From a virus, in the IMG/VR virus record IMGVR_UViG_3300008262_000113, positions 1 to 57,902 of that record: 57,902 nt of DNA; one strand, given 5' to 3'. The notes beneath the pieces are model-generated. The model searched no databases and was not told the DNA's origin. It saw only the letters and a list, made by a program, of their open reading frames with translations. The translations under genes and the position numbers were made by a program. This document shows positions 1-57,902 of the stretch, piece after piece (position 1 is the stretch's first letter; each line of letters begins with the position of its first letter).

Positions 1-1
1 A

Positions 2-55
2 ATTGTCGCATTACTAGCTGTTCTAGTGATGATGGTAATCGTAATTTTATTCTAA
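2..55 (+). CDS. C-terminal end of a membrane protein (partial)
   Basis: Open frame entering from the window edge and stopping at TAA 53-55. The 17 visible residues are almost all Leu, Val, Ile, Ala and Met, so this is the end of a C-terminal membrane segment. The stop lies 9 nt before the next gene, within its AAGGAA ribosome site, suggesting one operon. No function can be given from this fragment. Confidence 0.5.
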   Translation: MVALLAVLVMMVIVILF

Positions 56-64
56 GGAAACACA

Positions 65-859
65 ATGAAACGTATTTTTACTCTTGCAGTTCTTGCCGCC
101 GCAGTTCTTGCTACTGGATGTACTCGTATCGAAACTGGTGAAGTTGGTGTACGAGTTGGATTTGACAAACAGGTACAGCCAGGTGAGCTGTTGCCCGGCT
201 CGTTCAATCAAGTGTTGATTGGTGATGTGCTAACATTTCCAATCAAGGATGTTAATGTTACACTAGAGAATATGACTCCAGTGGCCAAAGACAACTCAAC
301 AATGAAAGACTTGGATGCTGTGGTTGTTTACAACATCAATCCACAACAAGTGTCTGAACTGTACGCTACAAAGAATAGAGCATTTCACGCAGAGTTCAAA
401 GGCGACACCTATGTGATGTACAACTACATTGTTCAGAATGCTCGTAATGCTATCTACAAGGCCGCACGTAAGTACGAAGCACTGGATATGGCAGACAACC
501 GCGGTGAAATGGAAAAGTTCATCCAGGAAGAAATTGTTCGAAACCTAGCAGACGAAAAGTTGGACGGCAGTATTATGATTAGCCAAGTGCTGATTCGTAA
601 CGTTGTGCCAGCAGACAGTGTTGTTGAAAGTGCTAACGCATTGGTTCGAAGCAAGAACGAATTGAAGCAGAAGGAAGTTGAAGTTAAGACTGCTGAAGCC
701 GAAAGCCGTAGAATGGCAGCACTAGCCAACAACTCAGGTGCAAGTATTCAGTTCATGCAGGCACAGGCCATGTTGAACATCAGTGAAGGTATTAAGAACG
801 GACAGGTACAGACCATTGTTGTGCCCAGTAACTTTAATGCATTAATGATGAACAAATAA
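65..859 (+). CDS. SPFH/band-7 (prohibitin-like) lipoprotein
   Basis: 264 residues. An N-terminal signal peptide ends in the lipobox LATGC, with the lipidated Cys at 19, so the protein should be anchored in a membrane facing the periplasm. The rest reads as an SPFH/band-7 domain: ETGEVGVRVGF near residue 24, a beta-rich central part, then an Ala/Glu/Lys helix (about 195-235) typical of prohibitin-type oligomerisation. Such proteins form ring or scaffold assemblies on membranes; a role in protecting or remodelling the host envelope is inference. AAGGAA lies about 8 nt before ATG. The next gene starts 2 nt after the stop. Domain call fairly sure, role unknown. Confidence 0.8.
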   Translation: MKRIFTLAVLAAAVLATGCTRIETGEVGVRVGFDKQVQPGELLPGSFNQVLIGDVLTFPIKDVNVTLENMTPVAKDNSTMKDLDAVVVYNINPQQVSELYATKNRAFHAEFKGDTYVMYNYIVQNARNAIYKAARKYEALDMADNRGEMEKFIQEEIVRNLADEKLDGSIMISQVLIRNVVPADSVVESANALVRSKNELKQKEVEVKTAEAESRRMAALANNSGASIQFMQAQAMLNISEGIKNGQVQTIVVPSNFNALMMNK

Positions 860-861
860 TT

Positions 862-1056
862 ATGGATATGAATCAAGCGGCTGTATTTTTAGCAGGAAGT
901 ATTTTAATAATGTTAGGATTTGTTATTGTTGTAGCAGGAACCATCGCTATAAACAATATGATCCATAAATATTGGAAACCAGTAAAGATATGGACATTTG
1001 AATCATATCCCCCCAGCGTTATGATACAGCAGAAAGACGAAAATAAAACTACGTAA
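862..1056 (+). CDS. Small single-pass membrane protein
   Basis: 64 residues with one strongly hydrophobic helix (about residues 7-30) followed by a short polar tail containing HKYWKP. It starts 2 nt after the SPFH gene and is followed by a terminator, so the two are probably co-transcribed and may act together at the membrane. No family recognised. Confidence 0.6.
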   Translation: MDMNQAAVFLAGSILIMLGFVIVVAGTIAINNMIHKYWKPVKIWTFESYPPSVMIQQKDENKTT

Positions 1057-1068
1057 TGTCTGTATAAA

Positions 1069-1097
1069 GAAAAGGGTCTTGACGACCCTTTTCTTTT
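1069..1097 (+). terminator. Rho-independent terminator
   Basis: Perfect 10-bp stem GAAAAGGGTC (1069-1078) and GACCCTTTTC (1084-1093), loop TTGAC, followed by TTTT. It ends the SPFH operon. Its loop and right arm also carry the -35 box of the next promoter. Confidence 0.85.
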
Positions 1098-1107
1098 GTG
1101 CTATAAT
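1079..1107 (+). promoter_or_regulatory. Sigma70-type promoter overlapping a terminator
   Basis: TTGACG (1079-1084), 17-bp spacer, TATAAT (1102-1107). The -35 lies in the loop of the preceding terminator hairpin. A 6-bp inverted repeat TTTGTG (1095-1100) / CACAAA (1109-1114) surrounds the -10. It drives the metallopeptidase operon at 1136. Confidence 0.75.
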
Positions 1108-1135
1108 ACACAAATAGCAACACAGAAAGAATCCT

Positions 1136-1540
1136 ATGGAATTCAAAGTCAGCGGTAGTAAACGAAATAAAAAGTTTGTAGAAGCTATTCTTCCTAGTTT
1201 GATTACACAACTTGGTTTGGATTCAAGTCGTAAGGCTGTTATAATCCAAATTGAAGATGACGGAACAGCTAATATGGGATCAACTATTCCTGTTGACGTG
1301 TTAGACTCTTATATTGTTGTAGTTAAGCCACATCGTAATCTTAAAGAAATTGGGTTTACACTAGCACATGAAATGGTGCATGTCCGTCAAATGGCCAAGG
1401 GCATACTAAAAAGTGTCAAAAATGGTTATACGTGGGCCGGCAAGCGTTATAGCAACAAAACAAAATATTTAGATATGCCCTGGGAACAGGATGCATTTGC
1501 TCGGCAAGAAATTATTTTTCGTAGGGCGATTGAAGAATGA
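1136..1540 (+). CDS. Putative zinc metallopeptidase (HExxH)
   Basis: 134 residues with the zinc-protease motif HEMVH at 78-82, preceded by the hydrophobic strand TLA. A downstream PWEQDAFARQ segment around residue 115 carries a Glu that could be the third metal ligand. This fits the small phage metallopeptidase group distantly like SprT/minigluzincins. The substrate is unknown; cleavage of a host or phage protein is inference. First gene behind promoter 1079-1107; its stop overlaps the next start by 4 nt. Confidence 0.65.
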   Translation: MEFKVSGSKRNKKFVEAILPSLITQLGLDSSRKAVIIQIEDDGTANMGSTIPVDVLDSYIVVVKPHRNLKEIGFTLAHEMVHVRQMAKGILKSVKNGYTWAGKRYSNKTKYLDMPWEQDAFARQEIIFRRAIEE

Positions 1541-1719
1541 ACGAACGAATTCAAGAACTTGAAATCCAATGTTGGGAGCCTCGTCAGTATGGACCTGCTT
1601 GGTTTAACTCAACAAAGTTCGCCGAGTTGATTGTTCGGGAATGTATGTCTAATTTATATCTACATGGGTATGACGATGCTAGGGCACAGATTAAACAGCA
1701 TTTTGGAGTTGAAGAATGA
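1537..1719 (+). CDS. Small hypothetical protein, FAELIVREC family
   Basis: 60 residues, starting in the ATGA overlap with the peptidase gene. It shares MNERI at the N terminus, KFAELIVREC in the middle and a terminal (I/L)K.HFG motif with the next gene, so the two are tandem paralogues. No function recognised. Confidence 0.6.
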   Translation: MNERIQELEIQCWEPRQYGPAWFNSTKFAELIVRECMSNLYLHGYDDARAQIKQHFGVEE

Positions 1720-2009
1720 ATGAACGAATTAAGACCCTAGCCAAAGTCGCTGGCTACGATGAAATTAACAAAGCCGCAATGAAGTTGATAGGGTTTGACC
1801 CAGAAAAGTTCGCCGAATTGATTGTGCGAGAATGTTGTCTAGCATTGAATCCCATGTTGCGTGATATGATCAGTCGCGGGCAGGGAGTAGACATGATTAA
1901 ACTACATTTTGGAATGAATCCCAAAGAAATCACAACTGCTATGCTTGACGCCTCCATTGCACAATGCGAACAAGAATTAGTAAAAAAGAATGAACGAACA
2001 GATGTTTGA
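1716..2009 (+). CDS. Small hypothetical protein, FAELIVREC family
   Basis: 97 residues; second copy of the FAELIVREC family (residues about 31-40 here), with HFG near residue 65 and an extra C-terminal helix. Starts in an ATGA overlap with its paralogue. Its stop TGA (2007-2009) lies inside the -35 box of the next promoter, so the following gene can be switched independently. Confidence 0.6.
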   Translation: MNERIKTLAKVAGYDEINKAAMKLIGFDPEKFAELIVRECCLALNPMLRDMISRGQGVDMIKLHFGMNPKEITTAMLDASIAQCEQELVKKNERTDV

Positions 2010-2034
2010 CAAAAGAGATAACATCATTTATAAT
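2006..2034 (+). promoter_or_regulatory. Consensus sigma70 promoter within an inverted repeat
   Basis: TTGACA (2006-2011), exactly 17 bp, TATAAT (2029-2034). A perfect 7-bp inverted repeat, GATGTTT (2001-2007) and AAACATC (2036-2042), flanks the whole element and could be an operator. Confidence 0.8.
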
Positions 2035-2063
2035 GAAACATCAGTAAACAATAAGGAACAAAA

Positions 2064-2777
2064 ATGCTTACAGTAAAAGAATGGATGGAATTAGTTGATT
2101 ATCGTATCACCGAAGGCGGGGATTACGGTTGGATGTGTTTTGGCCCAGACGCTTATAGTTTAAGTTCTTGGAATGGTGATCATGACGGCTACAGTTTTAA
2201 TATTGTTTTTGACACTAGAACTCAAACAGTATATACTGTAGAAGTATGCGATTATAAAAACGAACGTGCATATCGTATTATCAACCCTTTGTTTAAAACC
2301 ATCCACGACAGTGAATCTGAGGATCGTGGTGTACTAGGCAATCAAGCCTGGGATGATGTTAATTGGATTGATTTGGAAGCTGACGACGACTTTATCCAAA
2401 AAGGACTTGCTATTCGTGATGGCGAAGATTACGACACTCGTGTAAGCGTTCCGTTGGACTTGCCCGATGATATGCTGTTTGATCTTATGAAGCAGGCACA
2501 TGAGCGTGACATTACACTTAATGAACTGATGGAAGATGTTATTCGCAATGCTGTTGATAATGCAAAAAAAGATCCAGATGCATTTAAGGAAAGTTTTAGC
2601 GAGTTTCATAATGCTAAACCTGCAATGATGAAATCAAAAAAAAAAGAAAAAGTAAAGCGTAAACACCTAGCATATGAACTGCTAGGCGTTATCACTGATG
2701 TTGAGGAAGGCGCAGGCTTTGACGATATATGTTTAGAAACTATTAAAAGAGTTTGCGGCGAACTACAAAATGATTGA
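2064..2777 (+). CDS. Hypothetical protein with ribbon-helix-helix-like segment
   Basis: 237 residues. The N-terminal half (1-115) is aromatic and acidic with no recognised fold. Residues about 126-165 contain VSVPLDLPDDMLFDLMKQAH followed by a helix, the strand-helix-helix spacing of MetJ/Arc-type DNA-binding domains. A Lys-rich linker (KSKKKEKVKRK) precedes a final helical part. DNA binding is only inferred. Start supported by AAGGAACAAAA before ATG and the promoter at 2006-2034. Confidence 0.55.
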   Translation: MLTVKEWMELVDYRITEGGDYGWMCFGPDAYSLSSWNGDHDGYSFNIVFDTRTQTVYTVEVCDYKNERAYRIINPLFKTIHDSESEDRGVLGNQAWDDVNWIDLEADDDFIQKGLAIRDGEDYDTRVSVPLDLPDDMLFDLMKQAHERDITLNELMEDVIRNAVDNAKKDPDAFKESFSEFHNAKPAMMKSKKKEKVKRKHLAYELLGVITDVEEGAGFDDICLETIKRVCGELQND

Positions 2778-3039
2778 CTTACACTTTAGCATTAGGAATC
2801 CGTGGAGCAAAAAATGGCGCAACATTCGCTGTTGGCATGGTAATACTCCTTGGGATCGCAAGCACTGGGAAGTTGAAGTCATACAAAGTGCAGATCTAAT
2901 TGCTTTTACATTTTCATTAACACACAGACAGGACCATGCTGGTATTAGAATTAGTACCGCATTACTCGGATATGAAATACAAGCGACGATCTACGATTCA
3001 AGACACTGGGATGAAAAGACAGCGTCCTATCACAGTTGA
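2770..3039 (+). CDS. Hypothetical protein
   Basis: 89 residues, overlapping the previous gene by 8 nt and the next by 29 nt. Rich in Trp and His (RNPWSKKWRNIRCWHGN near the N terminus). No family recognised; part of the translationally coupled small-gene run. Confidence 0.45.
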   Translation: MIDLHFSIRNPWSKKWRNIRCWHGNTPWDRKHWEVEVIQSADLIAFTFSLTHRQDHAGIRISTALLGYEIQATIYDSRHWDEKTASYHS

Positions 3040-3337
3040 AGACTATCTAGCCAGCGAGGATGAACTAGTGTTCTTTTGGGATCCAAGCTCAATTAAACCG
3101 CCTGAGGATTTAATGAGCAAGGCTATACGAGTTCTTATTAGCGATCCCAAAGATCATCACGGTGTTCGAGGACTTGATATTAAAAGATGGGCTCAAGCCA
3201 ACTGCAAAACTTTCTTTTGGTATGATGTTACTGACGTAAGTGATGCAAGTTATATCACTGACGAAATTCACGCATACTATTTTATCGATGAAAAAGATGT
3301 AACATTTTTTATGCTTCGATGGGGCGGACAGATGTGA
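3011..3337 (+). CDS. Hypothetical protein with C-terminal DExDxxFxxLRW motif
   Basis: 108 residues from ATG 3011; the frame is open further upstream, but an earlier start would overlap the preceding gene more deeply. It ends in YYFIDEKDVTFFMLRW, which matches YRFCFADEQDMVWFVLRW at the end of the next gene. The two are probably diverged paralogues of one small phage family. Function unknown. Confidence 0.5.
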   Translation: MKRQRPITVEDYLASEDELVFFWDPSSIKPPEDLMSKAIRVLISDPKDHHGVRGLDIKRWAQANCKTFFWYDVTDVSDASYITDEIHAYYFIDEKDVTFFMLRWGGQM

Positions 3338-3558
3338 TAGAATATCGTCATCTTGATCATGAAGTTCTAATTGATGCTCATAAACACGGACCTGCCAGTA
3401 AATGGTGCATTGATCAGTTTGGAGCTCGATGGGAAGCTATAGGTAATCGATCTGGACGCTGGTGTCTCTTTTGGGCCGGCCGTGATGCTCCTAAAAAATA
3501 TAGGTTCTGCTTTGCTGACGAGCAAGATATGGTTTGGTTCGTATTAAGGTGGTTGTAA
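3334..3558 (+). CDS. Hypothetical protein with C-terminal DExDxxxFxLRW motif
   Basis: About 74 residues from GTG 3334, which overlaps the previous stop by 4 nt and has GGGGCGGA in good position; ATG 3319 in the same frame is the alternative. Contains WCIDQFGARWEAIG and the shared C-terminal motif DEQDMVWFVLRW. No function recognised. Confidence 0.5.
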   Translation: MIEYRHLDHEVLIDAHKHGPASKWCIDQFGARWEAIGNRSGRWCLFWAGRDAPKKYRFCFADEQDMVWFVLRWL

Positions 3559-3560
3559 AA

Positions 3561-3947
3561 ATGAATGATATAAAAGAATTCTGTCACAAGTATGATGCAT
3601 ATGTACAAGAAAGCAAGCGCATGCATCGTAGAAGTCGCCGTATTGATTATAAGATGTGGAGTGAAAGCGACCCTAACATATATCAAGCTATTCCTTACGA
3701 TGAAGTTAAGTGCGTAGAAATTCACCTGCCTGAGGATCGATTCCGTGCTCTATTAGAACATGACGAATGGTTATCAAAAGCAGGGTTACATGACAACAAT
3801 TTCTTCAATAACAACGTAAGTCGAGTATCAAATCTAGTAGTACAAGCTGAACGAGAAACTCGCATACGACATGAAAATCCAAGTGTAAGAATTGCTTGGG
3901 AAAAATATCAAACATTGTTAAGATTAGTAGATAGCCATTATGATTAA
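3561..3947 (+). CDS. Hypothetical protein with NPSVxxAWEKYxxL tail
   Basis: 128 residues from ATG 3561. Ends with ENPSVRIAWEKYQTLLRL, a motif repeated at the end of the protein encoded at 4864-5268, suggesting a shared C-terminal peptide. The rest is basic and helical. Overlaps the next gene by 8 nt. Function unknown. Confidence 0.5.
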   Translation: MNDIKEFCHKYDAYVQESKRMHRRSRRIDYKMWSESDPNIYQAIPYDEVKCVEIHLPEDRFRALLEHDEWLSKAGLHDNNFFNNNVSRVSNLVVQAERETRIRHENPSVRIAWEKYQTLLRLVDSHYD

Positions 3948-4269
3948 AGAGCGTAAATTTCTTGCCTATTGGGACTGTCTTGGATTTGAAGGAATCTGGG
4001 ACATCACTACCTACGAGCGCCAAAAGCTTCTAGCTGATCTTAAGAATACTACGGTAACTGCTCCGGTTAATCTTAACGCTATGATGCTGAGAGCTAGATA
4101 CAATCCACAACGTAGTCCTGAGATTTGGTTGTTTACTGCTACTGATACAATTAGGCAAGAAGAGTTAATGGATATTGCTCGAGACAATCCGCAGTATCTT
4201 GTGGACCTAATTCGCGAGCGAGGTACTAGTCTTTATCGTAACACACCGCAGAAACAAGTTATTACATGA
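3940..4269 (+). CDS. Hypothetical protein
   Basis: 109 residues, opening with KERKFLAYWDCLGFEGIWDI and apparently globular with mixed helices. Overlaps its neighbours by 8 and 4 nt, including the following TilS gene, so translation is probably coupled. No known family recognised. Confidence 0.5.
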   Translation: MIKERKFLAYWDCLGFEGIWDITTYERQKLLADLKNTTVTAPVNLNAMMLRARYNPQRSPEIWLFTATDTIRQEELMDIARDNPQYLVDLIRERGTSLYRNTPQKQVIT

Positions 4270-4901
4270 TTAAGCTACAGGGCAAACTCCCTCGTGATAT
4301 TGTACTGGCCTGTTCAGGCGGTGTAGACTCAATGGCTGCACTAGATTTCTTGCGTAGAAATCATCGTGTAACTGTGGCCTACTTTAATCATAAAACTGAG
4401 CATGGACAAAAAGCTGGTGCTTGGCTTAGAGAACAATGCCGTACCAAGTATACTGATGTTCGATACAGAGAACACACTATTGAAGGCGAATGTCCAAAAA
4501 ATATGAGCAAAGAAGAATGGTGGCGTAATGAACGCTATGCTTGGTTCAATGGTGAAGCTTGGAAAGGCCATACTGTAGTAACTGCACACCATTTGGATGA
4601 TTGTGTAGAGACTTGGATTTGGAGTAGTATGCATGGTACAGCAAAAATTATTCCGTACACTCGGCAAAATGTAGTACGACCGTTTCGCTTAACCAGAAAG
4701 AGGGACTTCGAACTGTGGACAAATTTAAATAACATTGAGTATATAGAGGATGACAGTAATGCAAATATCTGTTATACTCGTAACTATATTAGACATGAGA
4801 TGATGCCGCATGTATTAAAAGTAAACCCAGGCATTCATAAACTTATTGCGAAGAGAGTACGAAATGAAGATTGGACTGAGTTACAGCCGATGTGTGCGTG
4901 A
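4266..4901 (+). CDS. tilS: TilS-like tRNA(Ile)-lysidine synthase
   Basis: 211 residues. The N-type ATP pyrophosphatase signature SGGVDS is at 17-22, followed by TAHHLDDCVETW, VVRPF, and EDDSN...RNYIRHEMMP, in the order seen in TilS. TilS attaches lysine to C34 of a CAU-anticodon tRNA, turning it into an AUA-reading Ile tRNA. Length matches the catalytic domain only; the C-terminal tRNA-binding domains of cellular TilS are absent. The phage carries two CAU-anticodon tRNAs (13034 and 16414), which are possible substrates. ATGA overlap with the gene before. Confidence 0.8.
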   Translation: MIKLQGKLPRDIVLACSGGVDSMAALDFLRRNHRVTVAYFNHKTEHGQKAGAWLREQCRTKYTDVRYREHTIEGECPKNMSKEEWWRNERYAWFNGEAWKGHTVVTAHHLDDCVETWIWSSMHGTAKIIPYTRQNVVRPFRLTRKRDFELWTNLNNIEYIEDDSNANICYTRNYIRHEMMPHVLKVNPGIHKLIAKRVRNEDWTELQPMCA

Positions 4902-5268
4902 TATTGTTGACGGAAAAGTAGACATTGACGATGTGTTGGTGTTGATCACTCGCACTGATTTTGATCCGAGAGATGCTGATCAATGGAAAGGTATCTGGGA
5001 AGGATACGGGGGCGGCCAAACTTTTGGTAACCCACTTAGTAATCCAGAATGGATGGACTATCCTGCAGAGGATGAAGATCGATTTCGTAGCGTAAGCATT
5101 GAACTTTGGGAAACTGGTAAACTGCACCAACCTCGCAAGTTTGGGTCTCACCCTCGACGATTGCCCTACTACTGGTTAGAAACGTTTGCTCCTGAAACAG
5201 AAGTTGCATCTAACCCCTCAGTACAACTCGCTTGGGAAAAATATAAACTTCTAGCAGGTCTAAGCTGA
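4864..5268 (+). CDS. Hypothetical protein with NPSVxxAWEKYxxL tail
   Basis: 134 residues from ATG 4864, which overlaps the tilS end by 38 nt. The C terminus NPSVQLAWEKYKLLAGL repeats the tail of the protein at 3561-3947. An acidic first half (VDIDDVLVLITRTDFDPRD) precedes a Trp/Tyr-rich middle. Function unknown. Confidence 0.5.
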   Translation: MKIGLSYSRCVRDIVDGKVDIDDVLVLITRTDFDPRDADQWKGIWEGYGGGQTFGNPLSNPEWMDYPAEDEDRFRSVSIELWETGKLHQPRKFGSHPRRLPYYWLETFAPETEVASNPSVQLAWEKYKLLAGLS

Positions 5269-5705
5269 TGCTGGTTAATGTAACACATGATTCTCACTTA
5301 GCGTATTTAAAAGATGACCCTGTACGTCCGCACATACCCGTAGAGTTTAGGATTAGAAAACCCAATCAAGTTTGGTTATTAGAAGATGATTTTAGCGGTA
5401 GTGTACATGGCGTAATCTGTGTTGCATATACACACACTGTACCTACCACAGAACAAGAGTTAATGAACTTCTGCGACAACGATGGTGATATTGTTGTGTT
5501 TTATACAGTATGGAGTTATACCAAAGGTGCAGGTCGAGACATAGTATTTGGTGTTGCGAGACATATCAAACAAACTAGAAAAGTTAGTCGGTATGTAACA
5601 TTAAGCCCTAAGACAGAAATGGCTAGAAAGTTTCACTTAGCCAACGGAGCAATAGTTTTACAAGAAAACCCAGAAAGTGTTAATTACGAATATTTGGAGA
5701 TATAA
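5268..5705 (+). CDS. Hypothetical protein, possibly GNAT-like fold
   Basis: 145 residues, start sharing one base with the previous stop. Strand-rich with YVTLSPKTEMARKFHLANGA near residues 108-127, which resembles the acyl-CoA-binding helix and following turn of small acetyltransferase-like phage proteins. This resemblance is weak and no catalytic residue is certain. Confidence 0.4.
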   Translation: MLVNVTHDSHLAYLKDDPVRPHIPVEFRIRKPNQVWLLEDDFSGSVHGVICVAYTHTVPTTEQELMNFCDNDGDIVVFYTVWSYTKGAGRDIVFGVARHIKQTRKVSRYVTLSPKTEMARKFHLANGAIVLQENPESVNYEYLEI

Positions 5706-6178
5706 TGGAAGATACCAACGAGTATGAAGAATTTGCTAAACGCATGGAAGAACGTTTTCCAAAAATGTTCGAAGGCAGATATGGTGGCTTTGCTGTAGGT
5801 GCGGGTTGGTATCCTATTATCGAAGCATTGTGTGCTAACATTCAAAGTCACGCAGATTGGCGAAACGATCAACGAAAACGGCTGTTAGAAAATAACAAGT
5901 ATGTTCATCCAATACCCGAAGCAGTTCCGCAAGTAACTGTGGAACAGATTAAAGAAAAGTTTGGCGGACTACGCTTCTACTACCAAGGCGGCGACGACAC
6001 TATTGCAGGCATGGTACGTATGGCAGAAGCCTGGGCAGATGCAAGTTGCGAAGAGTGTGGTGCTCCTGGTACACAGCGTAATGGCGGATGGATTAGAACA
6101 TTGTGTGATCTGCATGAGAATGAACATCAAGAACGATTACGCAGTCAAGAAATGAAAATGTCAGGATTTGAAGAATGA
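5705..6178 (+). CDS. Conserved phage protein with zinc-finger-like Cys pairs
   Basis: 157 residues. Central VTVEQIKEKFGGLRFYY is followed by IAGMVRMAEAWAD, then CEECGAPG and IRTLCDLHE, giving a CxxC...CxxH set that could bind zinc. I recall this arrangement from many tailed phages, but without known function. Start shares one base with the previous stop. Confidence 0.55.
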   Translation: MEDTNEYEEFAKRMEERFPKMFEGRYGGFAVGAGWYPIIEALCANIQSHADWRNDQRKRLLENNKYVHPIPEAVPQVTVEQIKEKFGGLRFYYQGGDDTIAGMVRMAEAWADASCEECGAPGTQRNGGWIRTLCDLHENEHQERLRSQEMKMSGFEE

Positions 6179-6411
6179 GCGGCACGCCAGCAGACAAGAG
6201 TCCTGGTATAACAGGTTTCATTGAAATCTTTGAAGGTAGGCTAGCTAAAATGAAGCTACACCTTAAAGAAGAACTAGATAAGGCCAAAAGCGACAGAGAT
6301 CGTAAAAGCATACGTAGGATTACTGCTGATGCTAGAAAGCTCAACCGGACACTAAAAGAAATGCGTAATGCTACAGCTAGGCATTGCCCACATTGCGGAG
6401 AGAAAATATGA
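6175..6411 (+). CDS. Hypothetical coiled-coil protein
   Basis: 78 residues, mainly one long charged helix (about 20-68) that ends in CPHCGEKI, half of a zinc-ribbon knuckle. ATGA overlap on both sides. Function unknown. Confidence 0.45.
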   Translation: MSGTPADKSPGITGFIEIFEGRLAKMKLHLKEELDKAKSDRDRKSIRRITADARKLNRTLKEMRNATARHCPHCGEKI

Positions 6412-6854
6412 AGCCACAAGCACCAGCAGAAGGTATTTTAAAAACTAACGACTTTGGAAATTCAAAATGGTATCACGTAGTATGCGGATGCGGACAACCA
6501 GATCATGCTTTAACTGTAGAAGTAGAAGCAGACGAAATGGGTGTTAGTGTGAACACATATGCTACAGTTAAAACTGACTACTGGACTGAAGCAGTTAAAA
6601 AGCGTTACGATATCAATAGTCCTTGGTTGCAAGAGTGGGATTGGTTTTGGAAAGATCTAGTAAACGGTGTTGTTACTAGGCTGCGCTTAACATGGGACGT
6701 TTGGACTAAAGGTTATGTTCGTGCAGAAACTACTGTTTTAATGAGTGAACAGCAGGCAATCAATTATGCACATACATTGACAAGTGCAGTCAAAGATGTT
6801 AAACTGTTTAGAGATGAAAGTTTAAAGGAAGTACAAAATGGCTCAACACGGTAA
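6408..6854 (+). CDS. Hypothetical protein
   Basis: 148 residues from ATG 6408 (ATGA overlap). N-terminal WYHVVCGCGQPDHALTVEVE has a CxC pair and looks like a short beta sheet; the second half is Trp-rich and ends in a helix. Overlaps the next gene by 17 nt. No family named. Confidence 0.5.
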   Translation: MKPQAPAEGILKTNDFGNSKWYHVVCGCGQPDHALTVEVEADEMGVSVNTYATVKTDYWTEAVKKRYDINSPWLQEWDWFWKDLVNGVVTRLRLTWDVWTKGYVRAETTVLMSEQQAINYAHTLTSAVKDVKLFRDESLKEVQNGSTR

Positions 6855-7677
6855 TTATTGGAGTTGCTCAAAGTTTGCAGATTGGATTCGCGGCACCAAA
6901 AAGCTCGGCGCCGGCACAGCCGAAGAATGGGATGAGTGGACTACTCAAGCACAAATGAAACACAACTTTCGCTACTGGTTAGCCGAAGAAGCACTTGGAC
7001 ACATCCAAGACTTTGTCACATGGCCTGAAAGGAAATTAAATGACATTAGATATTATATTAATAATCGTTGGGTCAGTCGCAGCCATAGCCTTACTGCTCA
7101 TGCTCGCGATATTAAGCCTGGGGATTGGTGCGATGTGGGCAATCGGTTTCTTCCTTGCCTTTTTAACGAGCTGGTGGATTTTGTTGAGATAGAGCAAGCC
7201 TGGCATCACTGCATATGGAGTGACGAAGCTAAAACTAAATTTGAAACTCCTTGGTGGCGCAAGGGATGGCTGCGTTGGAGAACTTGGCGTTGTCCAGAAG
7301 CTGGTATGGAATACTTAAAATGGGCATCAACTCTAACTAACGAAGAATGGTTAGACGAAGGTGAAAAGCACAAAGCAGAGCCTACATACCAAGCTACGGC
7401 TGCTAAAGAAATTATCGAACTTTACACCTGGTGGACTGTTACCTATCGCACTCGTCCAGACCCATACGAAGCAAGTGGCTGGAGTGCTCACTGTGATGCT
7501 ATGCGTGTAAAGTACCCTGGTAGCATGTTCTCAAGTCTTAATTCAAAAGACCCAGAAGATCGCAAGGCCAGCGACAAAGCACACAAGTTACTTACTAAGA
7601 TCGAAAAGGCTTATGAAAAGGAAGACGAAGCTATGATGATTCGTCTAATTAAAATCCGTCAATCACTTTGGACATGA
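6838..7677 (+). CDS. Conserved hypothetical phage protein
   Basis: 279 residues, rich in Trp, Glu and Lys. It opens with the pattern KFADWIRGTKK...EWDEWTTQA...FRYWLAEEAL, which I recall from other large phages as an uncharacterised family. Ends in a charged helical region. Soluble, no signal peptide. Role unknown. Confidence 0.6.
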   Translation: MAQHGNYWSCSKFADWIRGTKKLGAGTAEEWDEWTTQAQMKHNFRYWLAEEALGHIQDFVTWPERKLNDIRYYINNRWVSRSHSLTAHARDIKPGDWCDVGNRFLPCLFNELVDFVEIEQAWHHCIWSDEAKTKFETPWWRKGWLRWRTWRCPEAGMEYLKWASTLTNEEWLDEGEKHKAEPTYQATAAKEIIELYTWWTVTYRTRPDPYEASGWSAHCDAMRVKYPGSMFSSLNSKDPEDRKASDKAHKLLTKIEKAYEKEDEAMMIRLIKIRQSLWT

Positions 7678-8432
7678 ATATGACATCAGTAACACAGCTT
7701 GGACAGATACTAGCACAAATTAAACCAGCGCAATACACCTGGTTAGATGATTTTGAAGTTAAGACTGAAGATCAAGAAAAGACGTTTGATGCACCATTCG
7801 ATGTGTTAGCCTCTATTATTTCTGCTATTGACGCAGACGCACCACTTTGGGAAATTGGAGAAGCTTGGAAATCTCTTAAGTATTCGAAAGGATTCGATGG
7901 CCTAAAGGTAACTGCTCCTAACGATTTTCAAATTCAGCGAGCAAATCAGATTCGCAAGTATTACAGGAATAAACTTACTATTCTAGCATTGAAGTCGCAG
8001 AGTATGAGTAACTTTAGAGTAGATCTGCAAGAGCTGTTAAGCATGGATCCAACAAAATTAAAATTAAAGTTTTTGCCTATGATGATTCGCTTGCCTTCTT
8101 TTTATAAAGAAGATACTATAATAGATAATCTAAAGAAAACTACAGTAGTGCCCATGCATAATCGTGCTCGACCCGAAAAGGAATCTAGGACATTGACATT
8201 TGTAGATAAGATTCATCGCAAAACTAAAAATCAAGATCTAAATTGGTACTGGTTTGTAAATGAACAAAATGTACTGCATCGTTTGAGCGTAGACGGCAAA
8301 AACAAACTAAGTCATATTCTTGAAAAGTTTCTAGATAAACCTGTAACCATTGAGGCAAATTATCCTGTTCAGACTGTGCGAGGAACTGATCTTAGTTTCT
8401 TCAGTGTTGAAGGTGACTGGAAATTGTTATGA
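7674..8432 (+). CDS. Hypothetical protein
   Basis: 252 residues from ATG 7674 (ATGA overlap; ATG 7680 is an alternative). Helical N-terminal half with FQIQRANQIRKYYRNKL, then a basic strand-rich half. No recognisable motif. Confidence 0.5.
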   Translation: MNMTSVTQLGQILAQIKPAQYTWLDDFEVKTEDQEKTFDAPFDVLASIISAIDADAPLWEIGEAWKSLKYSKGFDGLKVTAPNDFQIQRANQIRKYYRNKLTILALKSQSMSNFRVDLQELLSMDPTKLKLKFLPMMIRLPSFYKEDTIIDNLKKTTVVPMHNRARPEKESRTLTFVDKIHRKTKNQDLNWYWFVNEQNVLHRLSVDGKNKLSHILEKFLDKPVTIEANYPVQTVRGTDLSFFSVEGDWKLL

Positions 8433-8650
8433 ATCGAGATGTAAGAACTCTAGTAGATCTTGCTATGGAAGTTGAAATGGAAGATCCTATTGACTGGGGC
8501 ATGTTAGCTATTAGTGAACATGATGCTTATGAACTTATGGCTTCCCATGTACTTGAGATGAATAATGATAACTTGACAAACAAGGCTATTATTGTTAAAC
8601 TACTAGTAGAGAATTTTGTACTAAATCTCAAACTAATGGAATTAAGATAA
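8429..8650 (+). CDS. Small acidic hypothetical protein
   Basis: 73 residues, mostly helical and acidic, with ATGA overlap to the gene before and a one-base overlap to the gene after. Function unknown. Confidence 0.45.
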   Translation: MNRDVRTLVDLAMEVEMEDPIDWGMLAISEHDAYELMASHVLEMNNDNLTNKAIIVKLLVENFVLNLKLMELR

Positions 8651-8892
8651 TGACAGTTAAAAAAACATACGCAGATACTGTTGATCTGCACTGCACGGAT
8701 AAAAATGAAATAGTGCCAGCTGAAATCCTAGAATTTCGCCCAGGCATGCTTATTAGTGTAAGTATACAAAGAAAAATTAAAATGATACTTAAATTTAATC
8801 ATCGAGGCAATAACTATGTTGGCTCGATGGCAGGTCTTGAGTTTACTACTGCTGGCCCAAAAGAAACTATTACTTACGAAGGAAGAAGATAA
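8650..8892 (+). CDS. Small beta-rich hypothetical protein
   Basis: 80 residues with alternating hydrophobic strands ([30 protein letters not shown]). Shares single bases with both neighbours and directly precedes clpP. Function unknown. Confidence 0.45.
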
Positions 8893-9509
8893 TGCCACTA
8901 ATCCCAATGGTTGTTGAACAAGAGACTCGCGGCGAGCGTTCATATGATATTTACAGCCGCTTGCTCAAAGATCGAATTGTTATGCTCAACGGCCCTGTAG
9001 AAGATAATATGGCTAATGTAATTGTAGCACAGTTATTATTTTTAGAAGCAGAGAATCCAGACAAAGACATTAACCTATATATTAATTCGCCTGGCGGTGC
9101 AGTTACCGCAGGACTAGCTATCTACGACACAATGCAGTACATCAAATGTGATATTCGTACTATTGTCATGGGTCAGGCATGTTCAATGGGCTCGTTCCTA
9201 GCACAAGCAGGCACGGCAGGTAAGCGAGTAGTACTGCCTGAAAGCCGTACTATGATACATCGAGTTAGTTCAGGTACTCCTGGAACACGTGGTTCAGTTC
9301 ATGTACAAGAACTTCAATTTGAAGATGCTATTCGTTCAATGGAAGAAAGTAAAAAACTCAACAAGCGATTAACCGAGCTGTATGTCAAACACAACACCAA
9401 AGGCAAACAATACGATGAGCTTTTTGAAACAATGAAATTTGATACTTTCTTAAATGCACAAGAAGCGGTTGATTACGGTTTAGCAGATAAAGTTGTAGAG
9501 AAACGATAA
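8892..9509 (+). CDS. clpP: ClpP-like serine protease
   Basis: 205 residues, the usual ClpP length. N-terminal [20 protein letters not shown] is the classic ClpP start; nucleophile Ser98 sits in GQACSMGSF, His123 in MIHR, and Asp184 in [16 protein letters not shown] aligns with the catalytic Asp of E. coli ClpP, so the triad is complete. The handle loop after His ([11 protein letters not shown]) differs from the cellular QPLGG. No ClpX/ClpA-type ATPase is in this window, so it probably uses host partners or acts in phage-specific proteolysis. Start shares one base with the gene before. Confidence 0.92.
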
Positions 9510-9697
9510 TGAGTGACGGAGGAAAAGGCAGTGCAAGAAGAAAAGGCGCAGATGATGCAAAATACAGCAGTGGATGGGACCGAATCTACGGTACAAGATA
9601 CAATGGCGGCACTAAAAGGGATCCCAACAGAGGAAGCCCTGACCCAGATGCTCAAAGAACAGATCCTAAGAGTGACGTTCCTCAAACTAGACGGTGA
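9509..9697 (+). CDS. Small phage protein of the MSDGGKGS family
   Basis: 62 residues beginning [19 protein letters not shown] and SGWDRIYGTR, a pattern I recall as a conserved small phage protein (SDGGKGS...WDxIFG). Starts in a one-base overlap with clpP. Most of its length is overlapped in another frame by the open frame 9513-9890. Confidence 0.55.
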   Translation: MSDGGKGSARRKGADDAKYSSGWDRIYGTRYNGGTKRDPNRGSPDPDAQRTDPKSDVPQTRR

Positions 9698-9890
9698 TCA
9701 AAGAATTATGACCTGTACAAAAAGTTTGAATTATATTCCAGAAAAGTCACGTCCATCCAACAGTTCAAAGCCAAGCAAGCCTGGCACAATCAATGTTTGG
9801 GACATAGACGCTGACAACTGGCGTAGTTTTCGATATGATCGAGTTCAAGCAGTTGAACTTAACATTTCAAACATACAAGAGGTTGGTTGA
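9513..9890 (+). CDS. Small SH3-like phage protein overlapping the previous gene in another frame
   Basis: The open frame gives up to 125 residues from GTG 9513; internal ATGs at 9603 and 9648 are alternative starts. The conserved part lies in the second half: RVTFLKLDGDQRIMTCTKS, IPEKSRP, INVWDIDADNWRSFRYDRV. This resembles a small beta-barrel protein I recall from T4-like phages. With ATG 9648, preceded by GAGGAAG, the overlap with the MSDGGKGS gene shrinks to 50 nt, and this is perhaps the likeliest start. Function unknown. Confidence 0.55.
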   Translation: MTEEKAVQEEKAQMMQNTAVDGTESTVQDTMAALKGIPTEEALTQMLKEQILRVTFLKLDGDQRIMTCTKSLNYIPEKSRPSNSSKPSKPGTINVWDIDADNWRSFRYDRVQAVELNISNIQEVG

Positions 9891-9915
9891 CAAATCTCCG
9901 TTTTGAGCCTATTAT
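9887..9915 (+). promoter_or_regulatory. Sigma70-type promoter
   Basis: TTGACA (9887-9892), 17 bp, TATTAT (9910-9915). It overlaps the stop of the preceding gene and would transcribe the small gene at 9951. Confidence 0.6.
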
Positions 9916-9936
9916 AAGGTAGTTTTTTAGAACTGG

Positions 9937-9944
9937 GATAAATA
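9937..9944 (+). promoter_or_regulatory. T4-type late promoter-like box
   Basis: GATAAATA, the same octamer found upstream of the structural genes, 6 nt before ATG 9951. Functional status uncertain this close to the start codon. Confidence 0.4.
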
Positions 9945-9950
9945 AAATAT

Positions 9951-10067
9951 ATGAAAAAGGAAATGCTTTCAATGCTATTCGTAACACTATCCCCCGTAGC
10001 GTCAACAACACTTGGATCAGAGAATCCAGGCAGTGACGCCACCATGACTAGGGTTATGAAGTTGTAA
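9951..10067 (+). CDS. Possible 38-residue peptide
   Basis: Short frame MKKEMLSMLFVTLSPVAS... ending at TAA 10065-10067. Its hydrophobic start resembles a weak signal segment. It lies between a promoter and a terminator, which supports a transcribed unit, but there is no ribosome site, so coding is uncertain. Confidence 0.35.
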   Translation: MKKEMLSMLFVTLSPVASTTLGSENPGSDATMTRVMKL

Positions 10068-10086
10068 GTAAGCACTAACAAACTTT

Positions 10087-10118
10087 AAAAACCCTGGACT
10101 AAACACCCAGGGTTTTTT
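10087..10118 (+). terminator. Rho-independent terminator
   Basis: An 11-bp stem, AAAAACCCTGG (10087-10097) with CCAGGGTTTTT, and a 9-nt loop, followed by T. It closes the leftward gene block before the RNA gene region. Confidence 0.85.
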
Positions 10119-10144
10119 GTTGCGTAAAAACAACAAAAAAACAG

Positions 10145-10173
10145 TTGACAGGCAAGCAATAAGGCAATACAAT
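10145..10173 (+). promoter_or_regulatory. Upstream promoter of the tRNA array
   Basis: TTGACA (10145-10150), 17 bp, TACAAT (10168-10173). First of two tandem promoters; transcripts from here contain the full boxB-like hairpin. Confidence 0.7.
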
Positions 10174-10237
10174 AGACACTTACTTAAACAACAAAGCGGC
10201 TGCAGAGTTGTTCAAGTAAAAAGATTTTAAAAAGTAG

Positions 10238-10266
10238 TTGACACAGAACTTTTTCGGTGTTATACT
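10238..10266 (+). promoter_or_regulatory. Downstream promoter of the tRNA array
   Basis: TTGACA (10238-10243), 17 bp, TATACT (10261-10266). Tandem promoters before a stable-RNA operon recall rRNA operon P1/P2 organisation. Confidence 0.7.
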
Positions 10267-10268
10267 AC

Positions 10269-10304
10269 GTAAACTGTAACAAGTTTACAAACGTTCTTTA
10301 AAAA
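10269..10304 (+). promoter_or_regulatory. boxB/boxA-like antitermination leader
   Basis: Hairpin GTAAAC (10269-10274), 8-nt loop, GTTTAC (10283-10288), then CGTTCTTTAAAA starting at 10292. The latter matches E. coli rrn boxA (TGCTCTTTAACA) at 9 of 12 positions and is close to betaproteobacterial rrn leaders. The order hairpin then boxA is that of rrn operons. Binding of host NusB/S10 to keep transcription going through about 5 kb of largely untranslated RNA is inference. Confidence 0.5.
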
Positions 10305-10305
10305 G

Positions 10306-10320
10306 TTGAATACGGAAACA
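10306..10320 (+). repeat. Left half of long-range complementary pair
   Basis: TTGAATACGGAAACA is the exact reverse complement of 15267-15281, nearly 5 kb downstream. In one transcript the pair would close the whole first tRNA/ncRNA unit, as processing stalks do in rRNA precursors. Confidence 0.5.
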
Positions 10321-10373
10321 GATTAATCTGTTTTCATCTGTGTACAAAAGTGTACAGTTGAAAGCAGATTTAT

Positions 10374-10449
10374 TCCTCAGTAGCACAGCGGTAGTTGCAC
10401 TTGACTGTTAATCAAGGTGTCCGTGGTTCGATCCCACGCTGAGGAGCCA
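10374..10449 (+). tRNA. tRNA-Asn (GTT)
   Basis: Complete cloverleaf: acceptor TCCTCAG with CTGAGGA, anticodon arm CTTGA-CTGTTAA-TCAAG, T-arm with GGTTCGATCC, discriminator G, encoded CCA. First gene of the array. Confidence 0.92.
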
Positions 10450-10454
10450 ATTTA

Positions 10455-10544
10455 GGAGCGTGGGCCGGATGGTAAGGCAGCGGTTTGCTAAACCGTAGAT
10501 CACGTAAAAAGGGTCACAGGGTTCGACTCCCTGACGCTCCGCCA
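10455..10544 (+). tRNA. tRNA-Ser (GCT)
   Basis: Acceptor GGAGCGT with ACGCTCC, anticodon loop TTGCTAA (GCT), long variable arm as expected for Ser, GGGTTCGACTCCC T-arm, encoded CCA. Lies 5 nt after tRNA-Asn. Confidence 0.92.
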
Positions 10545-10552
10545 AATTAAAT

Positions 10553-10627
10553 GCACGATTCGTCTATCGGTTAGGACGCTGCCCTTTCAAGGCGGAAAGA
10601 CGAGTTCGATTCTCGTATCGTGTACCA
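10553..10627 (+). tRNA. tRNA-Glu (TTC)
   Basis: Acceptor GCACGAT with ATCGTGT (G-U first pair), anticodon arm CTGCC-CTTTCAA-GGCGG, T-arm CGAGTTCGATTCTCG, encoded CCA. Confidence 0.92.
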
Positions 10628-10882
10628 AGTTTTTTAGTAAGTTGTTTAAGGTTACCTAGTCCGCTAGGGGTGAACGAAAAGGTGATTGCGTAGCAGAAAT
10701 GCTCGGCCTTGATACCCATGAAGCAGGAGGGTTCTAGAGTATGACGAGACACCATCGAGTCAAAGGGCAAGAACTATTCCAAACTCCAGGAAGGCGGCGG
10801 AACTACTAGGCCTGTAATGAGGTCTTGACGCAAGTTGGTGATGCGTGTCAAGAACTTCCTCAAACAATTTATTAAAGATTTT
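10628..10882 (+). ncRNA. Structured inter-tRNA RNA, unidentified
   Basis: 255 nt without a convincing gene but with clear hairpins: CCTAG-TCCG-CTAGG; AGCA-GAAA-TGCT (GNRA loop); GGCCT...AGGTC; CTTGAC...GTCAAG; and a longer-range AGGAAG/CTTCCT pairing. A structured RNA processed with the tRNAs is likely; it matches no class I can name. Confidence 0.4.
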
Positions 10883-10959
10883 GCACCGTTAGCTCAGTTG
10901 GTTAGATCGCTTGCCTGTCACGCAAGAGGCCAGGGGTTCGAGTCCCCTACGGTGCGCCA
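10883..10959 (+). tRNA. tRNA-Asp (GTC)
   Basis: Acceptor GCACCGT with ACGGTGC, D-arm AGCTCAGTTGGTTAGAT, anticodon arm CTTGC-CTGTCAC-GCAAG, T-arm GGGGTTCGAGTCCCC, discriminator G, encoded CCA. Confidence 0.94.
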
Positions 10960-10965
10960 TATTAG

Positions 10966-10993
10966 TTGACTTTGATTGTAAAGAGTGTACAAT
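10966..10993 (+). promoter_or_regulatory. Internal promoter of the tRNA array
   Basis: TTGACT (10966-10971), 16 bp, TACAAT (10988-10993), between tRNA-Asp and tRNA-Thr. Confidence 0.5.
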
Positions 10994-11012
10994 TAAAATA
11001 TAGAAAGTTTTT

Positions 11013-11086
11013 GCCCTTATAGTTAAATGGTATAACGACGGTTTTGTAATCCGTAGTTTGCAGTTCGATTCTGTGTAGGGGCACCA
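11013..11086 (+). tRNA. tRNA-Thr (TGT)
   Basis: Acceptor GCCCTTA with TAGGGGC, anticodon arm ACGGT-TTTGTAA-TCCGT, T-arm GCAGTTCGATTCTGT, encoded ACCA. Confidence 0.9.
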
Positions 11087-11100
11087 AAGTGTTAGTTTTT

Positions 11101-11184
11101 GCCCCGGTGGTGTAATGGTAGCCACGCTGGTCTTAGAAGCCAGTGCCGCAAGGCGTGTCGGTTCGAGTCCGACCTGGGGCACCA
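11101..11184 (+). tRNA. tRNA-Leu (TAG)
   Basis: Acceptor GCCCCGG with CTGGGGC, anticodon arm CTGGT-CTTAGAA-GCCAG, long variable arm GTGCCGCAAGGCGT with a GCAA tetraloop, encoded CCA. Confidence 0.92.
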
Positions 11185-11194
11185 ATGTTAGTAA

Positions 11195-11268
11195 GCGGGA
11201 TTAGTTTAATGGTAAAACAGCAGATTTCCAATCTTCGGTCATCAGTTCGATTCTGATATCCCGCTCCA
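11195..11268 (+). tRNA. tRNA-Gly (TCC)
   Basis: Acceptor GCGGGAT with ATCCCGC, anticodon arm GCAGA-TTTCCAA-TCTTC, T-arm CAGTTCGATTCTG, discriminator T, encoded CCA. Confidence 0.92.
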
Positions 11269-11284
11269 ATTTTAAAAGGTAGAT

Positions 11285-11509
11285 ATGAAAGCAAAAACTT
11301 TAAGTCGTGGTCCAACTATTGATACTAATAAATGTGTTGAAAATGTTGGTGGTAGATTTGATCTAGTATTAATTGCTTCAGTTAGAGCTAGAGAAATAGC
11401 AAGGAAACACAGGAACGACGAAATGTCTACCCAAGTTAATGCGCCAGTTTCTGCACTGCTTGAAATTCAAGAAGGCAAAATTGGTAGAGAGTATCTAAGA
11501 AAAGTATAA
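11285..11509 (+). CDS. rpoZ: RNA polymerase omega subunit homologue
   Basis: 74 residues. RFDLVLIASVRAREIARK (24-41) matches the conserved core of bacterial omega (E. coli RFDLVLVAARRARQM), and ALLEIQEGKIGREYL (58-71) matches the second omega block (ALREIEEGLI). Cellular omega binds the beta-prime C terminus and helps assemble and tune RNA polymerase; a phage version could replace or modify the host subunit. It sits inside the tRNA array, with AAAGGT before ATG and tRNA-Pro starting 2 nt after its stop. Identification from motif reading; fairly confident. Confidence 0.78.
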   Translation: MKAKTLSRGPTIDTNKCVENVGGRFDLVLIASVRAREIARKHRNDEMSTQVNAPVSALLEIQEGKIGREYLRKV

Positions 11510-11510
11510 T

Positions 11511-11588
11511 CGGAGTGTGGCGCAGTCTGGCTAGCGCACCTGGTTTGGGACCAGGGGGTCCAAGGTTCGAATCCTTGTACTCCGACCA
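11511..11588 (+). tRNA. tRNA-Pro (TGG)
   Basis: Acceptor CGGAGTG with TACTCCG, anticodon arm CTGGT-TTGGGAC-CAGGG, T-arm AAGGTTCGAATCCTT, discriminator A, encoded CCA. Begins immediately after the rpoZ stop. Confidence 0.92.
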
Positions 11589-11594
11589 TTTTTT

Positions 11595-11669
11595 GGGCTG
11601 TTAGTGATAATGGGAGCACGGGGCCTTTGCAAGGCTTAGGTCGGGGTTCGATCCCCCGACGGTCCACCA
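11595..11669 (+). tRNA. tRNA-Ala (TGC)
   Basis: Acceptor GGGCTGT with ACGGTCC (two G-U pairs), anticodon loop TTTGCAA, T-arm CGGGGTTCGATCCCCCG, encoded ACCA. Confidence 0.9.
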
Positions 11670-11674
11670 AATAT

Positions 11675-11748
11675 GCGGGTATGATGTAATGGTAACCTGA
11701 AACCTTGCCAAGGTTTATTCGCGAGTTCGATTCTCGCTACCCGCTCCA
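11675..11748 (+). tRNA. tRNA-Gly (GCC)
   Basis: Acceptor GCGGGTA with TACCCGC, anticodon GCC in the loop after AACCT, T-arm GCGAGTTCGATTCTCGC, discriminator T, encoded CCA. Second Gly isoacceptor. Confidence 0.92.
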
Positions 11749-11777
11749 AATGTTTTAGAAATATTTTTAAAAAGATG

Positions 11778-11806
11778 TTGACAAGACAGTAAAAATTTGC
11801 TAAAAT
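11778..11806 (+). promoter_or_regulatory. Promoter of the giant ncRNA
   Basis: TTGACA (11778-11783), 17 bp, TAAAAT (11801-11806); predicted start near 11813, just before the first structured elements. Confidence 0.75.
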
Positions 11807-11812
11807 AGACAC

Positions 11813-13030
11813 ATGTTAAGAATTTAAGGGTGGTTTATCATCCTGTAGGCGGCTTGCCGTTTACAAAGAATAAGTGTGGCGACACACCCAAAGCTAGAAT
11901 GCCTACATACTAGCGCCAGCAATGGTTCACGTAAACAAGCCTGCTCACTACCGCGAGGTAGCGTTCACTCATAAGACCGGTGGATGTAACAGCAAAGCTG
12001 ATGTATGGGAAAGAACATTGTTCGACGTGCCGCAAGGAACACGGGGCAGTGAAAAGTAACAGGTGGTGCTGACTTCCATATAAAACCAATCAGTTAGTTG
12101 GTATGAGAAAGGGTAGTGTACTTGTTCGAGGGGTCGCACCTAAGAGCTCGTATACAATGTAAATGGTTAGTGGGCTGTAGTAATACAGTACACCGATCGT
12201 GAAACATCACTGAGTAGCTCGCGAGGCAAAAGGTATGTGGTGAGTTGTATTTTGTATTCCAAAAGAGTATGAAGCAACTGAGGCAGCTCATCGCGGTAGG
12301 TTAATGTAGATCAATGGTAGATCATCTTCCTGTTAAGAAGAATGCTGTCGGTTCAAATCCGATCATTTAAACAAAAATGCAAAGACTGCCTCGGTCGTAT
12401 GTGAAAAGTATCTAATACTTGAGTGGTAACACAATCAAGTCTAATGAAGCTCGCAAGGTAACATTAGTTTATACTGGAAGTTTCGTAGGGTGTTAGCGCA
12501 CTCGAATAGCTCGCAAGGTTAACGGAATAGATGGTGTAGAATAGCATATGGCGTCAAGTCTACTGCCTGACTTAAAACGGCGATACTGTAAGCAGACTAG
12601 GTTACATAGTGATATGGACTTAGTGGATGTCTAGAGAACGTATACTCGCAAGGTGTACGGTAATGCTAGAGGTGCTTATGGTTAAGATGTAATCTCAGTC
12701 TTAACACTATTCTAAAACACATTACCACAAACAGCAATTAGAGCTGGTTGTATAACAATGTCGTAGTGTGTTTCAGAATAGCAGAAATGTTATGCACATG
12801 ACAATTCGTTGTCAGCAAGAGAATGTCACGCTATAAAGGTTTCTTCGAAGGACTGATATAGTAGAAGGGGACGGGTTCAACTCCCGGCTGATCGGAAGAT
12901 CGGCGCAGATTGGTTGCTAACTGGACTAGTATCCCAAGTGACGTACCGAGTCCCGCTCGAGCTTGTTAATTCGGGTGAATGGTGCTTATAACGATGGAAG
13001 TACTAATGAGTTGTCAGCTGTATAATATTT
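11813..13030 (+). ncRNA. Giant ornate ncRNA, GOLLD/ROOL-like candidate
   Basis: About 1.2 kb with its own promoter, no convincing gene, and dense structure. Seen directly: a pseudoknot in which hairpin GCTAG/CTAGC (11893-11914) has a loop whose GCCTACA pairs with TGTAGGC at 11844-11850; GGGTG/CACCC; GTTTAC/GTAAAC; CTACC-GCGA-GGTAG; ACTTGA-GTG-GTAA-CAC-TCAAGT; a 15-position stem 12707-12721/12767-12781 with one mismatch; a UUCG hairpin 12800-12813; GCTGATC-GGAA-GATCGGC (12887-12904); and four copies of a bulged GNRA module. A tRNA-Asn-like domain is embedded. Size, pseudoknots, tRNA neighbours and phage context fit the GOLLD or ROOL classes known from lake metagenomes and phages; the class assignment is inference. 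The 3' end is probably made by RNase P at tRNA-Met. Confidence 0.65.
12301..12373 (+). tRNA. tRNA-Asn-like domain (GTT) inside the ncRNA
   Basis: D-arm GATCAATGGTAGATC, anticodon arm TCTTC-CTGTTAA-GAAGA, T-arm GTCGGTTCAAATCCGAT. The acceptor is imperfect (TTAATG with CATTTAA needs a bulge) and the 3' end reads ACA rather than CCA. A perfect 7-bp helix GAGGCAG (12280-12286)/CTGCCTC (12386-12392) encloses it, so it looks like a domain of the large RNA rather than an ordinary tRNA gene. Confidence 0.6.
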
Positions 13031-13033
13031 TGA

Positions 13034-13112
13034 AGCGGAGTAGAGGAGTCCAGTCGTCCTCGCTAGTCTCATAAGCTAGAGATCGCAGGTGCGAATCCTG
13101 CCTCCGCAACCA
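13034..13112 (+). tRNA. tRNA with CAT anticodon (Met, or Ile2 after lysidine)
   Basis: Acceptor (A)GCGGAG with CTCCGCA, D-arm GAGGA...TCCTC, anticodon arm CTAGT-CTCATAA-GCTAG, T-arm GCAGGTGCGAATCCTGC, encoded ACCA. The 1-72 position is an A-A mismatch, but the three G-C pairs of an initiator anticodon stem are absent. Loop CTCATAA also fits Ile2, a possible TilS substrate. Confidence 0.85.
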
Positions 13113-13126
13113 GTTTTATTTTCAAA

Positions 13127-13216
13127 GGAAGCGTGGCAGAGCCCGGCTTATTGCGTTAGTCTTGAAAACTAAAGACTCGAAAGGGTCCGTGAGTTCGAAT
13201 CTCACCGCTTCCGCCA
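13127..13216 (+). tRNA. tRNA-Ser (TGA)
   Basis: Acceptor GGAAGCG with CGCTTCC, anticodon arm TTAGT-CTTGAAA-ACTAA, long variable arm, T-arm GTGAGTTCGAATCTCAC, discriminator G, encoded CCA. Confidence 0.92.
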
Positions 13217-13231
13217 GACATTAAAAAATAC

Positions 13232-13260
13232 TTGACAAGTAGACACAAATCATATACAAT
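13232..13260 (+). promoter_or_regulatory. Sigma70-type promoter
   Basis: TTGACA (13232-13237), 17 bp, TACAAT (13255-13260), upstream of the coiled-coil gene at 13287. Confidence 0.75.
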
Positions 13261-13286
13261 TAACACATAGAGAAAAGGACACAAAC

Positions 13287-13859
13287 ATGGAACTTACACT
13301 TCGTAAAGCAAGCGCACTTCAGAACAGCATCAACGATACTGTTAAAAGTATCACGTTGACACAAACAATTCGCATCAACGAGTTCCAAGAGGCTGAAGCT
13401 GAAATATCTAAGGCTGCTCAGGAATTTAACAGCAATGTGTTTCGTCGTGTAGCACTGACAGATGTGCTGTACGAAATTCGCAAGGCAGTGAGCCGTGCAA
13501 ATGCACAAGCAGGTGTCAATGAAAAGTTGGCAGACTTGGCTCAGCTTGAGAAAGATATCCAATTCTTTTCAGGTCTAACAGCTCATGACGTTCGTGAGTC
13601 TGCTCAAGTCATTGAGGGCAAGTTGAATAAAATTCGGAACCGCAAAGAAGACACTCGTGCAAGTTTGTACGGCCACAGTGATGAAGTTAGTACTTCTGTA
13701 TTGACTCGCAAAGATGTAGATACATTCCGTGCAAAAGTAGCAGAAGCCAAAAAGGCCAAGCAGAAATTGCAGGACGAGCTCTTAGAGCTTAATGTTCGTA
13801 CAACTATTGCCCTAAGTGGTAAGGCTGTGGACATTCTTAAGCACGAAGAATTGATCTAA
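13287..13859 (+). CDS. Hypothetical coiled-coil protein
   Basis: 190 residues, nearly all helical with heptad-like spacing: about 30-50, 75-115 (KLADLAQLEKDIQFF) and 135-175 (VDTFRAKVAEAKKAKQKLQDEL). No signal peptide or catalytic motif. AAAGGA before ATG and its own promoter. It is one of three clear protein genes inside the first RNA unit. Role unknown. Confidence 0.65.
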   Translation: MELTLRKASALQNSINDTVKSITLTQTIRINEFQEAEAEISKAAQEFNSNVFRRVALTDVLYEIRKAVSRANAQAGVNEKLADLAQLEKDIQFFSGLTAHDVRESAQVIEGKLNKIRNRKEDTRASLYGHSDEVSTSVLTRKDVDTFRAKVAEAKKAKQKLQDELLELNVRTTIALSGKAVDILKHEELI

Positions 13860-14480
13860 GGAAAACCCGGGCTCCCTTGCCCGTTATACACAGGGGGTGG
13901 GGCAGTCACCATAAAGAGTGCTAGGCGTGTAGTGCATTGGCCTTCCGATCCCGTGTAGGGAATCCGGGGACGCATTAGGTGAGGTTTAGCACCTTTCCAA
14001 AAGAATAAATGTTATGGACAGAGTAACCGCTCAGTCTAGGGCTCATGTGGTGTGAGTAGCTAGACACTTTATAAATGCTCTTTGAAGTTTAACTACACTT
14101 GAGAACACCAGTAGGTACTAAGTCGACTAACTGCTGAACGTGCAAGGAAGATACGGAGTTAAACAGTTTGGTTCGATTCCAACAGAGAGCACCTATAAGG
14201 TTTTGGTAGTATGCTGGTAACAGTAAACTACCCGGAAGAAGGCGAGAGATGAGGATGAACACCGTTATCGCTTCATGCGATGACTCCAATACTGGCAATC
14301 AGTCTTGAAAACTGATCGTGTTTGTATGCCCCGAATCTATCGAACTTGTGATTTGCTGTTCGGAAATACGCAAGCCACTGTGCTTTGCATATTGTAATTT
14401 GCTTAGGGCCTAGAGTAACCTCAGCCCGTTTGCACCTTGCACAGTTCATTACTTACTTGCTAACTTTCGTTTTTTTATAA
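13860..14480 (+). ncRNA. Second large structured untranslated RNA
   Basis: About 620 nt without a supported gene. Helices seen: CGGGC-TCCCTT-GCCCG right after the coiled-coil gene; nested GTGCTA/TAGCAC and TAGTGC/GCATTA around a CCG..CCC/GGG..CGG hairpin (about 13919-13992); GTCTAG/CTAGAC enclosing CTCA/TGAG; GGTAGT/ACTACC; ATCGC-TTCAT-GCGAT; and a Ser-type anticodon arm ATCAGT-CTTGAAA-ACTGAT. No own promoter found; it is probably part of the long transcript. Identity unknown. Confidence 0.45.
14077..14193 (+). other. Oversized tRNA-like element
   Basis: GCTCTTT (14077) and AGAGAGC (14184-14190) form a 7-bp acceptor-like stem followed by ACC, and a T-arm-like GGTTCGATTCC lies just inside. 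The span of 117 nt is about 40 nt too long, and I cannot assign a normal D- or anticodon arm. It may be a decayed tRNA, a tRNA with an insertion, or a tRNA-mimic domain of the surrounding RNA. Confidence 0.35.
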
Positions 14481-14505
14481 GTAATCTTACAAAGGAGACA
14501 AACTT

Positions 14506-15180
14506 ATGTATGCAACAGGTGTTTTTCGTTCTGCATCGCAGATTAATAGTGCAATGGGCCGTGTTTACGGACATATGGCACTGGCAGTTATCACATCAAT
14601 GATTGTAAGTTATCTTGTAGGATCAAATACAACGCTGATGGAATTTTTCTTTACAGGCGCAATGAAATGGCTTGTAATCTTTGCGCCGCTTGTAGCCATT
14701 CTTGGCGTTAGCTTTGCAATGGACAAAATGAGTAAGAGTGCGTTACAGCTATTTTTACATGGATTTGCCGCATTAATGGGTCTAAGTTTTGCTACAATCT
14801 TTGTAGTATATAACATGGGAAGCATTGTAAGCGCATTCATGGGAGCTGCCGTTCTATTTGCTACAATGAGTGGCTATGGCTACTTCACTAAACGTAATTT
14901 GGACGGAGTTGGCCAATTTATGTTCATTGGGTTGATTGCGATTGTTATTGCAAGTATAATCAATATTTTTATTGGTAGTACAGTTTTTCAAATGGTCATT
15001 AGTGCTATCGGAATTATTGTGTTCTTAGGCTTAACAGCATACGACACACAAAAGATTCGTGAGATGGTTAGTTACGACAATGATGGTAAGGCAGAAATTG
15101 CAGGCGCTCTTAGCTTGTACTTAGACTTTATCAACTTGTTCTTAATGTTACTACAACTATTTGGTGGTCGTAAGGACTAA
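14506..15180 (+). CDS. Bax inhibitor-1 / YccA family membrane protein
   Basis: 224 residues with about seven hydrophobic segments, starting at residue 24 after a polar N terminus. The family signature is present near the C terminus: GLTAYDTQKI followed by LYLDFINLFLMLLQLFG. BI-1/YccA proteins are inner-membrane channels or regulators; E. coli YccA inhibits FtsH. A phage copy could protect phage membrane proteins from FtsH or modulate host stress (inference). AAAGGAG lies before ATG. It is embedded between structured RNA and tRNA-Val. Confidence 0.85.
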   Translation: MYATGVFRSASQINSAMGRVYGHMALAVITSMIVSYLVGSNTTLMEFFFTGAMKWLVIFAPLVAILGVSFAMDKMSKSALQLFLHGFAALMGLSFATIFVVYNMGSIVSAFMGAAVLFATMSGYGYFTKRNLDGVGQFMFIGLIAIVIASIINIFIGSTVFQMVISAIGIIVFLGLTAYDTQKIREMVSYDNDGKAEIAGALSLYLDFINLFLMLLQLFGGRKD

Positions 15181-15187
15181 AGAATTT

Positions 15188-15262
15188 GCCTGGTTAGCTC
15201 AGGGGTAGAGCAACGCCTTTACACGGCGAAGGTCCGCGGTTCGAAACCGTGACCAGGTACCA
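15188..15262 (+). tRNA. tRNA-Val (TAC)
   Basis: Acceptor GCCTGGT with ACCAGGT, D-arm AGCTCAGGGGTAGAGC, anticodon loop TTTACAC, T-arm GCGGTTCGAAACCGT, encoded ACCA. Last tRNA before the unit's terminator. Confidence 0.93.
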
Positions 15263-15266
15263 GAAA

Positions 15267-15281
15267 TGTTTCCGTATTCAA
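15267..15281 (+). repeat. Right half of long-range complementary pair
   Basis: TGTTTCCGTATTCAA, exact reverse complement of 10306-10320, placed between the last tRNA and the terminator. Confidence 0.5.
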
Positions 15282-15285
15282 GAGT

Positions 15286-15320
15286 GTGGCAAAAATACAA
15301 CAATATTTTTGTCACTTTTT
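15286..15320 (+). terminator. Strong Rho-independent terminator
   Basis: GTGGCAAAAATA paired with TATTTTTGTCAC (12 bp, one G-U), loop CAACAA, then TTTTT. Ends the first tRNA/ncRNA unit. Confidence 0.9.
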
Positions 15321-15332
15321 AAAGAAAATCTC

Positions 15333-15361
15333 TTGACAGAGATAAATAAATACAGTATACT
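15333..15361 (+). promoter_or_regulatory. Sigma70 promoter with embedded GATAAATA box
   Basis: TTGACA (15333-15338), 17 bp, TATACT (15356-15361). The spacer contains GATAAATA (15341-15348), so an early and a late promoter may coincide. The 13-nt motif AGTATACTATACA (15355-15367) recurs beside the promoter at 27699. Confidence 0.7.
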
Positions 15362-15397
15362 ATACACATAGTAAGAAATTAACTAACAGAAAGAAAG

Positions 15398-15499
15398 ATG
15401 ATCAAAATGTTTAAGCAAATTAGAAAACATCAGATGTTTTGCATTCGCTGGTATCGACTACCAGGCGAGGGCCTTTCTGTAGGAGCAAGTTACGCATAA
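15398..15499 (+). CDS. Possible 33-residue peptide
   Basis: Frame MIKMFKQIRKHQMFCIRWYR... ends GASYA. AGAAAGAA precedes ATG. It lies alone between a clear promoter and a clear terminator, which argues for a real short gene or a small RNA. No similarity recognised. Confidence 0.4.
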   Translation: MIKMFKQIRKHQMFCIRWYRLPGEGLSVGASYA

Positions 15500-15519
15500 C
15501 CAGTAACAGCTCAAAAAAC

Positions 15520-15563
15520 AAAAAGACCCTCGGAATGTAAAATACTCCGGGGGTTTTTCTTTT
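15520..15563 (+). terminator. Rho-independent terminator
   Basis: AAAAAGACCCTCGGA pairs with TCCGGGGGTTTTT (one 2-nt bulge, one G-U), followed by CTTTT. Closes the short unit at 15398. Confidence 0.8.
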
Positions 15564-15599
15564 AGTGCTATAGGAAACGAGATCCTGCTATCACTTTAA

Positions 15600-15801
15600 A
15601 CTAGCAAATGGGCGGCCTAGGGGATGAAGTCTGTGGCGACAACACAGATGTTAAAATCCTAGAGTAGTTAAGAACACTATAGGGACGACTGGACTCATAG
15701 CCCAGAACTTTGTAAAAGGCGTTATTAGTGTTCTTAACTACACACTCTTCATTCGCCCTGCGACGGCGTCTAAAAGCATAGCGGAGAGTGTCACTAAGTT
15801 T
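15600..15801 (+). ncRNA. Three tandem structured RNA domains
   Basis: No gene. Domain A: CTAGG...CCTAG enclosing GTCTGTG-gcgacaa-CACAGAT. Domain B: a perfect 15-bp stem, 15664-15678 with 15727-15741, enclosing an anticodon-arm-like CTGG-ACTCATAGC-CCAG. Domain C: ACACTCT (15742-15748) with AGAGTGT (15785-15791). They directly follow one another and precede tRNA-Tyr. Function unknown. Confidence 0.45.
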
Positions 15802-15888
15802 GGAGATGTAGGAAAATTGGTAACCCCAGTGGACTGTAAATCCGCCGCCCTTCGGGCACTACTGGTTCGACTCCAGTCATCTCCACCA
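15802..15888 (+). tRNA. tRNA-Tyr (GTA)
   Basis: Acceptor GGAGATG with CATCTCC, anticodon arm GTGGA-CTGTAAA-TCCGC, long variable arm GCCCTTCGGGC, T-arm CTGGTTCGACTCCAG, encoded ACCA. Confidence 0.93.
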
Positions 15889-15893
15889 AACAT

Positions 15894-15968
15894 AGCCGCG
15901 TAGCTCAGAGGAAGAGCACTCGCTTGATAAGCGATAGGTCGACATTTCGAAACTGTCCGTGGCTACCA
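15894..15968 (+). tRNA. tRNA-Ile (GAT)
   Basis: Acceptor AGCCGCG with CGTGGCT, D-arm AGCTCAGAGGAAGAGC, anticodon loop TTGATAA, T-arm with TTCGAAA, encoded ACCA. Confidence 0.9.
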
Positions 15969-15975
15969 AATTAAT

Positions 15976-16049
15976 GTATCTCTAATGTAATGGCAGCATC
16001 ACAGTCTCCAAAACTGTTCGTCGGGGTTCGAGTCCCTGGAGGTACGCCA
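15976..16049 (+). tRNA. tRNA-Trp (CCA)
   Basis: Acceptor GTATCTC with GAGGTAC, anticodon arm ACAGT-CTCCAAA-ACTGT, T-arm GGGGTTCGAGTCCCT, discriminator G, encoded CCA. Confidence 0.9.
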
Positions 16050-16056
16050 AGTATAA

Positions 16057-16131
16057 CTCGCTTTAGTATAATGGATAATACAGTAGGCTTCTACCCTACG
16101 AATATGGGTTCGATTCCTGTAGGCGAGGCCA
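16057..16131 (+). tRNA. tRNA-Arg (TCT)
   Basis: Acceptor CTCGCTT with AGGCGAG, anticodon arm GTAGG-CTTCTAC-CCTAC, T-arm GGGTTCGATTCCT, discriminator G, encoded CCA. Confidence 0.9.
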
Positions 16132-16138
16132 GTAATAC

Positions 16139-16216
16139 GCACAGGTGGCAGAGAGGCCCAATGCAGTGGATTGCAAATCCGCAAAACCGTGAGTTCGAAT
16201 CTCACCCTGTGCTCCA
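16139..16216 (+). tRNA. tRNA-Cys (GCA)
   Basis: Acceptor GCACAGG with CCTGTGC, anticodon arm GTGGA-TTGCAAA-TCCGC, T-arm GTGAGTTCGAATCTCAC, discriminator T, encoded CCA. Confidence 0.92.
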
Positions 16217-16338
16217 GTTACTGCAACAATCCGCTCGGGCTTCGTAGCGGAATGTAGTATTGAAGCCTATAAGTCCTGTGGAAGCAGGGGTCTAGATCCG
16301 TGTCCAAAGCGGTGTGGCTAACGAAGTGCCAAATTTAT
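16217..16338 (+). ncRNA. Short structured spacer with pseudoknot
   Basis: Hairpin TCCGCT (16230-16235)/AGCGGA (16246-16251); its loop GGGCTTC can pair with GAAGCCT at 16262-16268 (one G-U), making an H-type pseudoknot. A CCTGT-GGAA-GCAGG hairpin follows. No gene. Confidence 0.35.
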
Positions 16339-16412
16339 TGGGGTATAGTGTAATGGTAGCACCACAGACTTTGACTCTGTTAGTCTAGGTTCGAACCCTA
16401 GTACCCCTGCCA
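16339..16412 (+). tRNA. tRNA-Gln (TTG)
   Basis: Acceptor TGGGGTA with TACCCCT (first position T-T mismatch), anticodon arm ACAGA-CTTTGAC-TCTGT, T-arm CTAGGTTCGAACCCTAG, discriminator G, encoded CCA. Confidence 0.9.
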
Positions 16413-16413
16413 T

Positions 16414-16489
16414 AGTGATGTAGCATAGCGGCTAATGTACCTCCTTCATACGGAGTTTATCGTCGGTTCGAGTCCGACCATCACTACCA
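16414..16489 (+). tRNA. tRNA with CAT anticodon (Met or Ile2)
   Basis: Acceptor AGTGATG with CATCACT, anticodon loop TTCATAC between CTCC and GGAG, T-arm GTCGGTTCGAGTCCGAC, encoded ACCA. Second CAT-anticodon tRNA; with a phage TilS present, one of the two could be Ile2. Confidence 0.9.
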
Positions 16490-16507
16490 ACTTTAAAGGA
16501 GAAATAT

Positions 16508-16699
16508 ATGCCAACGATTAGATATCTTGATACTAGTATGTACGGATCGTATTTTGTCGACTGCGAAATATTAGAAAAAATAGACGAAGACACATTTAAG
16601 ATTAAATTCTATGATGACAATATAGATGAATATGAAATAAAGGTAGTTGAGCGTGATCGTCTTGAGTTTCCTAAGTTTAGTGATTACGCATCTTATTAA
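16508..16699 (+). CDS. Small acidic hypothetical protein
   Basis: 63 residues, beta-rich with alternating acidic and aromatic residues (EKIDEDTFKIKFYDDN). AAAGGAGAAAT in good position before ATG. It lies within the tRNA array. Function unknown. Confidence 0.55.
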   Translation: MPTIRYLDTSMYGSYFVDCEILEKIDEDTFKIKFYDDNIDEYEIKVVERDRLEFPKFSDYASY

Positions 16700-16867
16700 G
16701 GAGAAAACAAAATGGGGCGATCGTAGTTTTACTTATGATAGTAGCTTTAATTTACTTTATTGACAAAAATTTAAAATAGGAGAATGACATGAAACGTTCA
16801 AGTAAACGTTAGTGTCAACCTTGACCCCGTATTGGTCCTGGTTGGCACATTAAATCAATTTAATTAC
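16700..16867 (+). other. Degenerate small-peptide stretch
   Basis: Two good ribosome sites with almost no gene behind them. AAGGAG at 16700 precedes ATG 16712, whose frame stops after four codons, although another frame from GCGATCGTA encodes a membrane-like peptide ending at the TAG before 16780. AGGAG at 16779 precedes a seven-residue frame MKRSSKR (16789-16812). These look like remnants of small genes, or leader peptides. No promoter seen. Confidence 0.3.
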
Positions 16868-16982
16868 GACCAACCACTTGTAGCGTTAACGGTAGCGCAC
16901 TTGACTCTTAATCAGGTGAAATGGTTATCACAGCAGACTTTTAATCTGCCAGTTCCGGGTTCGAGTCCCGGTGCTCCTACCA
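16868..16982 (+). pseudogene. Hybrid tRNA-Lys, two anticodon arms, one 3' end
   Basis: A first tRNA starts with a D-arm (GCGTTAACGGTAGCGC) and anticodon arm CTTGA-CTCTTAA-TCAGG (CTT), then runs directly into the D-arm GGTGAAATGGTTATC and anticodon arm GCAGA-CTTTTAA-TCTGC (TTT) of a second tRNA, with T-arm CCGGGTTCGAGTCCCGG and TGCTCCTACCA. The 3' half of the first and the 5' acceptor of the second are missing. Best read as a deletion between tandem tRNA-Lys genes; the only Lys anticodons seen in the window. Confidence 0.6.
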
Positions 16983-16984
16983 TA

Positions 16985-17106
16985 GATAAACACACTTTCA
17001 ATCTGAATTGACAGATACAAACAACCAAGGGGAGCCTCTGGGTTCATCCAGTTTCATCCTGAATTGACAGGAACAAGGTTGTAAGGGGAGCCGAGTGTGT
17101 TTTTCT
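16985..17106 (+). ncRNA. Compact structured RNA with duplicated motif
   Basis: Outer stem ACACACT (16990-16996)/AGTGTGT (17094-17100) followed by TTTTCT, so the 3' side looks like a terminator. Inside are ATCTG-AATTGA-CAGAT and TCCTG-AATTGA-CAGGA, two hairpins with the same loop; ACAACC and GGTTGT, which pair; and AAGGGGAGCC twice. Half of the element is thus a duplicated unit. Class unknown. Confidence 0.5.
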
Positions 17107-17115
17107 ATGGTAATA

Positions 17116-17190
17116 CGGCCCTTGGTGAAATGGATATCATTTCGGTCTTCGAAACCGACGGTGGGAGTTCGATCCTCTCAGGGCCGGCCA
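17116..17190 (+). tRNA. tRNA-Arg (TCG)
   Basis: Acceptor CGGCCCT with AGGGCCG, anticodon arm TCGGT-CTTCGAA-ACCGA, T-arm GGGAGTTCGATCCTCTC, discriminator G, encoded CCA. Confidence 0.9.
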
Positions 17191-17197
17191 AATATAT

Positions 17198-17272
17198 ACC
17201 CCTGTCGTTCAATGGATAGGATACCATGCTACGAACGTGGGGACGGTGGTTCGATTCCATCCAGGGGTGCCA
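17198..17272 (+). tRNA. tRNA-Arg (ACG)
   Basis: Acceptor ACCCCTG with CAGGGGT, anticodon arm CCATG-CTACGAA-CGTGG (A34 would need conversion to inosine by host TadA), discriminator G, encoded CCA. Third Arg tRNA of the array. Confidence 0.9.
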
Positions 17273-17278
17273 ATCAAT

Positions 17279-17352
17279 GGTGTTGTTAGTGTAGTGGTAA
17301 CACGACTGTCTGTGAAACAGTAGACCAGGGTTCGATTCCCGACTTCACCCCA
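17279..17352 (+). tRNA. tRNA-His (GTG)
   Basis: Extra G at position -1 facing discriminator C, as required for His. Anticodon arm ACTGT-CTGTGAA-ACAGT, T-arm AGGGTTCGATTCCCG, encoded CCA. The acceptor has two adjacent T-T mismatches (pairs 4 and 5). Confidence 0.85.
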
Positions 17353-17356
17353 AATT

Positions 17357-17485
17357 TGTAGTAACCAGCTAGGTGCTGTGTAAAAGGTGTTGCGGATAGT
17401 AGAGGTCTCATAGAGATAAGCTCGCTGTCGTTAAAGATCGTGACGCAAACTAATTGAGTTTTGTCTCAACCTACTACATTTTATT
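17357..17485 (+). ncRNA. Structured spacer RNA ending in a T-run
   Basis: Outer stem TGTAGTA (17357-17363)/TACTACA (17472-17478), followed by TTTTATTTTT, plus inner TTGCG/CGCAA and TTGAG-TTTTGT-CTCAA. The outer right arm with its T-run could terminate transcription. No gene. Confidence 0.4.
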
Positions 17486-17488
17486 TTT

Positions 17489-17564
17489 GCCGCTTTAGCT
17501 GATGTGGTCATAGCAACGGATTGAAAATCCGAGGAACCCTGTTCGATCCGGGGAGGCGGCACCA
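17489..17564 (+). tRNA. tRNA-Phe (GAA)
   Basis: Acceptor GCCGCTT with AGGCGGC, anticodon arm ACGGA-TTGAAAA-TCCGA, T-arm with GTTCGATCC, encoded ACCA. Confidence 0.92.
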
Positions 17565-17588
17565 TTAACTGTGTATGATTTTATATTA

Positions 17589-17665
17589 TGGAGCGACCGG
17601 GGGATTCGAACCTCCGCTTCTTGGGTTACAGTCCCAAGTGTAGTGACCACTCTACTACGAGTCGC
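17589..17665 (-). tRNA. tRNA on the minus strand, probably Thr (TGT) with unusual loop
   Basis: The only minus-strand tRNA. On its own strand: acceptor GCGACTC with (C)GGTCGC, D-arm GTAG...CTAC, anticodon arm TTGGG-ACTGTAA-CCCAA, T-arm GGAGGTTCGAATCCCCC, discriminator T, encoded CCA. Loop numbering gives anticodon TGT, but position 33 is C instead of the near-universal T; read one base on, the anticodon would be GTA (Tyr). It ends 8 nt from the minus-strand SGNH gene. Confidence 0.75.
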
Positions 17666-17673
17666 ATATTGAT

Positions 17674-18516
17674 TTAAGGTATTGTGCTACTAGTTGCCAA
17701 CAGTTCTTTTATTTTGTCAAAAATTATCTTATTTCCTTCTGCGTTCATTGCATTAGCAGATTGTTGATAACCAATGTTATATTGGCTGTTATCTTTATAT
17801 AGCTCGCGCATAGAAAGATCTACAGGTCCAGACGTAATAGTATACCAAGAAGGGTACCATTGATCTTTACTAAAAAAATGTACACAGGGTATTTTTTTAT
17901 TATGCAAGTACGAATCAATTTGCATTAATGCCCCATAGTATCTGTTTAATTGTAAATCTGGATGATACATATATTTTCTAGTTAGTTCAAAAGCAGTCCA
18001 AAGTTCTTGGTAAAACTTTTCATCGTCTGATGCTATTCGAACCTGATCTAATAGTGCTTGTTTAATTTCACTACTATCCCCATCTTGCCATTTTATAAAT
18101 GCATCAGTATAGTTTTCAAAATGAATGTTATAATATTCTAATAATTGTAAACATGCTCCGTTAGGGACGTTTTCAAAAAAATCAATATAAAAATCATGTT
18201 CTTTAAAGTCAGTTCCCCACATTGATTCTACCCAATTTCGAGCAGTGTATTTTCTATCAAATGTAGTTTTGTCTATGTTCGAAACATCTTTGTTCCAGCT
18301 AGGCATAAAGATATGATACGGTGCGGCATGGAATATAATTGCTGTATCTAGTTTTTTAGTTTTCTTTAAATTGAATAATATTCTTTCCTCACTGCAATGT
18401 GGGATTCCAGAATGGACAATATTAGCATCAAACTCTTTTTTTAATAAACTTACAAAATTCCATTCTTGGTTAGGATCATATCTAGAAATACTATCTCCAT
18501 ACACACCTATGTTCAT
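17674..18516 (-). CDS. SGNH/GDSL-like hydrolase, putative
   Basis: 280 residues. N-terminal MNIGVYGDSISRYD carries the GDS block with the presumed nucleophile Ser9; GIPHCSEE follows at about 37, and the C-terminal SANAMNAEGNKIIFDKI is placed like block V, although the usual DxxH is not obvious. Such enzymes hydrolyse esters on lipids or sugars, for example O-acetyl groups. AGGAG lies 6 nt before the start. Base composition is AT-richer than its neighbours and it is on the opposite strand, suggesting a later insertion. Confidence 0.5.
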   Translation of the reverse strand: MNIGVYGDSISRYDPNQEWNFVSLLKKEFDANIVHSGIPHCSEERILFNLKKTKKLDTAIIFHAAPYHIFMPSWNKDVSNIDKTTFDRKYTARNWVESMWGTDFKEHDFYIDFFENVPNGACLQLLEYYNIHFENYTDAFIKWQDGDSSEIKQALLDQVRIASDDEKFYQELWTAFELTRKYMYHPDLQLNRYYGALMQIDSYLHNKKIPCVHFFSKDQWYPSWYTITSGPVDLSMRELYKDNSQYNIGYQQSANAMNAEGNKIIFDKIKELLATSSTIP

Positions 18517-18601
18517 TCTGAACTCCTAAAAAAGTATTTAGTAGTAGTTTTTTTTTAAAAATTATATGTGGATCGGTAGAAGATTAATTTTACCACACCA
18601 G

Positions 18602-18630
18602 TTGACAACATTACAACTTGACTATATAAT
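18602..18630 (+). promoter_or_regulatory. Consensus sigma70 promoter, leaderless arrangement
   Basis: TTGACA (18602-18607), 17 bp, TATAAT (18625-18630). The first codon of the next gene begins 7 nt after the -10, so the mRNA would start at or next to ATG. Confidence 0.8.
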
Positions 18631-18636
18631 AGCAAT

Positions 18637-18867
18637 ATGTATAACGTAATAGGAAAAGAAGAAACACTCAAAGTTCTTACACTTGCTGAAGCAATGAATG
18701 TTGCAAAGCATATGAATGAATATGTAACTATCGTTGGAAAAGATTTTGAAATCGTTGGCATATTTGGTGCTGACACAGTGAGCAATGGTAAACTACCAAG
18801 TGGTCACGATTACACTTGGAACAAGGCTAGCCGAATTGGTCGTGTGAAAAAAGAACGTTCATCATGA
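18637..18867 (+). CDS. Small hypothetical protein
   Basis: 76 residues starting [14 protein letters not shown]; a short alpha/beta protein with [15 protein letters not shown] near the middle and a basic C terminus. No ribosome site before ATG 18637, which coincides with the predicted transcription start. ATGA overlap with the next gene. Confidence 0.55.
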
Positions 18868-19265
18868 TAAAAGAACTATTCGAAGGCCTTGATGAAAAAA
18901 CAAAAACCTGCGGAATGTGCTTATTGAATCTTCCTTTAGGAATGTTTGGTACAGATGGTGGTGCAAAGTATCTTAGATATGAATGTAAACCATGTGCAAA
19001 GAAACAATCTGCTTTATTGAAGAAGATAAAATCGACTGCACCTATTAGACCTAAAGATTATACATGCCCTATTTGTAACAGAAACGAAGAAGAAGCAAAG
19101 GGACACAATCCTAATAAAAAAGGAGTTTGGTGTGCAGACCACGATCATGCTACTGGAAAATTTAGAGGTTGGCTTTGTCATAAATGTAATTTAGGGTTAG
19201 GTAATATGAATGATGATATTAGTAGACTAGAATCTGCTATAAAATACTTAAAGGAGCGAGTATAA
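18864..19265 (+). CDS. Endonuclease VII-like recombination nuclease
   Basis: 133 residues. CGMC (16-19) and CKPC (41-44) form a possible zinc site; CPIC (68-71), then C90[18 protein letters not shown] (to 108) is the His-Me-finger core of the phage T4 gp49 family, which resolves branched DNA before packaging. T4 gp49 is 157 residues, so this is a shorter member and lacks much of its C-terminal part. ATGA overlap upstream. Confidence 0.82.
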
Positions 19266-19732
19266 TGCCTTGGATTGAAAATGTAGCAGCCGCTGATATT
19301 CCAACAGGATTCCATCACGACGCCGGCGCTAACAGTATGCTGATCAGTATTGTGGATCCTGCCAGCTGGCGTCCTGAAGCTAAACACCAATTCAAAGAGC
19401 GTCATAACTTTGAATTTTTAGATGTAGAAGAAAAAGACGAAGTGTTAGAGGAAGCAATGAAGTGTAGTCACGAGCAGGCCGCAGAGCTTGTTCGACTGCT
19501 ACAACACGCATTAGAGAACCGTATGAATGTTGTTGTGCATTGTTATGCAGGCGTATGTCGTAGTGGTGCTGTGTGCGAAGTCGGAGTCATGATGGGCTTC
19601 AATGACACAGAACGTTTCCGTAGTCCAAACTTGCTAGTCAAGCATCGTATGATGAAGGCTTTGGGTTGGACATATGATGCTGACGAAAAACCAAACATTG
19701 ATGATTGGCGTACATTTAGGAGTATTGATTAA
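19265..19732 (+). CDS. Protein tyrosine/dual-specificity phosphatase
   Basis: 155 residues. The cysteine phosphatase loop VVHCYAGVCRSGAV gives Cys93-x5-Arg99, the complete signature; a helix SHEQAAELVRLLQHALE precedes it as in small DSPs. It would remove phosphate from Tyr, Ser/Thr or a small molecule; the target is unknown. Start shares one base with the nuclease gene. Confidence 0.8.
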   Translation: MPWIENVAAADIPTGFHHDAGANSMLISIVDPASWRPEAKHQFKERHNFEFLDVEEKDEVLEEAMKCSHEQAAELVRLLQHALENRMNVVVHCYAGVCRSGAVCEVGVMMGFNDTERFRSPNLLVKHRMMKALGWTYDADEKPNIDDWRTFRSID

Positions 19733-19923
19733 TGTATCTATGTAGAGAAGAAGTTCAAAAGATTCTGGACACTATAGACAAGTTTCCGGAGGCTACTAGT
19801 TTTGAGTTAATTCAAGACAACCACAGTGGCATTGGTAGTGTTACTGCGCTTATTGTGCATACCACAATTAACGGACTCCCTGGTGAGTTTAAAACTGAAA
19901 TATCTGGCGTGGAGAATTGGTAA
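19732..19923 (+). CDS. Small hypothetical protein
   Basis: 63 residues; helix then beta strands (SVTALIVHTTING). One-base overlaps on both sides. Function unknown. Confidence 0.5.
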   Translation: MYLCREEVQKILDTIDKFPEATSFELIQDNHSGIGSVTALIVHTTINGLPGEFKTEISGVENW

Positions 19924-20144
19924 TGTATAAAACTATGTACAAAGAAGTTGAAGTTGATGTTGATCTCAGCGACTTCGACACAGACGACTTAATTGAAGAA
20001 TTGGAAAGCCGCGGCGCAGGTGTAACCGACTACGGTGATGGCAAAGATATTCTTAATGCTATCTACGAAAAACGTAGACTGGGCAAAGACTATCAACAAG
20101 ATTTAGATCAATTGATTTGGTTGGGTTTAGGGAAGATTCTATGA
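19923..20144 (+). CDS. Small acidic hypothetical protein
   Basis: 73 residues from ATG 19923, in the TAATG overlap with the previous stop. The central VDLSDFDTDDLIEELESRG pattern recurs in small phage proteins. Function unknown. Confidence 0.5.
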   Translation: MYKTMYKEVEVDVDLSDFDTDDLIEELESRGAGVTDYGDGKDILNAIYEKRRLGKDYQQDLDQLIWLGLGKIL

Positions 20145-20157
20145 GTGGAGGATTGTA

Positions 20158-20673
20158 ATGTCTGTGTGTTATCAACTAGTTGGAGTTCCTGGTGCAGGTA
20201 AATCTACTTGGCTAGACAATCAAGACTGGATCAAAGGATTTGTTTCATTTGGTCAAACTGGAATTAATTACTGGACTCCAAAAAGTGACTACGTAATAGT
20301 TTCTACAGATTACTTTGTAGAACGATTTGCTCGTCGAATGGGTTCAACCTATTCGGAAGTTTTTGATAAGGTAATGCCTAGAGCTATTCGTTTAATGATG
20401 CGTCGAGTTCGAAAAGCGCAGTCTGAAGGTCGCCGCATTATTTGGGATCAAACATCTACAACTTTGGCAAGTCGTAAACGTAAGTTTAATGCCTTGCCAG
20501 ACTATGAGCATGTTGCTGTAGTGTTTAAGACTCCGGACTGGACAGAATTAGAACGTAGACTAAGCAATCGTCCTAACAAGATCGTTCCATTAGAAGTTGT
20601 TAAAAGTATGATTGATAACTTTGAAATGCCGACTGAAGCAGAAGGATTTAAAGAAATCTGGTACGCTGATTAA
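20158..20673 (+). CDS. P-loop polynucleotide-kinase-like protein
   Basis: 171 residues. Walker A GVPGAGKST (9-17), a second block STDYF, lid-like RRIIWDQTSTTLASRKRKF, and VVFKTPDWTELERRLSNR, as in the AAA_33/T4 PseT kinase domain. The phosphatase domain of T4 Pnkp is absent. Likely phosphorylates 5'-OH ends of RNA or DNA for repair; substrate not certain. GGAGGATTG before the start. Confidence 0.75.
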   Translation: MSVCYQLVGVPGAGKSTWLDNQDWIKGFVSFGQTGINYWTPKSDYVIVSTDYFVERFARRMGSTYSEVFDKVMPRAIRLMMRRVRKAQSEGRRIIWDQTSTTLASRKRKFNALPDYEHVAVVFKTPDWTELERRLSNRPNKIVPLEVVKSMIDNFEMPTEAEGFKEIWYAD

Positions 20674-20695
20674 CTGTGGCTTTTTTTTACAACAT

Positions 20696-20727
20696 GCCCT
20701 GTCAGTCTATTTGGTTGACAGGGCTTT
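20696..20727 (+). terminator. Rho-independent terminator
   Basis: GCCCTGTCA (20696-20704) with TGACAGGGC (20716-20724), then TTTGT. The right arm contains most of the -35 box of the next promoter. Confidence 0.7.
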
Positions 20728-20743
20728 GTCTTGACTATATAAT
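20715..20743 (+). promoter_or_regulatory. Consensus sigma70 promoter overlapping a terminator
   Basis: TTGACA (20715-20720), 17 bp, TATAAT (20738-20743). Same design as 1069-1107: the -35 lies in the hairpin that ends the previous operon. Confidence 0.82.
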
Positions 20744-20774
20744 ATATGCATTACTAAAGATAAGAGAGAAAAAA

Positions 20775-21332
20775 ATGACAACTTGGTTGACTAGTGACCT
20801 GCATTTTGGACACGCAAACATTATGAACTTTTGTTCACAAGCAAGAGCAAGATTTCATAATGATGTAACGTACATGAACGAAAAAATGATAGAAGAATGG
20901 AATGAAACTATTGCTCAAGATGACACCGTTTACATTCTAGGAGATGTTGCATTTCTTCCAGCTGACAAAGCTGTAAAGATTTTGCAACGATTGAATGGCA
21001 GAAAAATTTTGATTGAAGGAAATCACGATCGTAAACTGTTAAATGATCCAGTGTTTCGTAGATGTTTTGTAGAAATACATCCGTATTTGTGCATTAACTA
21101 CGAAAAGACTCGTGTAGTAATGTTTCACTATCCTATTGCAGAATGGGATCAAATGCATAGAGGTGCTGTTCACTTTCATGGTCACTTACACGGTGGCAAG
21201 AGTGGATTAGAAGAATATCGTGCAAGAGACATGGGTATGGATGCAACAGGAATGATTGCGGTTACTATGGAGCGAGCCATTGCTGATGCAATGACTGGCA
21301 AGGTTAAAGGACACCACACCACTGTTATGTAA
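20775..21332 (+). CDS. Calcineurin-like metallophosphoesterase
   Basis: 185 residues from ATG 20775; the frame is open further upstream but that part lies before the promoter. All metal blocks are present: TSDLHFGH, LGDVAF, IEGNHDR, MFHYPI, HFHGHLHGG. Small phage members of this family are phosphodiesterases or phosphatases of uncertain substrate. AGAGAGAA precedes the start. Confidence 0.85.
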   Translation: MTTWLTSDLHFGHANIMNFCSQARARFHNDVTYMNEKMIEEWNETIAQDDTVYILGDVAFLPADKAVKILQRLNGRKILIEGNHDRKLLNDPVFRRCFVEIHPYLCINYEKTRVVMFHYPIAEWDQMHRGAVHFHGHLHGGKSGLEEYRARDMGMDATGMIAVTMERAIADAMTGKVKGHHTTVM

Positions 21333-21341
21333 GGAGTGATT

Positions 21342-21845
21342 ATGACAATCGTAGAAAGAGCTAGGGTATTTGCAACAGCGGCACATTCAGCTGTAGCTCA
21401 ACTTCGTAAGTACACAGGTGAACCATACATCGTTCACCCTGCTGAAGTTGTTCGCATTGTTAGTACAGTGACTCACACTGACGCAATGTTAGCGGCGGCT
21501 TGGTTACATGATGTTGTAGAAGACACTGGTGTTACTAACGAAGTGATCCGTGCTGAATTCGGAGACGAAGTTGCAGAGTTAGTGGGATGGTTAACTGATG
21601 TTAGTCGTCCTGAACAAGGCAATCGAGCTGTGCGCAAGGCTATTGACAGGGCACACTCTGCTATGGCACCGGCAGCGGCGCAAACAGTAAAGTTAGCTGA
21701 CTTAATCTCTAACACTCGTAGTATTATGGCACACGATGAAAAGTTTGCTAGAACATACTTAGAAGAAAAGAGATTGTTGTTAGAAGTAATGACTAAGGGC
21801 GATCCTGTGTTATTAGCTGAAGCTAGAAAGAATATCAGCAAATGA
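21342..21845 (+). CDS. SpoT/Mesh1-type HD hydrolase
   Basis: 167 residues from ATG 21342. RKYTGEPYIVHP, AAAWLHDVVEDT and FGDEVAELVGWLTDVSR reproduce the HD hydrolase half of RelA/SpoT proteins; His32, His56-Asp57 and the ED at 60-61 are in place. No synthetase or regulatory domain, as in stand-alone Mesh1-type enzymes. Predicted to hydrolyse (p)ppGpp, which would blunt the host stringent response (inference). AAGGAG in good position. Confidence 0.8.
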   Translation: MTIVERARVFATAAHSAVAQLRKYTGEPYIVHPAEVVRIVSTVTHTDAMLAAAWLHDVVEDTGVTNEVIRAEFGDEVAELVGWLTDVSRPEQGNRAVRKAIDRAHSAMAPAAAQTVKLADLISNTRSIMAHDEKFARTYLEEKRLLLEVMTKGDPVLLAEARKNISK

Positions 21846-21937
21846 CATATCGTCAGTACTATTGGCGAGAGATGATGAGAGCTCTCAAGGCTTTCATCAT
21901 CTACTCACGGGGATTCATTTTAGGTAAACGTATATGA
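21842..21937 (+). CDS. Small basic hypothetical protein
   Basis: 31 residues (MTYRQYYWREMMRALK...), basic with an amphipathic or membrane-seeking helix. ATGA overlap with the HD gene and ATATGA overlap with the next. Coding inferred from this tight linkage only. Confidence 0.4.
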   Translation: MTYRQYYWREMMRALKAFIIYSRGFILGKRI

Positions 21938-22095
21938 AAATTAAATTTGATAAAGAAACTATGCCCGACGAATTGTATAATGCACTACTACAGCATTTTG
22001 TAAATGAAGCAGTTGGACTAGGAGTAGAAGTAACCAAGCATACTCGATTTGAAGATTGGGTAGTTGAGTGCAACATCAAGGTACCATTACAATGA
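21934..22095 (+). CDS. Small hypothetical protein
   Basis: 53 residues (MKIKFDKETMPDELY...), helix then strands ending in CNIKVPLQ. Linked by ATGA overlaps on both sides. Function unknown. Confidence 0.5.
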   Translation: MKIKFDKETMPDELYNALLQHFVNEAVGLGVEVTKHTRFEDWVVECNIKVPLQ

Positions 22096-22271
22096 AGGAC
22101 GAAAGTCATTTACCAGTAGCAGAACAGAGTCTAGTTTTTCGTTTGCGTAAGCGAGCAGAAATACGTAGGCAAATTAAAGATCGTAAATCAGTGCAAGAAG
22201 GTGCCAATGATCGCATTGCGGATCTCTTAGAGGAAGCCGCTAACGAAATTGAAAGACTGCAAAATGAGTGA
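22092..22271 (+). CDS. Small helical hypothetical protein
   Basis: 59 residues from ATG 22092 (ATGA overlap). Highly charged helix with RLRKRAEIRRQIKDRKSV and IADLLEEAANEIERL, the latter common in phage orphan proteins. Function unknown. Confidence 0.5.
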   Translation: MKDESHLPVAEQSLVFRLRKRAEIRRQIKDRKSVQEGANDRIADLLEEAANEIERLQNE

Positions 22272-22638
22272 ACTATATCAATATATATTTAGCGACTATG
22301 CAGGTACTGGAGAAGGGCGCACCATGTGCGTTCTAATCACACGAGCATATCCAAAAAAAGATGACTACGAAGTACAACCAGATTTTGTTACAGACGAAAC
22401 AGGTAAAATGGTGTATGTTCCAGGCAAACTAAAGCATAGTCAAAAATTTATTGCGGCTAGAGAATTCAAAGAACGATTTGGAGACTTCTATATTCATTTC
22501 GCAGAGAATTTGAGCAAGGAAGACTTCTTAACCAGATCTGGTAGACTTTTACCTGAAATGGTGTTAAAATTAGTTAACAGTGAGGATCAGCCTGGCAATC
22601 TTTACTTTGCACAAGAATTCCATTTTAACTTTAGCTGA
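22264..22638 (+). CDS. Hypothetical protein
   Basis: 124 residues from ATG 22264, overlapping the gene before by 8 nt. Begins MSELYQYIFSDYAGTGEG; mixed alpha/beta, no catalytic motif. It directly precedes the DNA ligase. Confidence 0.5.
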   Translation: MSELYQYIFSDYAGTGEGRTMCVLITRAYPKKDDYEVQPDFVTDETGKMVYVPGKLKHSQKFIAAREFKERFGDFYIHFAENLSKEDFLTRSGRLLPEMVLKLVNSEDQPGNLYFAQEFHFNFS

Positions 22639-22644
22639 GGACAT

Positions 22645-23961
22645 ATGCGTACACAACCCGAATACATTATTGGTGCTTTAGAAGATCACCCTAGCCGTCT
22701 TAATAAAGAAGGTATCCTCGAGTCGGCTATGGAAGAAGGACTAGACGAGTTCTTTGAAGGTGTACGTATGGCCTTGGATCCTCTTGTAACATTTGGCGTT
22801 AAGCAAGTACCAGAAGCTACTGTAGACGGGCAAGGACTTACTTGGGCTAATTTTAAAACACTTGCAGATCAACTTAATCGTAGAGAACTAACCGGTCATG
22901 CGGCACGTGATGCTATTAAACTATGCATGGACACAGCTACAGCATCACAGTGGAATCGATTCTATCGACGCATCCTTATTAAGGATTTGCGTTGCGGTGT
23001 TTCGGAAAAGACTGTAAACAAGGTTGCTAAAAAATTCCCGCAGTACACAATTCCAATCTTTGAATGTCAGCTTGCGCATGACTCAGCTAATCACGAAAAG
23101 AAGATGACTGGCAAGAAACAGATTGAAGTTAAACTAGACGGTGTTCGAGTCATTGCTGTAGTTCGTGTTGACGGCAGAGTCGAACTGTTTAGCCGCAATG
23201 GTAAAGAGTTTCATAACTTTGGACACATCGCAGACGAAATTTCTAAAGTAGTAAAATTTAATCCGCCAGCTTATGACCTAGTGCTAGACGGCGAAGTAAT
23301 GAGCGCCAGCTTTCAGGACCTAATGAAGCAGGTTCACCGTAAGGACAATGTTGCCGCAAGCGATGCAGTACTGCATCTGTTTGACATGTGTCCATTAGAG
23401 GATTTCCAAAAAGGTGTATGGGAAAAGCCACAGAGTGTCCGCAGTCAAATGGTTCAGGCTTGGGTTTCAAAACATGTGGCTTTTCTGCCACACGTCCAAT
23501 GCTTAGACTGGGAAACTGTGGACTTAGACACCCCCGACGGACAAAAACGCTTTGTAGACCTGAATAAACGTGCTGTAGACGGTGGTTATGAGGGTGTTAT
23601 GATCAAGGATGTTGATGCACCCTACGAGTGCAAGCGGAGCCACAGTTGGCTCAAAGCTAAACCATTTATAGAAGTAACATTAAGTATTACAGCCGTAGAA
23701 GAAGGAACCGGAAAAAATGAAGGAAGACTTGGGGCTTTTGTATGCAGTGGCGCGGATGATGGGCGTGATATTAGGGTCAATGTTGGCAGTGGCTTTACGG
23801 ATGATCAAAGATCCAGTTTTTGGACTAGTCGTAATGATCTTCTTAGTGCTTTGGTGGAAGTCCGTGCAGACGCCGTAACACAAAATCAAGACGGTACATA
23901 TAGCCTTCGCTTTCCTAGGTTCAAAACTTTTAGAGGATTTGAAAAGGATGAAAAGTTATGA
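22645..23961 (+). CDS. 30: ATP-dependent DNA ligase
   Basis: 438 residues, similar to T4 gp30 (487). Adenylation motif I is KLDGVR with Lys163; then LFSRNGKE (Ia), LVLDGEVM (III), YEGVMIKD (IV) and SWLKAKP (V), followed by an OB-fold-like C terminus. The N-terminal helical domain is shortened relative to T4. It seals nicks in phage replication and repair. AGGACAT lies before ATG. Confidence 0.92.
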   Translation: MRTQPEYIIGALEDHPSRLNKEGILESAMEEGLDEFFEGVRMALDPLVTFGVKQVPEATVDGQGLTWANFKTLADQLNRRELTGHAARDAIKLCMDTATASQWNRFYRRILIKDLRCGVSEKTVNKVAKKFPQYTIPIFECQLAHDSANHEKKMTGKKQIEVKLDGVRVIAVVRVDGRVELFSRNGKEFHNFGHIADEISKVVKFNPPAYDLVLDGEVMSASFQDLMKQVHRKDNVAASDAVLHLFDMCPLEDFQKGVWEKPQSVRSQMVQAWVSKHVAFLPHVQCLDWETVDLDTPDGQKRFVDLNKRAVDGGYEGVMIKDVDAPYECKRSHSWLKAKPFIEVTLSITAVEEGTGKNEGRLGAFVCSGADDGRDIRVNVGSGFTDDQRSSFWTSRNDLLSALVEVRADAVTQNQDGTYSLRFPRFKTFRGFEKDEKL

Positions 23962-24134
23962 TAAAAATTGGCAGCAGATGGAAGACAGTTGACAACACAT
24001 TTATAGTTATTGACGTAATAGAAAAAGAAGGAGACCCATGGGTCTATTATAAAAACATTAAAACACTACAAGAATATAACTGTCGCCAAGAAGCATTCGT
24101 AGGACGCTTCGGCGAAATAGTAAATGAAAATTAA
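23958..24134 (+). CDS. Small hypothetical protein
   Basis: 58 residues in an ATGA overlap with ligase. MIKIGSRWKTVDNTFIVIDV and VYYKN suggest a small SH3-like beta barrel; ends FVGRFGEIVNEN. Function unknown. Confidence 0.5.
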   Translation: MIKIGSRWKTVDNTFIVIDVIEKEGDPWVYYKNIKTLQEYNCRQEAFVGRFGEIVNEN

Positions 24135-24357
24135 TACAACACACAGTCAATTAAAAACAATTAAACAAGGTGAGCCGGGCTTTATGCTCACTGACGGACT
24201 TGTAGTCGCACCAAGAGCAGGTTTTGAAATAAGTCAAAATTGTCCAGCTGAATATAAAAGTATTTTTATTACAGCAATTAATGCTGGCTGGATTAAACCC
24301 ATAGCTAATGTCTATGCTCGAGATTTGACTTTCCAAGCATTAAAAGAATCGACGTGA
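24124..24357 (+). CDS. Small hypothetical protein
   Basis: 77 residues, overlapping the previous gene by 11 nt. Contains LTDGLVVAPRAGFEIS and ITAINAGWIKPIANVY; appears to be a small beta-rich phage protein. Function unknown. Confidence 0.5.
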   Translation: MKINTTHSQLKTIKQGEPGFMLTDGLVVAPRAGFEISQNCPAEYKSIFITAINAGWIKPIANVYARDLTFQALKEST

Positions 24358-24644
24358 CTTGGTTAGGACAACCTACTTATCATATAGTTGGCAATAACAT
24401 AGAAGAACGGCGTAAAGTTCTTCTATACCAGTTTAGCATGGGCGATGTAGAAGACCCACAGCTATATGCCGCGTTTCCAATAAGTGAATGGCAAAAAACT
24501 GAAATTGGTCAGTGGTGTATGAAAAATGCCACAGACATAGAGTGGCACACAAACATAGATCACCATTCATTGGGCTATAATGTAGTAATAACAGGTGTTC
24601 TCTCGGGCAAACATTTAACCTACTTTTTACTCAAAAAAGGTTGA
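24354..24644 (+). CDS. Small hypothetical protein
   Basis: 96 residues from GTG 24354 (GTGA overlap). Trp/His-rich with WQKTEIGQWCMKNATDIEWH. Its stop lies in the -35 box of the next promoter. Confidence 0.5.
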   Translation: MTWLGQPTYHIVGNNIEERRKVLLYQFSMGDVEDPQLYAAFPISEWQKTEIGQWCMKNATDIEWHTNIDHHSLGYNVVITGVLSGKHLTYFLLKKG

Positions 24645-24669
24645 CTTCTTTTGGATAAGCATATATACT
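24641..24669 (+). promoter_or_regulatory. Sigma70-type promoter
   Basis: TTGACT (24641-24646), 17 bp, TATACT (24664-24669), upstream of the gene at 24700 and overlapping the previous stop. Confidence 0.7.
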
Positions 24670-24699
24670 AACGACTTACACAACTGTTAGGAGTAAAGC

Positions 24700-25989
24700 A
24701 TGGCAACCAAAGTCGGAATCAAAGTACCAAAAAAGAAAGCTCGGTTGGCGCCCACTGTACGCCAAGGATCCAAAATCAAAGGTCCTAGCTTTGAAGGTTG
24801 GGAAACTTGGCCAGGTGAACAGTATCACCGTGCTGTGCGTTCTGCTCGTGACTTTTATTACGACAATTACAAGCCTGCAGATTTGCTACCAGAAGTTCTA
24901 GCATGGATGAAAGAAAATGGTTACAAGGCTGACGAAATCAAAAGTGTAAAAGCCGCTGGTGTAAACATTACCGTTTGCATCTACTGCAAACTGCTTCGTA
25001 ATGGTATGCCTGACTACAATAAAGTACACGACGAGTTTTGGCAAGGCCTTTCTGGAACTATGGGTCCAATTAAACCTGTTACTGATTATATTAAAACTGC
25101 CCTTGAACTAGCAATAGTTGGAGGCAAATCGATTGTGGTCCAAGAAGCCAAGGCTGAAAAAGTCAAAGCAAATACCTATACTCCTACTATTCAAGAACGT
25201 ATTACAGAGCAAGCTCAAAAAGCTGCCGAAGATATCGATAATTGGCTTGAAGGATTTGTTGAAGATCGCAAAAACTTTAATCCAAAAGGTTTTGATTTTA
25301 AGGCTCACTTTAGTAAAATGGGCGTGACACAAGCACACGCTCGCAAATTGGTTGGCTTTTATCAAAAGGAATTGGAAGAGTTTCGTTCGCTCCAAAACTT
25401 ACCCACAGCGGCACAACTCAAAAAAATGGATGCTAGAGAAGCAGATCATGTAGAGCAACTAAAAGAAGCCTACAGTCACCTTGCTAAGAAGGATGTCTCT
25501 AACTACATTGCGGCTCTAGAAACGCTTGTAGACGCTTGTACGCTTATCGTAGACACCAGCAAAGCTACACGCAAACCTCGTACAGCAAAGCCTAAGTCGG
25601 CTGATAAATTGGTTGCTAAACTCAAATATATGAAAGTGGATCAAAAGTACAGTTTGGCATCCATTAACCCTACAGATATTGTGGGTGCAAATGAACTTTG
25701 GGTGTTCAATGTAAAGACTCGCAAGTTGGGCAAATATATTGCGTCTAGCATTGATCCAACTGGTATGGGCAGAAATGGGAGTGGACTTACAGTCAAAGGT
25801 ACTACTGTTGAAGGATTTGATCCAGTAAAGAGTATCCAAAAAACTTTGCGTAAACCAGAAGAACAAATCAAAGCATTTAAAGCTGCCGGTAAGGTTGTAT
25901 TGCGTAAGTTTTTAGAAGACATCAATACTACAGATACGATCATGAACGGACGTATTAATAGTGATACTATACTACTTAAAGTAGCATAA
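24700..25989 (+). CDS. Large basic phage protein of unknown function
   Basis: 429 residues. Basic N terminus (VPKKKARLAPTVRQG), a helical core, a long helix or coil (about 170-280), an Arg/Lys/Pro linker (KATRKPRTAKPKS) and a C-terminal domain with LWVFNVKTRKLGKYI. Abundant expression is likely: own promoter and strong GGAG site. I recall long proteins of this type in T4-like marine phages but know no function; a nucleic-acid-binding or virion role is possible. Confidence 0.55.
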   Translation: MATKVGIKVPKKKARLAPTVRQGSKIKGPSFEGWETWPGEQYHRAVRSARDFYYDNYKPADLLPEVLAWMKENGYKADEIKSVKAAGVNITVCIYCKLLRNGMPDYNKVHDEFWQGLSGTMGPIKPVTDYIKTALELAIVGGKSIVVQEAKAEKVKANTYTPTIQERITEQAQKAAEDIDNWLEGFVEDRKNFNPKGFDFKAHFSKMGVTQAHARKLVGFYQKELEEFRSLQNLPTAAQLKKMDAREADHVEQLKEAYSHLAKKDVSNYIAALETLVDACTLIVDTSKATRKPRTAKPKSADKLVAKLKYMKVDQKYSLASINPTDIVGANELWVFNVKTRKLGKYIASSIDPTGMGRNGSGLTVKGTTVEGFDPVKSIQKTLRKPEEQIKAFKAAGKVVLRKFLEDINTTDTIMNGRINSDTILLKVA

Positions 25990-25995
25990 ACCCGC

Positions 25996-26027
25996 TCATA
26001 CATGTATCTTGATAAATACATGTATGA
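25996..26027 (+). promoter_or_regulatory. Start-codon-hiding hairpin with late promoter in the loop
   Basis: A perfect 12-bp inverted repeat, TCATACATGTAT (25996-26007) and ATACATGTATGA (26016-26027). GATAAATA (26011-26018) straddles the loop and right arm, and ATG 26024 lies inside the right arm. Read-through mRNA would hide the start; mRNA begun at the late promoter would lack the left arm. Confidence 0.6.
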
Positions 26028-27124
26028 GCACAAACAATCCTAACATTCACGATATACTAAAGAGTCTCGGCGATGCTATCGACGGGATTTCTAAACGCGA
26101 AGTCCAAAAGACTAAAATTTTCGATAGAGAATTAAGCGGCGACAAAATTAACGGTGGTATGATTACCAACTTTGCAAGTGTCGGTATTAAAGATACTGCT
26201 ACAAAGGCAATTTTACGAGTAGCAGATGACGGTATTCGAGTTGATGTAGTTCATACAAATGTTGTTGCTTGTCCGTTAACTGTTAAAGGAAACTTAACAG
26301 TTGAGGGCGAAATACATGCCCGTAAACTACACGTTGACGAAGTATCAGCGGACATAAGATATGAAAGAACAAGTCCGCTAGAATTTAAAGGCGAAGACGG
26401 TTCATTAGCATATGGTAAGGGACTTATTTGGACAGGTGGTAGTTACACTAAACAATTTGTTCTACAGCCAAAGCCGGATCGATTTTTTAGCTCAGAATCT
26501 ATTGACCTGTTCAAAGACAAATACTACTCTATATCAGGTCTACCAGTGTTAACACAAACTGAGCTAGGCACTAGTGTTGTTAAAAGTAATCTAAAACAAA
26601 TAGGTACATTAGACGAGCTTCGTGTTGCAGGCAACGTGGTAGTGGACGAATTTTTATTCTGGGATGCTGACACACAACGTTTAGGTTTAGGAACAGATGC
26701 ACCTAACGGTGCTATTAGTATTATGAGTTGGGATCACGAATTTGTAATTGATCCTACTGAAGATAAGAAATTTAAAATAGGCACATGGACTACAACTGCA
26801 CTAGAAATTATCACAGACGATTCTACTAGGATTGATATTGCACACAATGGTGTTGTAACTTTTTACGAAAAAGTTGTGTTAAAGCATAAGCTAGGTGTAG
26901 GTGTTAAGAACTTTGCTGAGGATGCTGATATCACTACAGCAGGTCCTGTGCGATTCCAAGATAAAAAGTTTGAAGTAGGTACAGAGATTCCTACAGCAGG
27001 TACTTACAAAAAAGGTGATATAGTATGGGACGCAAATCCTCAAGCTGGAGGGTATACTGGTTGGATCTGTATACGTGAAGGCACGCCAGGTGTGTGGAAA
27101 CCATTTGGTCAAATTTCTGTTTAA
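26024..27124 (+). CDS. Tail-fiber-type structural protein
   Basis: 366 residues from ATG 26024 (an upstream TTG in frame lies before the late promoter box). Beta-repeat-rich: LTVKGNLTVEGEI, LRVAGNVVVDEFLF, VLKHKLGVGV; the C-terminal KKGDIVWDANPQAGGYTGWI and GTPGVWKPFG form a domain I recall from aquatic T4-like tail fibers. Probably trimeric and on the virion surface. No good ribosome site; control likely by the hairpin at 25996-26027. Confidence 0.65.
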   Translation: MSTNNPNIHDILKSLGDAIDGISKREVQKTKIFDRELSGDKINGGMITNFASVGIKDTATKAILRVADDGIRVDVVHTNVVACPLTVKGNLTVEGEIHARKLHVDEVSADIRYERTSPLEFKGEDGSLAYGKGLIWTGGSYTKQFVLQPKPDRFFSSESIDLFKDKYYSISGLPVLTQTELGTSVVKSNLKQIGTLDELRVAGNVVVDEFLFWDADTQRLGLGTDAPNGAISIMSWDHEFVIDPTEDKKFKIGTWTTTALEIITDDSTRIDIAHNGVVTFYEKVVLKHKLGVGVKNFAEDADITTAGPVRFQDKKFEVGTEIPTAGTYKKGDIVWDANPQAGGYTGWICIREGTPGVWKPFGQISV

Positions 27125-27136
27125 TCAAACAATTTT

Positions 27137-27733
27137 ATGTGGGTCTTTGGCAACGGCGAAAGTCGTAAACATATTGATCTAGATCGTCTTAAAGGTTATA
27201 AGATAGGGTGTAACGCTATAATGCGTGACCATGAAGTAGACTATCTAGTATGTGTTGACAGACGTATGGTCAACGAAGCAATTAAAGATAATATAAACGA
27301 GACTACATTAGTTTATACTAGAAAAGACTGGTATGGCGATTATCGACATTTAAAAAATGTTAGAGAAGTTCCAGATATTCCATACGAGTCTGTGATACGA
27401 GCCGATGAGCCGTTTCAATGGGGCAGTGGCCCTTATGCTGTGTTACTTGCGGCAAAATTATCTAAAGAACGTTCTGTTAGTCTAGTAGGCTTTGATTTAT
27501 ACAGTGACAATAAACTTGTAAATAATTTATACAAAGACACACAGGGCTATGATGAAGCATCAAAGTCCGCAGTCGATCCACGCTATTGGATACACCAAAT
27601 AGGCAAAGTTTTTGAACATTTTTCAAAAGTAAATTTTACAGTCTATCGTCCGCTTAATTGGGAGACTCCCAAAGCCTGGATTAAATCTAACGTTGAGGTT
27701 GACAAGATAAGTAACATATACTATAATACATAG
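27137..27733 (+). CDS. Hypothetical protein, sugar-transferase-like Rossmann features
   Basis: 198 residues. N-terminal WVFGNGESRKHIDLDRL and a middle QWGSGPYAVLLAAKLSKERSVSLVGFDLYSD recall the nucleotide-binding loops of bacterial sialyltransferase-like or DUF115 proteins. The next genes include a glycosyltransferase, which fits a surface or DNA sugar pathway, but the match is weak. No clear ribosome site. Confidence 0.4.
   Translation: MWVFGNGESRKHIDLDRLKGYKIGCNAIMRDHEVDYLVCVDRRMVNEAIKDNINETTLVYTRKDWYGDYRHLKNVREVPDIPYESVIRADEPFQWGSGPYAVLLAAKLSKERSVSLVGFDLYSDNKLVNNLYKDTQGYDEASKSAVDPRYWIHQIGKVFEHFSKVNFTVYRPLNWETPKAWIKSNVEVDKISNIYYNT
27699..27727 (+). promoter_or_regulatory. Consensus sigma70 promoter with inverted repeat
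   Basis: TTGACA (27699-27704), 17 bp, TATAAT (27722-27727), inside the end of the previous gene. A 7-bp inverted repeat TATACTA (27717-27723)/TAGTATA (27731-27737) spans the -10 and the start point, and AGTATACTATACA (27732-27744) repeats the motif at 15355. Confidence 0.78.
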
Positions 27734-27824
27734 TATACTATACAGTGGTCTTTTAATGACGTTCACCCCACTTTAAATACTCTGCATGTCATCAAACTTG
27801 CTACCTACAAAAAGGAGACTAGAG

Positions 27825-28349
27825 ATGGCAAAATATCTTTCAACAAAAACTTATGGCAATGACAGAGGTCTGTCATGTTGCTTTAGACAATGGCGTAGTA
27901 CACATTCACACTGTTCGTTACTACACGGATACTCAATTGGTATCAAATTAATCTTTGAATCAAAAACACTAGATGATCGCAACTGGGTTATGGACTTTGG
28001 TGGACTCAAAGCATTCAAAGAGTGGAGTGAATGGCAATTTGATCACACTACTGTTATGGCTTTAGATGATCCTCATCTCCCAAAGTTTAAGGAACTTGCT
28101 AAGTTGGGTAAACAAGCTGAAGGCGGTGTATTGGATTTGCGTCTAGTAGAAGCTGTTGGATGCGAAAAATTTGCTGAACTGGCATATCGCACAATGAATG
28201 AAATACTAGAAGCATACAAAGAAGGTCGTGCTTGGACTCATCCAGACGGAAGAGTATTTGAAGCACGGTATCCTGTTGGTGCTGGTGTTCGTCTACGTTC
28301 AGTTGAAGTGTTTGAACACGCTGGTAACTCTGCTACTTATGAGGGTTAA
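27825..28349 (+). CDS. QueD/6-pyruvoyl-tetrahydropterin synthase-like protein
   Basis: 174 residues from ATG 27825, with AAAGGAGA before it. THSHCSLLHGYS (26-37), WVMDFGGLKAFKEW and FDHTTVM follow the QueD/PTPS order. QueD makes 6-carboxytetrahydropterin, a precursor of queuosine and 7-deazaguanine modifications. The usual LHGHN zinc pair reads LHGYS, with Tyr36 for the last His, so metal binding or substrate may differ. No other queuosine gene is in the window. Confidence 0.75.
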   Translation: MAKYLSTKTYGNDRGLSCCFRQWRSTHSHCSLLHGYSIGIKLIFESKTLDDRNWVMDFGGLKAFKEWSEWQFDHTTVMALDDPHLPKFKELAKLGKQAEGGVLDLRLVEAVGCEKFAELAYRTMNEILEAYKEGRAWTHPDGRVFEARYPVGAGVRLRSVEVFEHAGNSATYEG

Positions 28350-28351
28350 AA

Positions 28352-29182
28352 TTGCCAAAGATTGACAAAGGTCAATATACTAAAGAAGAATGGCGTAAGA
28401 TAAAAGAACAGAGGCATTTAGAAAAACAAAAGCCTCAAGAAATTATTACGCCTAATTTAGTTACCCATGAAGATAGTCTAAAAAATTATCTTCTTTGTTT
28501 AAAACACGGCACAAAATACGGTCCAGAATATGTAAACAAACTCTACAACATGGTTAAGAGAAACTGTAGTTTAGACTACGAGTTTGTTTGTTTAACAGAT
28601 AACGCTAATGGACTAGATCCAAGAATAAAAACAATACCTTTGCCCGCCAACTTACAAGGATGGTGGTGTAAACCTTATATGTACAGTAAAGAGTTGCCTA
28701 TTAATGGCACAATACTTTACATGGATTTAGATGTAGTAATAGCAAGTAATATAGATAAACTTTTTACCTACCAACCTAATCACTGGTGTACTATTAGAGA
28801 TTTTACCAGAGCTATGCGCCCAAGTTGGAAAAAATATAATAGCAGTGTAGTTCGATTTAAAACTGGCCAGCTAGATTATGTCTGGACAGGATTCCGAGAA
28901 AATCAACACGATATTCAAAGAAGACTACATGGCGATCAAGATTGGTTATTTGAAGCTACACAAAAAAATCAAGCAATGCTGTATCCGGACAGTTGGATAC
29001 TAAGTTGGAAATGGGAAGTTAGACGTACTAAAGAATTTGATTATGGCAGCACTAAAGGAAATCGAAAATTTAAACAGATAGAAGATGTAAAACCAAGGAT
29101 TGAATGTTGTGTAACAGTATTTCACGGAGACCCAAATCCTCATAATTGTGAAGACCCTTGGGTGGTTGACAACTGGCGCTAA
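28352..29182 (+). CDS. Glycosyltransferase (GT-A, DxD type)
   Basis: 276 residues from TTG 28352, with GAGG at 28341. After a charged leader, YEFVCLTDN and GTILYMDLDVVIASNID give the nucleotide-sugar-binding DxD (DLD), then HGDQDWLF and CCVTVFHGDPNPHN, matching GT8-like phage transferases. The substrate could be phage DNA, a fiber or a host surface sugar; not determinable here. Confidence 0.65.
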   Translation: MPKIDKGQYTKEEWRKIKEQRHLEKQKPQEIITPNLVTHEDSLKNYLLCLKHGTKYGPEYVNKLYNMVKRNCSLDYEFVCLTDNANGLDPRIKTIPLPANLQGWWCKPYMYSKELPINGTILYMDLDVVIASNIDKLFTYQPNHWCTIRDFTRAMRPSWKKYNSSVVRFKTGQLDYVWTGFRENQHDIQRRLHGDQDWLFEATQKNQAMLYPDSWILSWKWEVRRTKEFDYGSTKGNRKFKQIEDVKPRIECCVTVFHGDPNPHNCEDPWVVDNWR

Positions 29183-29194
29183 ATCTAGTATAAT
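29166..29194 (+). promoter_or_regulatory. Consensus sigma70 promoter, leaderless arrangement
   Basis: TTGACA (29166-29171), 17 bp, TATAAT (29189-29194), within the end of the glycosyltransferase gene. ATG 29200 is only 5 nt after the -10. Confidence 0.78.
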
Positions 29195-29199
29195 AACTT

Positions 29200-30300
29200 A
29201 TGAAAAAACGTATCGGCTTTGCTTGCAAATATATGTACCCTGATCGAACTCAAAAGAAAAAACTTTTGGAAGAAATTCAGAGACCACTAAATACTCGGTC
29301 AACTACTGTACAATGGTTGAACAGACAAACTAAGGCTGTAGCAGAACAGCGGCTTTGGGAAATTATGGAGCACAATATTGCTTCGTATAGGAGACTTATA
29401 GAATATGTTGGACGTTTGCCGCAAGATCTTAGAATGGTTAGACTGGGTAGCGATTGCCTTCCTGTGTACACTGAGCCGACTTGGGGGTACTATTGGAAGT
29501 TACCAGACGTTAGAGCATATTGTGAAAGAGAGTTTGCCTTGGTGGGCGAAACGGCTCGTAGGCTTGATGTGCGTGTGTCTATGCATCCTGGCCAGTTTAC
29601 TGTGTTGGCATCTGAGTCAGATGACATTGTTAATCGATCAATAGAGGAGTTTGAATATCATGCAGATATGGCCCGTTGGATGGGGTTCGGCAAACAATTT
29701 CAGGACTTTAAAATCAATGTCCACATCGCGGGTCGCAGAGGTCCAGCCGGTATTATCAGCGCACTTGGGCGTCTCTCACCAGAGGCGCGAAACTGTATTA
29801 CTATCGAAAACGACGAAATGTCTTGGGGAATCGACGCCTCTCTCGAACTATCAAAGCATCTCGCTTTGGTGCTAGACATACATCATCATTGGATTAATTC
29901 TGGAGAATATATTGAAGCTACTGACGACCGTTTTAAAAGGATTATTGATAGCTGGCGTGGTGTTCGGCCTGTTATACATTATAGTGTTTCACGGGAAGAC
30001 TGCCTTATTGGCCATTCCAAACACCAGCGCCCCGATCTTTGGACGCTACTAGAAAACGGATACAAGAAAGCTAAACTTAGAGCACACAGCGATTACATGT
30101 GGAATGACGCTGTAAATGATTGGGCTCTTACATTCCGTGAATATGCAGATATTATGGTTGAATCTAAATGTAAGAATTTAGCAACATTGGACTTATATAA
30201 CTATGCCAATACCAATGCAAGTATTAAGAATGAGTACGGATTCTTGGATGTTCAACAAGCGCAGGATAGGGCATCAGCAGAAACTGTGCTTATTGCCTAG
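29200..30300 (+). CDS. uvsE: UV damage endonuclease (UVDE/UvsE)
   Basis: 366 residues. N-terminal RIGFACKYMYP, then RLGSDCLPVY, VRVSMHPGQFTVL, INVHIAG, CITIENDEMSWG, VLDIHHHW and HYSVSR: the metal-binding TIM-barrel signature of UVDE, in order. It nicks DNA 5' to UV photoproducts, useful for a sunlit-water phage. The conserved GFACKY requires the ATG at 29200, which lies at the predicted transcription start. Confidence 0.9.
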   Translation: MKKRIGFACKYMYPDRTQKKKLLEEIQRPLNTRSTTVQWLNRQTKAVAEQRLWEIMEHNIASYRRLIEYVGRLPQDLRMVRLGSDCLPVYTEPTWGYYWKLPDVRAYCEREFALVGETARRLDVRVSMHPGQFTVLASESDDIVNRSIEEFEYHADMARWMGFGKQFQDFKINVHIAGRRGPAGIISALGRLSPEARNCITIENDEMSWGIDASLELSKHLALVLDIHHHWINSGEYIEATDDRFKRIIDSWRGVRPVIHYSVSREDCLIGHSKHQRPDLWTLLENGYKKAKLRAHSDYMWNDAVNDWALTFREYADIMVESKCKNLATLDLYNYANTNASIKNEYGFLDVQQAQDRASAETVLIA

Positions 30301-30325
30301 GCGCTGTTATCTAAGTAATAAGTTT

Positions 30326-30442
30326 TTGTGGCTTAAACGCTGTGAAGTAATTACTAGTATGATAACTGGCCCTGGTGAATCTATTTTTGAAACGTATTGG
30401 TGTGACCCTAAAGAATTTCTACTCAACGAATTGAAACGGTAA
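30326..30442 (+). CDS. Possible small protein
   Basis: 38 residues if TTG 30326 is the start (ATG 30359 gives 27). ITGPGESIFETYWCDPKEFLLNEL looks like a compact conserved segment. Weak ribosome site, so the start is uncertain. Confidence 0.35.
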   Translation: MWLKRCEVITSMITGPGESIFETYWCDPKEFLLNELKR

Positions 30443-30449
30443 ATACAAT

Positions 30450-30737
30450 ATGAACTACTTAACCAAAATGTACGGTCGCACATCAAGCGTAGTACCTAAA
30501 ACTTCAGACAAAAATCCTAACCGAGTTGCCGGCGGGCTTCGTGGTCAAGGTGTAGACACATTTACTATGCTAGGAGAAGATGGTATAGAAAAGCGTATTC
30601 CTACTCATGCTTATGTGCAGAGTCTGGAAGAGCAGATAAGAAAACAGCGAGCAGCCATCGATGTATTAGATCGAAAGCTAGCTCGCCAAGATAGTGCAAT
30701 TCAAACTATAGAAAGTTTGTTGCGCTCGCGTAATTAA
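30450..30737 (+). CDS. Small coiled-coil hypothetical protein
   Basis: 95 residues. N-terminal half Gly-rich, then a coiled coil from about 55 to 93 (VQSLEEQIRKQRAAIDVLDR). Convergent with the minus-strand EF-hand gene, overlapping it by 4 nt. Function unknown. Confidence 0.5.
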   Translation: MNYLTKMYGRTSSVVPKTSDKNPNRVAGGLRGQGVDTFTMLGEDGIEKRIPTHAYVQSLEEQIRKQRAAIDVLDRKLARQDSAIQTIESLLRSRN

Positions 30738-31057
30738 GCACTAGTTTTCGGCTTACGGCCACGTGTTGAAGCAGTCTTAGTGGCTGCTTTTTTAACGGTT
30801 GCCTTTGCTTTGGTTGCAGTCTTCTTAACGGCTGCTTTTGCTTTAGTCGCTACAACTTTTACATCAGCTACATCAACTTTACCGTCTTTGTTAGCATCTG
30901 CAACTTCTGCAACAGCTTCAACAGTCTTTTCAACTGCGGCTTTCGCATCAGCTAAATCAACTTTTCCGTCTTGATTGACATCAATACCAGTTTTACGATT
31001 TGCGTACCAAATCGCTGTACCAGCTACTACAACTATAATTGCAATTATAATTTCCAT
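30734..31057 (-). CDS. Membrane-anchored EF-hand protein with histone-H1-like tail
   Basis: 107 residues. An N-terminal membrane helix (3-18) is followed by two calcium-loop motifs, DVNQDGKVDLADA (about 26-38) and DANKDGKVDVADV (about 54-66), both with Asp/Asn ligands of EF-hand or dockerin type. Then comes a Lys/Ala tail with AVKK, TVKK and ATKAK repeats ending in an AT-hook-like RGRKPK. The layout suggests a calcium-sensing membrane anchor that also binds DNA, which is inference. Minus strand, with AAGGAGG in place. Confidence 0.7.
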   Translation of the reverse strand: MEIIIAIIVVVAGTAIWYANRKTGIDVNQDGKVDLADAKAAVEKTVEAVAEVADANKDGKVDVADVKVVATKAKAAVKKTATKAKATVKKAATKTASTRGRKPKTSA

Positions 31058-31117
31058 GTTAAAATACCTCCTTAAGGTCTTTTATTTAACTAAATACAAA
31101 TAACTGGAGATTAAATT

Positions 31118-31294
31118 ATGGCAGGACTATACAGCGGAAGTTTAAAATTGGATCGTGTAACAGGAATTAGACACGACAAAGGTCAATACATGACTTACGT
31201 TCCTGTTAAGAAAGATACTACTAAACTTCAAGAATCACCTAAAGGTATGAAAATAACCCCTAACGTCACTAGTGACGGACTTAAAAAATCATAA
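31118..31294 (+). CDS. Small hypothetical protein
   Basis: 58 residues (MAGLYSGSLKLDRVTGIRHD...), beta-rich, with CTGGAG before ATG and an ACTAAATA sequence further upstream. Overlaps the convergent zinc-finger gene by 6 nt. Function unknown. Confidence 0.55.
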   Translation: MAGLYSGSLKLDRVTGIRHDKGQYMTYVPVKKDTTKLQESPKGMKITPNVTSDGLKKS

Positions 31295-31576
31295 CTTACT
31301 AATATCTAAACTAGAGCTAGCAGGTAAATCCCATACCTGCTTTTTTTGTACTCCGCGTTTCTGAGCAAATCTTTTAGCATCACATTTTGAGCAAACATGG
31401 AAATAGTTGTTGCTCAACCTCTTTGGATCCATACTTCCTTTTTCTCTTGAAAATTCCGTATCACAACTATCGCACCGAAATAGAGCATAAGTTCGTTCCC
31501 TGTCATACAGATGCTCAACACCCAGTTTACTTTTACGAGTGTGTTGTGTTTTTTCAATTCTAGTGCCAATGAACAT
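31289..31576 (-). CDS. Small zinc-finger protein
   Basis: 95 residues. CDSCDTEFSREKGSM (35-49) and CSKCDAKRFAQKRG (62-75) provide a CxxC...CxxC zinc site, with basic residues around. Likely nucleic-acid binding. Convergent with the gene at 31118. Confidence 0.6.
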   Translation of the reverse strand: MFIGTRIEKTQHTRKSKLGVEHLYDRERTYALFRCDSCDTEFSREKGSMDPKRLSNNYFHVCSKCDAKRFAQKRGVQKKQVWDLPASSSLDISKL

Positions 31577-31608
31577 ATACTATTTACATTAAGATTATAA
31601 AATTTTAC

Positions 31609-31616
31609 GATAAATA
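31609..31616 (+). promoter_or_regulatory. T4-type late promoter
   Basis: GATAAATA, 46 nt before the giant fiber gene; a hairpin AGCAGGA-AAGAAA-TCCTGCT (31621-31640) would sit at the 5' end of the mRNA. Confidence 0.65.
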
Positions 31617-31662
31617 ATTGAGCAGGAAAGAAATCCTGCTACATCTAATATCGGAGTAAAGT

Positions 31663-34600
31663 ATGGCAAGAAAAGAGATTAACATTGGCGTAGAAGGCAA
31701 TGACGGCACAGGTGATAGTATCCGTGAGTCGTTTAGAAAGACCAACGAAAACTTTAATGAACTATATGCTATTTTTGGAGCAGGCGGTACTATTAGATTT
31801 ACTACGCTAAGTGATACTCCTGACGGCTATGAACCTAATACTGTATTATTTGTTGATTCAAACGCTGACGGAATTAAATTTAGAGCCTTAGCTTCTAATT
31901 CAGCTGCTGATCCTACTGCCGACGATAGTATTTTAATTAGCTATGATACTCCTAATAAAATTGTACTGTCAACATCTTTCAGAGCATTATCACAAGATTT
32001 ATCACCGCAATTAGGCGGTCCTTTAGATGGAAGAAATAAAGCTATTGCTCGTATAGCAATATCACAAGAAGCAGTTGACGAGTTTAACGCAGAACAACCT
32101 AATCCTCAAATAACCATTGACGATCTAGTTATTACCAAAGGTTACGCTGATAATAGATATATTGCGGGTGCCTTACCAATTAGAATTCCAGACGAGCCTG
32201 CTAATGCAAGTGATTATACGTTGGTTATTGAATCTTATTCAAATGGTAATATTGTAGTTACTGGTCACGGATTTGACAATACCATTAACGGAACTCCTTA
32301 CAAATTTCGAGCAGAAGATACTGATCCATCCGGAATAGTAACTGATACAACTTATTATTTACGGTATGCTACAGCAAATCAATTAAGTGTACATGCTACC
32401 AGAGCCGATGCTACTGTTCTAAGTCAGTCCGATGCCAATACAAATAAGATATTCATTACGGGTACTATTGGTGTAGATGATGAGCATATTTTTGTTGATG
32501 CTGCATACGACTCAAACTTACAAGGATTTTATCTAGCTAATCAAGCAATACCTAGAAAATCAGTAGTTCGCCGTCAGGGTGATAAGATGACTGGACCGTT
32601 GATACTGCATGACAGCCCAGGCGAACTTGCAGGGCTAGCCAGCAGCGATGAAGATTTACAAGCAGCAACTAAATTTTATGTTGACAATACCAGTTATGCT
32701 AGTATCAGTAACTTATATGTAACTACGCAGGGCGACGATAGAATGACAGGAGTGCCAGCTGGTAAAGCAGGAACTTCTTGGAGTTATGCGTATAGAACTA
32801 TTAACGCAGCAGCTCGGCGAGCTGAAGAAATTATTCAAGCATCTGAAGCTGAACCCGGTCCGTACATGCAGACTATTACTCGAGACGGCGGCACAACACC
32901 AGCTGAAGTACTTGAAGCTGCCATTGTTACTCCTGTGTTTAATCAAGCAAGGTATTTGATCGAACAAAATAGAGCGTTTGTTGTTAGTGAAGTTACAGGT
33001 TACTTACAATTTAAATATCCTAATTTTGATTATAATATTGAAACTTGCGAACGTGATCTAGGTTTGATTTTAGATTCTATTGCATTTGATATTAATAGAG
33101 GACCCGCAGTTGATGCTACAGCTAACTACCTAACAAGATTGGCTGCTGAAAGATATTATGCTAATGCAAGTGCTATTGTAGCAATTACAAGACAATTAAC
33201 AGAAACTGTTGATGCTATTAATACTGCAAGAGATATGATTGCAGCAGTTCTGTTAAATCGTCCATATTTACAAAGACCAATATCAAATATTACACAAGCA
33301 GCTATAGCAAGAGTTACTACTAGCGTTTCACATAATCTAGTAAGCGGTAATCAGGTGATTATTAAAAATGTATCTGGTATGACACAGGTCAACGAGAACG
33401 TTTATTATGTAAGAGTAGTAAGCCCAAATCAATTTGAGTTATTCACTGATCGAACACTATTAACCGCAGTAAATTCATTATCTTTTACAGCATATAGTTC
33501 GGGCGGTATAATTGGTATTAGATATCAAGACGACGAAGGTCAATTTTTTGATATTGGTAATGATGCTGACGCAACATCAAGAACTGCTATCAGTGATAAG
33601 TTTAATTTAGTTACCAACATTATCCAGAACGGTATTAATGCTGGTGCATTAGTAGTATATGGTAGTACATACAAAGTTGTTGTTAATAACGGCGGTCTTA
33701 GTGCAATTGACCAAGGTGTAGGCAATAACGTAGACTTATTACCAGGAAAAATACTAGTTGGTAAAATATCAGGCGCACAAGGACGTATTGTTAGCTTAAC
33801 AACTAATGATCCAGCCGAAGGCGGCCAAGATAAAATTCTTGTGCATTTAATAAAGCCTATTGATTTTATACCAGGTGAAGATCTAGAGTTTGATAATTTT
33901 GTTAAACGCAAACAGATTACGATTTTTATTGAATCAGGTATTTATGAAGAAGACTACCCTATTAAAGTTGCTGCCAACGTTTCAGTTGTGGGTGATGAAT
34001 TTCGTCGCGTAATTATAAGACCAAATCGTCGAGTATCTCAATCACCTTGGGCAAGTACTTACTTCTACAGAGATTTAGAATTTGATGGTATACCGCTGGT
34101 TACAGGAGGTAATAGATTCTATAACCAAGTAGGCGAAATACAAGGTAGATTTGGATATCATTACTTAGAAAATCCAACCAAAGTTAAAAACACAGGCACG
34201 TCTGTTGTAAACCCAGGAAAATTTTCAACAGCCTCAAACATTCTTCAAGAAAATAAAAAGTTTATACAAGAAGAAGTAATTGCGTATATCAATCAAAACT
34301 TCCAAGATTTGCTCTACGACAAAATTCAGTTTGCTAGCGACTTTGGAGAAATACTTGACGGCATTACCTATGACATAGTATTAGGTACAAATTACAATCA
34401 AGTACTAGAAGGATTAAAATTTTCTCGTGCAGGCAGTATATACAGAGATTCATATCTAAGAGAACTTTGGGTAGATGCATTAATTAGAGCTAGAAATCTT
34501 GTTTCAGCATTACCAGCAGTTATTAGTAGTGCAACTGCAACTACTAGATCAAACACAGCGTTTAATGAAATAATTGATATTATTCAAAACGGTGTTGTTA

Positions 34601-37600
34601 GTACTGAGACTGCGGCAAATGCATTAACATTTAGTCCTATTGACAGTACCTTACAAGATCAAATTGATGCAAAGAATCAATTGCAGGCAAATAGAAACTT
34701 CATTGCTGCTGAGATTACTGCATACATAGCTGTAAACTTTCCTAGGTTAGAATACAATTCAACTAAGTGTGCAAGGGATGTTAAGTATATAGTTGATGCA
34801 TTAAGCTATGATGTGATGTATGGAGGTAACTTTGCTACTAGACAATCTGCAATTAGTTACTTTGTTAATGCAGTAAGTCAGTTAGGATTAAATCAAAGAT
34901 CTTTTACTGTTGATGCGTACGAGCATTTGTCAGGAGTAGTAGCAGACATAGTTCGTGGTATTGCTATAGTACCAACTTCAGGAAATGTATTGTCACAGAC
35001 TGGCGTAGGATCTAACCCAGCTAGTACAACAGAATCAACAATAGTAACTAATTTAGTTAATATTATTAAAAATCAAATTAATAATAATAATTTGCTAACA
35101 TTGCCTAGCGCCGTGTATCCTTCATTAACAAGTGCAAACGTAACCTTACTTGATGTAAAAACTGCAATCAACGGCAGTACTAATACTATTGTTTCTGATG
35201 TAATCAGTACACTTGATGGTATTGCTGTATACTCATACAATCAGGCAAAGTGTCGTCGAGACGTTGGATTAATCGTTAATGCACTAGCAGATGATTTAAA
35301 GCTAGGCGGTGATGAGTTTTCTACAGAAGTACAAGGAGAATATTTTAGAAGCTATATTCAAAAGTATAATAACGACGGATTTGGTGGACAAGAAAATGTT
35401 ACCAAAGGCGCTATTAGATATATTTCAGAAATTGCTGCTAGACTATTTGACGGTGCATACGATGCCGGCGCTATCCAACAAAATCCTCTAGCTGTTAATT
35501 ATGTTGCTCCTGACTTTGAATATGGAGTAGCAGAAAATGATACAGATAATATAATAAGCAATTTAATTGAAAAGATTGTTTTTGTTTTTGATCCTAGATA
35601 TAATCCTCCAAAACGAAATGACGAAGTAGATGTGTTTTTAATGAACGATGCTACAATTTTACGTAACATGACAGTTCAGGGGCACGGCGGATTTATGTGT
35701 ACTCTTGATCCAGACGGTCAAATATTAACTAAGTCACCTTACATACAGACAGGATCTTCATTCTCACAAACATTAAATCGCAAACGTTTTGCTGGCGGTA
35801 TGTTTGTTGATGCATATGTAGGTAACTTACCAGCTGAGATAACTGGAAAAATTAATGCGTTTACTCTTACAATTCGCAGCGAAGAAACTCAAGGTCTAAG
35901 AATTCGACCACCCCAGTTACCATGTCCATTCTACATAGAAGGCAGACGCTATCAAGTTAATGCAATTTCTGATTATGACCAAGCACAAGGTACTGCAACT
36001 ATCTATCTAGATGCTACATCTAACGCAGGTGTTGGATATCTAGAAAGTCAATTTGAAGAAGACACTGGACAAGTAGAACGTCCGTTATATTTACAAACTG
36101 CTGGTAATCGTTCGATGCTGGGCAATGACTTTACACAGATTAATGACCTTGGTTACGGCTTAGTAACTAACAATGGCGCATTCTCTGAAATGGTGTCAAT
36201 GTTTACCTATTATTGTCAAGCAGCCTACTATGCTAAGAACGGATCAGAAATTCGTTCACTAAACGGTTCTAACGGTTATGGTAACTTTGGTCTTGTGTCA
36301 GAAGGCGCAGATCCTAACGAAATTCCTGATCAGGTTACATTAGAATTTCCTATGACTGCTCCAGCTAGAACGCTTCGATTCCCTCAAGGAGTTGACAATC
36401 TCGGTGCACCTACTAATTTTACAAACGTAGAAGCAGCAAATAGCATAGTAGTAACAGATGTACCATATGCTCCACTAACTGGTTCTGTGGTTACAATTAA
36501 TCACGGCGGTACAGTAGGAACCTTACAGTATAACGTTTCTGTTGTTAGGTATTTAGGAGACGGTAATCAATCTGGAGACGTAGTTCTAACAGGTATACAA
36601 TCTGTTAGTTCTGTAGCTGGTAATGCTTCTAGAACTCCTGGAACATATACTGGCAAAGTAGGTACTGGTGGTACACCTACTGTACAAGCAACATATACTA
36701 TAGTAATAGTGCCTGGCGGAGCAACTACAGTAACCGTTGAAGGCTGTGGTGAAGGATATGCTATTGGTAATACTATTACTATTGCTAATACACAGTTTGG
36801 AGGTACAGGAACTGCAATTACATTTACGGTTGCATCAATTTACGGCAACGACGGTGTAACAGCATTACCTGCTAGTGTATATAATAATAAGGTATATAGA
36901 TTACAAATAAGCGGACAACCTAACGGTACTAACGGAGATTTCTACTCAGCAATTAAGGCTGATGTAGCCAACGGAGTACTAGTTGAATATCGTAACGGCG
37001 GAACTCATATATTTGACAGCGTTAAGGATACTTCAAGATTAGTTACTAGACCAAGTACAGCTATTAACTTTGACGAGAGTGACAATGTTACTTACAGAAG
37101 TATTGGTTTCAGTGCATTTAATTCACTAGGTTTACCTTTAGACAGTAATTCTATTCAGACAACTTTTGAAGTTAGTTACGATCATATTGAGTTGTACGTT
37201 GAAGCAGCGAACGTTACCAGTACAACTGGTGGAACTATTGGTAATACACAAATTAAAATTAATCCAGATAAAGAAGGATTCGGATTACTTGCAGATGAAC
37301 TTGCAAGAATTACTAGAGACGTTGCTGGTAGATTGCCTGGAGCTCCAGGCTATAGTGGTGGTATGGTGTTTACATGGGCAGGTAGAACACATCAAATTAT
37401 AAATTATACCCCAGTTGATACAGACGAAGCTATACTTACTATAAGCAGTACAAACATACATAATCTTGCAGGCGCAGGCACAGGCATTGCTGAAGCGTTT
37501 ACTACCGATAAAGTATTACGTGCTGGTTTGCCTGTAGGCAGTACTGCTGAGATAACTATTGCTATTTCATTGTGCCGCGCTACAGGTCACGATTTTACAC

Positions 37601-40600
37601 AAATTGGTACTGGTGGATTTAATACATCTAACTATCCTAATGTAATTTTAGGTGATCCATTAGGCTCTCTTGCACCTGCTTATGTAGATTCTCCTAATGC
37701 CACATCAGGACAAGTTTACGAAAAACGAAAAGGTCGTGTATTTTGGATGAGTACTGACCAATTTGGATTCTTCCGAGTTGGTAAGTTCTTTGAAGTTGAT
37801 CAAGGCCAGGGTAGTATTAAGTTCTCAGGTGACATTGGTATTACTGGTGCAACAGCATTAGGATTTAAGAAAGGTGTTACTATTGATGAATTCTCCATTG
37901 ACGATACAATGGCAGATGAGTCAGATACAAAAGTACCTGTTGAAAAGGCTATCGTTAGTTACATTAACAGACGATTAGGCAGAGATAGAAATGACACTAA
38001 CATATCTAACAAAATTGGTCCAGGATTCTTACCGCTAAGTGGTACCGCAGAAATGCAAGGAAACTTGCTGATGGGTAACCAAAAAATTACTAACTTAGGT
38101 GATCCAGGAGTTGATCCTACCGCGGCTGTTAATAAAGCCTACGTTGACGATGCGGTATCTAGTTTTGATACCTTAGAAGATCAACGAAACATTAGCTTCA
38201 ACAGAATTGAATCTGGTGATATTTTAGTTGGTACTGGTTTGAAAAAGATATTTGTAACACCTCCAAGCGGTGGTGTTTTTGTTGCTGGTGATACTATTAC
38301 AGATATTTCTGCAAGTAAATCTGGAACAGTAGTTGATGTACAAGAAGTTACAGACGAAATTTTAGGTTCTGCGCCAGGGTACGATCTAACTATAATTACA
38401 TACCTACCAGTAACTAATTCTTTTAACCTAGGTGAAGACGTTGTTAAGGGTGCTATTTCAGCTAACATAGTAGACGGTCCTATTGATGAAGTTGCTAATG
38501 CAAGAGAATCAACCAACAGCGTTATTAATATAACTGTATCAAGAACAGCGGCAGTATATCAAGACGGTTTAACTGTTCCAATCGCACAACTTAATCTTCA
38601 AATAGAAAATGATTCAATAGTTAATGCTGACATTAATGCTAATGCAAGTATTCAGCAAAGTAAACTATTAATGGAAAGAGCAAGACCATTATCAGCTAGT
38701 ACTGGTTTATATGGTGTGAACAATGCAGTTGGACAAACTGACAGAGGTTTATCAGCATACGATGCTAAAAACTTTACAGAAGAGCTGCAAGTAACATTGG
38801 CAAATTCTGTCTCTGCTAATGCTGGAGATATATTATACCAAGGAACTTCAAAAGGTGTAGTAGTAAACACGATTGTTAATAACACTACTGTAATAATTAA
38901 AACTTCGGACACTTGGGCTACTAGTCCAACTGTATTAACCAAAGCAATATTCACTAACGGTATAGAACAAACTCCTACTACATTAACTGGGGTCAATGTA
39001 ACAGCCGTTAATCGTAGTGCATATATAGGTTTAAAAGAAAGAAGTATTGGACTTGATAAACACGAACCAATTTCAACTGATACTGTATTGGGAAGATTTA
39101 CTCCTGGAACAGGAGCAGTTGAACTAGTACCATTTGATACCATTGTTGATCAAGGCTTCGCTGTTCAGGATAAAGATTTTACAAACAGTGAAATTACTCA
39201 ACTAACAGGTCAGCGACTTGTGTTTACTAGTGAACTAAGCGTAGCAGATGGCGCTTCTGTAACACAAGCAGGTAGCGGTGCAACTGGTACTGTACAAGGA
39301 CAAACATTTAGTGAAACATCATTTATTGTTGTAAACATTACTGGTGCGTTCAACAACAGTGGCATTGTAACTGTTGGCGGAGTAGCAGTAGGAATTCCTA
39401 CTCCGGCATCAATAAGTCTTGCTGGTAAAGCAATGGTACAGATAGCCGACGGCATTTATGGAACTACTAGTATATCAACAGGTTCATCTAACAATAGTAT
39501 TGTAAGAAGAACTGGTGATGGTAAAATACAAGCTGAAGCATTTATTATTGGCGGTACGCCAAGTCAAGAAATACTAAGTCAAAGTGGCGGTGTATTATCA
39601 TTTAAAACTCCTGTGCAAGGCGTTATATTAACAGCCGCAGGCGGTAGTGGCGGTGGAAGTCCTACATATCCAGTTGTTCAAATGCCGGGTTCATTAAACG
39701 TTGGAGTTGAACTGTTTAGTGGATTAGTTAACACCACACAAGGAACTGCACAATCTAACATTGCTGGACTAACTGGAAAAGGCTTTGTAAGTGCTCCGTG
39801 GATGTACAGTAACTTTATCCAAGCATTAGATAATAAAGGAACAGCAAACACTACAGGCATTTCTCTTGGTGCTACATCTGGATTTACAAGTTCTGCACTC
39901 AGCACACTAGTATTGGTTGCAAACGGTTCAGAAGCTATCAAAGTTAACAGTACAGAGTCTCAGTTCTTTGGTAATGTAAAAGTTTCCAGTGGAGGCCTAG
40001 ATAGATTTGTTATTACAGCATCTAGTGGAAACACTGCTGTTGGAGGCACTCTAGGTGTTGGTGGAAACTTTGCAGTAGCTACTACTAAATTTACTGTAGC
40101 AAGTGCTAGTGGTGATACAGCAATTGCAGGTAATCTAAGTGTTACAGGCACCTTGGGTATAACTAGTAACACAACATTAACAGGAAATCTAACTGTTAAT
40201 GGTAACACTATTATTGGTGATGCTAATACTGATACTGTGACTTTTACTGCTAGGGCTGCAAGTGATCTTGTACCAAGTACTAATAATGCAAACAATCTAG
40301 GAAGCGGTTTATTAAAATGGAATACTGTATATGCTACTACATTTGACGGTACTGCATTAACTGCTCGTTATGCTGACTTAGCTGAAAACTATCAAGCAGA
40401 TGCTGCATACGAACCAGGCACTGTGCTGATATTTGGCGGTGATGCTGAAGTTACTATAACTACCATTAAAGACGATCATAGAGTAGCAGGTATTGTTTCT
40501 ACAAATCCAGCATATCTAATGAACAGCAATCTACAAGGAGCCAATGTTGTTTCAGTGGCACTGCAAGGCCGAGTACCATGCAAAGTGTTAGGTAAGGTAA

Positions 40601-40749
40601 GAAAAGGTGACTTGTTAGTTTCTAGTGCAATTCCTGGATATGCTATGGTTGGACAGACACCAGCAGTTGGTACTGTAATAGGTAAGGCTCTTGAAAATAA
40701 AGACAGTGAAGGTAAAGGTATTATTGAAGCTGTAGTAGGAAGAGTATAA
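31663..40749 (+). CDS. Giant tail fiber / virion surface protein
   Basis: 3028 residues, the largest gene here. An N-terminal module with NIGVEGNDGTGDSIRESF and NENFNELY is shared with the gene at 42047. Helical repeats with the pattern RxFxxxEvxxYi...C.RD..lI.D follow at about 426-510, 858-930, 1003-1075 and, partly, from 1189. Then comes a beta-helix-like region (NDATILRNMTVQGHGGFM near 1325), many Gly/Thr/Asn-rich beta repeats, and a C-terminal domain from about 2900 (RYADLAENYQAD...VALQGRVPCKV...KGDLLVSS), typical of fiber tips in aquatic T4-like phages. Probably contacts the host. Late promoter upstream, GGAG before ATG. Confidence 0.85.
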   Translation: MARKEINIGVEGNDGTGDSIRESFRKTNENFNELYAIFGAGGTIRFTTLSDTPDGYEPNTVLFVDSNADGIKFRALASNSAADPTADDSILISYDTPNKIVLSTSFRALSQDLSPQLGGPLDGRNKAIARIAISQEAVDEFNAEQPNPQITIDDLVITKGYADNRYIAGALPIRIPDEPANASDYTLVIESYSNGNIVVTGHGFDNTINGTPYKFRAEDTDPSGIVTDTTYYLRYATANQLSVHATRADATVLSQSDANTNKIFITGTIGVDDEHIFVDAAYDSNLQGFYLANQAIPRKSVVRRQGDKMTGPLILHDSPGELAGLASSDEDLQAATKFYVDNTSYASISNLYVTTQGDDRMTGVPAGKAGTSWSYAYRTINAAARRAEEIIQASEAEPGPYMQTITRDGGTTPAEVLEAAIVTPVFNQARYLIEQNRAFVVSEVTGYLQFKYPNFDYNIETCERDLGLILDSIAFDINRGPAVDATANYLTRLAAERYYANASAIVAITRQLTETVDAINTARDMIAAVLLNRPYLQRPISNITQAAIARVTTSVSHNLVSGNQVIIKNVSGMTQVNENVYYVRVVSPNQFELFTDRTLLTAVNSLSFTAYSSGGIIGIRYQDDEGQFFDIGNDADATSRTAISDKFNLVTNIIQNGINAGALVVYGSTYKVVVNNGGLSAIDQGVGNNVDLLPGKILVGKISGAQGRIVSLTTNDPAEGGQDKILVHLIKPIDFIPGEDLEFDNFVKRKQITIFIESGIYEEDYPIKVAANVSVVGDEFRRVIIRPNRRVSQSPWASTYFYRDLEFDGIPLVTGGNRFYNQVGEIQGRFGYHYLENPTKVKNTGTSVVNPGKFSTASNILQENKKFIQEEVIAYINQNFQDLLYDKIQFASDFGEILDGITYDIVLGTNYNQVLEGLKFSRAGSIYRDSYLRELWVDALIRARNLVSALPAVISSATATTRSNTAFNEIIDIIQNGVVSTETAANALTFSPIDSTLQDQIDAKNQLQANRNFIAAEITAYIAVNFPRLEYNSTKCARDVKYIVDALSYDVMYGGNFATRQSAISYFVNAVSQLGLNQRSFTVDAYEHLSGVVADIVRGIAIVPTSGNVLSQTGVGSNPASTTESTIVTNLVNIIKNQINNNNLLTLPSAVYPSLTSANVTLLDVKTAINGSTNTIVSDVISTLDGIAVYSYNQAKCRRDVGLIVNALADDLKLGGDEFSTEVQGEYFRSYIQKYNNDGFGGQENVTKGAIRYISEIAARLFDGAYDAGAIQQNPLAVNYVAPDFEYGVAENDTDNIISNLIEKIVFVFDPRYNPPKRNDEVDVFLMNDATILRNMTVQGHGGFMCTLDPDGQILTKSPYIQTGSSFSQTLNRKRFAGGMFVDAYVGNLPAEITGKINAFTLTIRSEETQGLRIRPPQLPCPFYIEGRRYQVNAISDYDQAQGTATIYLDATSNAGVGYLESQFEEDTGQVERPLYLQTAGNRSMLGNDFTQINDLGYGLVTNNGAFSEMVSMFTYYCQAAYYAKNGSEIRSLNGSNGYGNFGLVSEGADPNEIPDQVTLEFPMTAPARTLRFPQGVDNLGAPTNFTNVEAANSIVVTDVPYAPLTGSVVTINHGGTVGTLQYNVSVVRYLGDGNQSGDVVLTGIQSVSSVAGNASRTPGTYTGKVGTGGTPTVQATYTIVIVPGGATTVTVEGCGEGYAIGNTITIANTQFGGTGTAITFTVASIYGNDGVTALPASVYNNKVYRLQISGQPNGTNGDFYSAIKADVANGVLVEYRNGGTHIFDSVKDTSRLVTRPSTAINFDESDNVTYRSIGFSAFNSLGLPLDSNSIQTTFEVSYDHIELYVEAANVTSTTGGTIGNTQIKINPDKEGFGLLADELARITRDVAGRLPGAPGYSGGMVFTWAGRTHQIINYTPVDTDEAILTISSTNIHNLAGAGTGIAEAFTTDKVLRAGLPVGSTAEITIAISLCRATGHDFTQIGTGGFNTSNYPNVILGDPLGSLAPAYVDSPNATSGQVYEKRKGRVFWMSTDQFGFFRVGKFFEVDQGQGSIKFSGDIGITGATALGFKKGVTIDEFSIDDTMADESDTKVPVEKAIVSYINRRLGRDRNDTNISNKIGPGFLPLSGTAEMQGNLLMGNQKITNLGDPGVDPTAAVNKAYVDDAVSSFDTLEDQRNISFNRIESGDILVGTGLKKIFVTPPSGGVFVAGDTITDISASKSGTVVDVQEVTDEILGSAPGYDLTIITYLPVTNSFNLGEDVVKGAISANIVDGPIDEVANARESTNSVINITVSRTAAVYQDGLTVPIAQLNLQIENDSIVNADINANASIQQSKLLMERARPLSASTGLYGVNNAVGQTDRGLSAYDAKNFTEELQVTLANSVSANAGDILYQGTSKGVVVNTIVNNTTVIIKTSDTWATSPTVLTKAIFTNGIEQTPTTLTGVNVTAVNRSAYIGLKERSIGLDKHEPISTDTVLGRFTPGTGAVELVPFDTIVDQGFAVQDKDFTNSEITQLTGQRLVFTSELSVADGASVTQAGSGATGTVQGQTFSETSFIVVNITGAFNNSGIVTVGGVAVGIPTPASISLAGKAMVQIADGIYGTTSISTGSSNNSIVRRTGDGKIQAEAFIIGGTPSQEILSQSGGVLSFKTPVQGVILTAAGGSGGGSPTYPVVQMPGSLNVGVELFSGLVNTTQGTAQSNIAGLTGKGFVSAPWMYSNFIQALDNKGTANTTGISLGATSGFTSSALSTLVLVANGSEAIKVNSTESQFFGNVKVSSGGLDRFVITASSGNTAVGGTLGVGGNFAVATTKFTVASASGDTAIAGNLSVTGTLGITSNTTLTGNLTVNGNTIIGDANTDTVTFTARAASDLVPSTNNANNLGSGLLKWNTVYATTFDGTALTARYADLAENYQADAAYEPGTVLIFGGDAEVTITTIKDDHRVAGIVSTNPAYLMNSNLQGANVVSVALQGRVPCKVLGKVRKGDLLVSSAIPGYAMVGQTPAVGTVIGKALENKDSEGKGIIEAVVGRV

Positions 40750-40754
40750 TGACC

Positions 40755-40762
40755 GATAAATA
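40755..40762 (+). promoter_or_regulatory. T4-type late promoter
   Basis: GATAAATA, with 20 nt between the box and ATG 40783. Confidence 0.65.
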
Positions 40763-40782
40763 TAATGTAACAGGACAAAAAA

Positions 40783-42033
40783 ATGGCTAATAAGTTTCCC
40801 TTAATATTTGACACCACTGACGGCAACAAGATTAAAGAGTTACCCAGCGGTGATAATTTAAATCTTCAAGGCAGTAGTATTGTTGACGTTGTTAATGTTA
40901 ATGCTTCGGGCACTTTGCAAGCAAATACTTTGTCAGTGCAGTCTATAAGCGTAGGTGGAAGCAATCTCGCTAGTGTAGCGTTATCTGGAAATTATAATTC
41001 ACTAATTAATAAACCTAATATTTTTAGTGGTGACTATAACGATCTTAATAATCGTCCAGTAATTTTCTCTGGCAGTTATATTGATTTAACTAACAAGCCT
41101 GTAATACCTACCGCAGTGTCACAACTAACTAACGATGCAGGATATGTTACAAGTGTTACAGCTACCGTTCCTGCTTCAAATGTAGTTGGACTAGCTGATG
41201 TAGCTGTTACAAATGATTATAATGATTTAGATAACTTACCAGATGTAATTCTTAGAAGCGAATTTACAAGCGGTGCATTAACTATTGATGTTACTAACAC
41301 TGGTAATTTGACAGGTAGTGTGTTTTCAGATTCGAATGTTTTATTAGTGGATCACATAAATTCTATCATTCCAGCTAGTGTGCTATCTGGGACTGCCGGC
41401 ATAGATATTAACAGTGTTGGAAATAGTGCATTTAATCAAATGAGTGCAGTAAGACTTTCAGTGGCACTTGCAACATTCGAAGATATTAAACTAGAAGGAA
41501 ACTTAACAGCTGACGATTCTAGTTTAATTATAGACGGAACTACTAAACGAATTTTTGGTAGTTTCAACGGCCCGTTAGATGGTAATATTAATAGAGCAGG
41601 TTCAGAATTATTAGTAACTGCTGTAGGAGGCATTACATTATCCCCAGCGGGAGTATTAAACGTACCCAATGCTACGGATATCTCATTGAGTGGTACTGGT
41701 GATATGCAACTATCAGGTTCTACCGAAATTGGTATTCAAAGTAGTGCTGGGCCAGTTCAAGTTACTTCATTTACTGAAACTGACATATCATCAACTAGTT
41801 CATTTGTTCGATTAAAAGCGCAAACTAATTTGACGCTAGAAGGTAATACAATAATTTTTAAACCTTTGAAAGCAAAGCCTACAACAAGGTTTGGGGCGGT
41901 TGGCGACACAGCAGGAGAAATTCGCATAGACAGTAGTACTGGATTTACATACATTTATTATTGTGTTAAAGATTACACTGATGGAATTGATGGTATTTGG
42001 ACAAGAACAATTATGGATACTTTCTGGCCATGA
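40783..42033 (+). CDS. Tail fiber protein
   Basis: 416 residues. Repeated short blocks (GNYNSLINKPNIFSGDYNDL, NNRPVIFSGSYIDLTNKPVI, NDYNDLDNLPDV) are the YxxLxNxP repeats common in fiber shafts; the rest is beta-rich and ends with a WxRTIMDTFWP tip. Preceded by a late box. It probably forms part of the same fiber system as its neighbours. Confidence 0.75.
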   Translation: MANKFPLIFDTTDGNKIKELPSGDNLNLQGSSIVDVVNVNASGTLQANTLSVQSISVGGSNLASVALSGNYNSLINKPNIFSGDYNDLNNRPVIFSGSYIDLTNKPVIPTAVSQLTNDAGYVTSVTATVPASNVVGLADVAVTNDYNDLDNLPDVILRSEFTSGALTIDVTNTGNLTGSVFSDSNVLLVDHINSIIPASVLSGTAGIDINSVGNSAFNQMSAVRLSVALATFEDIKLEGNLTADDSSLIIDGTTKRIFGSFNGPLDGNINRAGSELLVTAVGGITLSPAGVLNVPNATDISLSGTGDMQLSGSTEIGIQSSAGPVQVTSFTETDISSTSSFVRLKAQTNLTLEGNTIIFKPLKAKPTTRFGAVGDTAGEIRIDSSTGFTYIYYCVKDYTDGIDGIWTRTIMDTFWP

Positions 42034-42046
42034 TAAGGAATTTAAA

Positions 42047-42742
42047 ATGACTATAAATTATATTGATGTAGGTATTGTTGCTAACGATGGCACCGGTGAT
42101 GATCTCCGTGAGGCATTTATAAAAGTTAACGATAACTTTCAAGAACTAGATTTAAGAATTGTTGAAGAAACTGTTATAGACAATGCAGGAGTTTTAGGTG
42201 TAGGTATATATGCTGGAAAAATTGATGGAGAAAATATATTTAAACGTCTCCTGGCTGGCTCTAATATAAACTTAAATCAAAACGCTAACACTATTACAAT
42301 CAATGCTAATGACAGCTTAGACCAATTAATTGTTGTATCAGACAGTGGTACTGTTACGATTTCAAGAGGACAAACACTATCAATACAAGGTGGCCAAGGA
42401 ATTAACACTAGAGTTAATGGTCAGCAGCTGATAGTTGACCTAGACAATAATGGAATTCTAGTTAAAGATTTAACTCCTACCCTAGCTGGTAACTTAAATG
42501 CTAACAACAAGAACATACAGAATGCCAACACAATTTCTGCAACTACATTCAGCGGAGAATTACAAGGCAACGTATACGGATTTGATGTTCGAGATTTTGG
42601 TCCTTACTTAACTGGTTTTGACTTTGGTGAATTTAGAGCAGTTTATACTAATTCGCTTCAATTTATTATGCGTAAAGTAGACGTTGACTTTGGTCCTTTT
42701 GACCCACCTAGCGGAGATACTGTAGACCTGGGTGGTTTTTGA
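42047..42742 (+). CDS. Tail fiber or fiber-attachment protein
   Basis: 231 residues from ATG 42047 with AAGGAA upstream. The N-terminal DVGIVANDGTGDDLREAF and KVNDNFQEL match the start of the giant fiber, suggesting a common anchor. The rest is beta-rich (TVTISRGQTLSIQGGQG) and ends in a Phe/Asp/Gly-rich segment. Confidence 0.65.
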   Translation: MTINYIDVGIVANDGTGDDLREAFIKVNDNFQELDLRIVEETVIDNAGVLGVGIYAGKIDGENIFKRLLAGSNINLNQNANTITINANDSLDQLIVVSDSGTVTISRGQTLSIQGGQGINTRVNGQQLIVDLDNNGILVKDLTPTLAGNLNANNKNIQNANTISATTFSGELQGNVYGFDVRDFGPYLTGFDFGEFRAVYTNSLQFIMRKVDVDFGPFDPPSGDTVDLGGF

Positions 42743-42755
42743 ATCCGTTGTTTCC

Positions 42756-42763
42756 GATAAATA
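42756..42763 (+). promoter_or_regulatory. T4-type late promoter
   Basis: GATAAATA, again 20 nt before the ATG (42784). Confidence 0.65.
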
Positions 42764-42783
42764 CGCTATATAGGATATAAAAT

Positions 42784-45465
42784 ATGGCAGACTTGTGGAC
42801 GCAACCGTCTAATACTAAATTAGCTACGCTAGAAGAAAATGTTACAACAAGCATAAATTTGCCGTTGGTTAATCCTTCATCTACGGTTTCTCTTATCAGT
42901 GGAAAATTGCCTGGTGGGATACGAATCCAAGGTTCTCAAATAGTAGGTACTCCTTACGAAGTGCCGCGTGTTACAGATTACAGATTTGTCCTAAGAGCTA
43001 GCTATAACAATGTAACTAGAGATAGAACATTTGTAATTACTGTAGGTGATGCTGATGCACCTGTATGGCAAACAACTCCTGGATTATTACCAGTAGGTAA
43101 TAACAATACATTTTATATTTTAGACAATTCACCAGTTGATTTTCAATTAGTGGCAACTGACGTTGATTTACCTATTGGTGAAAGTTTAGATTTTTATATA
43201 GCGTCCGGAGACGGACAATTACCGCCTGGTATACAATTAACCAGAGACGGCAGATTAGTAGGAGTAGTTGATCCTATTCTTGCTATTGAAAGAACACTGC
43301 TTTATAATGCAGGCTCGTATGATACAGCGCCGTACGATTTTACTTCTGCAGGATATGATTTTGGCTTAAGATCATCTAATGGTTTTGATAGTTTTTTCTA
43401 CGATACTGACATTTATGATTTTAACTATCCAGAACGAACACCTAAAAAATTAAATAGATATTATCAATTTACTGTAAGTGTATCTGACGGAGATATTATA
43501 TCTCGACGAACATTTAGAATTTATGTAGTAGGCGATGACTTTTTACGTGCTGACAACACTATTATGCAGGTTGGTACAGGTACGTTTACTGCTGATAACA
43601 CTAATATAAGAGTTCCCATATGGTTAACACCTAGCGACTTAGGTGTTAGACGAGCCAACAATTATATTACTTTGTTCTTAGATGTTATTGATTCAAATAC
43701 ATTAACAGGTATTGTTACATATTTCTTACAGGCTACTAATCCCGATAGTTCTCTTAGCAGACTACCTCCAGGACTAACACTAGATAGTAGCACCGGAGAA
43801 ATTGCAGGTAAAGTGCCCTATCAAGCAGAGGTTACAAAAACTTTTAAATTTACTATACGGGCTCAAAGATTTACCCCTGATCAAGCACAAGAATTAGTTG
43901 CAAGTAGTAAAACATTTACTGTAAAATTACTAGGGGAAATTAATTCTGAAACAAAATGGATTACTGATAGTAATCTAGGACTGTTGGGATCAAATGTTAT
44001 TTCTGTACTAAAAGTTGAAGCAACTACAAATGTTCCCGGAAGTAACGTAATTTATAACTTATCATCAGGAAGACTGCCGCCTGGACTTGCACTAAGTTTT
44101 GATGGTGAAGTTGTAGGTAAAGTAAATGCATTTGGTGAAAATGTTTATAAAAGCACTTGGAAAAACGAACGACAATATACATTAAACGATGTTGTACGTT
44201 ATCAAGGGTTGCTTTATCAAGCTCTGAGTACTCATCAGAGTACCAGTACTGGGTCATTTAGTACTGATCAGGCGCTATGGGCAAGATTTGCATATAGAAC
44301 TAACGGGCTGACAGTATTTGATAATGATACATTTAGACTTGATGCCAATTCGACTACAATAGATAGAGAATATCGTTTCACTGTTACTGCACAAGATCTT
44401 TACAAATATAGCGTAGTGAGTAAAGAATTTGTAATTAGAATATCAGACCCTGATAGTAAAAAGTATAGTAATTTATACATGAAGCCTTTTCTTAAAGAAC
44501 AAGTTAGAAGAAACTTTAATGCTTTCATTTCTAATCCAGAAATTTTTATTCCAGAATACATTTATCGACCAAGCGATCCTAATTTTGGTATACAACGTGA
44601 AATTAAAATGCTTGCATATGCTGGTATTGAAACTAAAGAATTACAAGAAGTAGTTAGAGCAATGTCTACAAATCATAGAAGAAAACGCTATCGAGTGGGC
44701 GATTTAAAGAGTGCTATTGCAAAAGTTCCTGGAACTAATGATATAGTTTATGAAGTACTTTATTTGGATGTAATAGATCCTTATAATCCAAGTGAAGGTC
44801 GAACTAAGAAAAGTATTACAGTACGTAATTCTAAAAAGATTAAAGTTAATTCTGTTAGTGCAACGCCTAAAGACATGTTTTACGACTACGAAGAAAAACC
44901 TTCTTTTACAGTACAGGCTAGAGGAAAAACTATTACTGTTACACTAGGCGAAGATTTCGTAGTTGAAACTAGAGCTGATGGAGAATTTAAGTTAAAATGG
45001 GAAGATGGATTGGAAATAGATTCTAGAACAGAAACTAGAATTCTATCAATACTAGAGGGACTATCTCCAAACATGGTGTTAAGACCCGAACCTGAAGCTA
45101 ATACAGTTAAAGCGGATTCTAATATATACACTGCTGGACAGACAATTGATTCAATAAAATATATCAGTAATATCACAAACATGCGTGATAATATACGACC
45201 GTTAGGTCGTACTGAAAGATCTTTTGTTCCGCTTTGGATGCGATCATCACAACAGAGTAGTGTAGACGAACTAGGTTATACTCCATCGTTGGTGTTGTGC
45301 TATTGTAAACCAGGAACTAGTCAAATTATTCAAAGTGCCATTAAAGCTAGCAATTTTGACTTTAGTCAATTTGACTTAGACATGGACAGATACATTATTG
45401 ATAATACTCTTATAAGCAGTAAATCGCAGTATTTACTGTTCGCAAATTATCAGTACAATATATAA
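42784..45465 (+). CDS. Adhesin-like virion protein with Ig-type repeats
   Basis: 893 residues. At least four He_PIG-type Ig repeats, each marked by LP(P/G)G(I/L) and a following Gly-hydrophobic turn: near 41 (LPGGIRI), 145 (LPPGIQL), 328 (LPPGLTLDSSTGEIAG) and 430 (LPPGLAL). A segment QYTLNDVVRYQGLLYQAL (about 463-480) resembles a small carbohydrate-binding module. The last 300 residues are a different, mixed domain. Likely a baseplate- or fiber-associated adhesin. Confidence 0.7.
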   Translation: MADLWTQPSNTKLATLEENVTTSINLPLVNPSSTVSLISGKLPGGIRIQGSQIVGTPYEVPRVTDYRFVLRASYNNVTRDRTFVITVGDADAPVWQTTPGLLPVGNNNTFYILDNSPVDFQLVATDVDLPIGESLDFYIASGDGQLPPGIQLTRDGRLVGVVDPILAIERTLLYNAGSYDTAPYDFTSAGYDFGLRSSNGFDSFFYDTDIYDFNYPERTPKKLNRYYQFTVSVSDGDIISRRTFRIYVVGDDFLRADNTIMQVGTGTFTADNTNIRVPIWLTPSDLGVRRANNYITLFLDVIDSNTLTGIVTYFLQATNPDSSLSRLPPGLTLDSSTGEIAGKVPYQAEVTKTFKFTIRAQRFTPDQAQELVASSKTFTVKLLGEINSETKWITDSNLGLLGSNVISVLKVEATTNVPGSNVIYNLSSGRLPPGLALSFDGEVVGKVNAFGENVYKSTWKNERQYTLNDVVRYQGLLYQALSTHQSTSTGSFSTDQALWARFAYRTNGLTVFDNDTFRLDANSTTIDREYRFTVTAQDLYKYSVVSKEFVIRISDPDSKKYSNLYMKPFLKEQVRRNFNAFISNPEIFIPEYIYRPSDPNFGIQREIKMLAYAGIETKELQEVVRAMSTNHRRKRYRVGDLKSAIAKVPGTNDIVYEVLYLDVIDPYNPSEGRTKKSITVRNSKKIKVNSVSATPKDMFYDYEEKPSFTVQARGKTITVTLGEDFVVETRADGEFKLKWEDGLEIDSRTETRILSILEGLSPNMVLRPEPEANTVKADSNIYTAGQTIDSIKYISNITNMRDNIRPLGRTERSFVPLWMRSSQQSSVDELGYTPSLVLCYCKPGTSQIIQSAIKASNFDFSQFDLDMDRYIIDNTLISSKSQYLLFANYQYNI

Positions 45466-45469
45466 AGTA

Positions 45470-45477
45470 AATAAATA
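45470..45477 (+). promoter_or_regulatory. T4-type late promoter
   Basis: AATAAATA, 20 nt before ATG 45498; GGAGA lies between. Confidence 0.55.
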
Positions 45478-45497
45478 CTGTTAGGAGATAAATTAAA

Positions 45498-46100
45498 ATG
45501 GCTAGTAATATAAATTATATAAATGTCGACGAAAGTTTTCCAATAGCTGGACAGGACAACGATAGTCAGGGTTTTCGAGATAACTTTGCAACAATTAAAA
45601 GTAGTTTAGCATCTGCTAAAACTGAGATTACAAATCTTCAAGATAATACTGCAAAATTAAACGTTAACAATAACTTTAATCAAAACGAAATTTCAAATGC
45701 TAAACTTAGAAACACACCATATGTGTTTTTTAATAAAAATATTAACCAAGGCGATACGCATAATTTACTGTTCAGTGACGGAAGTTACCAGCAATTAAAT
45801 ATCAACAATTTTGCTATTATAGATTTAGAAGATTTTAGACCACCAAACGGTGCTCAAGTTCAGTTTAAAATTCAAATTTTGTTTAATGGAAACGGAACAG
45901 TTGAGTGGCTTACTGGATCTCCAAGCAATGTTTTTAGGGTTAATTCTACCTGGCCTAAGAGAGTAAACCCAACTAATCCATTTACTGTTACGACAAATCA
46001 ACCCGTTCTAGTTGATATTTGGACAACTGACGGTATAACATTCTACGGCCATTATTACGGAAACTATGTAACGATTGCTCAAGACGATGGTATCATTTAA
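45498..46100 (+). CDS. Virion-associated fiber protein
   Basis: 200 residues. INYINVDESFPIAGQDNDSQGFRDNFATIKSSL is a variant of the N-terminal anchor seen in the two fibers upstream; a short coiled coil (36-60) and a beta-rich C-terminal half with WPKRVNPTNPF follow. It overlaps the next gene by 14 nt. Confidence 0.6.
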   Translation: MASNINYINVDESFPIAGQDNDSQGFRDNFATIKSSLASAKTEITNLQDNTAKLNVNNNFNQNEISNAKLRNTPYVFFNKNINQGDTHNLLFSDGSYQQLNINNFAIIDLEDFRPPNGAQVQFKIQILFNGNGTVEWLTGSPSNVFRVNSTWPKRVNPTNPFTVTTNQPVLVDIWTTDGITFYGHYYGNYVTIAQDDGII

Positions 46101-46326
46101 TCCTCTAGTAGACGATTTTTCAAAACTTTCAGACCTTGAAGTAGAATCAAAGGTTACTGATCTAGGGCGAAAATATTTTATGTCTAGAAATCCAGAAGTA
46201 CAAATGCAGATAGCAGCACTGCTAGGAATGTACAAGGAAGAAATGCAAGCAAGGCGTGCTCGCACACAATTACAATCACAACAAAACGGCAATTCTGATC
46301 TTGACAATTTAATCAATATCAGCTAA
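46087..46326 (+). CDS. Small helical phage protein
   Basis: 79 residues from ATG 46087, inside the end of the previous gene. Helical: LSDLEVESKVTDLGRKYFM, then MQIAALLGMYKEEMQARRA. Position after the fiber genes suggests a late or assembly role. Family unknown. Confidence 0.5.
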   Translation: MVSFNPLVDDFSKLSDLEVESKVTDLGRKYFMSRNPEVQMQIAALLGMYKEEMQARRARTQLQSQQNGNSDLDNLINIS

Positions 46327-46335
46327 TATAGTTAG

Positions 46336-46893
46336 ATGCTTATTAAAACTGACAAGTTAGGGGTGCCTAGATTTTCTAACCAAGACTTAATATCTATGAT
46401 CTATAGCGGACATGTAGATAAATGTCACGTAGTACTATGCGAGCCTTCCGATGACATTGATAAATTTAATGCTACTATGGAAGAACAAGGACTCCCAACA
46501 TTAACCAAATACATTGCACTAGATGTAGATCAGAAAGATTTTGACAACGCTTTACAGTCAGAATGGTTCATGCCTGAAGATTATAAAAATCTAGATATAG
46601 GTGCCTATATCATGCATAAGTTGATGCAAAAACTAGGCACAATTGAACCCTACGAAATACAAGAACGAGAAGAATACAAAAGAGTATGCGAAGAATTAGA
46701 TGCATTTGGTGAGCATAATATGCAGGATTTGCTTCGATATATGGTATATCTTGTAGACTTTATGAGAGAAAATAACATAGTTTGGGGAGTTGGGAGAGGC
46801 TCTAGTGTAGCAAGTTATATTTTATATCTAATTGGTATACACAGAATTGATTCAATTCAGTATAACCTAGACTGGCGAGAGTTCTTGAGATAA
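46336..46893 (+). CDS. DnaE-like fragment (DNA polymerase III alpha-type motif)
   Basis: 185 residues. The C-terminal part VWGVGRGSSVASYILYLIGI followed by YNLDWREFLR matches the GPGRGSAAGSLVAYxLGI...YxLLFERFL block of bacterial DnaE. The catalytic Asp motifs of DnaE would come just after and are absent, because the protein ends there. The N-terminal part does not look like a PHP domain. So this is a stand-alone relic or a repurposed nucleotide-binding module; polymerase activity is not expected. Confidence 0.6.
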   Translation: MLIKTDKLGVPRFSNQDLISMIYSGHVDKCHVVLCEPSDDIDKFNATMEEQGLPTLTKYIALDVDQKDFDNALQSEWFMPEDYKNLDIGAYIMHKLMQKLGTIEPYEIQEREEYKRVCEELDAFGEHNMQDLLRYMVYLVDFMRENNIVWGVGRGSSVASYILYLIGIHRIDSIQYNLDWREFLR

Positions 46894-46921
46894 GTACATA
46901 TATAATATTAGGAGAATTAAT

Positions 46922-47260
46922 ATGCCAATGAAACAACCACAAAAAAAGATTTACAAAACTGCCCAAGGCAAAATAGTTGATATGGACATGCTTAGGCAGC
47001 GCAACGAACTTACACCTGCTGTAGGTAATGCTCGCGTAAATGCTAGAGGAGATGAATTAGGTCCTGGCGGGAAAGTTATTCGTAAGCGGGAAGATGTTCT
47101 TAAAGAATATTACGACACAGCACAAGGTGTAGCAGATCAAACGCCAGTAAGAAAAGCTAAAACTGTTACAGAAACAGCAAGTGAAGAAGAATGGGTTGAG
47201 GACGACGAAGGTAATTTTGTTCCGGCAGACGAAGTTAAAGTTACAAAAAGAGGGCGTTAA
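46922..47260 (+). CDS. Hypothetical protein, low-complexity
   Basis: 112 residues, charged and probably largely disordered: basic N terminus (KQPQKKIYKTAQGK), acidic C terminus (EEEWVEDDEGNFVPADE). GGAG before ATG; one-base overlap with the co-chaperonin gene. I recall similar proteins from T4-like marine phages; function unknown. Confidence 0.5.
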   Translation: MPMKQPQKKIYKTAQGKIVDMDMLRQRNELTPAVGNARVNARGDELGPGGKVIRKREDVLKEYYDTAQGVADQTPVRKAKTVTETASEEEWVEDDEGNFVPADEVKVTKRGR

Positions 47261-47661
47261 TGAGTATTCAGCTTAACGTTACCAAAGGCAAACCAAGAGC
47301 AGTTAGTAATAGAGTACTAGTCTCCGATATGTACTTTGGTGAGCAAAAAACTACAAGCGGCATTGTGCTAACGTCAGACGACGGAACTACTCGAGGAATT
47401 TATCCTCGCTGGGCAAAGGTTTACTGTAAAGGTCCAAATAATAAAGATCCTTATGAGATTGGACAGTGGATCCTAGTTGAACACGGACGCTGGACTCGAG
47501 GGTTCAAAGTTGATGACGGAGAAGGCGAAAAAGAGCTACGTATGGTTGAATCTGAAAGTGTTCTTGCCTATGCAGATGAAAAACCAAATGATGTTTATGT
47601 TGGTCAAGAATATGCCAACGGATCTAGTACTACTATTAAACCGGAAGATTTTATAAAATGA
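47260..47661 (+). CDS. 31: GroES/gp31-like co-chaperonin
   Basis: 133 residues. GroES features in order: N-terminal strand SNRVLVSDM, mobile loop TTSGIVLTSDDGTTRG, core VYCKGPNNKDPYEIGQWILV, a roof-like insert (EHGRWTRGF), and the final strand RMVESESVLAYA. T4 gp31 replaces GroES to fold the capsid protein in GroEL; the same role is likely here. C-terminal tail of about 25 residues is extra. Confidence 0.75.
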   Translation: MSIQLNVTKGKPRAVSNRVLVSDMYFGEQKTTSGIVLTSDDGTTRGIYPRWAKVYCKGPNNKDPYEIGQWILVEHGRWTRGFKVDDGEGEKELRMVESESVLAYADEKPNDVYVGQEYANGSSTTIKPEDFIK

Positions 47662-48059
47662 CAAATCCCTTCAGAGATCAAGAAAAATTTATGCGAGCCT
47701 GTGACCAAACAGTTGGTGAGAGTAACTTAAATCAATTTGGTCTGTATACAAAATTGATAGAAGAAGAGTATAAAGAATTTAAACATGCCTGTGATATGAA
47801 TGATAATGTAGAAGCATTAGATGCTTTAATTGATATTTTAGTTGTAACAATTGGAGCTATTCACAGTGCAGGATTTGATGCAGAAGGTGCATGGAAAGAA
47901 GTTATGCGTACTAACTTTGCTAAGATTGATAAGGACACTGGCAAGGTTCGAAAGCGTGAGGACGGCAAAGTATTGAAACCTGTGGGATGGACTGCTCCGG
48001 ATTTAAAACCGTTTGTAACCAAAATACCACCTAATGGATTTGTAACAGACTGCGTTTAA
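47658..48059 (+). CDS. mazG: MazG-like nucleoside triphosphate pyrophosphohydrolase
   Basis: 133 residues. The helical metal motif EEEYKE (35-40) and ALDALIDILV with Glu52, Asp55 and Asp59 form the ExxE...ExxD site of MazG/PRA-PH proteins; the tail KVLKPVGWTAPDLKPFV is common in phage members. It hydrolyses NTPs to NMP and PPi, possibly cleaning the nucleotide pool. ATGA overlap upstream. Confidence 0.8.
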   Translation: MTNPFRDQEKFMRACDQTVGESNLNQFGLYTKLIEEEYKEFKHACDMNDNVEALDALIDILVVTIGAIHSAGFDAEGAWKEVMRTNFAKIDKDTGKVRKREDGKVLKPVGWTAPDLKPFVTKIPPNGFVTDCV

Positions 48060-48069
48060 CCTAAATTAC

Positions 48070-48098
48070 TTGACTCCTAATAGATTATGCAGTATAAT
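48070..48098 (+). promoter_or_regulatory. Sigma70-type promoter inside a 10-bp inverted repeat
   Basis: TTGACT (48070-48075), 17 bp, TATAAT (48093-48098). The inverted repeat CTCCTAATAG (48074-48083)/CTATTAGGAG (48108-48117) begins in the -35 and ends with the ribosome site AGGAG of the next gene. Confidence 0.78.
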
Positions 48099-48124
48099 GT
48101 ATATAAACTATTAGGAGTTTTCTT

Positions 48125-48664
48125 TTGGCCACACACGGAATGATTGACTTAGAAACACTTGGTGTAGAACCTGATTGTGTCGTAATGACAATAGGTGCTA
48201 TTAAGTTTGATCCTTTTACTGATGCAGAACCGCATAGCGGTTTATACTTGCGTTGCGATGTTGATGAACAGACGGCCATGGGCAGGACTATTGACGACAA
48301 TACTCTAGCTTGGTGGGCAAAACAAGACGAAGCTATCAAAGAAGAAGCATTTGGCGAACACAAACGAGCGTCAATGGATCAAGTTACAAGAGCAATCAAC
48401 AAGTTTTGCGTAGGATTAGATGTATTATGGTGTCAAGGTCCGTTGTTTGACTATGCTATTTTACAAAATCTTTACAAGCAACTGGGAAAGCCTGCACCGT
48501 GGCACTATTGGCAGATTCGCGATAGTCGAACACTGTTTTCTATGATGCCTCAAGATCCTCGAAAAGCAATTCAAGAAAGTTTACACAATGCGCTTGCTGA
48601 CTGTTATTATCAAGCAAAGTGTGTACAACAAAGTTACAAGCATTTTGGAGTTAAAGCAAGATGA
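48125..48664 (+). CDS. dex: DexA-like 3'-5' exonuclease (DEDDh)
   Basis: 179 residues from TTG 48125, with AGGAG 8 nt upstream. MIDLETLG (Asp8, Glu10), CQGPLFDYAIL and HNALADCYYQ give the DEDDh residues in order, as in T4 DexA and the Rv2179c-like exoribonucleases. It probably degrades host DNA or RNA ends. Its translation may depend on transcript origin (see promoter). Confidence 0.78.
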   Translation: MATHGMIDLETLGVEPDCVVMTIGAIKFDPFTDAEPHSGLYLRCDVDEQTAMGRTIDDNTLAWWAKQDEAIKEEAFGEHKRASMDQVTRAINKFCVGLDVLWCQGPLFDYAILQNLYKQLGKPAPWHYWQIRDSRTLFSMMPQDPRKAIQESLHNALADCYYQAKCVQQSYKHFGVKAR

Positions 48665-49005
48665 TAAATGGCATTACATCTAACAGTAGATATATTACTG
48701 TGTCAGATGGTTCAGGTACTAATCCGTATATTAGTCCCGGAGCAGTAGGAGCAGGCATGATGCGCTGGAACCCAAACATGAATTGTATGGAAGTATGTGA
48801 CGGTAATAGTTGGAAGTCTTTAGGTATGAGCTATGCCAGCGTGGGACTAACAGGTGAAACTGAATCTTTGTTAGACTGGGCTAGAGAAAAACGTATGGAA
48901 GAACAACGACTACAGGAAATGATGGAGAAGTATCCAGCACTTAAAAAAGCCAAAGATAACTTTGATATATTACTCAATATAGTTAAGGATGATTTTAAGC
49001 AATGA
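48661..49005 (+). CDS. Hypothetical protein
   Basis: 114 residues. N-terminal beta part with GSGTNPYISPGAVGAGMMRW and CMEVCDGNSWKSL resembles the end of fiber-associated proteins; the C-terminal half is a charged helix. ATGA overlaps on both sides. Function unknown. Confidence 0.5.
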   Translation: MINGITSNSRYITVSDGSGTNPYISPGAVGAGMMRWNPNMNCMEVCDGNSWKSLGMSYASVGLTGETESLLDWAREKRMEEQRLQEMMEKYPALKKAKDNFDILLNIVKDDFKQ

Positions 49006-49406
49006 AAATAGGTTTTACTTGTTCAACTTTTGATTTGTTTCATGCCGGGCATGTAATGATGCTGGAAGAGGCAAAAACACAATGTGAGTTTTTAATTGTA
49101 GGATTACAGACTGACCCTACACTTGATAGGCCCGATACTAAAAATAAACCTGTACAAGGAGTATTTGAACGTTGGGCACAATTGAAGGCTTGTAAATTTG
49201 TAGATCAAATCGTACCTTACTCCACTGAGCGAGAGTTACGCGATATTCTTTTATCGTTTCCTATCAATATTAGAATTTTAGGTGAAGAGTATCAAAGTAA
49301 AGAATTTACGGGACACGACATTCCTATGGAATTTTACTTTAATAAACGTAGACACAGTTTTTCAACTTCAGAATTAAGACAACGTGTAATAGAGGCCACA
49401 AAATGA
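49002..49406 (+). CDS. Cytidylyltransferase-like protein (TagD type)
   Basis: 134 residues. TFDLFHAGHVMML carries the HxGH nucleotide-binding motif; KNKPVQGVFERWAQLKACKFVD and the C-terminal RRHSFSTSELRQRV match the ERW and RTxGISTT(D/E)L regions of glycerol-3-phosphate cytidylyltransferases. Likely makes a CDP-alcohol for surface or lipid chemistry. Confidence 0.8.
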   Translation: MKIGFTCSTFDLFHAGHVMMLEEAKTQCEFLIVGLQTDPTLDRPDTKNKPVQGVFERWAQLKACKFVDQIVPYSTERELRDILLSFPINIRILGEEYQSKEFTGHDIPMEFYFNKRRHSFSTSELRQRVIEATK

Positions 49407-49573
49407 AATGTGATACTTGCGGTGAAAATTTAAAAGAAAATGGTTATGGATGTGACTGGCGACAAGGTCGTTGCCCGCATCGCCATCCCATGTTTAACGA
49501 AATCGTACTTGACAATTACAAGATGCGATATTATAATTTAGTACAAACTATTAAAGGCTGGTTTAAATTTTGA
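49403..49573 (+). CDS. Small zinc-knuckle protein
   Basis: 56 residues (MKCDTCGENLKENGYGCDW...), with CDTC at 3-6 and CDW...CPHRH further on, a possible zinc site. ATGA overlap before and TTTTGA overlap after. Function unknown. Confidence 0.55.
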   Translation: MKCDTCGENLKENGYGCDWRQGRCPHRHPMFNEIVLDNYKMRYYNLVQTIKGWFKF

Positions 49574-49761
49574 GAAACTTAGAATTAGAAGATGCTGTAA
49601 TAGCATTACATGACACAGCTAGAACTGTTGAAAAAAGAATTGGTCGAGGTCAATTAAGCGACGACATTAGATCCTGTGCAGATCGATTGCATCAATATTT
49701 AAGAACCGATGCATCAATTAATATACTAACACAAAATATTATTAACAAGGCAGAAGAATGA
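49570..49761 (+). CDS. Small helical hypothetical protein
   Basis: 63 residues from TTG 49570, overlapping the previous stop by 4 nt. All-helical (LELEDAVIALHDTARTVEKR). Directly precedes the clamp loader with an ATGA overlap. Function unknown. Confidence 0.5.
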   Translation: MRNLELEDAVIALHDTARTVEKRIGRGQLSDDIRSCADRLHQYLRTDASINILTQNIINKAEE

Positions 49762-50672
49762 AAGAACTATGGGTAGAAAAGTATCGTCCTAAAAAGGTCA
49801 ACGGATATGTGTTCCGAGATGACGCACAACGAAAACAAATACAGCAATGGATTAAAGACCAAAGTATTCCTCACTTACTGTTTAGTGGCAATGCAGGTAT
49901 TGGTAAAACCACTCTTGCTCGGATTTTGTTTAATGAATTAGATATTAACGATCTAGACATTATGGAGATTAACGCAAGTCGTGAAAACAATGCAGATACT
50001 ATTCGTGACAAAATCACAAACTTTGTACAAATGATTCCGTTTGGCCCGTTCAAGGTTGTACTGCTGGATGAGGCAGATTACTTAACTCCAAATGCACAGG
50101 CTATCTTGCGCGGTGTTATGGAAGAGTATCATACCACAGCAAGATTTATTCTAACTTGTAACTATCCTAACAGGATCATTCCTGCGATTCACAGTCGCTG
50201 TCAAGGCTTCCACGTTGCAAAAGTAGATCAAACTGAGTTTACTGCTAGAGTAGCTGAGATCCTTATCACTGAAGAAGTAGAATTTGACATTGATACTCTT
50301 GACACATATGTTAAAGCAACATATCCAGACCTCCGTAAGTGCATTAATACTGTTCAAATGAACAGTCAAGAAGGTAAATTAGTAAAACCCAATGAGGCAG
50401 ACACTGGTGAAGCAGACTGGAAGATTCATATGGTAGAACTATTTAAAGCTGGTAAGATCAGCGAAGCACGAAAACTACTGTGCGGAAGTGTTCGACCTGA
50501 AGAAATGGAAGATATTTTCCGCTGGCTTTATGACAATATTGAACTGTTTGGTGACGAAGAAAAACAAAACTCTGCGGTGCTTACTATCAAACAAGGATTA
50601 GTTGATCATACTCTTGTAGTAGATCCAGAAATAAATCTTGCCGCAACTCTTATTAGACTTGCAAGACTGTAA
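49758..50672 (+). CDS. 44: Sliding-clamp loader ATPase subunit (gp44-like)
   Basis: 304 residues. The N-terminal WVEKYRPKKVNGYVFRD is typical; Walker A GNAGIGKTT with Lys50, Walker B VVLLDEAD at 100-107, sensor 1 LTCNYPN, and the SRC arginine-finger motif at 146-148, as in RFC small subunits and T4 gp44 (319 residues). Loads the gp45 clamp onto DNA. The partner gp62 is not in this window. Confidence 0.93.
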   Translation: MKELWVEKYRPKKVNGYVFRDDAQRKQIQQWIKDQSIPHLLFSGNAGIGKTTLARILFNELDINDLDIMEINASRENNADTIRDKITNFVQMIPFGPFKVVLLDEADYLTPNAQAILRGVMEEYHTTARFILTCNYPNRIIPAIHSRCQGFHVAKVDQTEFTARVAEILITEEVEFDIDTLDTYVKATYPDLRKCINTVQMNSQEGKLVKPNEADTGEADWKIHMVELFKAGKISEARKLLCGSVRPEEMEDIFRWLYDNIELFGDEEKQNSAVLTIKQGLVDHTLVVDPEINLAATLIRLARL

Positions 50673-50693
50673 TAATTAAGTAAAGGAAATTAA

Positions 50694-51395
50694 ATGAGAG
50701 TTCGTATTGTAGGCTATACTGTAGCAGACCCAGAATTTGTAGAAGAATGTAAAGCAGAAGCTCTGGCCAAGGGTAAAACAGAACCAGAATTTGCAGACAT
50801 TCAAGATCTAATTGCGTTTTGCGCAAGAGTTAGTAACCCAGCTAACCAAATGAATGAAGAAACTAGTGCTAAACTTATCAAATATTTGATCAAACACAGT
50901 CACTGGAGTCCACTCGAGATGGTTAATGCTACTCTCGAAATTGATACTACTCGTGATATTGCACATCAAATTGTGCGTCATCGCAGTTTTTCCTTTCAAG
51001 AGTTTAGCCAGAGGTATGCTAACCCAGAAGACATGGGCGACATGTTTGAATATTCAGAAGCAAGATTGCAAGATGAAAAGAATCGTCAGAACAGTATTGA
51101 AACTGAAGACCGTCAGTTAGCCATAGACTGGTTGCATGCACAGATGCGAGTAGCACATAACTGTAAGAAAGAATACGACTGGGCTATTAAAAACGGTATT
51201 GCTAAAGAACAAGCACGTAAGGTTTTGCCAGAAGGCATTACCAAGACACGATTATACATGCAAGGCAGTTTGCGTAGCTGGTTACACTATATTGAACTAC
51301 GCAGTGCAAATGGCACACAGAAAGAACACATGGCTATTGCGATTGCTTGTGCAGAAATCATTGGAAAGATCTTTCCGTTGATGAATGAATTATGA
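50694..51395 (+). CDS. thyX: Flavin-dependent thymidylate synthase
   Basis: 233 residues. The ThyX motif RHRSFSFQEFSQRYA is at 95-109, preceded by KHSHWSPLEM and followed by RKVLPEGITKTRLYMQGSLR. It makes dTMP from dUMP with FAD and methylenetetrahydrofolate. AAAGGAA before ATG; overlaps the dCMP deaminase gene, its pathway partner, by 4 nt. Confidence 0.93.
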   Translation: MRVRIVGYTVADPEFVEECKAEALAKGKTEPEFADIQDLIAFCARVSNPANQMNEETSAKLIKYLIKHSHWSPLEMVNATLEIDTTRDIAHQIVRHRSFSFQEFSQRYANPEDMGDMFEYSEARLQDEKNRQNSIETEDRQLAIDWLHAQMRVAHNCKKEYDWAIKNGIAKEQARKVLPEGITKTRLYMQGSLRSWLHYIELRSANGTQKEHMAIAIACAEIIGKIFPLMNEL

Positions 51396-51862
51396 AAGCA
51401 AAGTTTGTAGATGCATACATGGATGTTGCTGACAGGTTTAGCAAATTAAGTTCTGCTAAACGACTGCAAGTTGGTGCTATTGTTGTTAAAGATGATAGGA
51501 TTATCAGTATTGGCTATAACGGTATGCCTAGTGGGTGGGACAATAATTGCGAACACGAAGATATTGGATTTAGTGATGCAGTGTTTGGAGAGTCACAATC
51601 TCTAGTTAATAGAGGTTTAAAAACGAGACCAGAGGTTTTACACGCAGAGTCAAACGCCATAGCAAAATTAGCCCGCAGTTCTGAGAGCGGAGATGGTGCT
51701 ACGTTATTTGTAACGCACCAACCTTGCATGGAATGTGCTAAATTGATCTATCAAAGTGGCATAAAAGCTGTTTATTATGCCCATCCATACAGACTCAACG
51801 ATGGTCTAGACTTTTTACAAAAGTCAAATATCAATGTTATTAAAGTAGAAAAGGGCTCGTAA
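51392..51862 (+). CDS. cd: Deoxycytidylate deaminase
   Basis: 156 residues. Zinc site HAESNA (His84, Glu86) and PCMECA (Cys112, Cys115), with SGWDNNCEH before it, as in T4 Cd. Converts dCMP to dUMP, the ThyX substrate, so the two genes form a dTMP pathway module. Confidence 0.9.
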   Translation: MKAKFVDAYMDVADRFSKLSSAKRLQVGAIVVKDDRIISIGYNGMPSGWDNNCEHEDIGFSDAVFGESQSLVNRGLKTRPEVLHAESNAIAKLARSSESGDGATLFVTHQPCMECAKLIYQSGIKAVYYAHPYRLNDGLDFLQKSNINVIKVEKGS

Positions 51863-51871
51863 GCCCTTTTC
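51848..51871 (+). terminator. Bidirectional terminator
   Basis: GAAAAGGGCT (51848-51857), loop CGTA, AGCCCTTTTC (51862-51871), followed by CTTTT. It separates the converging dCMP deaminase and phoH genes; A/T runs on both sides allow use in both directions. Confidence 0.85.
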
Positions 51872-51888
51872 CTTTTAGTCTATATTAC

Positions 51889-52605
51889 TTATTCATCTCC
51901 GTAAAGTTGTAATACTTCCTTAACTGCCTCGTGACGTTCGATGTCTCCTTGTTCGAAACGGACTATGTCCAAATGTTTTAATTGTTTGGATTCAAGCTGT
52001 TCGATAAAACTTATCAAGCCGTTATCTTTTAAACGATCTGCTTGAGCTAAATCTCCTGTTACAGCCATCATTGAGCCTTCTCCTAATCTAGTTAAGAGCA
52101 TTTTCATTTGATTTTGAGTTGCATTTTGCATTTCATCAGCTAGAATAAATGCATTTTTGAATGTCCTGCCTCGCATATAGGCTAGGGGTGCAATTTCAAT
52201 GATGCCTTCTTCTATCATGCCTTCTATTTCCTTAGCATTAAAGTATTCGCGTAAGACGTCAAATATAGGTCTTGTCCACGGTGCCATCTTTTGTTCTAGT
52301 GTGCCTGGTAAAAATCCTATATCCTCATCTACTGATACTGCTGGTCTTGTAACAATAATTTTGTCAATTTCGCCTTCTTTAAACAATTTTACAGCCACCT
52401 GCACCGCAATAAGCGTTTTGCCGGTTCCTGCTGGACCCACTCCGAAGACTATATCTTTCTTTGGATCTAGTAATTTTAGCATGTAAGTTTCTTGGTGTTT
52501 ATTGCGTGGAAGAATTTGCACTTGACGCTTGTGTTTATAATTGTTGATATCTACAACGTTTTCAAAGTTTTGTTTTTTAGTACGAGACGCTCTTTTTGCA
52601 CTCAT
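51889..52605 (-). CDS. phoH: PhoH-like P-loop ATPase
   Basis: 238 residues from the ATG at 52605 (minus), with AAGGAGG upstream; the frame is open further up but without a ribosome site. Walker A GVGPAGTGKT (Lys63), Walker B region AFILADEMQNATQNQMKM, and TGDLAQ follow the PhoH order. Phage PhoH proteins are common in aquatic myoviruses; their role is unsettled (RNA-related or phosphate-linked). One of only four minus-strand protein genes here. Confidence 0.9.
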   Translation of the reverse strand: MSAKRASRTKKQNFENVVDINNYKHKRQVQILPRNKHQETYMLKLLDPKKDIVFGVGPAGTGKTLIAVQVAVKLFKEGEIDKIIVTRPAVSVDEDIGFLPGTLEQKMAPWTRPIFDVLREYFNAKEIEGMIEEGIIEIAPLAYMRGRTFKNAFILADEMQNATQNQMKMLLTRLGEGSMMAVTGDLAQADRLKDNGLISFIEQLESKQLKHLDIVRFEQGDIERHEAVKEVLQLYGDE

Positions 52606-52721
52606 TAAGTCCTCCTTACGGATATTGAGTAACTGTGTACAGCGTTCCGGGCTGGAACACCCTACAAAGATATTTAGCTCAGACCTCCAAAAGTAAAAAC
52701 ATAATGTTATCTTTTTGATGC

Positions 52722-52729
52722 GATAAATA
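52722..52729 (+). promoter_or_regulatory. T4-type late promoter
   Basis: GATAAATA, 27 nt before ATG 52757, starting the virion/lysis operon divergently from phoH. Confidence 0.65.
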
Positions 52730-52756
52730 AGTATAGTAGATTTATAGGACAGCACA

Positions 52757-53326
52757 ATGCACGACATTTATGACGTTATTAAAAACATCGAAGGAATATA
52801 CGAAAACGACACTGCTTTTCAGGTGTTGAAAGACTTCGAACGAGTTCTAGACGAACTAGATCTTTATGTATATGCTAATTGGGAAGATGCTGAACTTTTA
52901 AGCGGCCCTGTGATTGATCGCCATTGGGTTACATGCTCGTTTATGTGGCCACGCAACAAGATGCCGGATCCAATGGGAGGCAAGCGTCTAGTAGACTATG
53001 ATTGTAAGATAGGCTATAAAAAAGACTACGTCATTGTTCCTAGAAAAATTAAAGACCCTGATGATATTCGACCAGGAACTAAAAAAGGAAAGCTGGATAG
53101 AAACCCAGTATGGATTGTTGAAATTCAAATGCCTAAGAAATTAATCGTTGATATCTATACAGGATATAACGAAATGGAGAGTTTTGAAACTGAACCTGCT
53201 GTGGCTGCTAATTCTCCAGGATCAGAATCACAACCTGCTGATCAATCAATGGCTCCACCAGTAGCTGCACCGGGCGGAGCAGTGGCTGCACCCAGCGGCA
53301 GCGAACCAACCGGAGGTGTAGCATAA
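52757..53326 (+). CDS. Probable virion protein
   Basis: 189 residues. Globular first 145 residues (DVIKNIEGIYENDTAFQVLKDF...) and a disordered Ala/Pro/Gly-rich tail (APPVAAPGGAVAAPSG). Late promoter and tight coupling to the next gene suggest a structural or assembly role. Family not identified. Confidence 0.55.
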   Translation: MHDIYDVIKNIEGIYENDTAFQVLKDFERVLDELDLYVYANWEDAELLSGPVIDRHWVTCSFMWPRNKMPDPMGGKRLVDYDCKIGYKKDYVIVPRKIKDPDDIRPGTKKGKLDRNPVWIVEIQMPKKLIVDIYTGYNEMESFETEPAVAANSPGSESQPADQSMAPPVAAPGGAVAAPSGSEPTGGVA

Positions 53327-54039
53327 TGGGACTACGAATAGGTGACCTACGAGATATGATCTACGAGATATTTGAAATTGATTCATTTGCCTCTAAAATG
53401 GGCGATGATCAAAACATTATCACACTAAGCTTCAGCGTAAAAACAAAAGAACCTGCAGACGATCTAGTGAGTTTTTTAGAAAAAGGGTACGATTTTATTC
53501 TTGATGCAGACACAACAGCAGGAGAACAAAGCGATGGTACTTTTAAAGTTTTTGTAGAGTTAGAAAGAAATTCTGAAGCACATGAACAGATCGCTGAAAT
53601 AGTAGACGGTATCAAAAAACTTGCAGATAAAGATAAACTAAAATTTAGATATTATAAAGATTTTAGAAGCCACGAAGCCACGTTAGAAAATTTACAACAA
53701 TTTGTACCCAGCGACCCTGACAACTATGGAATTGTAGCTAACGAAAGCAACATGAATAATTTTAAAAATTTCTTTAGTAAAAGTTTTGTTGAATCTATAG
53801 ATATGTTAGATGATATTCTTACTATTAAAAAAATGTATGCAGATCCATTGCATTTTAGATTTGTAGATATTGGTGAAAAACATCTTATACTAAATAACAT
53901 TACTGAAAGTTTGAATTTTAACGACTTCGGAGAAGTGATATATCTCAGTAAATATATAGGTAATTACAATATTACAAAATATGGTAAAAAACTTACACTA
54001 GAAAATAACGGCAGAACACTAGTTCTCGAACGTTTATAA
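53326..54039 (+). CDS. Probable virion protein
   Basis: 237 residues, start sharing one base with the previous stop. Alternating helices and strands, with FVPSDPDNYGIVANESNMNN in the middle and a beta-rich C terminus (NITKYGKKLTLENNGRTLVLERL). No enzymatic motif. Late operon position. Confidence 0.55.
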   Translation: MGLRIGDLRDMIYEIFEIDSFASKMGDDQNIITLSFSVKTKEPADDLVSFLEKGYDFILDADTTAGEQSDGTFKVFVELERNSEAHEQIAEIVDGIKKLADKDKLKFRYYKDFRSHEATLENLQQFVPSDPDNYGIVANESNMNNFKNFFSKSFVESIDMLDDILTIKKMYADPLHFRFVDIGEKHLILNNITESLNFNDFGEVIYLSKYIGNYNITKYGKKLTLENNGRTLVLERL

Positions 54040-54053
54040 AATAAGGAACTACA

Positions 54054-54683
54054 ATGAGTTTTACATTTGAATTTAAAAAAGAATATTTGTCAGAAATAAT
54101 TGGCAAGAACCCATATACAGATTACTGGTACAGTGCATTATGCGAAATCCTTCCAGTATACGAAATACATACTCCTGAGCGTGTGGCAGCATTTGTTGCA
54201 CAGTGCGCTCACGAATCAGGTGGCTTTAAATTCCTTAAAGAAAATTTAAACTATAAAGCAGAAAGTTTGACAAAGACTTTTTCTAAGTATTTTAAAACTT
54301 TAGATGAAGCTAGGGCCTACGAGAAAAAGCCAGAAAAGATTGCCAATAAAGTATATGCGAATCGTATGGGCAACGGAGACGAAGCTAGTGGTGACGGTTT
54401 CCGTTATCTAGGTCGAGGACTTATTCAGTTGACAGGTAAAAATAATTACACATTATTTGCGGCTGCTATTGATACTCCATTAGAAGAAATTCCAGAGTAC
54501 CTACAAACGTTTGAAGGTGCTGTACAATCAGCTTGCTGGTTCTGGGAGCAGAACAATCTTAATCAATGGGCTGATAAGAAAGACATCCTTACACTAACTA
54601 AGCGTATCAACGGTGGTACTATTGGTTTAGAAGACCGCATCAAGCATTACAATCACGCATTACACTTGTTTGTAGGACATTAA
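54054..54683 (+). CDS. GH19 chitinase-like endolysin
   Basis: 209 residues. HESGGF with catalytic Glu54, LKENLNY with Glu63, then ANRMGNG, DGFRYLGRGLIQLTGKNNY and TKRINGG, the GH19 signature. Phage GH19 enzymes cut peptidoglycan. No signal peptide, so it depends on the holin encoded downstream. AAGGAA before ATG. Confidence 0.9.
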   Translation: MSFTFEFKKEYLSEIIGKNPYTDYWYSALCEILPVYEIHTPERVAAFVAQCAHESGGFKFLKENLNYKAESLTKTFSKYFKTLDEARAYEKKPEKIANKVYANRMGNGDEASGDGFRYLGRGLIQLTGKNNYTLFAAAIDTPLEEIPEYLQTFEGAVQSACWFWEQNNLNQWADKKDILTLTKRINGGTIGLEDRIKHYNHALHLFVGH

Positions 54684-54684
54684 T

Positions 54685-55149
54685 ATGTGGATGCTATCCT
54701 TTGTGCCAGATAGTTTTTTACTTTGGGTAGTTAACACTATCCTTATCGCTGGCGCAATTGGTACTTTCTTTACATTTTTTATACTACACAGAGTAGTTCG
54801 TTGGCTTCCAGCAATAGCTCCATATCATTTAATTTTACAAATAGTCAGTATTGTATTATTGATTGTAGGTGTATATTTCAAAGGTGGTGTAGGTGTTGAA
54901 ATGGAATGGCGCGAAAAACTTCGTGTTGCTGAAGAACGTGCTAGAATCGCTGAAGAACAGGGAAAACAAGTAAACAAAGAAATTGTTACTGTTTACAAAG
55001 ACCGTGTTAAAGTTGTAAAAGAAAATGTAGTTATCTATCAAGATAAGATTAAAGAAATAGAAAAAATAATCAATCAAGAGTGTAAAGTAGCACCCGAAGC
55101 TATTGATATTCTTAACGAAGCAGCGAAACCACCAGGGAGCAAGAAATGA
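54685..55149 (+). CDS. Inner-membrane spanin-like protein (Rz type)
   Basis: 154 residues. Two N-terminal membrane helices (about 9-32 and 45-63), then a long charged coiled coil (72-130) and a Pro/Lys end. Position between endolysin and an overlapping lipoprotein gene is that of Rz/i-spanin. Two membrane helices rather than one is atypical, so a holin-spanin combination is possible. Confidence 0.65.
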   Translation: MWMLSFVPDSFLLWVVNTILIAGAIGTFFTFFILHRVVRWLPAIAPYHLILQIVSIVLLIVGVYFKGGVGVEMEWREKLRVAEERARIAEEQGKQVNKEIVTVYKDRVKVVKENVVIYQDKIKEIEKIINQECKVAPEAIDILNEAAKPPGSKK

Positions 55150-55412
55150 AAAAACTTCTAATGTTGCTTCCTGCGGTTTTATTAACAGGATGTTTGTCCA
55201 TAACAAAGCCGCCAACATTTCCTGAACTACCGCAAGAAATTGCAGATCCTTGCCCAGAACTTAAACAAGCAGAAAAGTCGCCTGAATTAAGTAAACTTCT
55301 TGACAGTGTAGTTCAAAACTACGGAACTTATTACGAATGCCGTGTAAAAATTGAAGCTATGGTTGAATGGCACAAACGTCAAAAAGAAATTTACGACAAG
55401 GCAGTAAAATAA
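55146..55412 (+). CDS. Outer-membrane lipoprotein, o-spanin-like (Rz1 type)
   Basis: 88 residues. Signal peptide with lipobox LLTGC (Cys16), a Pro-rich start of the mature part (KPPTFPELPQ), then a helix. The start overlaps the i-spanin stop by 4 nt. Would link to the coiled coil of the partner to fuse inner and outer membranes at lysis. Confidence 0.7.
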   Translation: MKKLLMLLPAVLLTGCLSITKPPTFPELPQEIADPCPELKQAEKSPELSKLLDSVVQNYGTYYECRVKIEAMVEWHKRQKEIYDKAVK

Positions 55413-55413
55413 A

Positions 55414-55752
55414 ATGTCAGGATCAACTGTACACGAAGATTGGATGAATAGAAAATGGCGTCCTGCTATGGGCTGGACCTACATGTTTATTTGTATTCTA
55501 GACTTTGCTGTGTTTCCTATACTATGGTCAATTACGCAGGCAGCATATTCAGGCACGGTATCTACACAATGGGATCCTATTACTCTTAAAGGCGCTGGCC
55601 TGTTCCACATGGCCATGGGTGCTATACTAGGCATTGCTGCTTGGAGTAGAGGACAAGAAAAAATAATGAATGCTACGACAGTACCAGCTCAGACTGTAGT
55701 AACACCAACAGGGCTACGTAAGCCTGTGCAACCAACTGAGCCAGAATTATAA
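55414..55752 (+). CDS. 3TM-type holin
   Basis: 112 residues. NRKWRPAMGWTYMFICILDF at the start, with Arg-Pro before the first helix, is typical of the 3TM holin family; three hydrophobic segments (about 19-40, 60-75 weak, 62-80) and a soluble tail. It begins right after the o-spanin gene and completes the lysis cassette. Confidence 0.7.
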   Translation: MSGSTVHEDWMNRKWRPAMGWTYMFICILDFAVFPILWSITQAAYSGTVSTQWDPITLKGAGLFHMAMGAILGIAAWSRGQEKIMNATTVPAQTVVTPTGLRKPVQPTEPEL

Positions 55753-55764
55753 AGGAGATTTTAC

Positions 55765-55887
55765 ATGTTAGATATATTATTATGGGTAGCAGTAGGTGCA
55801 TTTGTAGGATGGAATTTTCCACAACCTTTCTGGGCAAAAGCCGTACAAGAAAAAGTTCAAGCCATGTTAGCTAAAAAGGAAAAATAA
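55765..55887 (+). CDS. Small membrane protein
   Basis: 40 residues (MLDILLWVAVGAFVGWNFPQ...), one membrane helix followed by a charged tail (QEKVQAMLAKKEK). AAAGGAGA in ideal position. Possible holin helper or antiholin; not certain. Confidence 0.6.
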   Translation: MLDILLWVAVGAFVGWNFPQPFWAKAVQEKVQAMLAKKEK

Positions 55888-55888
55888 A

Positions 55889-56200
55889 ATGAAATTATTA
55901 ACAACAGCAATTTTTGCAGGTATGATGGTTATTGGTACAGCAGCCTGCGCCAAAGAAGAACCAAAAAAAGCAACACAAGCAACACCAGCAGCCACAGCAA
56001 ACGCAACTGCTCCGGCTGCTCCAGCGGATACTAATAAAGAAGCTCCAAAAACTAAACAAGTTTGCTTAGATGTACAAGGTAAAGACGGAAAACCTGTAAT
56101 GGATCCTAAAACTAATAAACCAAAACAAACTTGTACTACAGTCAAAGTTCGTGAAAAGTTCGAAGGAACTAAGATCGAAGACGCTAAGAAGAGCAAGTAA
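55889..56200 (+). CDS. Exported Ala/Lys-rich protein, probable lipoprotein
   Basis: 103 residues. Signal peptide ending in IGTAAC, an atypical lipobox with Cys20, then an Ala/Pro/Lys/Thr linker and a small part with two Cys (CLDVQGKDGKPVMD...CTT). Probably periplasmic. Starts just after the previous stop. Confidence 0.6.
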   Translation: MKLLTTAIFAGMMVIGTAACAKEEPKKATQATPAATANATAPAAPADTNKEAPKTKQVCLDVQGKDGKPVMDPKTNKPKQTCTTVKVREKFEGTKIEDAKKSK

Positions 56201-56589
56201 TGAGAATCTTAGCTGCCGCAGTTCTTGCTTTATCATTAACAGGCTGTGCTACTGTACAGAATTGGATACCCAGCTTCTGGGATGATAATCAAAGCCGCGC
56301 AATCGTTGATGTACGTCAATCAGTAGCACAGTTAGATTGCAATATAGATCATGCTCCACAAGTAAAACGCATTAAAGATCATCTAGAATGGTTTGATCTT
56401 TATAGTGAAAGCAAGGGATCACGTCAACAGGATGTTCGTAAGTTGATCGGACCGATGAAAGAAACTGTTGACGATTTTTATAAACGCAGTATTGACAAAC
56501 AGGGCACCAAAGCCTACTGTGAAATTAAAAAGAAAATAATGATACTTCAGTCTGAAAAGTCTGCAAGTGCAGTATTAGGGAGATTCTAA
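56200..56589 (+). CDS. Exported lipoprotein
   Basis: 129 residues. Signal peptide with lipobox LTGC (Cys16); mature part helical with three further Cys/His-containing stretches (LDCNIDHAPQVKRIKDHLEW). One-base overlap with the gene before. Function unknown. Confidence 0.65.
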   Translation: MRILAAAVLALSLTGCATVQNWIPSFWDDNQSRAIVDVRQSVAQLDCNIDHAPQVKRIKDHLEWFDLYSESKGSRQQDVRKLIGPMKETVDDFYKRSIDKQGTKAYCEIKKKIMILQSEKSASAVLGRF

Positions 56590-56820
56590 ATGCAAGAACT
56601 AAGAGCACTAATTGGTTGTGGTCGTCCATGGGCAGAACAAAGAGCTCAAATGGCATTGCAACTATCAGAAGCGTATTCCGCTGGACAAATTAGTCCTGAT
56701 GAATATAAAGAATTACTACAAGACTTAGTCAGAACAGATATACTAGACAATGAAGCAGACGATATGGCTGTAAAAGCCATGCTGGTTACAGGTGTGTATG
56801 GTCTACTTCAAGTTGTTTAA
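56590..56820 (+). CDS. Small hypothetical protein
   Basis: 76 residues, helical; SAGQISPDEYKELLQDLVRTD near the middle is a common phage helix-turn pattern. Starts one base after the lipoprotein stop. Function unknown. Confidence 0.55.
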   Translation: MQELRALIGCGRPWAEQRAQMALQLSEAYSAGQISPDEYKELLQDLVRTDILDNEADDMAVKAMLVTGVYGLLQVV

Positions 56821-56832
56821 CAAAGGAAAATT

Positions 56833-57279
56833 ATGAAAAGTTTATTTGTATTTTTATTAGCAACAGTATTATCTGTTCCGGCTTTTGCACAAGGCAAAAT
56901 GCCTACTAAGTCAGCAACATATGATGCACAAATTATTAGAGTGAGTGATGGCGATACTATTGTAATCGCCGCCCCCTTTCTACCAGCCCCGCTCAAACCT
57001 GAACTTGCTGTTAGAATCTACGGCGTTGACACCCCAGAAAAAGGACACAGAGCTCAATGTCCACAAGAAGACCAGCGAGCGCAACTGGCGAGTAAATTTA
57101 CAACTCAAGCCATACAATCCCACCCAAAGCACCAGGTTATTATCTATGGATGGGATAAGTTTGGTGGCCGTATATTGGGAGACATCTTGGTAAATGGACA
57201 AAGTATTCGACAAGGATTAATTGCCAACGGTTTAGCTAGAGAGTATTACGGCGATGCTAAACAAAGTTGGTGTAACTAA
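56833..57279 (+). CDS. Secreted thermonuclease-like (SNase) nuclease
   Basis: 148 residues. Signal peptide with cleavage likely after AFA (residue 19). SNase core: SDGDTI, VRIYGVDTPEKG (Arg61, Asp66, Glu69), WDKFGGRILGDI (Arg113) and GLIANGLAREYYG. All three catalytic positions appear filled. It would act in the periplasm on nucleic acids. AAAGGAAA before ATG. Confidence 0.85.
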   Translation: MKSLFVFLLATVLSVPAFAQGKMPTKSATYDAQIIRVSDGDTIVIAAPFLPAPLKPELAVRIYGVDTPEKGHRAQCPQEDQRAQLASKFTTQAIQSHPKHQVIIYGWDKFGGRILGDILVNGQSIRQGLIANGLAREYYGDAKQSWCN

Positions 57280-57387
57280 CACACCTTAGGACCGGTATTA
57301 AGTTACCGAAAGTGTGCGCCGGCTGCTGGCGCGGAGAAAGCGATTCGCTACCGTAGACTTCGAAAGTGAGCTTTATAAAGATTAAAG
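57280..57387 (+). ncRNA. Structured leader or small RNA
   Basis: CACAC...GTGTG enclosing GGTA-TTAAGT-TACC, then GCGCC-GGCTGCT-GGCGC and a GCGA-T-TCGC-like segment, all between the nuclease stop and the next gene. It is more G/C-rich than its surroundings. It may be a regulatory leader of the next gene or a separate RNA. Confidence 0.35.
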
Positions 57388-57902
57388 TTGAAAAAGATAG
57401 CATTATTTTTGCATCAACCCATCTGTGCCGTGGACTCTGCTAACGGCATCATCAAAGCTCTTTCATCCCACTACAGTTTTAAATTATTTTCTAGAGACGA
57501 AGTTGAACCTACCTTCTTTGATGATGTAGACTGCGTATGTTTTCCCGGAGGCTACGGTGACAGCGATAGATATGATACTCTAATGAAATGGAACTGTGAC
57601 GCTGTTAGAAACTTTGTAAAGAGTGGAGGCAAATTTCTTGGAATATGCATGGGAGCATACTGGGCAGATCGAGACTACCTTAATGTCTTAGATGGTGTTA
57701 GAGCAGTACAGTACATCAAACAACCTAACACTGACACAAGACGCCCCCATCCTAAAGCTATGCCAGTGAATTGGTTAGGTGTTAACGAAAGGATGTATTT
57801 CTATGACGGCTGTGCATTTGTTGGTAATAATATGGATGTTGTGGCTACCTATAGCAACGGTGATCCTATGGCTATTATACAAGGACGCATTGGTGTAATA
57901 GG
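57388..57902 (+). CDS. Class I glutamine-amidotransferase-like protein (partial)
   Basis: 171 codons visible from TTG 57388, the only usable start after an in-frame stop; continues past the window. CVCFPGGYGDSDRYDTL, FVKSGGKFLGICMGAYWAD and PMAIIQGRIG match the amidotransferase-like N-terminal domain of biotin-ligase-type proteins (BPL_N), with the nucleophile-elbow Cys in GICMGAY. Known in some phages without defined role. Confidence 0.65.
   Translation, partial: MKKIALFLHQPICAVDSANGIIKALSSHYSFKLFSRDEVEPTFFDDVDCVCFPGGYGDSDRYDTLMKWNCDAVRNFVKSGGKFLGICMGAYWADRDYLNVLDGVRAVQYIKQPNTDTRRPHPKAMPVNWLGVNERMYFYDGCAFVGNNMDVVATYSNGDPMAIIQGRIGVI

What the first reader, a model, noticed from the sequence alone, without database searches (positions are those of the whole stretch)
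11813..13030. A 1.2 kb phage-encoded ornate RNA, GOLLD/ROOL-like
Directly visible: own consensus promoter, no convincing gene, at least one clean pseudoknot, several GNRA- or UUCG-capped hairpins, a 15-position stem with one mismatch, and an embedded tRNA domain. GOLLD and ROOL RNAs are known as giant RNAs near phage tRNA genes, and GOLLD was first seen in lake metagenomes. I infer membership or a related new class. This is the most unusual object in the window.
Basis: partly seen in the sequence, partly recalled or inferred. Interest (0 to 1): 0.85.

Follow-up and report, generated by a model that had tools for sequence, protein, structure and literature searches.

The report
GOLLD RNA plus undescribed self-pairing RNA
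This stretch of a giant uncultivated phage encodes two back-to-back RNAs that make no protein: a new example of the known cage-forming GOLLD RNA with a tRNA look-alike built in, and a small undescribed RNA, found in over 200 phage contigs, whose loop sequences evolve as if they stick to copies of the same RNA.

Summary
(1) 11813-12781 is a GOLLD RNA. Rfam's model matches end to end at 201 bits (cut-off 150), and a 5' domain outside that model is supported by covariation (41 of 118 predicted pairs have compensated changes). A consensus promoter sits exactly upstream. The 'embedded tRNA' is a tRNA-like domain: in 15 such GOLLD domains the outer acceptor pairs are near random and none encodes CCA, against 325 of 347 neighbouring array tRNAs. 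(2) 12786-13029 is a separate structured RNA, here called E2. It has no Rfam match and no blastn homologue in 50,697 phage records, yet a covariance model confirms it in more than 200 viral contigs, usually 2-4 nt after a tRNA CCA inside tRNA arrays. 28 of 49 pairs covary. One loop carries a hexamer that evolves from palindrome to palindrome; in held-out sequences 38 of 39 are palindromes, four of them kinds not seen in training. Pairing between two copies of the RNA explains this best, so E2 is predicted to form homo-oligomers through kissing loops, as GOLLD and OLE do. Expression, oligomerisation and function are untested.

The parts
11778..11806 (+). Sigma-70-type promoter of GOLLD, TTGACA-17-TAAAAT
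   Evidence: 11 of 12 consensus matches; predicted start coincides with the start of homology at 11813. In the shuffled region a mean of 3.5 promoter-like sites is found, so the match alone is weak.
11813..12236 (+). GOLLD 5' domain (cap domain by analogy with env-38 residues 1-420)
   Evidence: 118-pair consensus fold in 9 sequences, 41 pairs with compensated changes
12237..12701 (+). GOLLD conserved 3' domain (Rfam RF02032 model positions 1-416)
   Evidence: 201 bits, cut-off 150
12300..12371 (+). tRNA-like domain in the GOLLD linker, anticodon GUU at 12332-12334, degenerate acceptor stem, no CCA
   Evidence: 57.4-bit tRNA match; acceptor statistics
12707..12781 (+). Terminal stem of GOLLD, 12707-12721 with 12767-12781, one A.C mismatch, enclosing a variable hairpin
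   Evidence: Conserved in most GOLLD relatives
12786..13029 (+). E2, a second structured RNA; model core 12801-13014; long closing helix P1 12786-12810 with 13005-13029
   Evidence: Covariance model R1 218 bits; 28 of 49 pairs covary in 55 sequences; z = -3.8
12825..12942 (+). E2 long-range helix P2, GUCAC 12825-12829 with GUGAC 12938-12942
   Evidence: 99.3% of cells paired, little variation
12844..12849 (+). E2 palindromic hexaloop UUCGAA (proposed second self-pairing loop)
   Evidence: Nearly invariant; variants UGGCCA, UCUAGA, GUCGAC are palindromes, three others are not
12872..12886 (+). E2 hairpin CGGG-UUCAACU-CCCG with a T-loop like that of tRNA
   Evidence: Closing pair varies CG/UA/GC/AU with compensation
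12952..12975 (+). E2 hairpin P8, CCCG 12952-12955 with CGGG 12972-12975; loop begins with palindrome CUCGAG at 12956-12961
   Evidence: Palindrome preserved through 10 distinct hexamers
12982..13003 (+). E2 hairpin P9, GUGCUU 12982-12987 with AAGUAC 12998-13003
   Evidence: Inner five pairs 100% paired, three with changes on both sides; sixth pair and a short pseudoknot from the loop suggested

Best explanation
The stretch encodes two adjacent non-coding RNAs inside the tRNA array of a large phage. The first, 11813-12781, is a GOLLD RNA; by homology it should fold into a 5' cap domain and a 3' ring domain and assemble into a hollow RNA-only multimer. Its linker, which points into the cage in the solved GOLLD, carries a tRNA-like domain that keeps its anticodon and T arms but has lost the outer acceptor stem and CCA, so it is a built-in part of the RNA and not a tRNA waiting to be released. 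The second, E2 (12786-13029), is a separate and apparently undescribed RNA of about 215-245 nt. E2 pairs with other copies of itself through a palindromic hexamer in its P8 loop, and perhaps through a second palindromic hexaloop (UUCGAA); two self-complementary contacts per molecule would build closed or extended homo-oligomers. Shown: the GOLLD match, covariation in both RNAs, the degenerate acceptor, and palindrome-preserving evolution. Inferred: transcription, excision by tRNA processing, oligomerisation, and a role as RNA scaffold or sequestering compartment during infection.
For: GOLLD: 201 bits over the full model; 5' domain with 41 of 118 pairs compensated; in 17 of 49 relative contigs. 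tRNA-like linker: 0 of 15 encode CCA against 325 of 347 array tRNAs, outer acceptor pairs 40-53% against 91-99%. E2: 28 of 49 pairs covary, score 0.341 against at most 0.056 when slid; confirmed in more than 200 contigs; G.U cells 197 against A.C 30, so the + strand RNA is what is constrained. Self-pairing: 53 of 55 hexamers palindromic in register and the other two shifted by one, against a mean of 16.5 and maximum of 27 in 2000 shuffles; held-out 38 of 39, with four new palindromes. Tight spacing to flanking tRNAs.
Against: No expression or structural data. The second palindromic loop is nearly invariant and three of its rare variants are not palindromes. One held-out P8 loop breaks the palindrome (L452). 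E2 is known only from metagenomic contigs, apart from two short MAG contigs. Loci were collected with patterns in the conserved core, which biases sampling towards similar members. GOLLD multimerisation of this member is inferred from the family only.
Confidence: 0.72

Rival explanations
1. 11813-13030 works as one composite RNA: an extended GOLLD in which E2 is a 3' accessory domain.
For: In the window only about 4 nt separate the GOLLD terminal stem from E2; in the distant phage L076 E2 also follows GOLLD closely. No strong intrinsic terminator was found between them.
Against: In other relatives E2 lies 1.5 kb or more away from GOLLD, between tRNAs, and occurs in large contigs without GOLLD, such as a 278 kb one. 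The GOLLD of the same phage lacks the E2 hexamer in six of six cases.
Confidence: 0.12
2. E2 is a monomeric functional RNA (ribozyme, riboswitch-like sensor or tRNA mimic), and the P8 palindrome serves something else, for example a dimeric protein or a palindromic DNA site.
For: Unpaired core stretches such as AGCAAGNGAA are almost invariant, as in an active site or binding pocket; a T-loop hairpin like that of tRNA is present in nearly all.
Against: The hexamer changes sequence freely while staying self-complementary; a protein or DNA site would be expected to keep a consensus. G.U in helices including the palindrome points to RNA pairing.
Confidence: 0.2
3. The domain at 12300-12371 is a working tRNA-Asn that is cut out of GOLLD.
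For: Good cloverleaf score, 57.4 bits, and a normal anticodon arm.
Against: Outer acceptor pairs are near chance and none of 15 such domains encodes CCA. The array holds a normal tRNA-Asn(GUU) at 10374-10449. A pseudo-tRNA inside a mycobacterial GOLLD was not detectably expressed on its own (PMC6582537).
Confidence: 0.07
4. The GOLLD tRNA-like domain is a decoy that offers anticodon arms, here Asn or Lys type, to host nucleases that cut anticodons, or that sequesters tRNA-binding proteins inside the cage.
For: Anticodon stem 91% and T arm 100% paired while the acceptor decays; anticodons NUU in all close relatives. Nucleases cutting tRNA-Lys anticodons are known host defences (own knowledge).
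Against: More distant GOLLDs carry other or unclear anticodons; many GOLLDs have no tRNA-like domain at all. No direct evidence.
Confidence: 0.2

Closest known systems
GOLLD RNA (Rfam RF02032; env-38 structure 9MEE, PMC12286853)
   Same: Full-length match to the conserved 3' domain, a 5' domain of the same length, phage tRNA-array setting, variable linker that can hold a tRNA.
   Different: The linker tRNA is shown here to be acceptor-degenerate; a conserved terminal stem and the adjacent E2 RNA are not part of the described family. Cage formation not tested.
ROOL RNA
   Same: Large phage RNA near tRNA arrays that forms an RNA cage (PMC12286853).
   Different: No match: apart from tRNAs, GOLLD was the only family reaching E<=1 on this stretch.
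OLE bridge B3 and GOLLD bridge B8 (symmetric kissing loops, PMC12286853)
   Same: Loop sequence switches between self-complementary versions, taken there as evidence of contacts between copies of the same RNA; E2's P8 hexamer behaves the same way.
   Different: E2 is a small RNA with no detectable sequence match to either; its contact is predicted, not solved.
HIV-1 dimerisation initiation site (own knowledge)
   Same: Six-nt palindromic kissing loop; two of its natural loop hexamers, GCGCGC and GUGCAC, also appear among E2 loops.
   Different: Unrelated RNA; the resemblance is in the pairing principle only.
Pseudo-tRNA in mycobacterial GOLLD (PMC6582537)
   Same: tRNA-shaped domain inside GOLLD that does not behave as an expressed tRNA.
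   Different: Here the defect is quantified across 15 domains and located in the outer acceptor stem and CCA.

Membership tests
GOLLD RNA | Match to the Rfam model above the curated cut-off | tested here: met
   201 bits against 150, model 1-416
GOLLD RNA | Less conserved structured 5' region ahead of the conserved 3' region, total over 800 nt | tested here: met
   11813-12236 with 41 compensated pairs; 889 nt to 12701
GOLLD RNA | Phage or prophage location near tRNA genes | tested here: met
   IMG/VR contig with phage genes and 26 tRNAs
GOLLD RNA | Variable linker at the position that is disordered inside the cage | tested here: met
   tRNA-like domain at 12300-12371 falls in the model's variable stretch (for the structure)
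GOLLD RNA | Assembles into a 14-chain cage | not testable with these tools
   Needs in-vitro transcript and cryo-EM or mass photometry
GOLLD RNA | Expression rises during lysis | not testable with these tools
   No transcriptome available
ROOL RNA | Match to a ROOL model | tested here: not met
   Search of all 4227 Rfam families at E<=1 returned only GOLLD and tRNA
tRNA (domain 12300-12371) | D, anticodon and T arms | tested here: met
   57.4 bits; T arm 100%, anticodon stem 91% paired over 17 linker domains
tRNA (domain 12300-12371) | Seven-pair acceptor stem and CCA end | tested here: not met
   Pairs 1 and 3 broken in the window, no CCA; 0 of 15 with CCA
Any Rfam family (E2, 12786-13029) | Match of E2 to a described RNA family | tested here: not met
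   None in the window at E<=1 or in 17 further loci at gathering scores
Homo-oligomeric RNA with symmetric kissing loop (E2) | Loop stays self-complementary while its sequence changes | tested here: met
   53 of 55 in register in training, 38 of 39 held out
Homo-oligomeric RNA with symmetric kissing loop (E2) | Oligomer observed in solution | not testable with these tools
   Needs mass photometry or native gel

The most novel reading that the evidence does not exclude
E2 is a new class of natural RNA-only assembly: a phage RNA of about 215-245 nt, released from tRNA arrays by tRNA processing, that closes into a ring or cage or polymerises through two palindromic kissing loops. It would be much smaller than GOLLD and ROOL and widespread in uncultivated large phages.
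Probability: 0.5. Interest if true: 0.88.

Novelty: new variant of a known kind. Interest (0 to 1): 0.7.

Why it matters
GOLLD and ROOL are natural RNA cages of unknown purpose. This locus places beside one of them a second, small, independently conserved RNA whose covariation points to self-assembly. At about 215-245 nt it is far easier to transcribe, mutate and image than GOLLD, so whether phages use RNA-only assemblies becomes testable with one compensatory-mutation experiment. The tRNA-like linker result also sharpens the idea that GOLLD carries tRNAs: in the examples examined, the domain could not be charged in the normal way, which shifts the question from tRNA supply to tRNA mimicry or sequestration.

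Tried and rejected
ROOL membership: no match. A single 1.2 kb RNA: homologues show two separable units. E2 as a known family such as tmRNA, RNase P RNA, intron or riboswitch: no Rfam match in the window or in 17 further loci; ARAGORN lists no tmRNA. E2 in cultured phages: blastn with six E2 versions against 50,697 records gave nothing or only short weak matches, the last to tRNA genes; the model found none in six large phage records, where an empty answer is weak evidence. E2 in bacterial genomes: 28 pattern hits, of which only two full-length strong ones, both on short MAG contigs (L306, L312). E2 hexamer pairing with GOLLD: the same phage's GOLLD lacks the hexamer in six of six cases. The first palindrome scans were mis-anchored or failed and were redone (replaced by 45, 72, 98). 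A G.U against A.C count made with a shifted structure string (end) was wrong and was replaced. A tRNA scan with a faulty parser was replaced. Literature searches for an earlier description of E2 found none; most subscription journals are not in that library.

Full report
What was given. The window is a 57.9 kb IMG/VR virus contig with 26 tRNA predictions and phage genes: clamp loader, endolysin, thymidylate synthase, virion proteins. One virion protein is distantly related (29-38% identity) to those of jumbo phages such as Agrobacterium phage Atu_ph07, Sinorhizobium phage Phosso and Escherichia phage 121Q.

GOLLD. Rfam's GOLLD model matches 12237-12701 over its whole length at 201 bits, cut-off 150. 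The model covers only the conserved 3' region. I fetched contigs encoding the neighbouring protein (13287-13856; 49 loci); 17 of them carry GOLLD above cut-off. Outside identical contigs, DNA homology spans 11813-12724 at 77-92% identity, starting where the promoter (TTGACA, 17 nt, TAAAAT, 11778-11806) predicts transcription to start. The 5' domain 11813-12236 has a 118-pair consensus fold in 9 sequences, 41 pairs with compensated changes. Its length and position match the 5' cap domain of env-38 GOLLD, residues 1-420 (PMC12286853). The whole unit folds better than shuffled sequence (z -4.5, 20 shuffles). A stem just downstream, CUAUUCUAAAACACA with UGUGUUUCAGAAUAG (12707-12721 and 12767-12781, one A.C mismatch), is kept in sequence in most relatives while the part it encloses varies.

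The tRNA inside GOLLD. In the solved GOLLD a disordered linker (497-538) points into the empty cage, and the authors note that tRNAs are sometimes found in the linker (PMC12286853). In Mycobacterium a pseudo-tRNA inside GOLLD was not detectably expressed (PMC6582537). Here the linker holds 12300-12371, called tRNA-Asn(GUU). All aligned relatives have such a domain, with anticodon GUU, UUU or CUU. I compared 15 embedded domains with 347 other tRNAs of the same loci. None of the 15 encodes CCA; 325 of 347 array tRNAs do. Acceptor pairs 1-3 form in 53%, 40% and 47% of embedded domains (chance with G-U is about 38%) against 91%, 99% and 98% in array tRNAs (a few embedded starts are off by one, so these percentages are rough). 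One further, more distant domain (L058) does end in CCA with most acceptor pairs formed, so the defect is not universal in GOLLD. The T arm is 100% and the anticodon stem 91% paired in 17 linker domains. The domain here is therefore kept as a tRNA-shaped part of GOLLD and not as a supply of tRNA. If this GOLLD forms the same cage (not tested), many anticodon arms would sit inside it.

The second RNA, E2. Homology to GOLLD stops near 12724. A separate block, from 12810 onward, is conserved in relatives 1.5 kb or more away from their GOLLD. Patterns from it found 119 stretches in IMG/VR (capped), then 90 and 81 (the last overlapping the first). A covariance model built from 55 sequences (A1, R1) confirmed 99 of 99, 85 of 88 and 38 of 38 loci scanned, more than 200 contigs. 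The window scores 218 bits (it is one of the training sequences). No record searched held more than one copy. In 67 loci E2 is in the same direction as the tRNAs, most often 2-4 nt after the CCA of one tRNA and 4-8 nt before the next, with no fixed tRNA identity. This fits release by tRNA processing (inference). In the window E2 directly follows the GOLLD terminal stem and ends 4 nt before tRNA-Met; in the distant phage L076 it also follows GOLLD closely. Of the 17 GOLLD-bearing relatives 15 also carry E2, but E2 also occurs in large contigs without GOLLD.

E2 structure. P1 closes the molecule; P2 (GUCAC/GUGAC) closes a core with P3, a T-loop hairpin, a GGAA-capped hairpin and others; P8 and P9 follow, with a short pseudoknot from the P9 loop suggested by covariation. 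Over 49 pairs 92.9% of cells pair; 28 pairs have changes on both sides; the covariation score is 0.341 against 0.134 shuffled and at most 0.056 when slid. G.U cells (197) far exceed A.C cells (30), so the constraint is on the + strand RNA.

Self-pairing. The P8 loop begins with a hexamer. In the 55 training sequences 53 are exact palindromes in register and the other two are palindromes shifted by one; six kinds occur (GCCGGC, UCCGGA, CUCGAG, CCCGGG, ACCGGU, GUCGAC). Re-pairing the halves at random gives a mean of 16.5 and a maximum of 27 in 2000 trials. The palindrome's own pair has the second-strongest covariation signal in the molecule, and its score is 0.609 against at most 0.106 slid. As a held-out test I used 123 later matches: 42 unique loops, three with another 3' module; 38 of the other 39 have a palindrome at that site (31 in the exact register, 7 one base on), including four kinds not seen before (CCUAGG, GUGCAC, CAGCUG, GCGCGC). 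A hexamer palindrome cannot fold on itself for lack of a loop, and a different partner RNA would not force the loop to stay self-complementary. The same argument was used for OLE B3 and GOLLD B8 (PMC12286853). A second loop, UUCGAA, is nearly invariant; of its rare variants some are palindromes (UGGCCA, UCUAGA, GUCGAC) and three are not, so that contact is only suggested. Six GOLLDs of the same phages lack the E2 hexamer, so E2-GOLLD pairing is not supported.

Novelty. E2 matches no Rfam family in the window or in 17 further loci and no cultured phage by blastn or, in six records, by model. Literature searches in open papers found no description; subscription journals are mostly missing, so an earlier description cannot be excluded. 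The GOLLD is a new member of a known family. E2 appears to be a new RNA family that most likely works like known self-assembling RNAs.

Limits. No RNA has been observed. Oligomer size, the second contact, processing and function are inferences. The GOLLD cage is inferred from homology. Relatives are mostly fragments, so absence of either RNA in a contig says little.

Noticed in passing
L188, L192, L203 and other loci with E2 'type B'; L223, L387, L404: E2 occurs with at least two other 3' modules. Type B has a CAGG/CCUG hairpin whose loop holds CGGCCG, again a palindrome; the third kind contains GCUAGC. The core looks like a platform on which 3' modules were exchanged.
   Followed up: partly
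L338 (Sinorhizobium phage Phosso, record 33533-34001): A cultured 469 kb jumbo phage carries GOLLD at 186.6 bits; ARAGORN finds no tRNA around it. It would suit laboratory tests of GOLLD.
   Followed up: partly
L076 1980-2690 (357 kb phage contig): GOLLD and E2 lie in tandem as in the window, although both RNAs are divergent, which hints at an old association of the long-P1 form of E2 with the GOLLD 3' end.
   Followed up: partly
L146 and L147, about 5690-5810: Truncated E2: the 5' part runs directly into a tRNA gene, which looks like decay by recombination inside the tRNA array.
   Followed up: no
window 31663-40749: A single open reading frame of 3028 codons, not examined.
   Followed up: no
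window 16915-16971 and 17593-17664: A partial tRNA match not called by ARAGORN, and a weak tRNA-Thr on the opposite strand at the end of the array.
   Followed up: no
window 8892-9509 and 14506-15180: ORFs on either side of the tRNA region that look by eye like a ClpP-type protease and a Bax-inhibitor-like membrane protein; not checked against any library.
   Followed up: no
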